The position numbers were made by a program, and so were the translations under genes. Of a stretch of DNA of 40,757 nucleotides, positions 1-40,757 are shown piece by piece (position 1 is the stretch's first letter; each line of letters opens with the position of its first letter). The stretch is from positions 1-40,757 of the forward strand of contig JAFRZX010000170.1 of the NCBI GenBank assembly GCA_017442315.1. The letters run 5' to 3'. Origin of the DNA: Bacteroidales bacterium. GTDB taxonomy: Bacteria > Bacteroidota > Bacteroidia > Bacteroidales > UBA932. The notes below the pieces were generated by a model. The model saw nothing but the letters and a program-made list of their open reading frames with translations. It was not told the origin of the DNA and ran no database searches.

Positions 1-55
1 ACAGAAAAATCCGTATATTCGCGGGATTATTTGCAAATTCATTATTACCAAGAAT

Positions 56-1726
56 ATGGAAGAGGTAAACAAAGAAGTCAATGAGACCAGAAATCTCAAT
101 TTCCTTGAGGAAATCATCGAGGCAGATCTTGCCAGCGGAAAGTGTGAATCGGTAATGACACGCTTCCCGCCTGAACCTAACGGCTATCTTCATATCGGCC
201 ATGCAAAGAGTATCTGCATCAATTTCGGCCTTGCCAAGAAATACGGCGGAAAGACGAATCTCCGTTTCGACGATACCAATCCTGTAAAGGAGGATACCGA
301 GTATGTTGACTCAATCAAGGAGGACATCAAGTGGCTCGGTTTCGAGTGGGAGAACGAAAGATATGCTTCCGATTATTTCGACCAGCTCTATGAGTGGGCA
401 GAGGAACTTATAAAGAAAGGACTGGCTTATGTGGATGACCAGACCCAGGAAGAAATCCGCGCAGGACGTGGTACTGTTCAGGTTCCGGGTACAGAGAGCC
501 CTTACCGTAACCGCAGCGTAGAGGAAAACCTTCAGCTTTTCCGTGAGATGAAGGCCGGCAAATATGCAGAAGGCGAGAAGGTGCTTCGTGCGAAGATAGA
601 TATGGCTCATCCGAACATGCTCTTCCGTGACCCTCTTCTCTATCGTATCATCCACGCACATCACCATCGTACAGGCGACAAGTGGTGCATCTATCCGATG
701 TATGACTATGCACACGGCCAGTCAGACTCTATCGAGAATATCACACACTCTATCTGTACCCTCGAGTTCGATGTACATCGTCCTCTCTACGACTGGTTCA
801 TAGAGAAACTAGGCATATTCCCGTCACATCAGTATGAGTTTGCAAGGCTCAATCTTACATATACGGTGATGTCCAAGCGTAAGCTTCTTGAACTTGTGAA
901 GAACAACTTCGTCAGCGGTTGGGATGACCCTCGAATGCCGACCATCTGTGGTATACGCCGTCGCGGATATACCCCTGAGTCTATACGTATGTTCGCAGAG
1001 AAGGTTGGAGTGGCTAAGCGTGAACAGCTCATTGACCTTCAGCTTATGGAATGGTGCGTGCGTCAGGATCTTAACGAGCGCTCGAACCGATATATGGTTG
1101 TTCAGGATCCTGTGAAACTTACCATAACCAACTGGGAACCGGGCAAGGTGGAGTGGTTCGATGCACCGCTGAATCCGGCAGATCCGGATGGACCGTCACG
1201 CAAGGTGCCGTTCACAGGAGAAGTGTTCATAGAAAGGAATGACTTCATGGAGGAGCCTCCTAAGAAATATTTCAGACTCAAGCCGGATGGTGAAGTAAGG
1301 CTGAAGTATACATACATCGTCAAATGTCAGGAGGTCGTGAAGGATTCAGAAGGCAATATAGTAGAGATCAAGTGTACCTATGATCCTACTTCTAAACCAG
1401 GAGCAGGGGAGTGGCGTTCTGTCAAAGGTACCATTCATTGGGTGTCTACGGAGCACGCGAAAGAAGTCGAACTCCGTCTTTATGACAAGCTCTTCACTGA
1501 AGCTCAGATGGGGCAGATTCCTGAAGGAGAAGATTATAAGACCTATCTGAATCCGGACTCCCTTATAATCGGCAAGGGTTATGCTGAACCAGCTCTTCTT
1601 GAGGACAATTCAGGCATTGCTGTCCAGTTTGAACGTGTCGGATACTTCTTCAAGGATCCGGATTCGACTGCTGAACGCTTTGTCTTCAACAAGACTACTT
1701 CTTTAAAGGACAGCTTCAAGTTCTAG
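56..1726 (+). CDS. glnS: Glutaminyl-tRNA synthetase
   Basis: Cytoplasmic class I aminoacyl-tRNA synthetase that charges tRNA-Gln with glutamine. The HIGH-class signature PPEPNGYLHIGH lies at about residues 38-49 and the KMSKS-equivalent VMSKRKL at about 270-276. The C-terminal half, from about residue 340, looks like the two beta-barrel anticodon-binding domains. The 556-aa length is normal for bacterial GlnRS. The ATG at 56 fits the family N-terminus. It is the first gene in the window and converges on dsbD through a perfect bidirectional hairpin. Having GlnRS implies direct glutaminylation rather than dependence on GatCAB for tRNA-Gln; that is known biology of the enzyme, not something seen here. 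Confidence 0.97.
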   Translation: MEEVNKEVNETRNLNFLEEIIEADLASGKCESVMTRFPPEPNGYLHIGHAKSICINFGLAKKYGGKTNLRFDDTNPVKEDTEYVDSIKEDIKWLGFEWENERYASDYFDQLYEWAEELIKKGLAYVDDQTQEEIRAGRGTVQVPGTESPYRNRSVEENLQLFREMKAGKYAEGEKVLRAKIDMAHPNMLFRDPLLYRIIHAHHHRTGDKWCIYPMYDYAHGQSDSIENITHSICTLEFDVHRPLYDWFIEKLGIFPSHQYEFARLNLTYTVMSKRKLLELVKNNFVSGWDDPRMPTICGIRRRGYTPESIRMFAEKVGVAKREQLIDLQLMEWCVRQDLNERSNRYMVVQDPVKLTITNWEPGKVEWFDAPLNPADPDGPSRKVPFTGEVFIERNDFMEEPPKKYFRLKPDGEVRLKYTYIVKCQEVVKDSEGNIVEIKCTYDPTSKPGAGEWRSVKGTIHWVSTEHAKEVELRLYDKLFTEAQMGQIPEGEDYKTYLNPDSLIIGKGYAEPALLEDNSGIAVQFERVGYFFKDPDSTAERFVFNKTTSLKDSFKF

Positions 1727-1743
1727 AATAGAAGATATACGAA

Positions 1744-1790
1744 TCAAAACAAGAAGGTCACATCAGATTGATGTGACCTTCTTGTTTTGA
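1744..1790. terminator. Bidirectional hairpin terminator between glnS and dsbD
   Basis: A perfect 22-bp inverted repeat (1744-1765 with 1769-1790) with a 3-nt loop. It starts with tcaaaac and ends with gttttga, so each strand has a short T run at the end of the stem. It lies between the convergent stops of glnS and dsbD and probably ends transcripts from both sides. Confidence 0.85.
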
Positions 1791-1806
1791 GATACACCTA
1801 GTGGTA

Positions 1807-3834
1807 TTATTGTGCCTTGTATTCGGCAAGTCCGTTTTCGAGAAATCCGATGAAACCTTCAACGGAGAGGTCATAGCCACGGACTGGAACGAGCATCTCA
1901 CCTTCAGGGGAGAGAAGTATGTAATTCGGTTGAGCATTCACATTCCATAACGAACGTGCAGTGTATGAGTTCGCGCGGCCAAGATCCTTATAGACTTTTC
2001 CTGTCTCTGTATCTGTGACATAGTCCTCTTTGTCCAGCTTCTGCTTGTCGTCAGTATATAGAGCGACGATTACAAAATCGTTTTTCAGCATGTTCAATAC
2101 AGTAGGGTCGCTCCATACACGCGATTCCATTTCGCGGCAGTTTACGCAGCCGTGGCCAGTTACATCAACGAATACCGGCTTTCCTGTCTTCTGTGCTGCT
2201 GCTAGTCCTTCTTCCAGAGTGAAGTATCCTTTCAGACCAAGAGGGAGGTGCAGACCGTATTTGGAATCAGCTTCAGGCAGCGCTTCTTCGCACACGGTAC
2301 ATGAACTGTCGTAGTATGAATCTCCAGAATTCTGTCCTATGACGAAATCCTGAGTCGTAATCGGAGGCATATATCCTGAAAGAGCTTTGAGAGGAGCTCC
2401 CCACATACCAGGAATCAGATATACTACAAATGAGAAGACAGCTATTGCGAGAGTAAGACGAGGCACGGACAGATGCTCTACTGGTTCATCATGTTCAAAA
2501 CGGATCTTGCCGAGCAGGTACAGGCCAAGGAGCGTGAACACAACTATCCAGATTGCAAGGTAAACTTCTCTATCGAGGATACCCCAATGGTAGGTCTGGT
2601 CGGCGACGCTTAGGAACTTGAGTCCGAGGGCAACTTCTATGAAGCCGAGAACTACCTTTACGGAGTTCAGCCATCCGCCGCCACTCTGCTTGAACTTCTT
2701 CAAGAGAGAAGGAGAGAATGCCAGAACTGTAAAAGGAAGTGCGAATGCTACAGAGAATGCCAGCATTGTAACCATCGGCTCCCAGAATTCACCCTGTGTG
2801 GATTTTATCAGCACAGAACCTACGATAGGACCGGTACATGAGAATGATACCAGAACGAGGGTAAGTGCCATGAAGAAGACTCCGGCAAGCCCTTTCTTGT
2901 CAGATCCCTTGTCACTCTTGTTTACCAGTGATTGTGGTAGAGTGATCTCGAATGCTCCGAAGAAAGATGCGGCGAAAACCATGAACACAATGAAGAATAT
3001 GATGTTCGGCAGCCAATGGGTAGAAAGCCAGTTGAAGATGTCTGCAGTGACAGCATCGCCTCCGATGATTTTTGTTAGCATTATGATGACGGAAATCGGA
3101 ACTGTATATAGCAGTACGATGAATAATCCGTACATGGCAGCCTTGAATCGTCCCTGGGCTACATTCTCAGAACCTTTCATGAAGAAAGACACAGTCATAG
3201 GTACCATCGGGAATACGCATGGGGTCAGCAGCATGGCAAAGCCCCAGAGAATGGCCTCAAGAATCAATCCCCATATAGAGCTGCTTTTCTCCGGTTTATC
3301 TTCAGTTGCAACTTCTTTAGGTTCAGTCTTTTCCGGTACGATTTTCATTGTACTTGACTCAGCTGCCACAGCTTCTTTTTCCGTGACAGCGGAAACTGTA
3401 TCATTGACAAGATTTATGCTGAAGTCAAAGTACTCGGCTTTGCATGCACCTCCTGTGCAGGAATTGGAAAATATAGTTCCGCTGTACGTCGCATCGGGAG
3501 AAGTAACCTTTATGTCCTGGACAATAACGATTTCATCATAGTAATGCTTTGCTATATCTCCAAATTCGTCAGTCTCCTCCTTTGGAGTCCCTGTTTCATA
3601 CGGTTTTCCAACCAGTTCACCCCCTGTGACAGCAACTTCCATTATTTCCGTTGCCGAGAACTCGTCTGTAAGGGTATATGTGTGATAGCCGGGAGCAATC
3701 TTTCCTGTAAAAACCACTCTGCAGATATCATTTCCAGCCTTTTCTACCTGGGATGTCCATGTGATCAGCTGACTCTGCGCAAAAGCTGCAAGACCGATCA
3801 GCAGTGCGACAGTTATTGTTGTGAATTTTTTCAT
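1807..3834 (-). CDS. dsbD: Thiol:disulfide interchange protein DsbD family, with C-terminal thioredoxin domain
   Basis: Inner-membrane reductant conduit that moves electrons from cytoplasmic thioredoxin to periplasmic thiol proteins. A signal peptide (residues 1-20) is followed by a DsbD-alpha-like periplasmic domain (about 21-145, Cys126 and Cys131). The DsbD/CcdA membrane core (about 185-480) has the paired cysteines TPCVFP (Cys206) and SFSCTGP (Cys333). A C-terminal thioredoxin-fold domain carries GCVNC (Cys563 and Cys566). The 675-aa length suits a three-domain DsbD. An extra CTVC motif (512-515) lies in the loop before the thioredoxin domain and is not part of the canonical relay. The gene starts 11 nt after rny ends, so the two are probably co-transcribed. 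Confidence 0.92.
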   Translation of the reverse strand: MKKFTTITVALLIGLAAFAQSQLITWTSQVEKAGNDICRVVFTGKIAPGYHTYTLTDEFSATEIMEVAVTGGELVGKPYETGTPKEETDEFGDIAKHYYDEIVIVQDIKVTSPDATYSGTIFSNSCTGGACKAEYFDFSINLVNDTVSAVTEKEAVAAESSTMKIVPEKTEPKEVATEDKPEKSSSIWGLILEAILWGFAMLLTPCVFPMVPMTVSFFMKGSENVAQGRFKAAMYGLFIVLLYTVPISVIIMLTKIIGGDAVTADIFNWLSTHWLPNIIFFIVFMVFAASFFGAFEITLPQSLVNKSDKGSDKKGLAGVFFMALTLVLVSFSCTGPIVGSVLIKSTQGEFWEPMVTMLAFSVAFALPFTVLAFSPSLLKKFKQSGGGWLNSVKVVLGFIEVALGLKFLSVADQTYHWGILDREVYLAIWIVVFTLLGLYLLGKIRFEHDEPVEHLSVPRLTLAIAVFSFVVYLIPGMWGAPLKALSGYMPPITTQDFVIGQNSGDSYYDSSCTVCEEALPEADSKYGLHLPLGLKGYFTLEEGLAAAQKTGKPVFVDVTGHGCVNCREMESRVWSDPTVLNMLKNDFVIVALYTDDKQKLDKEDYVTDTETGKVYKDLGRANSYTARSLWNVNAQPNYILLSPEGEMLVPVRGYDLSVEGFIGFLENGLAEYKAQ

Positions 3835-3845
3835 ACTATCAAATT

Positions 3846-5390
3846 TTATTTAGCGAAGGCTACTGAACGTGTTTCACGGATTACGGTTATCTTCACCTGA
3901 CCAGGATATACCATTTCTTCCTGTATCTTCTTTGCTATCTCTGCTGACAATGTTTCTGCATCCTGATCTGTAACCTGATCTGCACCTACGATCACTCTCA
4001 GCTCGCGTCCGGCCTGTATAGCATAGGTTTTGGTGACTCCGTTGTATGACTGGGCTATGTTCTCCATATCCTTGAGTCTCTTGATATATGACTCGATCAC
4101 CTCTCGTCTTGCTCCAGGACGTGCACCGGAAATGGCATCACCTACCATTACTAGAGGAGATATTATGGATGTCATTTCAATCTCTTCATGATGAGCACCT
4201 ATTGCATTGCATACTTCAGGCTTTTCTTTGTATTTTTCAGCCAGCTTCATACCAAGTATTGCATGTGGAAGTTCCGGATCCTCGTCAGATACCTTGCCGA
4301 TGTCATGAAGCAGACCGGCTCTCTTGGCTACCTTAGGGTTCAGACCGAGTTCAGATGCCATGGTTGCACATATATTTGCAACCTCGCGTGCATGCTGAAG
4401 GAGATTCTGTCCATAAGAAGAACGGTATTTCATTCTTCCTATCAGTTTGACAAGCTCGATGTGCATGCCGTGGATTCCAAGGTCGATGCATGTCCTCTTA
4501 CCGGTTTCCATGATTTCCTCTTCCAGCTGTTTCTGAACCTTGGAAACCACTTCTTCTATTCGTGCAGGATGGATACGTCCATCAATTACCAACTGATGCA
4601 ATGCTAGTCTTGCAACCTCCCTTCTTACCGGGTCAAATGCAGAGAGCAGGATTGCTTCCGGAGTGTCGTCTACAACTATTTCCACTCCTGTAGCGGCTTC
4701 CAGGGCACGTATGTTACGGCCCTCACGTCCGATTATACGACCCTTGATCTCATCGCTTTCAATATGAAATACCGTCACTGCATTTTCGATGGCTGTCTCG
4801 GAAGCGGTTCTCTGAATAGTGTTGATTACAATTCTTTTAGCCTCCTTGCTTGCAGTCAGACGAGCTTCGTCCATAACGTCATTGATATATGATTGCGCCT
4901 GAGTCCTGGCTTCAGCCTTCATGTTTTCCATCAACTGGTTCTTTGCCTCTGCAGCTGTCATTCCTGCGAGTTCCTCTATCTGGCGGATCGCATCCTGACG
5001 CAGCTTTTCATATTCTTCGGACTTCCTTGTGGCAATCTCTACCTGAGCCTTGAGATTTTCCCTTATGGCTTCAGCTTCCTTGTTTTTCCTGCCAAGTTCT
5101 GAATTCTGCTGGTTCAGACTGTTCTCCTTCTGCTTCAGACGGTTTTCAACCTCATTGATCTGCTTGTTCTTTTCGCTGATGTACTGCTCATGTTCGCTCT
5201 TCAGCTGTAGGAACTTCTCCTTTGCCTGGAAGATCTTTTCCTTCTTTATGCTTTCCGCCTCAATTTCAGCCTTGCGTATGATCTCTTCCTTCTGACCCTT
5301 CAGTAATATCCTGCGGATCAATATGTATGTGCAGAGTACAGCAATTGAACTGATCACTGCTACCAGAATGTAAATTAAAATAGTATTCAT
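3846..5390 (-). CDS. rny: Ribonuclease Y
   Basis: Membrane-anchored endoribonuclease that starts mRNA decay. One N-terminal transmembrane segment (about residues 4-24) leads into a long Lys/Glu-rich coiled coil (about 30-190). A KH RNA-binding domain follows with [13 protein letters not shown] near residue 218. The HD phosphohydrolase domain has the metal-binding HDIGK near residue 360. The 514-aa length is typical. It lies directly upstream of dsbD on the minus strand and downstream of the 6S RNA candidate and zapA, an arrangement I recognise from other Bacteroidales. Confidence 0.96.
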
Positions 5391-5462
5391 AAAGTCATAT
5401 ATGGTTTAGTTGTTCAAAATCATCCTTTTTTAGTGTCACCTGACCAGTATGTCTCATGTGGT

Positions 5463-5499
5463 AAACAAAAGACCAGCCGGCTGTAACAGCAGACTGGTC
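5463..5499 (-). terminator. Rho-independent terminator downstream of the 6S RNA candidate
   Basis: Reading the minus strand, gaccagtctgct (5499-5488) pairs with agccggctggtc (5482-5471) around a 5-nt loop, with one wobble and one mismatch. The sequence ttttgttt follows the stem. It lies after the ncRNA candidate and before rny. Confidence 0.7.
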
Positions 5500-5509
5500 A
5501 GTTTGTTAA

Positions 5510-5699
5510 ATAAAAGCCGTTAGCAAGTTTGTCAGAAAATCTTAAAAAATAAGATTTGGGAGCCGGATATATGGTTCAGAAATCCTCCGTCCCGCGAAGC
5601 GGAATCCCCTTAAGGGTCACTTAGGCCAGTCATCCCCATCCGAGTCTGCCCGGTTACATTATTAGTGTTGATTTCAGCAAAAATAAGTAACTAACGGCT
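5510..5699 (-). ncRNA. ssrS: Candidate 6S RNA (ssrS), zapA-rny intergenic region
   Basis: About 290 nt without a gene separate rny from zapA. On the minus strand the region can form a long closed structure. AGCCGTTAG (5699-5691) is exactly complementary to CTAACGGCT (5523-5515), and TTTTATTT follows directly. Inside are a GC-rich core with a tccgc/gcggg apical stem (about 5591-5603) and an asymmetrical open centre. The position between zapA and rny is where I recall 6S RNA in Bacteroidales genomes; that is memory, not a search result. The 5-prime arm overlaps the zapA stop codon, so the true 5-prime end may lie a few nucleotides further in. Boundaries are approximate. Confidence 0.65.
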
Positions 5700-5987
5700 G
5701 TTTTTATCAATGTTGTCAAGATAACCTTCAAGCTCCTTTGCAAGCCTTTCCTCATCCTCGCTCATTTCACGTATTTTCCCTTGAAGTGTAATATTCGTCA
5801 TAGACACATTCAGTGCCACAAATGACAGAATCTCCACCATGCTTTTCCCAGGATATTTGTCCTGATACAGGCTTAGTCTCTTGTTTATGTCCGCCGCAGC
5901 CTTTCTTATCACCTCCTCATGCTCAGGAGAAGACACTTTCAAAGGATACTCCCGGTCAGCAATCCTGATCTTTATGCTCTGCTCCAT
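5691..5987 (-). CDS. zapA: Cell division protein ZapA
   Basis: Small cytoplasmic protein that bundles FtsZ filaments at the division ring. The 98-aa product begins with the typical beta-hairpin containing IRIADREYPLKV. The stretch EEVIRKAAADINKRL follows, and a long C-terminal helix runs to residue 98. Length and pattern match ZapA. It lies 1 nt downstream of a coiled-coil gene, in what is surely one operon. Its last codons form one arm of a long-range pairing with the downstream 6S RNA candidate. Confidence 0.88.
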   Translation of the reverse strand: MEQSIKIRIADREYPLKVSSPEHEEVIRKAAADINKRLSLYQDKYPGKSMVEILSFVALNVSMTNITLQGKIREMSEDEERLAKELEGYLDNIDKNSR

Positions 5988-5988
5988 G

Positions 5989-6261
5989 TTATCCCTCCAT
6001 CAATGAGATGCATCTGTCAATCTCCTTTATGAGCTTGTCAATCTTTTTCTTTGCTTCGGTATTGTCGTTTCCTCCGGCTTTAAAGGCTTCAGCAAGCTTC
6101 TGGTTATCAATCTGTCTCTCTAACTCAATAATCTGCTTTCTGTAGTTTTCGTTCTGCGTCCTTGATTCTGCCAGTTCAGACTGGAGTCTGATCCTCTCCA
6201 TCCTTTCTGTTTCATAAGCAGCAATAAGCTGTCTTGTTTTTTGTCTGACATTATCCAACAT
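5989..6261 (-). CDS. Small coiled-coil protein in zapA operon
   Basis: About 90 aa, nearly all predicted helix, with heptad-like Leu/Ile spacing and many Glu/Arg/Lys/Gln (for example ELERQIDN). It has no signal peptide or catalytic motif and so is a probable cytoplasmic coiled coil. The start at MLDNVRQK (6261) is preferred; an ATG three codons upstream at 6270 is possible. It directly precedes zapA. Bacteroidota genomes often have such a gene here. A ZapB-like accessory role in division is conceivable from context and coiled-coil form only; no homology to ZapB was established. Confidence 0.75.
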   Translation of the reverse strand: MLDNVRQKTRQLIAAYETERMERIRLQSELAESRTQNENYRKQIIELERQIDNQKLAEAFKAGGNDNTEAKKKIDKLIKEIDRCISLMEG

Positions 6262-6286
6262 ACAGAACATAATTCTACATACTTTG

Positions 6287-6317
6287 CAAAAATAACAAAC
6301 TGCTTTGATTTCTCAAA
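6287..6317 (-). promoter_or_regulatory. Bacteroidota-type promoter for the coiled-coil gene-zapA operon
   Basis: On the minus strand, TTTG (6317-6314), a 19-nt spacer and TATTTTTG (6294-6287) match the Bacteroidota consensus. Transcription would start near 6277, just before the start codon. The element overlaps the terminator of the upstream oxidoreductase operon. Confidence 0.7.
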
Positions 6318-6342
6318 ATAAAATGTGAAAAACCAAAGCAGT
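6291..6342 (-). terminator. Terminator of the 2-oxoacid:ferredoxin oxidoreductase operon
   Basis: ACTGCTTTG (6342-6334) pairs perfectly with CAAAGCAGT (6307-6299) on the minus strand, with further partial pairing inside a 26-nt loop. The sequence ttgttattttt follows the stem. It sits 20-70 nt after the gamma-subunit stop. Confidence 0.7.
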
Positions 6343-6362
6343 CTGCTGATGTTTTCTGTTTA

Positions 6363-6905
6363 TCAGAGTGTAACGACTGAATTCATGCCTTCCTCTATTG
6401 CCTGCTTGTTCAGTGCAATAAGGTCGCTGTATCTGGCAGGAATGCATTTAGCAAGTCCTTTGTCGACATTGACCATGTCTACCAGTGGCTTCATCTTCAG
6501 GTAAGCTCCCATTACAGCCATGTTGTATACCTTGGAGTTGCCGACTTTTGCTGCTACATCGATTGCATCAATCCTGCAGATCGTAATGTCAGTCCTTTCA
6601 GGATGGCGGGTGATTCCGTTAGGATCATACAGCAGCAGACCTCCTGGTTTCACACTTTGCTCGAACTTGTCCATGGACTGCTGGTTCAGGATGATGGCGG
6701 TATCGTATTTTGTTACGATAGGGGAACCTATCTTCTTGTCACTCAATATGACACTTACGTTCGCTGTACCTCCACGCATTTCCGGACCGTATGAAGGCAT
6801 CCATGTCACTTCCATATCCTGCATGATAGCCGAGTATGCCAGTATCTTTCCCATAGAGAGAACGCCCTGACCTCCGAATCCTGCAATTATTATTTCTTCT
6901 TTCAT
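6363..6905 (-). CDS. 2-oxoacid:ferredoxin oxidoreductase, gamma subunit
   Basis: Gamma subunit of a thiamine-diphosphate 2-oxoacid:ferredoxin oxidoreductase, which makes acyl-CoA, CO2 and reduced ferredoxin. The 180-aa protein shows the family start IIIAGFGGQGVLSMGKIL and the segment YGPEMRGGTANVSVILS. It is the last gene of a four-gene operon (ferredoxin, alpha, beta, gamma) and begins 24 nt after the beta stop. The substrate cannot be fixed from sequence; branched-chain 2-oxoacids (VOR) and 2-oxoglutarate (KOR) are the main options. Confidence 0.93.
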   Translation of the reverse strand: MKEEIIIAGFGGQGVLSMGKILAYSAIMQDMEVTWMPSYGPEMRGGTANVSVILSDKKIGSPIVTKYDTAIILNQQSMDKFEQSVKPGGLLLYDPNGITRHPERTDITICRIDAIDVAAKVGNSKVYNMAVMGAYLKMKPLVDMVNVDKGLAKCIPARYSDLIALNKQAIEEGMNSVVTL

Positions 6906-6929
6906 ATTTTCAGAGTTGTTATCGGTTAA

Positions 6930-7703
6930 TTATTCCTGTTTAAGCACGTCCTTTATGTCTCCGAGAGGATACTTCGGGAACATGTTTTCCACCATCCACT
7001 TATTGGCAGCTGTTGGGCTCATTTTCCAGCCAGAGTTACAAGTTGCTACAATTTCCACGAATGACAGTCCTATGCCTTTCTGACTATATTCGAATGCCTT
7101 GCGTATAGCAGCCTTGGCCTTGCGTGCCGCAGGAGCAGTGTGTACAGCCTGTCTGGTGATGTAGGCAGTACCGTCAAGCTGTGCAATCATAGGAGCAAGT
7201 ACAAGAGGGAATCCGTTCAGCTTTGCATCACGTCCATAAGGAGTCGTTGCAGTCTTCATGCCTAGCAATGTGGTAGGAGCCATCTGTCCTCCGGTCATGC
7301 CGTAGATGCCGTTATTGATGAATATCACCACAATGTTCTCACCGCGGCTGCATGCATGGATGATTTCGGCAGTACCGATAGACGCAAGGTCACCGTCACC
7401 TTGGTATGTGAATACATATTTTTCCGGATTAAGCCTTTTGGTAGCTGTAGCCAGAGCCGGTGCTCTTCCGTGGGCTGCCTGCTCCCAGTCTACGTTGAGG
7501 TAGTTGTATGCGAAAACGGAGCATCCTACAGGACTGATGGCAATGGTATCTTCCTGAATGCCCATTTCCTCAATCACTTCTGCAACCAGTTTGTGTACCG
7601 TTCCGTGTGAACATCCCGGACAATAGTGCATGACGGTGTCTGTCAGCAGAGGAGTCTTTTTATATACGATGTTCTTAGGTTTCTTGATATCTTCTAGTGT
7701 CAT
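6930..7703 (-). CDS. 2-oxoacid:ferredoxin oxidoreductase, beta (ThDP-binding) subunit
   Basis: Catalytic thiamine diphosphate-binding subunit, 257 aa. HYCPGCSHGTVHKL near residue 27 is the CPGCxH cofactor and cluster motif. GDGDLASIGTAEIIHA near residue 100 is the Mg/ThDP GDG motif, followed by NNGIYGMTGGQMAPTT. The short form without a fused delta domain matches multi-subunit KOR/VOR enzymes rather than the single-chain pyruvate enzyme. It lies 8 nt after the alpha subunit. Confidence 0.94.
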   Translation of the reverse strand: MTLEDIKKPKNIVYKKTPLLTDTVMHYCPGCSHGTVHKLVAEVIEEMGIQEDTIAISPVGCSVFAYNYLNVDWEQAAHGRAPALATATKRLNPEKYVFTYQGDGDLASIGTAEIIHACSRGENIVVIFINNGIYGMTGGQMAPTTLLGMKTATTPYGRDAKLNGFPLVLAPMIAQLDGTAYITRQAVHTAPAARKAKAAIRKAFEYSQKGIGLSFVEIVATCNSGWKMSPTAANKWMVENMFPKYPLGDIKDVLKQE

Positions 7704-7711
7704 ATTGTCGA

Positions 7712-8794
7712 TTATTTGAGATTGTTGAACTTCTTGAATGCATCAGCTATTTCATCAGGAGTATAGATGTTGCCGCCCTGTCTTCCGTAAAAACCTACCG
7801 GACATGCACCGTTTACTGCAAGTCTGACATCTTCAACCATCTGTCCTGCATTAAGCTCGATGCTCATCATGCTCTTTACCTGCTTTGACAGTTCTGCAAG
7901 TCTCTTTGTCGCGAATGGGAAGAGAGTCACCGGACGAAGAAGACCGGCCTTGATACCCTGTTCCCTGAGATCATCGACTACAGCTTCGCAGATTCGAGCC
8001 GAACATCCGAAAGCAACAAACAGATATTCTGCATCTTCTGTCATATATTCTGTATGTGTTGCCTCTTTCTCGACGATTTCCTTATATTTTGCCTGAAGCT
8101 TCTGGTTGAACTTTTCCTGAACGTCAGATTCAAGTGCCAGAGAGGTTATTACATTGTATGGCCTGTCAGCGGTCTTTCCTGTAGTAGCCCAAGGAGCAGC
8201 TGCAAGGAGTTCCTCCTTTGTCCTGCGTGGTTTCATCTCGCGCAACTCGACTTTTTCCATCATCTGTCCTACTATGCCGTCGGCAAGAAGGATTACAGGT
8301 GTACGGTATTTGAATGCGAGTTCAAAACCCCAGTCTACGAAATCATACATATCCTGTGCTGAGGCGGGAGCAAGTACAATGGCATTGTAGTCGCCATGTC
8401 CGCCGCCTTTGACGCACTGGTTGTAGTCACTCTGGCTTGGCTGGATGGTTCCAAGGCCAGGGCCGCCTCTCATTACATTTACCACCAGACATGGAAGTTC
8501 AGCTCCGGCAAGATAGCTTATTCCTTCGCACATGAGGCTTATTCCCGGAGAACTGGATGATGTCATTACCTTCTTTCCTGTGCATGCTCCTCCATAGACC
8601 ATGTTGATTGATGAAGTTTCGCTTTCTGCCTGAAGGACAACCATTCCTGTCGTCTCCCAAGGCTTCTCTTTCATCAGTGTCTCCATTACTTCAGACTGTG
8701 GAGTGATCGGATAACCGAAATAACCATCCACACCGTTGCGGATTGCCGAGACAGCAATCGCTTCATTTCCTTTCATCAGAATTTTCTCAGCCAT
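7712..8794 (-). CDS. vorB: 2-oxoacid:ferredoxin oxidoreductase, alpha subunit (VorB-like)
   Basis: 360-aa alpha subunit. It opens with MKGNEAIAVSAIRNGVDGYF and GYPITPQSEV, the pyrimidine-binding signature of this family. GGPGLGTIQPSQSDYNQ lies near residue 110. The C-terminal half has the transketolase-C-like domain ending VGFYGRQGGNIYTPDE. Length and start resemble proteins annotated as 3-methyl-2-oxobutanoate dehydrogenase subunit VorB, which would place it in branched-chain acid metabolism; 2-oxoglutarate is not excluded. It is 5 nt from the upstream ferredoxin gene, so subunit production is coupled. Confidence 0.9.
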   Translation of the reverse strand: MAEKILMKGNEAIAVSAIRNGVDGYFGYPITPQSEVMETLMKEKPWETTGMVVLQAESETSSINMVYGGACTGKKVMTSSSSPGISLMCEGISYLAGAELPCLVVNVMRGGPGLGTIQPSQSDYNQCVKGGGHGDYNAIVLAPASAQDMYDFVDWGFELAFKYRTPVILLADGIVGQMMEKVELREMKPRRTKEELLAAAPWATTGKTADRPYNVITSLALESDVQEKFNQKLQAKYKEIVEKEATHTEYMTEDAEYLFVAFGCSARICEAVVDDLREQGIKAGLLRPVTLFPFATKRLAELSKQVKSMMSIELNAGQMVEDVRLAVNGACPVGFYGRQGGNIYTPDEIADAFKKFNNLK

Positions 8795-8799
8795 ATCCC

Positions 8800-9018
8800 T
8801 TAGATTTTAACTCTGTAAACAGTAATAACCGAATCAGGGCAGACGATAGCGCAGTTTGTACATCCGATGCATGCGTCTCCTATCATTTCGGCATAATGAT
8901 AACCTTTGCTGTTGACCATTTTAGAGAGCTGTATGCTCTTGGTCGGACAGTTTTCGATACACACAGAACATCCTTTACATTTCTGCGTATCGACTTCGAT
9001 AGCTCCTTTGAATGCCAT
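8800..9018 (-). CDS. 2-oxoacid:ferredoxin oxidoreductase, ferredoxin-type delta subunit
   Basis: A 72-aa protein with two complete 4Fe-4S ferredoxin motifs: CKGCSVCIENCP (about residues 14-25) and CIGCTNCAIVCP (about 50-61). It passes electrons from the ThDP active site to free ferredoxin. It is the first gene of the operon and starts at ATG 9018. No clear TAnnTTTG box was found in the 66 nt upstream, so the operon promoter is unassigned. Confidence 0.92.
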   Translation of the reverse strand: MAFKGAIEVDTQKCKGCSVCIENCPTKSIQLSKMVNSKGYHYAEMIGDACIGCTNCAIVCPDSVITVYRVKI

Positions 9019-9084
9019 TACATTTGTGTTTTAGATTGTTATTTATTTGGGTGTTTTATAATAAGTATTAACTTTATTTCAGTC

Positions 9085-9630
9085 TTATATTGTTTTTGTC
9101 ATCACCTTACTCCAGAGTCCCAGACAACCGTCCAGTTCCGTCAATGCATCGCTTTCAGCCGTAGGAGTTTCTCCCGGTGCCAAAGTCTCCCAATCCCATA
9201 TTATTGCAATGTCGTCTTCCGCTGTGATCCTCATGTCGAGTATGAATTCCGAAAAGTCGAATTCGACCAGATTAAGGTAGTTGTCGGCATTGTTATAGTA
9301 TGCCATGCTCACGGCATCATAACAATTGACCAATCCGTAGCCGACCTCATTATTCCACGTTCCGTTTGGTCTGGATGGCGTTTCAGAGAAAGTGTCTGTA
9401 TCTGTCTTGGTAGCAATCTTATCCAAAATATGTCCTACTTCATGTTGTGTTATAAGAATCGGAATAAAACAATATATTTTTTTCATAGTATACATGCGTC
9501 TTCTTAAATATCTATAAAAGGAACAGATAATTCAGGGTATGCAACATCAAAGCCTTTGGCTTCTACAAACCAGTTAGCCATCTCCACACAATGCCAGGAG
9601 CACTGTTAGGAAAAATAAGAGTCTTGTCAT
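9085..9630 (-). pseudogene. Decayed S8 (subtilisin-like) peptidase remnant
   Basis: The open stretch 9085-9495 (136 aa) contains RPNGTWNNEVGYGLVNCYDA, which closely matches the sequence just after the catalytic Ser in Bacteroidota S8 peptidases (…GYGLVNAYKAV). The catalytic Asp, His and GTSMA-Ser blocks are absent. Upstream, ATG 9630 opens a signal-peptide-like MTRLLFFLTVLLALCG that stops after 18 codons. A second short frame (ATG 9581 to stop 9504, 25 aa) overlaps it. The simplest reading is a secreted protease gene reduced by internal deletion and frameshifts. A small genuine gene at 9085-9495 is less likely. Confidence 0.6.
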
Positions 9631-9788
9631 GGCTTTCAATGATTGTCTTATCCGGCATTAAACATCAAATATGCTGAAATTTACTTTCAAAACCGAAGTA
9701 AATGTAATGCTTTTTTGCTGAATTGTCAAATATTGTTCTGTTTTTGTTAAAACGGTATCAATATGGCATGTTTGTGAATAAAATTATA
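9631..9788. other. AT-rich intergenic region with no gene
   Basis: AT-rich stretch between the protease remnant and the amidohydrolase gene. No ORF of credible coding character, repeat or RNA fold was recognised. It ends at a TAACTTTG promoter box. Confidence 0.5.
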
Positions 9789-9796
9789 TAACTTTG
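9789..9796 (+). promoter_or_regulatory. Minus-7 box of amidohydrolase promoter
   Basis: TAACTTTG matches the TAnnTTTG consensus; no well-spaced TTTG lies upstream. The likely transcription start near 9803 falls before ATG 9818. This argues against the in-frame TTG at 9794 being the start codon, since that TTG is part of the box. Confidence 0.5.
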
Positions 9797-9817
9797 AAGA
9801 CTTTTAACGTTATGCTT

Positions 9818-11095
9818 ATGGAAACGATATTGTTGAGAAATATTGTTGTTGAGGGGAAATTGTCCGACATGCTTGTTTCTGATGGAATCATATGCAGGAT
9901 TGCCAGAGCATCCTCCATTGCGGTTCCGGACAAGGATGCGGAAATAGTAGACTGTGGCGGCAAGACAGCTGTTCCGGGATTCATCAATATGCATACTCAT
10001 GCTGGGATGTCCATGATGAGAGGTGTCGGTGAAGATATCGTATTTCACCAATGGATAGACCGTATCTGGGATATAGAGTCCAGAATAGACGAAGAATACG
10101 TGTATCATGCGACTAAAGTTGCGTGTCTGGAAATGATAAAGACGGGTACAACCACTTTCAATGACCATTACTGGCATATGCCGATGGCGCATAAGGCTGC
10201 GATTGAGATGGGGTTACGTCCTGTTCTTGCTTATGTGATATGCGACAGGAATGATCCTGAAGAGGCCGGGAGGCAGAAGGTGCAATGTCAGGAAATGTAT
10301 GATGAATACCTTACATGGAACGACAGATCGGTATTCGCCATTGCAATCCATGCAATATATTCTGTAAGTGAAGAAATGATATTATGGGCTGTGAATTTTG
10401 CGCGTGAACGTGGGTTGAAGATACATATACATCTTTCGGAAACGGAAAAGGAGGTGGCAGACTGTAAGGCTGAACATGGAGGAATGTCTCCGGTTGAGTA
10501 TCTGGACAGTCTTGGTGTACTTGGCCCGGATGTCTTGGCTGCCCACACCTTGTGGCTGTCAGACAACGATGTGGCGATTCTTGGTGAAAGGGGAGTAACC
10601 TGTGTCCACAACATCAACTCCAATCTTAAGCTGGCATCAGGCTATCGCTTCCGATATGCTGAACTTCGGGATGCCGGAGCCAACATCTGTCTGGGTACAG
10701 ACGGATGCGCTTCATCAAACAATCTGGATATGCTGGAGACGATGAAGACTTCTGCTATGATTCAGAAAGCATGGAGGCGGGATCCTTCAGCCATGCCGTT
10801 GGATGAAATAATGGCAATGGCGACGTCCAATGCAGCTAAAGCTCTTGGTCTGAATACAGGAAGACTGGAAGAGGGTGCATTGGCGGACATACTGATAGTG
10901 GATACGGACAACTACAGTTTCCTCTCACCAGGTTCATTCGAGGCTAACCTCATATACTCGGCCCATTCGGATTGCATCGATTCCGTGATATGTGATGGAC
11001 GTTTTCTTATGAAGGAACGAGTAGTGCCGGGGGAAAAGGAAATCATTTCACAGGCGCGTAGGTCGATGGAAAGATTATCAGCTGGAGTGCAGTAA
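9818..11095 (+). CDS. mtaD: Amidohydrolase, MTA/S-adenosylhomocysteine deaminase-like
   Basis: Metal-dependent deaminase of the TIM-barrel amidohydrolase superfamily, close to 5-methylthioadenosine/SAH deaminases. Metal ligands appear in NMHTHAGMSMMRG (about residue 55), in the conserved HIHLSETEKEV block (about 205), in the His of AAHTLWLS and in the Asp of LGTDGCASSNN (about 295). The C-terminus has the beta-sandwich part (GALADILIVDTD). I chose ATG 9818 (METILL) because a promoter box overlaps the more upstream TTG. Purine nucleoside phosphorylase follows 49 nt downstream, so deamination followed by phosphorolysis of inosine-type products is a sensible joint role. Other substrates (guanine, adenosine) are possible. 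Confidence 0.82.
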   Translation: METILLRNIVVEGKLSDMLVSDGIICRIARASSIAVPDKDAEIVDCGGKTAVPGFINMHTHAGMSMMRGVGEDIVFHQWIDRIWDIESRIDEEYVYHATKVACLEMIKTGTTTFNDHYWHMPMAHKAAIEMGLRPVLAYVICDRNDPEEAGRQKVQCQEMYDEYLTWNDRSVFAIAIHAIYSVSEEMILWAVNFARERGLKIHIHLSETEKEVADCKAEHGGMSPVEYLDSLGVLGPDVLAAHTLWLSDNDVAILGERGVTCVHNINSNLKLASGYRFRYAELRDAGANICLGTDGCASSNNLDMLETMKTSAMIQKAWRRDPSAMPLDEIMAMATSNAAKALGLNTGRLEEGALADILIVDTDNYSFLSPGSFEANLIYSAHSDCIDSVICDGRFLMKERVVPGEKEIISQARRSMERLSAGVQ

Positions 11096-11144
11096 TGCCT
11101 TTTGTTTGAAAGATGAAATATAACATATTCAAAATCATGTAAAT

Positions 11145-11972
11145 ATGGATCCAAGAGTAGAAAAGATCATGAGTGCGGCAAAGTATATAGCCGATAGACT
11201 TGGTGATAGAAGACCTTTCGCCGGCATCGTTCTGGGCAGTGGTTTGGGAAAACTGGCAGACAGAATAGAAAACAAGACTGTGATTCCATATGGCGAGATT
11301 CCTGGGTTCCCGACTTCAACGGCAGTGGGGCATAAGGGTAATTTCATCGCCGGAGAGCTTGGAGGAAAGTTCGTGGTCGCCATGCAGGGTCGTTTCCATT
11401 ATTATGAGGGCTACAGTATGGACCTTGTCACATTGCCTATAAGGGTCATGAAGGTGCTGGGAATACAATATCTTTTTGTCTCGAATGCTGCAGGTGGAGT
11501 GAATTTCGATTTCAAGGTTGGCGATCTCATGGTGATAACCGATCATATCAATCATCTGCCGAATCCTCTTGTAGGACCTAATCTTGCGGAGTTCGGGCCA
11601 CGTTTCCCGGATATGACACGTCCGTACGACATGGAACTGCGCAAACGAGCTTTCAAGCTTGCAGAAGAACTTGGCATATCTCTGAAGAACGGAGTATATT
11701 TTGCCGGAACTGGTCCTTCATATGAAACTCCGGCTGAATACAAGTACTTCCGACTTATAGGTGCAGATGCGGTAGGAATGTCCACTATCCCGGAAGTAAT
11801 TGTAGCCCGCCATTCTGATATTCCTGTATTCGGAATGTCAGTCATCACTAATGAGGCTCATGACGATTATGCTGAAGATTATGTGAATGATGGAGACGAT
11901 GTGGTCGAGGCGGCGGATGCTGCAGCTGACAAGATGACGACTTTGTTTGCAGGAATCATAGAGTCCTTGTAA
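11145..11972 (+). CDS. punA: Purine nucleoside phosphorylase
   Basis: Trimeric-type PNP that splits inosine and guanosine with phosphate. The 275-aa protein has the phosphate-binding [11 protein letters not shown] (about residues 25-35), [34 protein letters not shown] and the purine-site stretch [16 protein letters not shown] 11145 fits the family start. It is probably co-transcribed with the amidohydrolase. Its transcript ends at a hairpin shared with the end of the convergent nadE gene. Confidence 0.95.
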
Positions 11973-11978
11973 AAAGGA

Positions 11979-12002
11979 AAGACCTCGCTCAGGCGAGGTC
12001 TT
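11979..12002. terminator. Hairpin shared by convergent punA and nadE, overlapping the nadE stop
   Basis: AAGACCTCGC (11979-11988) pairs perfectly with GCGAGGTCTT (11993-12002) around a 4-nt loop. The nadE stop codon (11989-11991) is in the loop and the last nadE codons form one arm. On the minus strand tttcctttttac follows the stem, so it should work best for nadE. On the plus strand the T tract is weak. Confidence 0.75.
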
Positions 12003-14013
12003 CTGTAAATATTCTGCTCCATGCATCGGATGGCATGTCCCAATCTCCACGTGGAGAAAGGCTTATCGATCCGACTTTAGGACCGTCAGGCATGCATGAG
12101 CGTTTGAACTGCTGGCTGAAGAATCTTTGCATAAAGATCTTCAGCCATTTCTGTATGGTCTTCTTATCGTAGCTGCCGTTTTTTTCAAAAACATTGCATG
12201 CCAGGAAGATGAGCTTTTCTGGAGTATATCCGAAGCGCATGAAATTATATAGAAAGAAATCATGCAGTTCGTATGGTCCTACTAGATCTTCGGTTACCTG
12301 AGCGATCTCTCCATTTGCATCTGCTGGAAGAAGTTCAGGACTTATTGGAGTATCTGCAATATCCAGGAGAATATCCTTTACATTCCTTTTCTGTGATGTG
12401 GATGACGGCTGGTTGAACCTTTTCTCTGCAGCCCATATTACAAGACTTCTTACCAATGTCTTTGGAATTCCGGCGTTCACTCCGTACATGGACATATGGT
12501 CTCCATTGTATGTGGCCCATCCGAGAGCCAGTTCGGAAAGGTCTCCGGTTCCTATCACTATGCCTCCTGTCTGGTTTGCAATGTCCATCAGGATCTGTGT
12601 CCTTTCGCGTGCCTGGGAGTTCTCATATGTAGCATCGTGTACAGATGGATCATGTGATATGTCCTTGAAATGTTGCTCTACGGCAGGTCCTATAGGAATT
12701 TCCCGACATGTGACACCTAATGCTTCCATCAGATCCCATGCGTTGTTTTTTGTTCGAGATGTGGTGCCGAATCCCGGCATTGTCACAGCTACGATCCGTT
12801 CATGCTCCCATCCCAGTCTGTCGGCGGCAAGTACTGTAACCAGAAGAGCGAGAGTGCTGTCAAGTCCTCCGGAAATGCCGAGGACTGCAGTGCGGCATCC
12901 GATATGCTTCAGTCTGGTGGCAAGTCCAAGTACCTGCATGGAAATGATTTCCTTACATCTGTAGTCTATATCTCCTGACGGGTTGAAAGGATGTGGCTCA
13001 ATGTATCTGTAGAGTGTCTGTTCAAAATCCGTTGCAGATGGCTGCCCCAGATTGATGCGGTTGTACAGCCTGTAATATGAAGAAGCGTCGGTTCCGTCAG
13101 GAGCAGAATGCATGAAGACAGGTGATTTTCTGCGGAGGCTTTCAAGTCTTTCGATATCCACATCGGCAGTAATCAAGGAAGACTGCATCTGGAATCTTTC
13201 GTTCTCCGCAAGCATGTCTCCGTTTTCCCAGATGGAGGCGGCTCCTGCAAATATCTGCTTCTGTGTGGATTCTCCATATCCAGCAGTGGCATGGATGTAT
13301 CCGCATATGGAGCCCGCAGACAATCTTCCGAGCAGTTCCTTGCGTCTTCTGTCGCTCATCAGTATTTCTGACGAAGCGGCAGGGCATAGAATCAGTTGTG
13401 CTCCTTGAAGAGCATGATGAACGGAAACAGGTATAGGTGCGCACTGGTCTTCTCCTATCTCTATGGCAAATGTAGCATTGCCGATGCTGAACATCAGGTT
13501 AGGGGATATGTTGCATTTCTGTCCGGCATATCTGATCTCACCGCAGAATCCATCTCTTGAGCAATCTTTGCCGTTGTTGAGAAATGCCCCGTCGTTACGT
13601 ACATATGCAGAAAGGAAATCACGTCCTGAAGCAAAATGAAAACCTGTGGCCGTGTCAGTATATATCTTCGGGACTATGCCCTTGATGTTTCCGTTCCTGA
13701 TCACAATTGCGCAGTTGTACAGTCTGCTTCTGTATGGAACAGGTGCACCTACCAGAATGGTCATGGTCTTGCCGCGACTGAATCCGATAATTTCTCTGAT
13801 GCCGTCTTCAGCTCCTTTTATGAGTTTTTCTTGTGCAAAGAGGTCTCCGCAGGATGCACCGGTAAGAGAAAGTTCGGGAAATACGATAATAGATACATTA
13901 TTGTCTGCGGCAATTTCAGCCAGACGGCATATCTCTGCCCCGTTGTGCCTGGTATCGGCGATCTTGACTTCAGGCACAGCAGCAGCTGTGCGGATGAATC
14001 CGTAATCTTTCAT
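11989..14013 (-). CDS. nadE: Glutamine-dependent NAD+ synthetase
   Basis: Catalyses the last step of NAD synthesis, amidating nicotinate adenine dinucleotide with ammonia from glutamine. The N-terminal nitrilase-type glutaminase has the Glu of FPELSLTGASCGD (about residue 45), the Lys of IVPKIYTDTA and the nucleophile Cys in GEDQCAPIPVSVH (about 188). The synthetase domain has the pyrophosphatase loop GISGGLDSTLALLV near residue 380 and GTGDLSELALGW. From ATG 14013 it is 674 aa, normal for two-domain NadE. An upstream in-frame ATG at 14076 would add 21 residues not expected in the family. It lies downstream of the PUR-family gene on the same strand. Confidence 0.95.
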   Translation of the reverse strand: MKDYGFIRTAAAVPEVKIADTRHNGAEICRLAEIAADNNVSIIVFPELSLTGASCGDLFAQEKLIKGAEDGIREIIGFSRGKTMTILVGAPVPYRSRLYNCAIVIRNGNIKGIVPKIYTDTATGFHFASGRDFLSAYVRNDGAFLNNGKDCSRDGFCGEIRYAGQKCNISPNLMFSIGNATFAIEIGEDQCAPIPVSVHHALQGAQLILCPAASSEILMSDRRRKELLGRLSAGSICGYIHATAGYGESTQKQIFAGAASIWENGDMLAENERFQMQSSLITADVDIERLESLRRKSPVFMHSAPDGTDASSYYRLYNRINLGQPSATDFEQTLYRYIEPHPFNPSGDIDYRCKEIISMQVLGLATRLKHIGCRTAVLGISGGLDSTLALLVTVLAADRLGWEHERIVAVTMPGFGTTSRTKNNAWDLMEALGVTCREIPIGPAVEQHFKDISHDPSVHDATYENSQARERTQILMDIANQTGGIVIGTGDLSELALGWATYNGDHMSMYGVNAGIPKTLVRSLVIWAAEKRFNQPSSTSQKRNVKDILLDIADTPISPELLPADANGEIAQVTEDLVGPYELHDFFLYNFMRFGYTPEKLIFLACNVFEKNGSYDKKTIQKWLKIFMQRFFSQQFKRSCMPDGPKVGSISLSPRGDWDMPSDAWSRIFTEDLA

Positions 14014-14096
14014 AATGTGGTATTTAAACAGCTTCTTATAAACATGGAAGACATAACCTTGCGGCCATGTCTTCAAAATTTATTCTGTTTCCGGAA

Positions 14097-14432
14097 CTAA
14101 AGCTCTTCAAAATCAATGTCAGAGAATTTGTTGCCGGTAGGATTATCATTCCTGAGGCAATTTGCCTTGATGTATCTGATTACTTCTTCAAGGCCTTCGG
14201 CAAACTTCTCGAAATCCTCCTTGTAGAGGAAAATCTTATGCTTGTCATATGCGAAATGACCGTTGTTGTCTACCTTGCGCTTGCTTTCTGTGATCGTCAG
14301 GTAGTAATCGTTGCCCTTGGTGGCCTTGACGTCAAAGAAGTATGTACGCTTTCCAGCTCTTACAGGTTTTGAATAAATATCTTCCCCTGAACGCTCCTGA
14401 GCATTTGCTCCATCATAATCCTCACTATACAT
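14097..14432 (-). CDS. PUR-family DNA/RNA-binding protein (DUF3276)
   Basis: A 111-aa protein with a bacterial PUR-alpha-like repeat: TYFFDVKATKGNDYYLTITE, then KHKIFLYKEDFEKFAEGLEE. Family members in Bacteroidota and spirochaetes bind single-stranded nucleic acid; the cellular role is not well known. The start MYSEDYDG at 14432 fits relatives. A TAACTTTG box on the minus strand (14468-14461) sits about 30 nt upstream, back to back with the nusB promoter. Confidence 0.87.
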   Translation of the reverse strand: MYSEDYDGANAQERSGEDIYSKPVRAGKRTYFFDVKATKGNDYYLTITESKRKVDNNGHFAYDKHKIFLYKEDFEKFAEGLEEVIRYIKANCLRNDNPTGNKFSDIDFEEL

Positions 14433-14460
14433 AGCTTGTCTTTTTTTTAGTAAATCTTTA

Positions 14461-14468
14461 CAAAGTTA
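14461..14468 (-). promoter_or_regulatory. Minus-7 box for PUR-family gene
   Basis: TAACTTTG on the minus strand, TAnnTTTG type, with expected transcription start near 14454 and start codon at 14432. No good minus-33 TTTG is visible. It is divergent from the nusB box 22 bp away. Confidence 0.5.
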
Positions 14469-14490
14469 GGGATTTTTCTGAAAATGCGTG

Positions 14491-14498
14491 TATCTTTG
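14491..14498 (+). promoter_or_regulatory. Minus-7 box for nusB operon
   Basis: TATCTTTG matches TAnnTTTG and lies 20 nt before ATG 14519. The minus-33 region is weak. It probably starts the seven-gene operon from nusB to the lipoprotein ending at 20103. Confidence 0.55.
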
Positions 14499-14518
14499 CA
14501 TAAAATTTTAGCCGAATT

Positions 14519-15478
14519 ATGCTTAATAGAAGAATTTTGAGGATCAAAGCATTCAAGGTGCTGTATGGAAGTGTCTTGTCTGGCAATGTTTCATTGTCTG
14601 GGGCTGAATCCCAGCTGGATATGTCTTGCGAGGCTGTCAGGGACCTATACATATATATGCTCGGCATTGTCTCTCCATTGACGAAGATAGCCAGGGATAG
14701 GATAGAGTCGGCAAAGGCAAAGTTCAATCCGACGGAAGATGAACGTAATCCGAATATGAAGTTTGCCGAGAATTCGCTTGCAGTGCTTCTTGACTCTGAT
14801 GTGGATTTCCAAAAGATATTTTCTAAAAAGAAGTTTTCGTGGGATCAATATGATCTTTTGCTTAAGAAGGTGATGACGTCAGTGATGTCCAAGGAATATT
14901 ATAAGGAGTACATGTCTTCATCTGATAGGTCACTTAAGGAAGATTGCATGCTGTTTACAAGAATATTTGAAGAAGAGTTTGTCGATAGTGAAGAACTTGA
15001 GCAGATTCTGGAAGACAAGTCATTATATTGGAATGATGACCTTGCATATGCGTTGACCTGGTGCTGCAAGACTTTCCAGTCTCTGTCAAAAGGAGCATCA
15101 TGGCAGATGCTGCCTTTGTATCAGAGTGAACTTCTTGCAGGAGAGGGTGTGGAAAGCGACAAGCTTTTCGTAAGAAAGCTTCTTCAGGCTGCCTATACTG
15201 GTTATGAACGTTATTCTTCTATGGTTTCCGAATCTGTAAGCGGATGGGAAAAGGACAGACTGTTTTCTACAGATGTAGTGCTCATAGTGATGGGATTGGC
15301 AGAAGCGGTGACCTTTCCTACGATTCCAGTGAAGGTGACTATCAATGAGTATGTGGAGATTTCCAAATTCTATGGCACTCCGAAGAGCCGTGCTTTTGTG
15401 AACGGCCTTCTGGACCGTCTGGTACAGTCATTGGTTAACGACGGGCAGATATGCAAATCAGGTAAAGGACTTTTATAA
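14519..15478 (+). CDS. nusB: Transcription antitermination factor NusB (long Bacteroidota form)
   Basis: RNA-binding factor of the rRNA antitermination complex with NusE/S10. The protein is 319 aa, against about 140 for the E. coli form. The start LNRRILRIKAFKVLYG and the C-terminal NusB fold (about residues 185-310; DVVLIVMGLAEAVTFPTIPV, INEYVEISKFYGTPKSRAFV, NGLLDRL) identify it. The helical N-terminal extension is usual in Bacteroidota. It heads the operon with yajC 20 nt downstream. Confidence 0.9.
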   Translation: MLNRRILRIKAFKVLYGSVLSGNVSLSGAESQLDMSCEAVRDLYIYMLGIVSPLTKIARDRIESAKAKFNPTEDERNPNMKFAENSLAVLLDSDVDFQKIFSKKKFSWDQYDLLLKKVMTSVMSKEYYKEYMSSSDRSLKEDCMLFTRIFEEEFVDSEELEQILEDKSLYWNDDLAYALTWCCKTFQSLSKGASWQMLPLYQSELLAGEGVESDKLFVRKLLQAAYTGYERYSSMVSESVSGWEKDRLFSTDVVLIVMGLAEAVTFPTIPVKVTINEYVEISKFYGTPKSRAFVNGLLDRLVQSLVNDGQICKSGKGLL

Positions 15479-15498
15479 ACTTTTAATAAAAAACAGGT

Positions 15499-15810
15499 AT
15501 GTTTACACTTTTACAGACAGCTCAGCCAGCTGCACAAGGTGGCGGTTGGAGTATGTGGATAATGCTCGCTCTTATCTTTGTAGTGATGTGGATCTTTATG
15601 ATCCGTCCTCAGAGAAAACAGCAGAAGGAACTTCAGAATTTCCGTGATTCCCTCAAGAAAGGCGACAAGGTGGTTACTATCGGAGGTATCTATGGAACCG
15701 TATGTGAAATCAAGGATGAGTCAGTGCTGGTAGAGGTTGACAATAATGTCAAGATACGTGTCAGCAAGCAGGCTCTTGTAAAGGATTTCACTGATCCTAC
15801 AAGACAGTAA
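15499..15810 (+). CDS. yajC: Preprotein translocase subunit YajC
   Basis: Small membrane protein of the SecDF-YajC complex. The 103-aa product has one transmembrane helix (about residues 18-37) ending FMIRPQRKQQKE, the YajC hallmark. The soluble domain GDKVVTIGGIYGTVCEI follows. Its stop overlaps the next ATG by 1 nt (TAATG), so translation is probably coupled to the YbbR-like gene. Confidence 0.95.
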   Translation: MFTLLQTAQPAAQGGGWSMWIMLALIFVVMWIFMIRPQRKQQKELQNFRDSLKKGDKVVTIGGIYGTVCEIKDESVLVEVDNNVKIRVSKQALVKDFTDPTRQ

Positions 15811-16787
15811 TGGGTGAAATCCTGAACAGATTTCTGAAAAGACTGAATATCGGCGGGAGAGATTCTGCAGTGTTTCTGCTGGCTCTCCTGTTGGCATTTA
15901 GTATATGGCTTATCCATAACCTTTCATTAAAATACAACGATTATCTGCGTGTCTCAGTAGTTGCTCATTGCAATATTGAGGGACATGCTGAAGTATCATC
16001 CAACAGATGTGATGTCATAGCCAGATGCCGTACTACGGGATATGATGTCATAAAGTCGGGCTTGTTCGGACGCAGACAGACTCTTGATGTGGATTTTTCG
16101 CCTTCTGTAATGAAACGGAAAGACGAGGATACATTTTATGTGACGGCATCTGACCTGCAGGAGTATGCACATGTCTTCTATGGTGATGACGTGAGTGTGG
16201 AATATTTCGTATCTGATACATTGTTCTTCCGTTTTCCGGTAGAGGATCATAAGAAGGTCCCGGTAAATCTGACGTATTCGGTGTCATACAGAAGTCAGTA
16301 TGTCAATGTAGGCGAGATGCAGGTAGAGCCGGATTCCATAATTGTCTATGGCACTCCTTTCCAGCTGGAAACGGTAAAAGGAGTCTTCACGAAGCCTGTA
16401 AAACATCATGATGTATCTGAGGATGTGCAGGGAGTGGCGGCATTGGAGAAGATAAAAGGTGTGCGTTTTTCAGAATCTGAAGTCCATTATTCTCAGGATG
16501 TTACAAGATATGTAGAAATGACGAAGACGGTCAATGTCGTGCCGTTCAATGTCCCGCCCGGAAAGGAGCTTCTGGTATTTCCTTCCAGTGTGACAGTTGT
16601 GTTGAGGTGTGTGTTTCCTCTGCTCTCCGATCCTCTGGAATCTCTTGTGGCAGAAGTTGATTTTGAAGAGTATCAGCAGTCGTTGAGCGGGAGATGCGAG
16701 GTGAGATTGAAGAATGTTGCAAGGGGAGTGATAGACTACGACATTGAGCCGCTGACTGTCGGATGTGTTCTTGAAGATCAGATATGA
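15810..16787 (+). CDS. YbbR-like domain protein
   Basis: 325 aa with one N-terminal transmembrane helix (about residues 22-38, AVFLLALLLAFSIWLIHNL). The extracytoplasmic part has YbbR-type beta domains, for example VPVNLTYSVSYRSQYVNVGE and PDSIIVYGTPFQLE (about 150-185). In Firmicutes a related protein (CdaR) controls diadenylate cyclase. In Bacteroidota it lies between yajC and coaE, and its partner is unknown. It overlaps yajC by 1 nt and coaE by 4 nt, so it is firmly in the operon. Confidence 0.82.
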   Translation: MGEILNRFLKRLNIGGRDSAVFLLALLLAFSIWLIHNLSLKYNDYLRVSVVAHCNIEGHAEVSSNRCDVIARCRTTGYDVIKSGLFGRRQTLDVDFSPSVMKRKDEDTFYVTASDLQEYAHVFYGDDVSVEYFVSDTLFFRFPVEDHKKVPVNLTYSVSYRSQYVNVGEMQVEPDSIIVYGTPFQLETVKGVFTKPVKHHDVSEDVQGVAALEKIKGVRFSESEVHYSQDVTRYVEMTKTVNVVPFNVPPGKELLVFPSSVTVVLRCVFPLLSDPLESLVAEVDFEEYQQSLSGRCEVRLKNVARGVIDYDIEPLTVGCVLEDQI

Positions 16788-17404
16788 TTGTTCTTACGGT
16801 CACAGGTGGAATTGGAAGCGGAAAGTCCGAAGTATGCAGAATCATTCATGATGCATATGGATTTCCTGTATATGAGGCGGATAAGAAGGTTAAGGAACTT
16901 TACCGGAAAGACATCAGCCTGCTAGAGGGTATAGAGAATGAATTGAAGTGCTCTCTTAGAGATGAACAAGGTTGCTTTATGCCGGGAAGTCTGGCAGAGA
17001 GGATATTCGGCGACCATGATGCCATGAATAAGGTGGAATCTCTGGTCTTTCCTGCTCTGGTTGAGGATTTCAACTCATGGAAACAGGACCATGCAGATAA
17101 AGATGCTGTCGTCTTTGAGTCGGCTACAGTGCTTGAGAAAGATTTTTTCAATGGTTTTTCCGATAAGGTAATCATCGTGGATGCACCATTTGATACCCGT
17201 TTGAAGCGGGCCTGTGCCAGGGACAAGGCATCTGAACAGGACATATTGAGACGTATGATGGCTCAGAAACTGATGAACTCCGTTTCTGAAGGATATGGCG
17301 ATCTTGGAGTGGATGCCGTAATCAGGAATGAAAAGGATTTTGCATCGCTGGAATCCGAAGTCAAGGCGGTAATAAATGGAATATTAACAAGTAAACATAA
17401 TTGA
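16784..17404 (+). CDS. coaE: Dephospho-CoA kinase
   Basis: Last enzyme of coenzyme A synthesis, phosphorylating the 3-prime ribose hydroxyl of dephospho-CoA. Walker A TGGIGSGKSEVCRII is at residues 7-21. The CoaE lid and binding segments appear as YEADKKVKELY and VFESATVLEKDFF. The 206-aa length is standard. It starts inside the ATGA overlap with the YbbR-like gene. Confidence 0.95.
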   Translation: MIVLTVTGGIGSGKSEVCRIIHDAYGFPVYEADKKVKELYRKDISLLEGIENELKCSLRDEQGCFMPGSLAERIFGDHDAMNKVESLVFPALVEDFNSWKQDHADKDAVVFESATVLEKDFFNGFSDKVIIVDAPFDTRLKRACARDKASEQDILRRMMAQKLMNSVSEGYGDLGVDAVIRNEKDFASLESEVKAVINGILTSKHN

Positions 17405-17405
17405 A

Positions 17406-17825
17406 ATGAAGACAGATCTTACAAAAATTCTTTCGATATCAGGTCAGAACGGCCTTTATCTGTATGTTTCCCAGGCAAGGAATGGAGCTATTGTAGAAGC
17501 CCTTGCTGACAAGAAGCGTACTGTGTTCGGTATGAACAGCAAGATTACTTCTCTTGCAGATATCTCAATCTACACAGATGATGAAGAAGTCAAGCTGCAG
17601 CAGGTTTTTCTTAACATGAAGGAAGTCCTGGGAGATGCAGATGCTCCTTCAGCCAAGTCAAGACCAGAGGAACTTAAGGCGCTTTTTGAAAAGGCTTTAC
17701 CGACTTATGACCGTGACCGTTTCTATGTATCTCATATGAAAAAGGTTGTGGAATGGTACAATTTCCTCAAGAAGTATGCTTCTCTGGATTTCGTGAACCC
17801 TGAAGAAGAGGCAGAACAGGAGTAA
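17406..17825 (+). CDS. DUF5606 family protein
   Basis: 139-aa cytoplasmic protein starting MKTDLTKILSISGQNGLYLY, a typical DUF5606 start. It has a small beta-rich N-terminal domain (about residues 1-55, with ARNGAIVEALADKKRTVFG) and a helical C-terminal half. The family is found in Bacteroidota and has no assigned biochemical role. It starts 1 nt after coaE stops and ends 6 nt before rimO. Confidence 0.8.
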   Translation: MKTDLTKILSISGQNGLYLYVSQARNGAIVEALADKKRTVFGMNSKITSLADISIYTDDEEVKLQQVFLNMKEVLGDADAPSAKSRPEELKALFEKALPTYDRDRFYVSHMKKVVEWYNFLKKYASLDFVNPEEEAEQE

Positions 17826-17831
17826 TCTGAT

Positions 17832-19142
17832 ATGAAGAAAAGACTTCAGGCCATAACCTTGGGATGTTCCAAGAATAAGGTTGATACCGAGCACATACTT
17901 TCTCAGGTGGAAGATCTGTATGAGATCGTTCCGGAGGGAGAGGATGTGCCGGTTGATGTGATTCTGCTTAATACCTGCGGTTTTATCGGAGACGCCAAGG
18001 AGGAATCCGTTCAGGCTGTTCTTGAGGCTGTGGACAGGAAGTCAAGAGGAGAAGCGGGTAAGGTGCTTGTATTCGGATGTCTGTCTCAGAGGTATGCCGG
18101 TGAACTGCCCGGTCTTATCCCGGAGGTTGACGGATGGTTCGGGGCCAGGGATCTTGATCCTGTCATCCGTGCATTAGGTGCAGAGCCGGATAGTGCATGT
18201 GGCACAGGACGGTATCTCACCACCGCTTCCCATTATGCATATCTGAAGATTTCAGAAGGATGCGACAGAAGGTGTTCCTATTGCGCAATTCCGTTTATCC
18301 GTGGCGCACATCGGTCCGTACCGATGGAAAAACTCTTGGAAGAGGCGAGGATGCTTGCTGAAAAGGGGGTGAAGGAACTCATCGTCATTGCTCAGGATAC
18401 CACATACTATGGTCTGGACCTGTATCGGAAACGTGCATTGGCGGAACTTCTGCAGAAATTATCTGAAATTGATGGAATAGAATGGATTCGTATCCATTAT
18501 TCTTATCCTGCGGCATTCCCTGAGGATGTCCTTGACCAGATGGCATCCAATCCTAAAGTGTGCCGCTATATGGATATCCCGCTGCAGCATATTTCCGATA
18601 AGGTTCTGGATAACATGCATCGTAATGTAGATGGTGCATGGACTCGTGAACTGATCCGGAAGATGAGGGATAAAGTGCCCGGAGTGGTGTTGAGAACGAC
18701 CATGATTGTCGGTCATCCGGGCGAGGGAAAGAAGGAGTTTGCCGAACTACTGGATTTTGTACGTGAGGCACGTATTGAAAGACTTGGAGCATTCATGTAT
18801 TCGGAAGAGGAGGGTACATATGGTGCAGAACATTTCAGGGATTCAGTAAGTTCCAGGACAAAACAGGAACGCCTTGATGCCCTGATGACACTTCAGAGTG
18901 AGATATCTCTGGCATTCAATCGTTCAAGGATCGGAACAGAAACAGATGTCATAGTTGATGATTATTCTGATGGAGTCTTTGTGTGTCGTAGTGAATTTGA
19001 GAGTCCTGAGGTTGATGGCGAGATTCTTGTCAAGGCCGATATAGGAGATATAGATCCGTATTCTTTGATAGGTGAATTCATAAAGGTCAAGATCACAGGT
19101 GCAGATGAGTATGACCTGATTGCCGAAATAAAGGAACTTTAA
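17832..19142 (+). CDS. rimO: Ribosomal protein S12 methylthiotransferase RimO
   Basis: Radical-SAM methylthiotransferase that modifies Asp88 (E. coli numbering) of ribosomal protein S12. The MTTase N-terminal domain has the cluster cysteines in LGCSKNKVDTE, NTCGFIGDAKEE and GCLSQRY. The radical-SAM domain has CDRRCSYCAIPFIRG (about residue 140). The C-terminal TRAM domain (about 370-436) ends the protein. The 436-aa length and RimO-type SKNKVDTE distinguish it from MiaB. Confidence 0.95.
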   Translation: MKKRLQAITLGCSKNKVDTEHILSQVEDLYEIVPEGEDVPVDVILLNTCGFIGDAKEESVQAVLEAVDRKSRGEAGKVLVFGCLSQRYAGELPGLIPEVDGWFGARDLDPVIRALGAEPDSACGTGRYLTTASHYAYLKISEGCDRRCSYCAIPFIRGAHRSVPMEKLLEEARMLAEKGVKELIVIAQDTTYYGLDLYRKRALAELLQKLSEIDGIEWIRIHYSYPAAFPEDVLDQMASNPKVCRYMDIPLQHISDKVLDNMHRNVDGAWTRELIRKMRDKVPGVVLRTTMIVGHPGEGKKEFAELLDFVREARIERLGAFMYSEEEGTYGAEHFRDSVSSRTKQERLDALMTLQSEISLAFNRSRIGTETDVIVDDYSDGVFVCRSEFESPEVDGEILVKADIGDIDPYSLIGEFIKVKITGADEYDLIAEIKEL

Positions 19143-19152
19143 ACATTATGCT

Positions 19153-20103
19153 ATGAAGCGGTTTCCGATTCTCATGACTTTTGTTGCAGCTATGTCCATG
19201 ATGTTTTCATGCGGACCAAGCAAGCATATCATGCATCTTGAGATGCGCTATCCTTCCAGATCAGGTATCGAACTGGCAGGGAAGACGGTTTCCGTGATAT
19301 ATCTTCAAGGGAAGGACAGCATTTCTACCTCTTTTGCAGAGGCAATGGCCGACGGATTCGCTTATGCTGTTGAAAACGAGTATGGTACAGGAGACGGAAG
19401 TGTAGGAATTTATAGGCTTGAAGCAGAAAGAGGAGGGATGTATTCCTCTCGTGACACTCTGTTCAATCTTCTGATGGATACCGGATCTGACGTGGTATTC
19501 CTTCTCGATACCGTTAAATTGGAAAGCATGGAGATTGAAGGAGCTACACGTGTGGCTGCAACGACATCTCCCGATTCTTCTTATGTTTCAATGGCAAGAA
19601 TGCCTTTCACCATCAGAATTTATGGCTTCGATGCCATGAATAAGGAAGGAAAGGTCTATGCTTTCGGTGGAAGCAGTGTCGCGCGTCCGGATGTATATTC
19701 TGATGGTAAATGTCCGTCGTCCCTGCTGATGGTCAAGGCTTATTCCACATTAGCGGATGAAGCCTGGAATGCGGGCAATGAAATTGCAGATTCTTTCCGT
19801 TCACAATGGAAGAACGAACAATATTCTGTAGTCTATTATAACTCCCAGGACTGGTATGATGCCCTTGAAAAAGCACTCAGATATGATTGGAAAGGTGCAA
19901 TGGATATATGGTTCGGCCTCTTGGAGACCAATGACATGATGAAGCGCGCCTGCGCTGAATATAATATAGCACTTTCATGCTATATGCTTGGAGATCTTAA
20001 CCTTGCCGGACAGTGGCTTGACCGTTCCGATCAAGACAACAGACTGCCCAATATTTCTGAGAGTCTTCGGAAGCGTATAGATGCAAGGAAATCAGTTTTT
20101 TGA
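19153..20103 (+). CDS. Lipoprotein, DUF6340-like
   Basis: 316 aa with a lipoprotein signal peptide ending MMFSC (Cys20), so probably an outer-membrane or periplasmic lipoprotein. The central part (TVSVIYLQGKDSISTSFAEA, SDVVFLLDTVKLESMEIEG) resembles what is called DUF6340 in Bacteroidota; this assignment is from memory. The C-terminal third is helical and TPR-like (DWYDALEKALRYDWKGAMDI). It is the last gene of the nusB operon and its end overlaps the convergent glsB by 12 bp. Function unknown. Confidence 0.72.
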   Translation: MKRFPILMTFVAAMSMMFSCGPSKHIMHLEMRYPSRSGIELAGKTVSVIYLQGKDSISTSFAEAMADGFAYAVENEYGTGDGSVGIYRLEAERGGMYSSRDTLFNLLMDTGSDVVFLLDTVKLESMEIEGATRVAATTSPDSSYVSMARMPFTIRIYGFDAMNKEGKVYAFGGSSVARPDVYSDGKCPSSLLMVKAYSTLADEAWNAGNEIADSFRSQWKNEQYSVVYYNSQDWYDALEKALRYDWKGAMDIWFGLLETNDMMKRACAEYNIALSCYMLGDLNLAGQWLDRSDQDNRLPNISESLRKRIDARKSVF

Positions 20104-21159
20104 TTTCTTATGTTCTCTTCTCTTTTCAAGTTTTGCTTGCAGCTGTTCTCTTTTATGAGCGATCATCATTTTCAGATCTGCTCCGAAATTTTCGACAAAA
20201 AGAGGAAACCGTTTGGCTATGCTTGTCATCTTTTCTTCGATAAAGGAGTCGATATGACGTGCTTTCTTGGCTTCGTGGATTTCATCGAAAGCTATCAGTA
20301 TGCAGGTTTCCTCAGCCTCGCTGAACTCATGGTTGATTCCTCCTCCGAATGTCTTCATTGTAGGAGAAAGACTCATGTATGAGTTTACAAGCGGAGGGAT
20401 GTTTTCTCCCAGTCTGCGTACCTCTGCATTGAGAAGTTTATAATCGTCCTTGAATTCCTTTTCGGTAAGTATGCTGTCGAGGTAGTCTTTCGGAGTCTCT
20501 ATCTTCAATGGCTCCATAGGGGTGACCAGATTGTCCTTGTCCTCAAAATGCTTGAACAGGAAATGCTGTATCAGGTCCCTTGCCTGGCGGTTGTACTCAG
20601 GATACATCGTCATCTTACCGAAGAAATACTTCATGTTGGGCTTTATTATAGCCAATGCTCCCAGTCCGTCCCAAAGGTTATCCAATGCAAAAAGGGCTTT
20701 TGCACCTGCCTGTCTGCTCTGGTATTCAGGAGCGATGAAGCTTCTTCCAAGTTCTATTGTATAAGGAAGATATTCGGTCATGAATCTTTCCGAGAAATGG
20801 AACATATGTGAGGTCGCAAGCAGGGGTTGTCCGTTAGTGTCGATTCTGATATCGCTTCCGAGTATGAAACGATATCCTCCGATTATCTTTTCTGCATCCG
20901 GATCCCACACTATCAGTTGCTGATAAGGGGTCTCCATTGTGTCGAATTCATCGATGTCCATGGAAAGACCGCTTCCACCACCGGAATCGCGGAATGCTTC
21001 CTCACGCAGACGCCCGATCTCTTTCATGGTATTCGGGGAGTCGTGATGCGTGATCACATAGATCTCATTACCGCTTTTATTTGTATCTCTTAATTTCTTC
21101 TGCGGGGTAAGTTCTGCTTTGAGAATTTCCACGCTGATTGGTGATATGATAGGTTCCAT
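20092..21159 (-). CDS. glsB: Glycine N-acyltransferase GlsB-like (GNAT family)
   Basis: GNAT-fold acyltransferase related to ornithine-lipid OlsB. In Bacteroides GlsB makes N-acyl-3-hydroxy-fatty-acyl glycine (commendamide), the first step to glycine lipids. Visible blocks are EIGRLREEAFRDSGGGSG, QLIVWDPDAEKIIGGYRF and ELGRSFIAPEYQS. From ATG 21159 it is 355 aa. An in-frame ATG at 21207 would overlap glsA by 40 nt and add an atypical N-terminus, so I prefer 21159, 8 nt after glsA. The basic C-terminus (KLEKRREHKKSKN) overlaps the convergent lipoprotein gene. Confidence 0.85.
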   Translation of the reverse strand: MEPIISPISVEILKAELTPQKKLRDTNKSGNEIYVITHHDSPNTMKEIGRLREEAFRDSGGGSGLSMDIDEFDTMETPYQQLIVWDPDAEKIIGGYRFILGSDIRIDTNGQPLLATSHMFHFSERFMTEYLPYTIELGRSFIAPEYQSRQAGAKALFALDNLWDGLGALAIIKPNMKYFFGKMTMYPEYNRQARDLIQHFLFKHFEDKDNLVTPMEPLKIETPKDYLDSILTEKEFKDDYKLLNAEVRRLGENIPPLVNSYMSLSPTMKTFGGGINHEFSEAEETCILIAFDEIHEAKKARHIDSFIEEKMTSIAKRFPLFVENFGADLKMMIAHKREQLQAKLEKRREHKKSKN

Positions 21160-21167
21160 AGTATAGG

Positions 21168-21983
21168 TTATAGTCCGTATGCAATCTTTCTGATTTCCTG
21201 TGCCCATTCATTGTCGCTCTTGGAACTGTCGAGAGTCTCTATGGGTATAGGCTTTCCGAATGTGATGCGATATTTTCTTCCAGTGCTTCTGTACATTTCA
21301 TCCGGCAGCAGCATCATGGCAAAATTGAATTTCAGTCCAAGAGCTTTCTGAAGATTCGCGATCCGATAGAATCTTTTGGAGTTTTCTCCTTCAAAGTGAA
21401 TCGGAATGATGTCCCTTCCTGTCTCTCTGCTTTTTTTGACGAATGATTTTCCCCATGCAAGGTCTGTTATAACACCGTCTGTCTTTCTCGAACATAGACC
21501 GGCAGGGAAAATAAGCATCTGATTATCCGAATCATACGCTTCATTGACCAGCTTTGACAGATTTCTTGCCTGACTTCCCAGTTTGTTTACAGGAATTCCA
21601 AGAGGAGCCATCCCTTTCAGGTTCATCAGCAGGTCGTTGAGAAGGTATTTGACCTTTCCGTCGTATTGCCGCCCTATTATTGCACCCAAGGTGACACCGT
21701 CTATCGCTCCTAAGGGATGATTGGATACAAATGTCAGTCTTCTACCGTCTTTAGGAAGATTTTCCAAGCCATTGACTTCAATATCCACACCCAGATATTT
21801 GAGGCAGTTTTCGCAGAATTCCACTCCAACATATCCCTCTTTCAGGTATCCGTTGATATAGTCAAGATGCATGAAGTTTCCGAACCACCTGATCAGGAAC
21901 TTCGGAATGTATTTCGCTTTGCTTCCGGCCTTTGAGCGTATGACCTGCTCAAGGTCAAGAATCTGAGGCTGTCTTTCTGTCAT
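21168..21983 (-). CDS. glsA: Acyltransferase GlsA-like (PlsC superfamily)
   Basis: 271-aa lysophospholipid-acyltransferase-like protein, predicted to O-acylate the 3-hydroxyl of N-acyl glycine in glycine-lipid synthesis. The catalytic block is SNHPLGAIDG, in which His and Asp are five residues apart rather than the usual four. FPAGLCSRKTDGVI and DIIPIHFEGENSKRFYRI follow. It lies between the DUF1846 gene and glsB in one minus-strand operon. Pairing with the GNAT gene is the main evidence for this pathway. Confidence 0.86.
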   Translation of the reverse strand: MTERQPQILDLEQVIRSKAGSKAKYIPKFLIRWFGNFMHLDYINGYLKEGYVGVEFCENCLKYLGVDIEVNGLENLPKDGRRLTFVSNHPLGAIDGVTLGAIIGRQYDGKVKYLLNDLLMNLKGMAPLGIPVNKLGSQARNLSKLVNEAYDSDNQMLIFPAGLCSRKTDGVITDLAWGKSFVKKSRETGRDIIPIHFEGENSKRFYRIANLQKALGLKFNFAMMLLPDEMYRSTGRKYRITFGKPIPIETLDSSKSDNEWAQEIRKIAYGL

Positions 21984-21999
21984 TGCTGTCGTTTTAGGT

Positions 22000-23466
22000 T
22001 TATTCTATTTTCCTGACAGGATCGCATGTTAGTCCTACTCCAAGTTTCTTGAATATCTTTCTGTCCACTTCGCTGAGCATCACTGTCGAATGAACCTGGC
22101 ATCCGTCCAGTTTTGGAAGCTGGTCAAGTGCTTTCCGGCAGTTTTCATCATTTATGCTCAGCATGGAGAGAGCTACAAGCACCTCATCAGTATGGAGGCG
22201 CGGGTTGTGTCCATGAAGGAAACTCACCTTTGTCCTCTGTATCGGTGCTATCATTTCCTCTGGTATCAGCTGCACGTTGTGCGGAATGCCGGCCAGATGC
22301 TTTGTCGCATTGAGGATAAGTGCGGCACTTGGACCAAGAAGAGAACTGGTCCTTGATGTGATGATGGTTCCGTCCTGCAGTTCAATGGCAGCGGTAGGTA
22401 CTCCTGAAAGTTCCTTTCTTTCGCGTGCAGCAACTGTTGTCCTGCGGTATTCTGTAGTGAGTTTCGCCTGCTTTAGTATCAGAGATATCTTGTTCACTTC
22501 ATGTTCATTGTCACCGTTTACCGCAAGGCGTCCGAGGGAAGAATAATATCTTCTGATGATCTCCTCCCTGGCAGCATTGCAGCACATGTCTTCATCGCTC
22601 ATGCAGAATCCTATCATGTTCACACCCATGTCGGTTGGAGACTTGTACGGACTGTCTCCGTAAATTCCTTCAAAAAGTGCATTGAGAACAGGGAAGACCT
22701 CAATGTCACGATTGTAGCTGGTAGCGATTGTTCCGTAGGCTTCAAGATGGAACGGATCTATCATGTTCACATCGTTCAGGTCTGCAGTTGCGGCTTCATA
22801 TGCGATGTTTACCGGATGCTTCAAAGGAAGATTCCATACCGGGAATGTTTCAAATTTTGCATAACCGGCCTTTTCTCCTCTTTTGTTTTCATGGTAGAGC
22901 TGGCTCAGACATACGGCCATCTTCCCGCTTCCAGGTCCTGGAGCTGTCACCACCACCAGCGGTCTGGAGGTGATGATATAATCGTTCTTTCCGAAACCTT
23001 CTTCAGAATCTATAAGGGCTACGTTGTTGGGATATCCTTCAATGGTGTAATGGTAATAGACCTTTATTCCAAGTCTTTCCAGACGTTTCCTATATGTGTC
23101 AGCACTGGATTGTCCGTTGTAATGCGTGATGACTACACTGCTGACATACATGCCGATGTTTTCAAATTCTGAGCGAAGACGTAGCACATCTTCGTCATAT
23201 GTTATTCCCAGATCCCCTCTGACCTTGTTCTTCTCTATATCCAGGGCACTTATTACCAGCAGAATCTCAGCTTCGTCACGTAGCTGCATGAGCATCCTCA
23301 ACTTGCTGTCAGGATGAAATCCCGGCAAAACTCTGCTTGCATGATTGTCGTCGAATAGTTTGCCTCCGAATTCGAGGTATAGCTTGTCTCCGAACTGAGA
23401 AATCCTTTTTTTGATCTGTTCGGACTGTATCTTCAGATACTTTTCGTTGTCAAATCCCGTTTTCAT
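22000..23466 (-). CDS. DUF1846 family protein
   Basis: 488-aa cytoplasmic protein starting MKTGFDNEKYLKIQSEQIKK, typical of DUF1846. It has a P-loop-like VTAPGPGSGKMAVCLSQLYH (about residues 172-191), suggesting nucleotide binding. Members are widespread in gut bacteria and structures exist, but the reaction is not known to me. It is first in the operon with glsA (17 nt downstream) and glsB. A good promoter lies just upstream. Confidence 0.88.
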   Translation of the reverse strand: MKTGFDNEKYLKIQSEQIKKRISQFGDKLYLEFGGKLFDDNHASRVLPGFHPDSKLRMLMQLRDEAEILLVISALDIEKNKVRGDLGITYDEDVLRLRSEFENIGMYVSSVVITHYNGQSSADTYRKRLERLGIKVYYHYTIEGYPNNVALIDSEEGFGKNDYIITSRPLVVVTAPGPGSGKMAVCLSQLYHENKRGEKAGYAKFETFPVWNLPLKHPVNIAYEAATADLNDVNMIDPFHLEAYGTIATSYNRDIEVFPVLNALFEGIYGDSPYKSPTDMGVNMIGFCMSDEDMCCNAAREEIIRRYYSSLGRLAVNGDNEHEVNKISLILKQAKLTTEYRRTTVAARERKELSGVPTAAIELQDGTIITSRTSSLLGPSAALILNATKHLAGIPHNVQLIPEEMIAPIQRTKVSFLHGHNPRLHTDEVLVALSMLSINDENCRKALDQLPKLDGCQVHSTVMLSEVDRKIFKKLGVGLTCDPVRKIE

Positions 23467-23474
23467 ACGGAATG

Positions 23475-23505
23475 CAAAGATAACTTTTCTTCATTCTCTT
23501 TGCAA
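23475..23505 (-). promoter_or_regulatory. Bacteroidota-type promoter for DUF1846-glsA-glsB
   Basis: On the minus strand, TTG (23505-23503), a 20-nt spacer and TATCTTTG (23482-23475). The start codon at 23466 lies 8 nt past the box, so the 5-prime leader would be extremely short or absent. Confidence 0.65.
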
Positions 23506-23576
23506 GAGAATTATGTAAAAAACTCTTGCATTTTCATAACAGTATAATCGTTGTGGCCACATATGAAAACAGAAAT

Positions 23577-23601
23577 GGCTGCCCTATGACATAGGACAGC
23601 C
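23577..23601 (-). terminator. rnpB terminator
   Basis: GGCTGTCCTATG (23601-23590) pairs with CATAGGGCAGCC (23588-23577) on the minus strand, with one G-U pair. The sequence atttctgtttt follows. It starts directly after the conserved 3-prime end of RNase P RNA. Confidence 0.7.
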
Positions 23602-23602
23602 T

Positions 23603-23930
23603 CCAGGTAGAACCGTAAGCCGGTTTCTGTTTTAATCTGTCATTTATCTTCGCAACCTACCCCCCGGAAAAGGACGGGCAGCCCTTACGTCCTTGCGGAC
23701 ACTCCGGTATATTTGGTCTTGCAGGTCTCGGTGCCGTCACCGCCGTATGTCACCATACGACGTCGTGAGCTCTTGCCTCGCGGTTTCACCCTTACCCTTG
23801 CGGGCGGTCTGTTTTCTGTTACGGCATTCATAAGATTACTCCCATCTGTGATTTCCACAGCGAGTTGCCCTTTCCTGTCCGGACTTTCCTCTGAGGCCAA
23901 GCCTCAGCGACAGAAGCGTCCTACCTGTAT
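23603..23930 (-). ncRNA. rnpB: RNase P RNA (class A)
   Basis: Catalytic RNA that matures tRNA 5-prime ends. On the minus strand, the conserved region V element GAGGAAAGTCCGGAC (23893-23879) follows the 5-prime AGGTAGGACGC segment. The conserved 3-prime block GAAACCGGCTTACGG lies at 23627-23613. The terminal AGGTAG and CTACCT pair to close the molecule. Boundaries are set from that pairing and are good to within several nt. The gene sits 3 nt beyond the stop of the flavoenzyme gene with the same orientation. Confidence 0.95.
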
Positions 23931-23933
23931 CTG

Positions 23934-25190
23934 TTATTTATATCCGAGCTTGCGCTCCATAGTGTCATTCTGTCTGTTGATCTTTTCAACAGCCTTTATC
24001 AGTCCTGGTGTGATGTCTTCGCAATGCTTATGGCACTGCATTGACCTTGAATACATTCGTCCGATGCAGAAATTGCTGTGTCCGCATCCGCTGCAATGCT
24101 TTTCATCAGCCATCATCTTGTTGACGAAGTCAGTATCTTCCAATACGGCTCTTCCCATCTGTACCATCGGGAATCCATTGTCGATGGCCTTGTCAGCTGT
24201 CTCTCTGGAAATTACGCCTCCTACGTATACAAACGGAAAATCCGGCATCGCCTGCTTGAATTTCAATGCATCCTCCATGAAGAAAAGAGGCTTGAATGGT
24301 ACGGTAGGAGCAACGATCTTACCTGCAATGCCGACTCCAAGCTTGAGCCACCATTTGCTCCATGGGAAATAATGCACTATAGGTCTCACTGGAAACTGGC
24401 CGCGCATTACATATTGAGGATGTCTGCTGACGAAACCTCCTGAGAGAACTATGGACTCGATTCCGAGGTCTCTCAATACCTTTGCCACTTCAATGAGTTC
24501 GTCTGTCTCCTGTCCTCCCTTGAAGCCGTCACGTGTGTTGAGTTTGGCAAAGAGAGCTACTTTCCCCTTTCCTGCTGCCACAGCCTTGCTGACACACATT
24601 TTCATGAATCTCATCCTGTTTTCAAGGCTTCCTCCGAACTCGTCACGCCTTTTGTTGGTGTACGGAGACAGGAACTGTGAGATGAGATATCCGTGTCCGG
24701 CATGTATCTCTATTGCATCGAAACCGGCTTCAATGGCGAGTTCCACCGCTTTTCCGTATGCTTCGGCCACCTCGTCGATCTGTCTTGCATTCATCTTCTG
24801 AACGAAAGTAGGGGAGTATAGGTTGAATCCTCTGCTTGCTCCATATGGCATGCAGCCGCAGATGCTTCTGTGCGACATGTTTCCGCAATGTCCCAGCTGG
24901 ATGGAAGCCTTTGCTCCTTCAGCATGTATAGCATCTGTAAGTTTCTTCAGTTCAGGTACGATCTCCTCTCTCATCCATAGCTGGTTCTCGAAAGACAATC
25001 CGCTTCTGCATACGGCAGCATAAGCTACGGTTGTCATTCCGATTCCCCCGCGCGCAACAGCCGTATGGTAATCGAACAGTTCCTGAGATGGCCTCTGACC
25101 TGGACACATCGCTTCGAATGCCGCTGATCTGATGGTCCTGTTGCGAAGTTCTACAGGACCGATTCTGTAAGGTGTAAATAATTCGCTCAT
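23934..25190 (-). CDS. OYE-family NADH:flavin oxidoreductase (possible steroid/enone reductase)
   Basis: FMN TIM-barrel ene-reductase. It starts LFTPYRIGPVELRNRTIRSA and has IQLGHCGNMSH, the substrate-binding HAGHGYLISQFLSPYTNKR (about residue 170) and the C-terminal phosphate-binding region FPMVQMGRAVLEDTDF. From ATG 25190 it is 418 aa. A start at 25271 would add 27 residues unlike family members. It lacks the FAD/NAD domain of dienoyl-CoA reductases but keeps a cysteine cluster (CSGCGHSNFC, then CHKHC), perhaps for an Fe-S cluster. It is paired with a SRD5A-like reductase gene, which suggests reduction of the double bond of 3-keto-steroid or other enone substrates. Confidence 0.85.
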   Translation of the reverse strand: MSELFTPYRIGPVELRNRTIRSAAFEAMCPGQRPSQELFDYHTAVARGGIGMTTVAYAAVCRSGLSFENQLWMREEIVPELKKLTDAIHAEGAKASIQLGHCGNMSHRSICGCMPYGASRGFNLYSPTFVQKMNARQIDEVAEAYGKAVELAIEAGFDAIEIHAGHGYLISQFLSPYTNKRRDEFGGSLENRMRFMKMCVSKAVAAGKGKVALFAKLNTRDGFKGGQETDELIEVAKVLRDLGIESIVLSGGFVSRHPQYVMRGQFPVRPIVHYFPWSKWWLKLGVGIAGKIVAPTVPFKPLFFMEDALKFKQAMPDFPFVYVGGVISRETADKAIDNGFPMVQMGRAVLEDTDFVNKMMADEKHCSGCGHSNFCIGRMYSRSMQCHKHCEDITPGLIKAVEKINRQNDTMERKLGYK

Positions 25191-25285
25191 AATGTATCTG
25201 CTTCCCTTGTCAAGCTTTGAATGGCTGGAATCGCCTATGGCACAGCTCGGTTGGGATGACATTGTTTTCAATAATGTTATTGCTC

Positions 25286-26065
25286 TTACCAGATGAATGG
25301 TATCAGATGTTTTTTGTTAAGTCTGGTATATTCTTCTCCAAATTCCTGTTCGTACTTTCCTGTCAGCGACTTTGCACGAGGACCTAAGTTTGCGAATGTC
25401 CATACAGCGAAAAGCAGTCCGGCTGGCGACCATGTCAGGATGGCGTATCCTATCCATTCGGTAAGCTCTCCGAAATAGTTTGCAGATGTGACATATCTGT
25501 AGAGTCCTTTGCGAGGAATATAGTGCTTCGAATCTCCAGGCTTGCGCAGATTGCGGATGACATGGTCTGAATGCAGGTTGATAGCCATTCCACAGAAGAA
25601 TACCAGTGTGCCGATGATGAACTGAGGACCGTACAGCCATTGTGTGTCATACATCCCTGCAGGTGCTTCCCAATAAAGCCATCCACCTATAAGATAAGCA
25701 TTTAATGTATTGAAAATCAATCCCATCAGCATGATGGCTATTGGCATTTTGCTTTTCCCCCTCATCATAAGAGGAAAAATGAACGACCTCTGGAAATAGT
25801 GCAGCAGGTAGAGGCCGGCCATGATATACAGCACTGTTTTGGAATTGCCTGTGTCCGTACCGGAAGTGGCAAATCTGACAGTATAAAAAAGCAGGAAGAA
25901 GAAGGCAGGTGCTTCCATCGCTATCCAAGCCACCCTGTTGTTTATCTTCGGGCCCCAGTTGGAAGATGACAGATAGCCATATCCGGCCTTGAAAAAGAAT
26001 AGTGCTATGAATACGATGACAGCCATAGCAGCCATCACAGCCATTATTATGTAGTATGTATTCAT
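25286..26065 (-). CDS. SRD5A-like membrane reductase (3-oxo-5-alpha-steroid 4-dehydrogenase family)
   Basis: 259-aa polytopic membrane protein with six or seven hydrophobic helices. The C-terminal half has the steroid 5-alpha-reductase signatures HSDHVIRNLRKPG, YIPRKGLYRYVTSANYFGE and the NADPH-binding end TGKYEQEFGEEYTRLNKKHL. The family reduces the delta-4 bond of 3-keto steroids with NADPH. In gut Bacteroidales such enzymes have been linked to allo-bile acids and steroid hormones; the native substrate here is unknown. It is first in a two-gene operon with the OYE enzyme. Confidence 0.88.
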   Translation of the reverse strand: MNTYYIIMAVMAAMAVIVFIALFFFKAGYGYLSSSNWGPKINNRVAWIAMEAPAFFFLLFYTVRFATSGTDTGNSKTVLYIMAGLYLLHYFQRSFIFPLMMRGKSKMPIAIMLMGLIFNTLNAYLIGGWLYWEAPAGMYDTQWLYGPQFIIGTLVFFCGMAINLHSDHVIRNLRKPGDSKHYIPRKGLYRYVTSANYFGELTEWIGYAILTWSPAGLLFAVWTFANLGPRAKSLTGKYEQEFGEEYTRLNKKHLIPFIW

Positions 26066-26090
26066 TTGAATCCTGTTTTGTAAAACCTCG

Positions 26091-26098
26091 CAAAGGTA
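26091..26098 (-). promoter_or_regulatory. Minus-7 box for the SRD5A-like/OYE operon
   Basis: TACCTTTG on the minus strand, 25 nt before the start codon at 26065. The minus-33 element is not well spaced. It is back to back with the box for the glutaminyl cyclase gene. Confidence 0.5.
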
Positions 26099-26129
26099 AT
26101 GATAATTTTCTCAAATTGTTTTTTTTACT

Positions 26130-26137
26130 TACTTTTG
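26130..26137 (+). promoter_or_regulatory. Minus-7 box for glutaminyl cyclase gene
   Basis: TACTTTTG, TAnnTTTG type. The predicted transcription start near 26144 lies after the in-frame ATG at 26099, which supports ATG 26165 as the true start. Confidence 0.5.
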
Positions 26138-26164
26138 TGCCCTGTTGGAAGAATAATTGCCTTG

Positions 26165-26920
26165 ATGAGAGAATTTTTATTCATAATTTTATCTTCGTTC
26201 ATGCTGGTTTCATGTACAGATGGAACTGTGAAGGAATATGGACTGGAAGTTGTGGCAGAGTATCCTCATGATACGGAGTCATATACGCAAGGTTTGTTCT
26301 TTGAAAACGGGCAGATGTACGAAAGTACAGGACTGAAGGGAAAATCTACTTTCCGCAAGGTTGACCTTGCTACTGGAAAGGCATTGGAAAAACTGTCGTT
26401 TGACAGGAAATATTTCGTTGAAGGTTCTGTAATGCTTAACGGCTCCTTGTATGTGCTGACCTGGGATTCAAGGTGTGCGTTTGTCTATGATGCCGGTACC
26501 CTTGAATACAAGTCTTCATGGAGATATCCGCGTGAAGGCTGGGGACTGACCACTGACGGAAAGGAACTCATCGCATCGGACGGGTCAGCAAATCTGTATT
26601 TCATGGACGGGAACTTCTCTCAGAAGCGTAAGGTTCTTGTGACATTGGATGGCCGTCCTATCCGATGGCTTAATGAACTGGAATACATAGATGGAAAGAT
26701 ATGGGCAAATGTCTATACCACAGACGAAATACTGATAATCAATCCTAAAGACGGAAAAGTACAGGGTGTTGTCGACTGCAGGGGCCTGCTTCCAAGGGAG
26801 ATGCGTACTCCTGATACGGATGTTCTGAATGGCATTGCCTATGACGAAGAGACAGGAAAGATATATATAACAGGTAAGAACTGGCCTAAATTATATGAGA
26901 TAAGACTGAAAGAGAAATAA
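26165..26920 (+). CDS. Glutaminyl-peptide cyclotransferase (bacterial QC), lipoprotein
   Basis: Converts N-terminal Gln of exported proteins to pyroglutamate. The beta-propeller blocks of the bacterial/plant-type QC family are present: SYTQGLFFENGQMYESTG, LNELEYIDGKIWANVYTTD and VLNGIAYDEETGKIYITG. Starting at ATG 26165 the protein is 251 aa with a lipoprotein signal ending MLVSC (Cys17). This suits a periplasmic enzyme acting on the pyroglutamate N-termini common in Bacteroidota exported proteins. Only about 14 nt separate its stop from the TPP riboswitch, so the next gene may be read from the same transcript. Confidence 0.9.
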   Translation: MREFLFIILSSFMLVSCTDGTVKEYGLEVVAEYPHDTESYTQGLFFENGQMYESTGLKGKSTFRKVDLATGKALEKLSFDRKYFVEGSVMLNGSLYVLTWDSRCAFVYDAGTLEYKSSWRYPREGWGLTTDGKELIASDGSANLYFMDGNFSQKRKVLVTLDGRPIRWLNELEYIDGKIWANVYTTDEILIINPKDGKVQGVVDCRGLLPREMRTPDTDVLNGIAYDEETGKIYITGKNWPKLYEIRLKEK

Positions 26921-26930
26921 CATTAACTAT

Positions 26931-27010
26931 ATATTGCAGGGGTGCCCGACAGGGCTGAGATCATACCCGATGAACCTGATGCCGGTAATGCGGACGTAGG
27001 GATGCAGAAT
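26931..27010 (+). promoter_or_regulatory. TPP riboswitch (THI element)
   Basis: The conserved thi-box parts are all present: GGGCTGAGATCATACCC (26953-26969), GATGAACCTGAT and CGGACGTAGGGATGCAG (26991-27006). P1 can form from TGCA (26935-26938) and TGCA (27003-27006). It should bind thiamine pyrophosphate and lower expression of the TonB-dependent receptor. The expression platform probably includes the perfect 8-bp hairpin at 27015-27034. Confidence 0.95.
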
Positions 27011-27014
27011 CTCA

Positions 27015-27034
27015 TGTGTATTCTCCAATACACA
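27015..27034 (+). promoter_or_regulatory. Hairpin in expression platform of TPP riboswitch
   Basis: TGTGTATT and AATACACA form a perfect 8-bp stem with a 4-nt loop. No T run follows, so it is more likely a translational switch element than a simple terminator. Its 3-prime arm overlaps CACCCCTTGCA (27033-27043), which can also pair with the aptamer 5-prime strand TGCAGGGGTG (26935-26944). Confidence 0.5.
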
Positions 27035-27059
27035 CCCCTTGCATAAATGTGTCAACATT

Positions 27060-29393
27060 ATGCGAGGTTTTTTATTTTCAGCAGCGTTCATCACGCTCTT
27101 TCCGGGTATCGTACAAGGTACGGAACCCGAAGGTACTGTCGAGAATCTTGACAGTGCGGTAGTCGTTACCTCCCGTGCAGGAGATAATACTCCTGTGACT
27201 TATTCCATGGTTTCACGCGAACAGTTGCGTTCAGTGAACCCTATGAATTCATTACCTATGACCCTTGCCCTGCAGCCATCTGTTGTCGCTGTAAATGAAG
27301 GCGGAACCGGACTTGGTTATTCAAAAATGACTGTCAGAGGATCCAAAGGGTCCCAGATCAATGTTACCTTGAACGGAGTGACTCTCAATGATGCCGAATC
27401 CCAGGAGGTCTTTTGGGTGAATATTCCGTCGCTTTCCGGAATGCTCAGCAGTATCCAGCTGCAAAGGGGACTGGGGACTACGGCATCCGGTTCAGGTGCA
27501 TTCGGAGCAAGCATTAATATGAGTACTTCGGGAGTCGGAAACAGACCATATGCTTCCGTAGACCTGGGATATGGGTCATATGATACATTTACTGCTGCGG
27601 CATCTGTCGGTACAGGGCTGACAAAAAGCGGTGTTTTCTTTGATTTTGCCTTTTCGCGCGGATTTACTGATGGATATATCCGTAATGCATTTGCTGATGT
27701 GCGCTCTGCCTTGGCTGTCCTTGGGTGGATGAATGAGAAGAATTCGATCAGAATGACATGGCTGTATGGTGACCAGCATACCGGTATTACATGGCATGGT
27801 ATAGATCTGGACCAATATGCCGAAGACAGAAGGTATAATCCTGCGGGCGAGTATTATGACAGTTATGGCAATGTCCGTTATTATGATAATGATACTGACA
27901 ATTATACACAGCATCATCTGCAGCTCAATTACACCCGTCAGTTCGGCATGAGGACGGTCTGGAGCTCCACGCTCAACTGGACTCATGGAAACGGATGGTA
28001 TGAGAATTATAATTCTGGAGACACGTTCCATGACTACAACTTCCGTGATGATTGGAAATATGAGGTCTGCGCTCCGACGGGAGAAGTCCAGCAGGTCTGG
28101 ACTGCAGACTCCGAGGCTGACTTCATAGTTCAGGAAGCAATGCTCAATGATTATCTTGTCTTCAATTCAGACATACGCTACAATGGTGATTCAATGAAAC
28201 TTACTGCAGGTCTGAATCTTTCGCGCTATGATGGAGACCATATCGGGAGACTTCTGTGGAATGATGTACTTGGTGAATCTTATGATTATTCGTCTCATGA
28301 CTGGTACCTTAACAACGGATTGAAGCAGGAAGCCAATGTTTTTGTCAGGGCTGAATACACTCCATTGGAATGGCTTACCGCATATGGTGACCTCCAGTAT
28401 CGTGGAGTGAAACTTGACATGTCGGGGCCGGAGGACGACAGGATACCGTTGGATCATTCTGCCGTCTGGAATTTCTTCAATCCGAGAGCCGGTCTTTCAT
28501 TTCACTGGTCACCAGGACACAAGGCATATCTGTCAGCAGCCCTTGGACATCGTGAGCCTGGTAGAAGCGATATAAAGGAAAACATCAAGAATGCCCATAT
28601 TGCTGCGGAGGCTGGAATAGACGGTGAAGGTGTTTCTCTCAGACCGGAAAAGATGCTGGATGTGGAAGTCGGCTATACCTATGCTTCAGAAAACCTGTCT
28701 TTGTCGGCAAACGTATACCTTATGGAATATTGGGATATGCTGCTAGAGACAGGGCGTCTTACCAGTGTAGGATATGCAATCAAGGAAAATGTGGACAGGA
28801 GCTGGAGAAGAGGAATCGAATTGTCGGGCTCCTGGCAGGCTCTGCCGTGGTTGCGTGCTGATGCCAATCTGACCTTGAGTGTCAACAGGATAAAGAATTA
28901 TACCGAATATATTCAGAATATAGATGATCTGGATAACTGGAACATGACAGGTCGGACGACAGCGTTTACTTACGGAAAGGCAGTCATGCTGATGTCGCCA
29001 TCTGTTACATCCATGGCTCAGCTTACCTTCATGCCGTTCCGTGGCATATCCTCTAATTCGCTCAAGACGCTTGCCCTTAAAATAAACGGAAGGTACGTCG
29101 GGAAACAATATCTCGACAACACCATGACAGACAGCAGGTCCATTCCTGGCTACTTCGTATCAGATCTGTCTCTCAGTCATGAATTCAGAATAGGAAAATC
29201 CACGGAAACGGGAGGTCGGGAAAGTGCCGTAGGTATAGCTTTTTATGTGAACAATCTGTTCAATAACATGTATTATGCGGACGGATGGTGCTGGAAGAAC
29301 TGGTCGGAAAAAGAAAATGAAGTTACGGATGGCATCGGAATATATCCTCAGGCCCCACGCAACTTCATGCTGAAATTGAGTTATCGTTTCTGA
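27060..29393 (+). CDS. TonB-dependent receptor, likely thiamine or thiamine-precursor transporter
   Basis: Outer-membrane beta-barrel importer. ATG 27060 gives a 777-aa protein with a signal peptide (MRGFLFSAAFITL…VQG). A plug domain follows, with QPSVVAVNEGGTG, SKMTVRGSKGSQINVTLNGV and ASGSGAFGASINMST (about residues 60-150), then a 22-strand-type barrel ending in the C-terminal Phe signature MLKLSYRF. It lacks the N-terminal CarboxypepD-like domain of SusC proteins and no SusD partner follows. The TPP riboswitch in its leader strongly implies uptake of thiamine or a related compound. An in-frame TTG at 27039 is an unlikely start. Confidence 0.92.
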   Translation: MRGFLFSAAFITLFPGIVQGTEPEGTVENLDSAVVVTSRAGDNTPVTYSMVSREQLRSVNPMNSLPMTLALQPSVVAVNEGGTGLGYSKMTVRGSKGSQINVTLNGVTLNDAESQEVFWVNIPSLSGMLSSIQLQRGLGTTASGSGAFGASINMSTSGVGNRPYASVDLGYGSYDTFTAAASVGTGLTKSGVFFDFAFSRGFTDGYIRNAFADVRSALAVLGWMNEKNSIRMTWLYGDQHTGITWHGIDLDQYAEDRRYNPAGEYYDSYGNVRYYDNDTDNYTQHHLQLNYTRQFGMRTVWSSTLNWTHGNGWYENYNSGDTFHDYNFRDDWKYEVCAPTGEVQQVWTADSEADFIVQEAMLNDYLVFNSDIRYNGDSMKLTAGLNLSRYDGDHIGRLLWNDVLGESYDYSSHDWYLNNGLKQEANVFVRAEYTPLEWLTAYGDLQYRGVKLDMSGPEDDRIPLDHSAVWNFFNPRAGLSFHWSPGHKAYLSAALGHREPGRSDIKENIKNAHIAAEAGIDGEGVSLRPEKMLDVEVGYTYASENLSLSANVYLMEYWDMLLETGRLTSVGYAIKENVDRSWRRGIELSGSWQALPWLRADANLTLSVNRIKNYTEYIQNIDDLDNWNMTGRTTAFTYGKAVMLMSPSVTSMAQLTFMPFRGISSNSLKTLALKINGRYVGKQYLDNTMTDSRSIPGYFVSDLSLSHEFRIGKSTETGGRESAVGIAFYVNNLFNNMYYADGWCWKNWSEKENEVTDGIGIYPQAPRNFMLKLSYRF

Positions 29394-29395
29394 TG

Positions 29396-29662
29396 CTACT
29401 CTGCAATGCCTGCATTAGTCCAGGCATTGCAGAGTGTTTCCGAATCCTTGAGTGCCAGCTCTTTGTCTATACCATACTCTGCTACGAGAAGATCGGCCAT
29501 ATCTTCTGCTGAGAATTCCTTTCCTATAAGCTGTTTCCATAGGAATGCAGCTGATGAATTCAATGATATCAGTTTGTTGAAATTGATGTGTTCAAGGCCT
29601 TCTCCTGCCACAATGTTCTCCCCGCATATTTCACGGAGAACGAATCCGTCTTTGATTTTCAT
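29396..29662 (-). CDS. PqqD-like peptide-chaperone protein
   Basis: 88-aa protein with the PqqD/RiPP-recognition-element pattern: KIKDGFVLREICGENIVAGE, INFNKLISLNSSAAFLWKQL and then a helical tail. Such domains bind leader peptides for radical-SAM or other RiPP enzymes. No radical-SAM, precursor or export gene lies nearby, so this is a stand-alone copy. It converges on the TonB receptor gene with only 2 nt between the stops. A TACCTTTG box on the minus strand lies 25 nt upstream. Confidence 0.82.
   Translation of the reverse strand: MKIKDGFVLREICGENIVAGEGLEHINFNKLISLNSSAAFLWKQLIGKEFSAEDMADLLVAEYGIDKELALKDSETLCNAWTNAGIAE
29398..29435. terminator. Long hairpin inside the 3-prime end of the PqqD-like gene
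   Basis: ACTCTGCAATGCCTG (29398-29412) and CAGGCATTGCAGAGT (29421-29435) form a perfect 15-bp stem with an 8-nt loop. It begins 5 nt after the TonB receptor stop and covers the last 12 or so codons of the PqqD-like gene. It probably terminates the receptor transcript (plus strand, then gtttc) although the T tract is poor. Confidence 0.6.
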
Positions 29663-29686
29663 ATATGAAATGTTGAATTAGGGTGT

Positions 29687-29694
29687 CAAAGGTA
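29687..29694 (-). promoter_or_regulatory. Minus-7 box for PqqD-like gene
   Basis: TACCTTTG on the minus strand, 24 nt before the start codon. A CAA (minus TTG) at 29717-29719 is spaced by 22 nt, slightly long. It is divergent from the GH3 promoter. Confidence 0.5.
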
Positions 29695-29702
29695 GTCATT
29701 TA

Positions 29703-29734
29703 TTTGACAATGTATTCAACTTTATTTAATTTTG
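29703..29734 (+). promoter_or_regulatory. Bacteroidota-type promoter for GH3 gene
   Basis: TTTG (29703-29706), a 20-nt spacer and TAATTTTG (29727-29734): an excellent match to the consensus. Transcription would start near 29741, so the coding start must be the ATG at 29769 rather than the open codons further upstream. Confidence 0.8.
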
Positions 29735-29768
29735 TGTGATTTTGAAATTTAAAAAAACGGATGTGATT

Positions 29769-32084
29769 ATGAAGCTTTCCAGATTTTTAGCGGTGTCTGC
29801 GGCAGTGGCTGCAGTGACCGCATGTGTCTGCCGTAACGGAGTAGAACCGGCTGTTCCATATGATGCAGAGCTTGAATCAAGGGTTGAGCAGGTGCTCAAA
29901 AGGATGACCTTGGAGGAAAAGGTCGGTCAGATGACGCAGATTACTGCAACAGCCATTGCAAATGGCCTGGATATTACTCCTGCAGGTGATTCCATCATCC
30001 GTACATATAAAGTCGGGTCTATACTGAATACTCCAGGTGATATAGCCCAGTCTCCGGAAGGATATGACAGGTTCATAGAGGAACTGAACCGCATCTCAAT
30101 GGAGGAAATGGGAATACCATGTCTTTATGGCCTTGACCATATCCACGGAGTGACATATGTCGCAGGAGGCGTCCTTTTCCCTCAGGAAATCAATATAGCT
30201 GCAACCTTCAACCGTCAGCATGCTTTCAATATGGGAAAGGTTACAGCATATGAGAGCCGTGCGGCAAATGTGCCATGGACATTCTCTCCTACGATGGACC
30301 TTGGACGCAATCCTGAGTGGCCGCGCATGTGGGAAAGCTTTGGAGAAGATACATATGTGAATGCTCAGATGGCTGTTGCGGAAGTCAAAGGTATGCAGGG
30401 TGACGATCCTAATCATGTCGGCCCTTACAATATTGCGGCATGTGCAAAGCATTTCATGGGATATGGCGTACCTGTCACAGGTCAGGACAGGACACCGGCT
30501 TCCATTGCGGCTTCGGAGCTCCGTGAGAAGCATTTTGAGCCTTTCAAGGAAGCTATGAAGGCCGGTGCTCTCAGCATTATGGTGAACTCTGCGAGCAATA
30601 ACGGAATGCCTTTCCATTGCAATACTGAACTTCTGACAAAATGGGTCAAGGAAGATCTCTGCTGGGATGGAATGATAGTTACGGACTGGGCGGACATCAA
30701 TAACCTTTATACTCGTGAGCGTGTGGCATCATCAAAGAAAGAAGCTGTCAAGCTTGCGATAAATGCCGGAATCGACATGGCGATGGTTCCGTATGAGTGT
30801 CAGTTCGCAATCGACCTTAAGGAACTTGTCGAGGAAGGAGAAGTCCCTATGTCGCGTGTGGATGATGCTGTACGTCGTGTGCTACGCCTTAAATTCCGTC
30901 TTGGACTGTTTGATACACCAGATACATATCTTGCTGACTATCCTGAGTTTGGAGGCAAGGCTCATGCTGAGCTTGCTTATAGAGCTGCCGTAGAGTCGGA
31001 AGTACTTCTCAAGAACAATGGCATACTTCCATTGAAAAAGGATCTGCGTATCCTGCTCACGGGGCCTAATGCTAATTCGATGAGGACTCTCAATGGCGGA
31101 TGGTCGTATACATGGCAGGGACATGGTGCATCAAAGCCGGAGTTTACTCAGAAGTACAACACAATCTATGAGGCTCTTTCTGAAAAGTTCGATAATCTGA
31201 CCTATGTTCCCGGAGTTGAATATCATCTTGACGGTACTGACTGGCAGTATGATGAGGATACCGGAATCAAAGAAGCTGTAAGGGCTGCCAGGAGGTCTGA
31301 GGTCATCATTGCCTGCATAGGTGAAAACTCCTACTGCGAGACTCCGGGCAATGATGTGGATCTGAGCCTTTCTGATAATCAGATCAGACTTGTGAAGGCT
31401 CTTGCCGCAACAGGCAGACCGTTGATCCTGATCTTGAATGAAGGACGTCCGCGCATAATTAATGAGATAGAACCTCTCGCTTCTGCTGTCGTTGATGTCA
31501 TGCTGCCTGGAAATTATGGTGGCGATGCTTTGGCTGCACTTATGTGTGGAGAAGAGAACTTCAGCGGAAAATTGCCGTTCACATATCCTAAGTATACCAA
31601 CAAATTTGCTGTTTATGACTATAAGCCATCTGAAAATCAAGCAGTTATGTCCGGTGTGTATAACTATAATGCAGTGATGGATGTTCAGTGGCCTTTCGGA
31701 CATGGTCTCAGCTATACGGATTTTGAATATTCGGATTTGAAGGTTTCGTCTGTAGAATTCGGTGCAGATGACGTGCTTAAGGTCAGTGTCGATGTCACCA
31801 ATACAGGCAATGTGGCTGGCAAGGAAAGCGTTCTGCTGTTCTCCAGCGACCTGTACGCAAGTTCAACTCCTGATGTGCGTCGTCTGCGTGCTTTTGAGAA
31901 AGTGGATCTTGCTCCGGGACAGACGGCTACTGTGGAATTTGAATTACCGGCCAAGGATCTTGCCTTTGTCAATTATTATGGGAAATGGACTCTTGAGGCA
32001 GGAGATTTCATCCTTTCTGTTGCAGATCAGAGCCAGCTGGTAAAATGTGTTGAAACAATTGTCTGGGAACAGCCAAACATATGA
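29769..32084 (+). CDS. bglX: Glycoside hydrolase family 3 beta-glucosidase, lipoprotein
   Basis: Beta-glycosidase, BglX-like, probably attached to the outer membrane. ATG 29769 gives 771 aa with a lipoprotein signal ending VTAC (Cys19). The N-terminal GH3 barrel has [29 protein letters not shown] and the nucleophile Asp in [11 protein letters not shown] (about residue 305). The alpha/beta second domain (about 400-610) has [19 protein letters not shown] and [12 protein letters not shown] fibronectin-III-like domain ends the protein (about 680-760). Likely substrates are beta-linked glucosides or related oligosaccharides; there is no SusC/D pair next to it. Confidence 0.93.
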
Positions 32085-32091
32085 TTGTATC

Positions 32092-32523
32092 ATGAAAGTA
32101 AAGATTGTAAACAGATCCGCATATCCGACTCCGGCTTACGCAACCGAGAAGTCTGCGGGAATGGATCTTAAAGCAGATATTAAGGAACCTGTCACATTGA
32201 ATCCACTGGAAAGGGCAATGATCCCGACTGGTATCTTCATTTCTCTTCCAGACGGTACAGAGGCTCAGGTAAGACCAAGAAGCGGCCTTGCAGCTAAACA
32301 TGGCATTTCGGTTCTGAATGCACCAGGTACGATAGATGCGGATTACCGTGGTGAAGTGAAGGTAATACTTGTCAACTTATCCAATCAGCCATTCGTGGTG
32401 AATCCTGGAGAAAGAATTGCCCAGATGGTAGTGGCCAGATATGAAAAAGTGGAGTGGGATGAAGTCGAGGCCCTTGATGATACAGATAGGGGAGCAGGAG
32501 GTTTCGGTAGCACTGGAGTATAG
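32092..32523 (+). CDS. dut: dUTP diphosphatase
   Basis: Hydrolyses dUTP to dUMP, preventing uracil incorporation into DNA. All five trimeric dUTPase motifs are present in 143 aa: [44 protein letters not shown] and [12 protein letters not shown] 32092 (MKVKIVNRS) fits the family and is 7 nt after the GH3 stop. The strong hairpin at 32562-32591 ends the transcript. Confidence 0.97.
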
Positions 32524-32561
32524 AGGCTCTTGTAAAAAAAACAGATATATGGTATTCTTTA

Positions 32562-32591
32562 TTTTCGGCAAAGTACTAACTTTGCCGAAAA
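32562..32591 (+). terminator. Terminator after dut
   Basis: TTTTCGGCAAAGT (32562-32574) pairs perfectly with ACTTTGCCGAAAA (32579-32591) around a 4-nt loop. The run tttttt follows: a textbook intrinsic terminator. The 3-prime side contains a TAACTTTG box. Confidence 0.9.
32577..32584 (+). promoter_or_regulatory. Possible minus-7 box inside the dut terminator
   Basis: TAACTTTG matches TAnnTTTG. Transcription would start near 32591, 23 nt before the ATG of the frameshifted lipoprotein at 32614. No clear TTTG lies 19-21 nt upstream. Confidence 0.45.
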
Positions 32592-32714
32592 TTTTTTAGC
32601 AAAAGCTGTTCGTATGAATCGTATTGTGTGTTGTTTGATTCTTGCTGCCGTATCTTTCGGTTGTCAGAAACCGATGCCGGCAGATAATCAGAATGAACTT
32701 CCTCCATACACTGA

Positions 32715-32722
32715 GGGGGGGG
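32715..32722 (+). repeat. Homopolymeric G8 tract in coding sequence
   Basis: Eight consecutive G residues at about codon 35 of a lipoprotein gene. With eight, the frame closes 12 nt later; nine would open it fully. Such tracts are classic slipped-strand phase-variation sites. Confidence 0.9.
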
Positions 32723-33293
32723 AACGGATAGGATAACTCTCAGTCTCAGTGAGACAGAACTGGTCGTCCCCAAAGGACAGTATTTCCAACTTCAAGCCAT
32801 AGTCGATCCGGAAGGCACTCCTGTCACATGGGAATCTGATGATGCTGCCATTGTGCGCATAGATAAGAACGGCAGGGGAATGGCTTTCACGCTTGGTCAG
32901 ACCGTAGTCAGGGCTGTTGTTTCAGAGGAAGTTTTCTCAGAATGCGTGATCAAAGTTATAGAGGCTCCTGAGGTAGGTTCCTTCTATTATTCGGATGGTA
33001 CATGGTCTGTATCTCTTGATCCGGATAAAAACGTTGCTGGTGTTGTATTTTGGGTCGGTGACCCTACATTGGAGGATGCTGCATTGAAGCAGGATCACCC
33101 TCATTGTACCCATGGTCTTGTTGTTGCCTTGAATCATGATCAGAAAGGTTATAACTGGCAGACCGGATATGAGGCTTATGGAAAGACCGTGGGAGAGTGG
33201 ATTGAAGCAAATGTACCAGAATATGTCACTGTAACTTCTCCTTGGAATCATAATGAAAATGTCAATGCCATTCGTGGCTATAACAATACAAAA

Positions 33294-33345
33294 GCTATCG
33301 AGGCATTCAATGCTGCTGAAGAGAATGCTGCATGGCCGGTTGATG
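33294..33345 (+). repeat. 52-bp exact direct repeat, copy 1
   Basis: Identical, base for base, to 35509-35560. It encodes AIEAFNAAEENAAWPVD in the C-terminal domains of lipoproteins 1 and 3, which are clearly diverged on both sides. Confidence 0.9.
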
Positions 33346-33709
33346 TAGTCCGGTATGCAGTGCAGTATCGCTCCATTAATCCTGCACCGGAAACTAGCAG
33401 CGATTGGTATATTCCGTCGGTAAAGGAATGTGCTCTCCTGATAGTCGGTGAATTTTCAGGTGATGTGCTTGCTCTTGCCGGCAATATATACAACAAGGCA
33501 TTTCTCGATTATAAGCTTTCCCTGATAGATGGCTCTACTCCTTTGGGAAGGCATGGAGTTGATGATGATATATGGTCGAGCAACGAGCGCGATTCAGAGT
33601 ATGTCTTTTATATGTCTACCTTTGAAGGAAAGGTGTGGATGAATTGGAAGGAGTATGGCTCGGAACATCATCAGGTCCGTTGTATTCTTGCATTTTAATC
33701 TATTATGAT

Positions 33710-34567
33710 ATGAAACGTTTGCTTTCATCAATGGCTCTTGCAGCCGTTGTCGTGTTGTGTCTTTCATGTGACCGTCAAGAAACTCAGACTCAGGGACCAG
33801 AAGAAGTGAAGCAGCCGGATGTTACCAGCCTTCCTGATCCTGTAACGGGAGATTATTATTATTCTGACGGTACCTGGTCTTCTGATCTTAATCCGGAAAA
33901 GACACTGATAGGAATTGTTTATTGGGTCGGAAATCCTTCTGTTGATGATGAGGCTATGCAGCGTGAATGCCCGGAATGCGTTCACGGTCTGGTTGTGTCC
34001 TTGAATCAGGATGCTTCGCCATGGCAGACATCTATGGAGTCATATGGTGATGACGTGTCCTCATGGTTTGGTGATGAAGAAGAGTTTGCGCTTCCATATG
34101 TATCGACGCTTAATGAATCGTTGAATACCCGCAGGGGATACAGCTACACAAAGGCGCTGGAGAAATTCAATTCAGATCCGGTAAATGAGTATTATAAGGT
34201 GGATGCTGTTGAGGCAGTTCTCGAATATAGGTCAGAAGTGCCTGCACCGGTATCTTCCAGTGACTGGTATCTTCCTTCCCCTAAAGAACTTTCATTGATG
34301 TGTTCTGGTGAATATGATGGAAATATACTGAATATACCTGTTCCTTCTATAGAAATGAGGACCCTTCTCAATGACAGGCTTGTTGAAATCGAAGGTGCTT
34401 ACTGGCTCACAGGTGGCGTGTATTGGGCATCCGCAGAATATGATGACAGGGGGACGGATCAACGCGGGTGGATGGTTGCCTGGAATGTGTATTTTACTGA
34501 TGGGGAAGTGAACATCAGTTTTAAGGATTTCGGAAGTGCATATTGCCGCTATATATTGGCCTTTTAA
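33710..34567 (+). CDS. Lipoprotein with Lcl/DUF1566-like C-terminal domain (paralogue 2)
   Basis: 285 aa from ATG 33710. A lipoprotein signal ends VVLCLSC (Cys20). Unlike its neighbours it has no Ig-like domain: a short linker leads straight to the C-terminal domain (about residues 45-285). That domain has YYYSDGTWSSDLNPEK, GIVYWVGNPS, HGLVVSLNQD, SSDWYLPSPKELSLM and the closing CRYILAF. The shared W-Y-L-P-S-x-K-E-L motif is typical of the Lcl/DUF1566 fold. It lies 11 nt after paralogue 1. I reject the in-frame ATG at 33635 because it lies inside paralogue 1 and would hide the signal peptide. Function unknown. Confidence 0.82.
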   Translation: MKRLLSSMALAAVVVLCLSCDRQETQTQGPEEVKQPDVTSLPDPVTGDYYYSDGTWSSDLNPEKTLIGIVYWVGNPSVDDEAMQRECPECVHGLVVSLNQDASPWQTSMESYGDDVSSWFGDEEEFALPYVSTLNESLNTRRGYSYTKALEKFNSDPVNEYYKVDAVEAVLEYRSEVPAPVSSSDWYLPSPKELSLMCSGEYDGNILNIPVPSIEMRTLLNDRLVEIEGAYWLTGGVYWASAEYDDRGTDQRGWMVAWNVYFTDGEVNISFKDFGSAYCRYILAF

Positions 34568-34608
34568 TTGGCTTTCATGGATATTAAGAACTTTAAAATA
34601 TAATCATT

Positions 34609-35898
34609 ATGAAAAAGTTTTTTTATTTTGCCCTCTGCATGATATTGGGCTTTGTGGCTTGTAAAAAGGAAACTCCTGTTGATGAACAGGCCGGAAAAGA
34701 AGAAGTCAAGGTTACTGTAACGCTTGACATGACTGAAGTTGAACTTAAGGTAGGTGAAAGTGTATCCTTGACCGCAACTGTTACTCCTGATCTTGATGTT
34801 GAATGGGAGTCTGGCAATGAGGCTGTTGCTGTTGTGTCAGAAGAAGGAACCGTAACAGCTGTGGCTGTTGGTGAAGCAGTCATTACTGCATCTGCTGGTA
34901 ATGTGAAGGCAGAATGCCAGGTGACGGTTGGTGCTGTTGAGGTTACAGATGTGCAATTGGATCTTGGTGAATGTGCTCTTCTTGTAGGAGAAACCCTTCA
35001 GCTGACAGCAACAGTATCACCAGACAATGCAACAGATAAGACTGTTGTATGGGAAACTACCGATGAGGCAGTAGCAAGAGTAGATCAGAATGGTCTGGTT
35101 ACGGCTGCAGGTGCAGGAGAAGCTGTGATTACAGCTACATCAGGAGGTCTTTTTGCCGTATGCAATATTTCAGTCGCTCTACCTGCCGTTAAGGGTGACT
35201 ACTACTATTCTGATGGTACATATTCTTCAGATCTTGATACTTCAAAGGAACCGATAGGCATCGTATTCTGGACTGGAGACCCTACAGCAACAGACCTTAC
35301 CTTGAAAAAGGATTTTCCAGGATGCTGCCATGGTCTGGTGATTGCTCTTGATGAAATCAGGAATGTTTTCTGGCAGAAGGCCTGCAGGACTTATAATAGT
35401 ACTGTCACAGCTTGGGTAGAATCCAATAACCTTGATTTTCTCCCTCTTGTTTCCGGAATTGAACTGGAGGACCCTCTCAACAAGGTTATGGGATACAACA
35501 ACACCAAGGCTATCGAGGCATTCAATGCTGCTGAAGAGAATGCTGCATGGCCGGTTGATGCGCTTGCTACATTGGATGAATATCGCCGCAATGTACCGGC
35601 TCCTGCGACTTCATCAGACTGGTATCTTCCTTCAATAAAGGAGCTTAATCTTGCCTTTTCAGGTGATTATCCATATTCGATTACGGATTTTGATAATGAA
35701 AGCACAGAGGTGTGTGATCTGATCAATTCAAAACTTCAGGCAATACCAGGTGCAATAAAGTATGATGAGGATTATATGTCAAGTACAGAGAAGGATGCGC
35801 TTAATATCTATGATATGATGGTGTGGGCATGGTATGTTCCTGTCGAAGGAGTCGGCAAAGGAGCAGGTATCACATTCCGTCCTGTTCTTGCTTTCTAA
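34609..35898 (+). CDS. Lipoprotein with two BIG2 Ig-like domains and Lcl/DUF1566-like domain (paralogue 3)
   Basis: 429 aa. The lipoprotein signal ends GFVAC (Cys18). Two bacterial Ig-like (BIG2) domains follow: residues about 33-106 (VELKVGESVSLTATVTP, GTVTAVAVGEAVITA) and about 108-190 (LLVGETLQLTATVSP, GLVTAAGAGEAVITA). The C-terminal domain (about 196-429) has the family blocks YYYSDGTYSSDLD, HGLVIALDE, SSDWYLPSIKELNL and FRPVLAF. BIG2 domains usually extend surface adhesins and enzymes from the cell. It carries the second copy of the 52-bp repeat. Probably surface-exposed; ligand unknown. Confidence 0.85.
   Translation: MKKFFYFALCMILGFVACKKETPVDEQAGKEEVKVTVTLDMTEVELKVGESVSLTATVTPDLDVEWESGNEAVAVVSEEGTVTAVAVGEAVITASAGNVKAECQVTVGAVEVTDVQLDLGECALLVGETLQLTATVSPDNATDKTVVWETTDEAVARVDQNGLVTAAGAGEAVITATSGGLFAVCNISVALPAVKGDYYYSDGTYSSDLDTSKEPIGIVFWTGDPTATDLTLKKDFPGCCHGLVIALDEIRNVFWQKACRTYNSTVTAWVESNNLDFLPLVSGIELEDPLNKVMGYNNTKAIEAFNAAEENAAWPVDALATLDEYRRNVPAPATSSDWYLPSIKELNLAFSGDYPYSITDFDNESTEVCDLINSKLQAIPGAIKYDEDYMSSTEKDALNIYDMMVWAWYVPVEGVGKGAGITFRPVLAF
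35509..35560 (+). repeat. 52-bp exact direct repeat, copy 2
   Basis: Base-for-base copy of 33294-33345, inside the C-terminal domain of paralogue 3. The next bases on both sides differ. Confidence 0.9.
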
Positions 35899-35930
35899 GA
35901 GATTTCCGGAAACTGATTTATGAATAAATC

Positions 35931-35963
35931 AAGGCATGGCTCAAGGAATCAGGGCCATGCCTT
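35931..35963 (+). terminator. Terminator after lipoprotein cluster
   Basis: AAGGCATGGC (35931-35940) pairs with GCCATGCCTT (35954-35963). An outer pairing of aatcaagg with ccttgatt (to 35980) can form instead. It overlaps the minus-33 element of the murF promoter. Confidence 0.65.
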
Positions 35964-35992
35964 TGTTGTAATCCTTGATTTGATTACCTTTG
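35962..35992 (+). promoter_or_regulatory. Bacteroidota-type promoter for murF
   Basis: TTTG (35962-35965), a 19-nt spacer and TACCTTTG (35985-35992): a full consensus match. Transcription would start near 35999, supporting ATG 36017 over the in-frame TTG at 36008. Confidence 0.8.
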
Positions 35993-36016
35993 TCCGGATA
36001 AAGATTTTTGCATCAT

Positions 36017-37363
36017 ATGGAAATAATGGGTATATACAGTAAGTTCAAGGAGTGCGGGAAGGTCACTACTGACAGCAGGGCTGTCAGTGGCGGAGAAATG
36101 TTCTTTGCCCTTAAGGGTGAAAACTTTGATGGCAATGAATATGCGATGAAAGCGCTGGAGTCCGGAGCAAGATATGCAGTCGTAAGCAGAATGTCAGATG
36201 TCGCCAGATCGGAGGATCCGCGTCTGATAATAGTTGATGATACATTGAAGACACTTCAGGATCTGGCCCGTTGGCATCGTTCGATGAGCTTTGTAGACGG
36301 AAGACCTCTTCCGGTCCTGGCACTTACCGGAACCAATGGGAAGACTACCACCAAGGAACTGATAAGGGAAGTACTTTCCAGAAAATATCGCGTGACAGCT
36401 ACGGAAGGCAATCTTAATAATAATATAGGTGTACCTCTCACTCTTTTGAATATTGCCGCTGACACTCAGATAGCCGTTGTGGAGATGGGAGCAAGTCATC
36501 CGGGTGATATCAAGGAGCTTGTTGATATCGCTTTGCCGGATTTCGGTCTTGTCACGAATGTCGGAAAGGCTCATCTGCTTGGTTTCGGAAGTTTTGAAGG
36601 AGTCATGAAGACAAAAGGTGAGTTGTATGATTACCTGCGCAGGACTGCCGACAAGGTGTTCATTAATGTAGACAATCCTTATCTTTTGCGGATGGCATCG
36701 GAACGCAACCTGCAGAGCGATCCTGAACGCCCATATTCATTGCTTCTGCCCTATGGTCTGGAATATCAGGAAGCATCAGTTCTTCCCTCAGATGCGGACT
36801 GTCCGTATTTGAGGATATCATTCAGAGGAAGAATCATTGCCACAAATCTTGTGGGAGCATATAATGCGGATAACGTAATGGCTGCAATAGCTGTAGGAGA
36901 GTATTTTGGAGTACCGTTTGAAGATGCTGTGTCAGCCGTTGAATCTTATATGCCTTCAAACAAACGTTCTCAGATGGTCAGGACCGGACGCAATACCTTG
37001 ATTGTGGACGCCTATAATGCCAATCCTACCAGTATGGAAGCAGCATTGAACAATTTCAGTCATGTGCATGCAGAGCGAAAGGTAGTCATGCTTGGAGATA
37101 TGCTTGAGTTGGGAGAAGATTCTCTTGCTGAACACATGAAGGTTCTTTCCATGGCCTCTGGCATGGAACCTTCTTGTATCTGTCTGGTGGGAGATGAGTT
37201 CCGCAAGGCGGTGGAAAAGTTGGAAGTGCAGGCAGAAGTAAAATGTTTTGCAGATTCAGACGAGCTGAAGGAATGGGCTGTCGGAGAGGAACTTTCCGGC
37301 AATGTAATCCTTATCAAAGGGTCTCGCGGCATAAGGATGGAAAAAGTGCTTGAGGTTCTGTAA
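36017..37363 (+). CDS. murF: UDP-N-acetylmuramoyl-tripeptide--D-alanyl-D-alanine ligase
   Basis: Adds D-Ala-D-Ala to the UDP-MurNAc tripeptide, the last cytoplasmic step of the peptidoglycan precursor stem. The Mur ligase N-domain (TTDSRAVSGGEMFFALKGEN) is followed by the ATP loop ALTGTNGKTTTKELI (about residues 105-119). The central domain has NLNNNIGVPLTLLN and VVEMGASHPGDI, and the C-domain has VDAYNANPTSMEAAL and MLGDMLELG. From ATG 36017 it is 448 aa, a normal length. It is a single-gene unit with its own promoter and terminator, away from the mur-fts cluster. Confidence 0.96.
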   Translation: MEIMGIYSKFKECGKVTTDSRAVSGGEMFFALKGENFDGNEYAMKALESGARYAVVSRMSDVARSEDPRLIIVDDTLKTLQDLARWHRSMSFVDGRPLPVLALTGTNGKTTTKELIREVLSRKYRVTATEGNLNNNIGVPLTLLNIAADTQIAVVEMGASHPGDIKELVDIALPDFGLVTNVGKAHLLGFGSFEGVMKTKGELYDYLRRTADKVFINVDNPYLLRMASERNLQSDPERPYSLLLPYGLEYQEASVLPSDADCPYLRISFRGRIIATNLVGAYNADNVMAAIAVGEYFGVPFEDAVSAVESYMPSNKRSQMVRTGRNTLIVDAYNANPTSMEAALNNFSHVHAERKVVMLGDMLELGEDSLAEHMKVLSMASGMEPSCICLVGDEFRKAVEKLEVQAEVKCFADSDELKEWAVGEELSGNVILIKGSRGIRMEKVLEVL

Positions 37364-37368
37364 ATGAG

Positions 37369-37398
37369 AAAGCCTCGAATCGAAAGATCCGAGGCTTT
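37369..37398 (+). terminator. Terminator after murF
   Basis: AAAGCCTCG (37369-37377) pairs with CGAGGCTTT (37390-37398), and ttcttg follows. It ends murF transcription before the convergent tRNA gene. Confidence 0.8.
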
Positions 37399-37403
37399 TC
37401 TTG

Positions 37404-37475
37404 TAGTCGGTAGGGGAATCGAACCCCTATTGCAAGATTGAGAATCTTGAGTACTAACCGTTATACGAACCGACC
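37404..37475 (-). tRNA. tRNA-Glu (anticodon CTC)
   Basis: The minus strand gives a full 72-nt cloverleaf: acceptor GGTCGGT with ACCGACT plus discriminator A, D arm GTAT/GTAC, anticodon stem CAAGA/TCTTG and loop TTCTCAA. The T arm is AGGGG-TTCGATT-CCCCT. The anticodon CTC reads GAG. No CCA is encoded. The body matches bacterial tRNA-Glu. Confidence 0.95.
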
Positions 37476-37648
37476 AGTTTTGTTAATGGGATTGCAAAGG
37501 TAGCTTTTATTTTTGAATCTGCAAATTTTTCTTGATATTTTTTGAAAAATCTCCAGTCCGTTCAGATGATATCCTATTGTAAGCATTGCTATGTTACCAC
37601 GTTATTTGTGCGACAGATAATATATTTTTAGAAGCTGTTTAAATTTTA
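37476..37648. other. AT-rich intergenic region between tRNA-Glu and lipoprotein promoter
   Basis: No gene or conserved RNA recognised. It is AT-rich and separates core genes from the mosaic lipoprotein locus. No integrase or obvious duplicate of the tRNA 3-prime end was seen. Confidence 0.5.
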
Positions 37649-37680
37649 TTTGGCGAATAGGATGATAATGCGTACTTTTG
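37649..37680 (+). promoter_or_regulatory. Bacteroidota-type promoter for peptide and mosaic lipoprotein genes
   Basis: TTTG (37649-37652), a 20-nt spacer and TACTTTTG (37673-37680): a full consensus match. The predicted leader to ATG 37756 is about 70 nt. Confidence 0.8.
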
Positions 37681-37755
37681 TGAGTTCGTGTGTAATAATG
37701 CGAATGTGTTGATTGCATGACGCTTGAAATCAATTATCTTTTAAATATTTCTACT

Positions 37756-37911
37756 ATGGCCCTTAACAAGAAAATCACTTGGGGGGGGGTATCATCCTAT
37801 GAAGCTCCTCTCGTAAAAACACTCGACATCATGAGTGAAGGAGTGCTGTGTCAGAGTCTTGACAGAGCTGACAGCGCGTATGATTACGAAAATGATTTAG
37901 GTGAAATCTAA
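37756..37911 (+). CDS. Small peptide with in-frame G9 tract and YEAP…LCQS motif
   Basis: 51 aa starting MALNKKITWGGVSS, then YEAPLVKTLDIMSEGVLCQS and an acidic tail (DYENDLGEI). It has no signal peptide. The pattern Y-x-x-P, about ten residues, E-x-x-L-C-x-S resembles small orphan peptides that I recall near lipoprotein genes in Bacteroidales; this is recollection only. An ATG at 37717 could add 13 residues. Nine G residues (37781-37789) encode Trp-Gly-Gly; any change not divisible by three would end the frame early. It lies 14 nt before the lipoprotein ATG, so co-transcription is likely. Function unknown. Confidence 0.6.
   Translation: MALNKKITWGGVSSYEAPLVKTLDIMSEGVLCQSLDRADSAYDYENDLGEI
37781..37789 (+). 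repeat. Homopolymeric G9 tract in coding sequence
   Basis: Nine G residues near codon 9 of the small peptide gene. The frame is open at nine. Both eight and ten G residues bring early stops. Confidence 0.9.
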
Positions 37912-37925
37912 AACTGCTGACGAGT

Positions 37926-40619
37926 ATGAAAAAGATTCTATCAAATTTAATGCTCGTTGCAGCAGCTGCAATGGCATTTTCTGCATGTCAGAAAACAGAA
38001 ATGGTCGAGCCTGAGACTTCTCAGGAAGTAATGTTGACCTTTGCGTCTGAGAAACCGGCATTCGATGACGAGACTAAGACTGAGTGGACCGGTGAGACTA
38101 TCCAGTGGTCTGCTGGGGATAAGATCTCCGTAGCTTATACCGTTAACGGAAATTGGCAGAATGCATCGGGAGATGCATCCGGTGATGCGAAGCTTTACAA
38201 GTCAGACGCGTTGGAAGCGGCAACAGAGACTGCTAAGTTTAATGTTTCGGCATCTTTTGAAGGTACTACAGAAGGAACGCATGTCTTTTATGGCGTTTAT
38301 CCTGCTCCGTCATCTACTAGTTTTGCTGATGCTCCAGTGGCTACCTTGACAGTTCCTTCAATTCAGACTCCGGGAGCTGCTTCTTTCGATGGCTCGGCTG
38401 ACCTTATGACAGGTGTTTCCGTTGGTGAATTTACTTCACTTCCAACTGAACCCATTTCAATGAAATGGACTCGTCTTGTGGCTCATGCCAATATAACATT
38501 GAAGGCACTCAATGGTGTAACCGCAGGTGAAACTGTATCAAGCATAACGCTTACAGCACAGGAAGGTGCAAACCTTGTGGGCAGCCAGAAGGTTGATATA
38601 ACAGCCAATACGGTTGTAAACAACAATAACGAATCTAATGTCCTTGAACTTAATGGCGGTAATCTTTCAATTGATGCTTCTGGAAACATTGAGTTCTGGG
38701 CTTGTGTGCTTCCTGAGACTTTGACTTCTCTTGCTGTAGTAGTTGAGACCAACAAGGCGACTTACACTCGTGAGATAACAGGTATCTCAAAGACTTTCAA
38801 GCAGAATGCCCGCAATACCCTTTCTATAAAGATGAATGAGGCTACCCGTGTGGCGAAGGAGGAAGAGTCATGGGTACTTGTAACTCCGGCAGATGGCTTG
38901 ACAGAAGGAACATATGTTTTGGTTGTTTCTACAGATACTAAAACAGGTGCTTTGGTCAGCACAAATGGTACAAGTGCTGCACCAAAATTCAACACAAGTA
39001 TATCAGTTTCAGACAACACTCTTAACGGTGTTACAGAGGCTATGCAGTTTGACTTAAGTGGTACAACTGGAAATTACAAGCTTGCAGTTACAGGTCAGAC
39101 TACCGACTATCTGTATACTACAAATGGAAATAATGGTGTCAGAGTAGGAACAAATACAAATAACGTCTGGACAATTACACAGCATGAGTCAAATGCAGAT
39201 GCATTCGTATTTAAGTGCAATGCGACCTCTCGTTACCTTGGAGTATACAATAATGCTGACTGGCGTTGTTATACTGCATATGATGCGGATAACTTTACGA
39301 ATGGTAGTGGTAGTTCACAGATTTATCTCTATAAGAAGCAGTCTGGTCCGGAAGTTCCAGATACTACCCCTTCAATTACTGTTGATGAGACTTTGGAACT
39401 TACATCTGCAGAGTCAGAAGGTACGATATCAGTAACCTACAAGAATCTTGAGGCTCTTGATGCTGCAGCATATTCTGATGCTGATTGTACAGTTGACTGT
39501 GACTGGCTTGTTGCTGTATGGGAGAATGATGCAGTATCATACATTGCTGCAGCAAATGAAGGAGAAGAGAGAACTGCATATATTCAGATCTACGCCCTCG
39601 ATGCTGAAGCAAATGAGTATACTAAGGTCATCACGGTAACTCAGGCTGCATATGTAGATCCATCAGTAATTGAGGAACTTACTGTAGAAGAGTTCTTGGC
39701 GAAAGAAGTGAGTACAGAAGTGTTCTACCAGCTTACTGGTACGATTAAGAATCTTACAAATACGACATATGGAAATTTCGACCTTGTTGATGAAACGGGA
39801 AGTGTATATGTGTATGGTCTCAAAGAAAATGAATCAGCCGGTAATCAGACATTTGCTAATTTAGGACTTAAAGAAGGTGATGTTGTCACCATTATTGGAC
39901 CTCGTTCAGATTATAATGGTACAGCACAGGTTGGAACATCTTCTGTTAAGGCATATTATGTCAGCCATCTGACTGCTACTGATGCTCCAGCAATTTCTTT
40001 TGCTGATAACACTGTGACGATTGAATCTGAAACAGGTGCTACTATTTATTATACTACAGATGGCAATGATCCGACAACATCTTCAGATGTTTATTCTGCT
40101 CCATTTGAGGTGACTGAGGCAAATAGCCCTATGACTGTTAAGGCAATTGCTGTTGCTGATGGAAAAGTAGCATCTGTAGTGGCTTCTAAGACTTGTACAT
40201 ATGTAGATCCAAATGCAGGTGGTGAACTTGTTACTGAAACGTTGAATATTACAGGTACTACTGGTGATTTGGCATCAGACAATAGCTCAATTTCCTGGGA
40301 GGGAACATACTTCACATGTATTAATGAAAAGGCTAATAGTACTACAGCAATTCGTACAAGTGATTCTGCTCACTATCGTGTTTATGCGAATTCAAAACTA
40401 AATTTTTCAGCAAAGAATGGCACTACTTTCAATAAGCTAGTTCTTACCTGCATATCAAGTTATGTTGCTAATACAACTAACGTTACTTATCCGGATAATC
40501 TTGATGTAGCTGTCAGCGGAACGACAGTGACCATTACTTGCACAGAGCCAGTATCTGAGATATCACTTACTATTAAAAAACAAATTCGCATAAGTAAAGT
40601 TGAATCAACACTTCAATGA
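37926..40619 (+). CDS. Mosaic surface lipoprotein (fimbrillin-like, BACON, OB-fold, chitobiase-C-like domains)
   Basis: 897 aa. The lipoprotein signal ends AFSAC (Cys21). Residues about 35-305 look like a fimbrillin-type domain (DDETKTEWTGETIQWSAGDK, HVFYGVYPAP, NARNTLSIKM). Residues 313-472 form a beta-rich module opening SWVLVTPADGLTEGTYVLVV. Residues 482-576 are BACON-like (ITVTQAAY at the end). Residues about 585-682 look like an OB fold (YQLTGTIKNLTNTTYGNFDL). Residues 688-760 are chitobiase-C-like (ATIYYTTDGNDPTTSS). The last 130 are an unassigned beta-sandwich. Domain calls are by eye. It stops at TGA 40617, but the same frame continues as protein-like sequence. Probably cell-surface; ligand unknown. 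Confidence 0.82.
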   Translation: MKKILSNLMLVAAAAMAFSACQKTEMVEPETSQEVMLTFASEKPAFDDETKTEWTGETIQWSAGDKISVAYTVNGNWQNASGDASGDAKLYKSDALEAATETAKFNVSASFEGTTEGTHVFYGVYPAPSSTSFADAPVATLTVPSIQTPGAASFDGSADLMTGVSVGEFTSLPTEPISMKWTRLVAHANITLKALNGVTAGETVSSITLTAQEGANLVGSQKVDITANTVVNNNNESNVLELNGGNLSIDASGNIEFWACVLPETLTSLAVVVETNKATYTREITGISKTFKQNARNTLSIKMNEATRVAKEEESWVLVTPADGLTEGTYVLVVSTDTKTGALVSTNGTSAAPKFNTSISVSDNTLNGVTEAMQFDLSGTTGNYKLAVTGQTTDYLYTTNGNNGVRVGTNTNNVWTITQHESNADAFVFKCNATSRYLGVYNNADWRCYTAYDADNFTNGSGSSQIYLYKKQSGPEVPDTTPSITVDETLELTSAESEGTISVTYKNLEALDAAAYSDADCTVDCDWLVAVWENDAVSYIAAANEGEERTAYIQIYALDAEANEYTKVITVTQAAYVDPSVIEELTVEEFLAKEVSTEVFYQLTGTIKNLTNTTYGNFDLVDETGSVYVYGLKENESAGNQTFANLGLKEGDVVTIIGPRSDYNGTAQVGTSSVKAYYVSHLTATDAPAISFADNTVTIESETGATIYYTTDGNDPTTSSDVYSAPFEVTEANSPMTVKAIAVADGKVASVVASKTCTYVDPNAGGELVTETLNITGTTGDLASDNSSISWEGTYFTCINEKANSTTAIRTSDSAHYRVYANSKLNFSAKNGTTFNKLVLTCISSYVANTTNVTYPDNLDVAVSGTTVTITCTEPVSEISLTIKKQIRISKVESTLQ

Positions 40620-40757
40620 CCATCATCCGGCGGCGGCGCCGGGGGTGATGAGCCCGCGGTGGTAGTTACGACGAATTCCGCTGCAGACATAGGACAGACA
40701 GGCGCGAGCCTGTCTGCTTCCTATTCCGGAGCTTCGTCGCAACCCACGGAGGTGGGA
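40620..40757 (+). other. GC-rich in-frame protein-like module after the lipoprotein stop (runs off window)
   Basis: In the same frame as the 897-aa lipoprotein, the sequence after TGA 40617 reads PSSGGGAGGDEP and then VVVTTNSAADIGQTGASLSA and SYSG, open to the last base. This looks like a Gly-rich linker plus the start of a beta-sandwich domain common in Bacteroidota exported proteins. There is no start codon of its own. GC content is 89 of 138 bases, against 44 of the 119 bases before it. It could be a former C-terminal module cut off by a stop, an exchangeable cassette, or a misjoined contig end. Confidence 0.55.
40689..40724. repeat. Inverted repeat in GC-rich tail
   Basis: ATAGGA-CAGACAGGC (40689-40703) pairs with GCCTGTCTG (40708-40716) and, after a 2-nt bulge, TCCTAT (40719-40724): 15 pairs around a GCGA loop. 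It lies within protein-like sequence. Confidence 0.6.

What the first reader, a model, noticed from the sequence alone, without database searches (positions are those of the whole stretch)
32614..33698. Lipoprotein gene apparently switched OFF by a G8 tract; G9 would open it
The signal-peptide segment and the rest of the gene are in adjacent frames that meet exactly at eight G residues. Both halves look fully functional (intact lipobox, uninterrupted 300-codon downstream frame). That is the pattern of slipped-strand phase variation rather than random decay. Surface lipoproteins are typical targets. Poly-G switching is well known in Campylobacter and Neisseria, while Bacteroidales are better known for DNA inversion, so a homopolymer switch here would be unusual.
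Basis: partly seen in the sequence, partly recalled or inferred. Interest (0 to 1): 0.72.

Follow-up and report, generated by a model that had tools for sequence, protein, structure and literature searches.

The report
Poly-G on/off switches in Cryptobacteroides
A surface-lipoprotein gene of a gut bacterium is interrupted exactly at a run of eight G bases, and it is one of about two dozen such runs in this genome, nine of them beside promoter boxes, so the bacterium probably switches surface genes by gaining or losing a G, which is not the switching method its order is known for.

Summary
G8 lies at 32715-32722; the signal-peptide frame (ATG 32614) stops at 32736, and the adjacent frame is open from the tract to 33698. 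That half keeps its Big_2 and C-terminal domains and models at pLDDT 91; the best solved match is a Bacteroides fimbrial protein (4EPS).

The tract is one of a set. The genome (a Candidatus Cryptobacteroides assembly) has 24 G>=8 tracts but only four G7; three of 60 relatives show the same gap most strongly. Nine of the 24 directly precede a TAnnTTTG promoter box, against 1 of 99 G5-6 runs. Three of the 24 break a gene exactly at the tract; seven more such breaks occur in the three relatives (SusC, DeoR, HTCS, lipoprotein, leader ORF). Two homologous lipoproteins elsewhere carry an in-frame G8 in the corresponding linker.

Best reading: a poly-G contingency locus assembled in its OFF state, one of a set acting by frame and by promoter spacing. 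No reads or second strain could be examined, so variation and reversibility are inferred; assembly error or fixed decay is not excluded. Unexplained: tracts followed by C are almost always exactly G8 and rarely broken.

The parts
32614..32736 (+). Upstream frame: signal peptide and lipobox-like Cys, stops just after the tract
32715..32722 (+). G8 tract at which the two frames meet
32715..33698 (+). Downstream frame: 327 codons, Big_2 domain plus C-terminal domain like that of 4EPS
33704..34567 (+). Intact paralogous lipoprotein gene (39% identical), no G>=8 tract
34609..35898 (+). Intact paralogous lipoprotein gene with Big_2 domains (42% identical), no G>=8 tract
32561..32592 (+). Terminator-like hairpin (14 pairs) behind the preceding dUTPase-like gene; it holds a TAACTTTG box that may be the lipoprotein gene's -7 element (inference)
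37756..37911 (+). 51-codon leader ORF with an in-frame G9, before a lipoprotein gene
37781..37789 (+). Second poly-G tract of the window (G9)

Best explanation
The G8 tract at 32715-32722 is a contingency locus: a hypermutable homopolymer in the linker behind the lipid-anchor cysteine of a surface lipoprotein. Gain or loss of G during replication moves the mature protein in or out of frame with its signal peptide. The assembled sequence is the OFF state. It belongs to a genome-wide set of G8-G10 tracts that act in two ways: by reading frame (mostly N-terminal parts of lipoproteins, SusC receptors, an outer-membrane barrel, leader ORFs, some regulators) and by the spacing between the -33 and -7 promoter boxes. 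Shown: tract, frame offset, well-preserved halves, length distribution, promoter coincidence, repeated frame breaks at tracts in related species. Inferred: slippage, reversibility, switching of expression, surface exposure, adhesin role.
For: Frames meet at G8 and both halves look sound. 24 G>=8 tracts against 4 G7 in this genome; 27 v 1, 34 v 4 and 18 v 4 in G032, G029, G010; 439 v 886 pooled in the other 57 genomes. Nine of 24 tracts lie 0-8 nt before TAnnTTTG, against 1 of 99 G5-6, 4 of 644 G4 and 6 of 68 A>=7 runs; 6 of the 9 have a TTTG 18-22 nt before that box, while 31 of 37 pattern matches to the canonical promoter in a sample use 19 or 20; all nine precede a gene scored as starting with a signal peptide (crude score). 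Ten genes broken exactly at a tract in four genomes; in the DeoR case Pfam DeoRC stops at position 107 in one frame and resumes at 107 in the other. Homologues L110 and L117 carry G8 in frame in the linker behind the lipobox. The outer-membrane gene at C137 is broken at G8 here, at G6 in G151, and is in frame with G6 in G124.
Against: No reads and no second strain were seen. Tracts at shared sites in G000 and G032 keep their length (LacI C8, FAD-enzyme G8, leader-ORF G9), which is not what fast slippage predicts. G>=8 runs are not in excess over a first-order model (25.8 expected). TGTGA near G8 is not enriched in the genus (61 matches v 54 reversed control). Most homologues lack the tract. 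Promoter use is weak in G032 and G029 (2 of 26, 2 of 34). C-followed tracts are almost never broken (1 of 29, my hand count). The four outlier genomes were chosen after seeing the counts.
Confidence: 0.68

Rival explanations
1. Fixed decay: a single frameshift arose at the most mutable spot of a gene no longer needed; the two intact paralogues next door do the work.
For: Two intact paralogues follow directly; an indel in a homopolymer is a common kind of frameshift (established); no close ortholog turned up in 60 relatives (best 37% identity).
Against: 327 codons stay open with the family's 20 invariant columns and model well; nine other genes are broken at the same kind of tract in four genomes.
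Confidence: 0.15
2. Assembly or consensus error: the true tract has another length and the gene is in frame.
For: The genome is a fragmented assembly, 173 contigs, 88.6% complete, sequencing method unknown to me; homopolymers are where such errors fall; the other broken genes could be the same error in other assemblies. In the 400-kb sample 2 coding A>=7 runs were also called split, against 11 intact; one ends at a terminator, the other I could not settle.
Against: In the same sample no G5-6 run was called split, against 58 intact; error does not explain the gap at G7 or nine promoter positions.
Confidence: 0.12
3. Programmed slippage: polymerase or ribosome slips on the G run, so some full-length protein is made without any DNA change.
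For: A run of G lets the pairing shift by one base (established principle); in-frame and broken states both occur.
Against: Does not explain tracts in promoters, nor the different lengths in orthologs. No stimulatory structure behind the tract was looked for.
Confidence: 0.05

Closest known systems
Poly-G contingency loci of Campylobacter, Helicobacter and Neisseria (slipped-strand phase variation)
   Same: G8 or longer, frame offset at the tract, N-terminal or promoter-spacer position, surface genes
   Different: Here in Bacteroidales; promoters are of the TTTG / TAnnTTTG type; lengths cluster tightly at 8-9; switching not shown
Invertible promoters and SusC/SusD inversions of Bacteroides
   Same: Same order of bacteria, same kinds of target (SusC, surface proteins)
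   Different: No inverted repeats flank this tract; the candidate variable element is a homopolymer, not a DNA inversion
Fimbrial protein BACOVA_04982 of Bacteroides ovatus (PDB 4EPS)
   Same: C-terminal domain matches by sequence (E 2.7e-10) and fold (E 5e-18, TMq 0.57, rmsd 11.3 over 384 columns)
   Different: Here the domain is joined to a Big_2 domain; a pilus role is inference

Membership tests
Homopolymeric contingency locus (slipped-strand phase variation) | Long homopolymer at which the frame is lost, both halves well preserved | tested here: met
Homopolymeric contingency locus (slipped-strand phase variation) | Tracts present as a class beyond background | tested here: met
   24 G>=8 v 4 G7; but no excess over a first-order model
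Homopolymeric contingency locus (slipped-strand phase variation) | Same tract position in related genes or species with different length or state | tested here: inconclusive
   L110 and L117 have a linker G8 in frame; C137 gene differs in length and state across G000, G151, G124; but three G000/G032 site pairs keep their length
Homopolymeric contingency locus (slipped-strand phase variation) | Mixture of tract lengths in one population | not testable with these tools
   no reads available
Homopolymeric contingency locus (slipped-strand phase variation) | Reversible switching of expression | not testable with these tools
   needs culture or reporters
DNA-inversion phase variation of Bacteroidales | Inverted repeats flanking promoter or gene segment | tested here: not met
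   in 32400-34700 only the terminator hairpin and one 23-nt pair, 74% complementary, 909 nt apart, both downstream of the tract
Big_2 domain protein | Pfam Big_2 above its cut-off | tested here: met
   32.8 bits v 22.8
Lcl_C (DUF1566-like) domain | Pfam Lcl_C above its cut-off | tested here: not met
   14.4 bits v 34.9

The most novel reading that the evidence does not exclude
Part of these tracts is not ordinary slippage sequence but a DNA-level motif read or written by an unknown factor: G8 followed by C (often CAG), fixed at length 8, on either strand and in any frame, kept at shared sites between species, beside a second, variable class followed by A or T that does the switching.
Probability: 0.12. 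Interest if true: 0.82.

Novelty: new variant of a known kind. Interest (0 to 1): 0.64.

Why it matters
Gut Bacteroidales are known for DNA inversion as their phase-variation mechanism (PMC12632263, passages). A poly-G set of about 20-35 sites per genome, in both promoters and coding frames, would be a second, independent bet-hedging system in a species-rich and (recalled) largely uncultured gut genus. It can be checked at once in existing metagenome reads, where tract lengths can be counted. It also matters for annotation: some 'pseudogenes' at G8-G10 in such assemblies may be OFF states.

Tried and rejected
Lipobox-plus-tract as a genus-wide signature: 61 matches against 54 for the reversed pattern in 151 genomes, so no enrichment. 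In named genomes 31 stretches (30 loci) encode relatives at 26-41% identity; 3 of 30 loci hold any G or C run of 7 or more and 2 hold it inside the gene. Replication-polarity idea: the poly-G strand has positive local GC skew in 19 of 21 loci of G000 and 23 of 27 of G032, but 17 of 33 in G029 and 9 of 18 in G010, so not general. DNA inversion: no flanking inverted repeats. An automatic split test was too noisy: G4 10 split v 332 intact, G3 56 v 1898, A6 5 v 26, A>=7 2 v 11, G5-6 0 v 58 in the sample; for G>=8 tracts 8 v 31, of which I hold L239 and L282 as real, L013 and L016 as promoter tracts, and did not follow up L249, L252, L268 (C sense) and L307. I therefore read frames by eye; several broken genes fail that script's thresholds. 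Of the seven strong C137-gene loci, the script landed on a neighbouring gene in three (L077, the gene itself, and homologues L079, L080); not repeated. Of 30 homologue loci, 20 were looked at for a tract. Literature: eight searches on the switching question listed no paper on poly-G phase variation in Bacteroidales; the lists were capped (for example 20 of 44, 20 of 36, 20 of 38, 10 of 266) and cover open-licence PMC papers only; two more asked about 4EPS and gave nothing of use. The 4EPS paper I looked up by recalled id is not held.

Full report
OBSERVATION. The window is one whole contig of 40757 bases, C164 of an assembly of 2.80 Mb in 173 contigs, 88.6% complete. G8 stands at 32715-32722. 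The frame from ATG 32614 encodes a signal peptide with a Cys (MNRIVCCLILAAVSFGCQK) and stops at 32736. The adjacent frame is closed just before the tract and open from it to 33695, 327 codons.

IDENTITY OF THE GENE. The downstream part has a Big_2 domain (32.8 bits against a cut-off of 22.8) and only a sub-threshold Lcl_C match (14.4 against 34.9). Two intact paralogues follow, 39% and 42% identical. Relatives exist in named Bacteroidales genomes (31 stretches, 30 loci). An alignment of 13 members, the broken gene included, has 20 invariant columns. AlphaFold2 gives mean pLDDT 91.2 for the downstream frame as it stands. The best solved match is 4EPS, titled a fimbrial protein of Bacteroides ovatus, by sequence (E 2.7e-10) and by fold (E 5e-18, TMq 0.57, but rmsd 11.3 over 384 columns). 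So the gene looks functional apart from the frame. An adhesin or pilus role is inference.

ORGANISM. A homologue record named Candidatus Cryptobacteroides merdavium (L110) is matched at 100% by genome G252 of the window's own genus. So the genus is most likely Candidatus Cryptobacteroides, order Bacteroidales.

THE TRACT IS ONE OF A SET. The genome has 24 runs of G>=8, both strands counted: 16 G8, 8 G9, none longer. It has only 4 runs of exactly G7. In a 400-kb sample, which I took from contigs already known to hold tracts, G/C runs number 644, 88, 11, 0, 4, 2 for lengths 4 to 9, while A and T runs fall off smoothly. By the fall from G4 to G6 about two runs of G>=8 would be expected in the genome (my extrapolation). 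A first-order Markov model expects 25.8, so by that model there is no excess; what stands out is the gap at G6-G7. Among 61 genomes, G7 against G>=8 is 1 v 27 in G032, 4 v 34 in G029, 4 v 18 in G010 and 4 v 24 here, but 886 v 439 in the other 57. I picked these four after seeing the counts; six further genomes pass P<0.01 more weakly (G005, G007, G018, G021, G030, G035).

PROMOTERS. Nine of the 24 tracts lie within 8 nt before a TAnnTTTG box. The same test gives 1 of 99 G5-6, 4 of 644 G4, 18 of 3959 G3 and 6 of 68 A>=7 runs. TAnnTTTG at -7 and TTTG at -33 are the consensus of the main Bacteroides sigma factor (PMC7366714, passages seen). Of the nine, six have TTTG 18 to 22 nt before the -7 box and three do not; five of the six share the module AAAAATTTGGAAAAGT. 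Pattern matches to the canonical promoter in the sample plus the window use spacing 19 (19 sites) or 20 (12 sites) out of 37 (matches, not mapped promoters). One G more or less would thus move such a promoter into or out of the preferred spacing. All nine are followed, 36 to 103 nt on, by a gene whose start my crude score calls a signal peptide. In the genus, G7-N0-4-TANNTTTG occurs in 12 of 151 genomes: 7 distinct sites here with 0 for the reversed control; 16 distinct sites against 7 control matches in the other 150. In G032, G029 and G010 the tracts near a box are 2 of 26, 2 of 34 and 4 of 18. So promoter use is strong here, moderate in G010 and weak in the other two.

FRAMES BROKEN AT TRACTS. 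I read 102 distinct tracts of four genomes (24, 26, 34, 18; two identical copies in G032 counted once). Ten genes are broken exactly at the tract. In this genome: the window gene, an outer-membrane barrel gene (C137) and a gene at C168 with poly-C on the sense strand (weak, sub-threshold OmpA-like matches). In G032: a DeoR regulator and a leader ORF. In G029: three SusC genes and a hybrid two-component regulator. In G010: a lipoprotein with the same layout as the window gene. One more (L291) is ambiguous. Family matches on both sides of the break were found for the DeoR gene, two SusC genes and the regulator (the STN and Y_Y_Y matches are below their cut-offs). About 41 tracts lie in frame inside open genes by my hand reading. 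An automatic test called 0 split and 58 intact among G5-6 runs of the sample, but also 2 split and 11 intact among A>=7 runs and 10 against 332 among G4, so it is noisy.

RELATIVES OF THE TRACT. L110 and L117, lipoproteins of the same C-terminal family, 68% identical to each other over 455 residues, both carry G8 in frame beginning 8 codons behind the lipobox Cys; in the window gene it begins 17 codons behind. Of 20 homologue loci listed, these two included, no other has a tract in the linker; the own-genome member at C171 has G8 just before its ATG; four (L213, L216, L219, L221) showed no usable N-terminus; ten further loci were not looked at. The C137 barrel gene is broken at G8 here, broken at G6 in G151, in frame with G6 in G124, and lacks a tract in two others. 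Against this, the LacI, FAD-enzyme and leader-ORF tracts shared with G032 have the same length in both.

AN UNEXPLAINED RULE. Of 40 tracts followed by C, 39 are exactly G8; of 62 followed by A or T, 28 are G8, 32 G9, 2 G10 (Fisher P 7e-9). G8-CAG makes up 23 of 67 G8 tracts. After G4 and G5 runs CA is about one in ten. In my hand count 28 C-followed tracts are in frame and 1 broken, against 13 and 8 for A/T-followed (P 0.0025; the leader ORF makes it 13 and 9). The window tract is of the A/T class. I have no mechanism for this.

COMPARISON. Reviews, seen as passages only, describe Bacteroides phase variation as DNA inversion (PMC12632263; PMC11868660). One paper raises slippage for a C run in B. 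fragilis (PMC3090145, passages). A survey of 99 genomes found poly-G of 7-8 over-represented in only nine (PMC2831843, passages). Eight searches listed no poly-G switching in Bacteroidales (calls and limits under tried and rejected). Poly-G switching in Campylobacter, Helicobacter and Neisseria is established knowledge.

VERDICT. The larger finding is the set of tracts, in promoters as well as frames, in some species of this genus. Variation and reversibility remain to be shown from reads.

Noticed in passing
window 37756-37911 (G9 at 37781-37789): A 51-codon leader ORF with an in-frame G9 precedes a BACON-domain lipoprotein gene (37926-40619); two relatives in G032 carry G9 at the same place, one in frame (L278), one broken (L259).
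   Followed up: partly
L232-L309, window, L009-L028, L038: Tracts followed by C are almost always exactly G8, often G8-CAG, whatever the strand, frame or coding state; several G010 tracts instead have ATA-G8-TA flanks.
   Followed up: partly
L015 (G000 C76:54424-54431): G8 ends five bases before the ATG of what looks like a UpxY-type capsule antiterminator (name recalled from its sequence, no family search).
   Followed up: no
window 32561-32592: A strong terminator hairpin holds a TAACTTTG box just before the lipoprotein gene, so terminator and promoter may overlap.
   Followed up: no
L190 (genome G017): G10 in frame inside a signal peptide (MRIKITAFAMIALLCLAGGGMRVAAQ), the same layout as the broken C137 gene.
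   Followed up: no
L027/L268 and L011/L275: An FAD-enzyme-like gene and a LacI-like gene keep an internal G8 (or C8) at the same site in two species, 80% and 87% identical in protein there (gene names recalled).
   Followed up: partly
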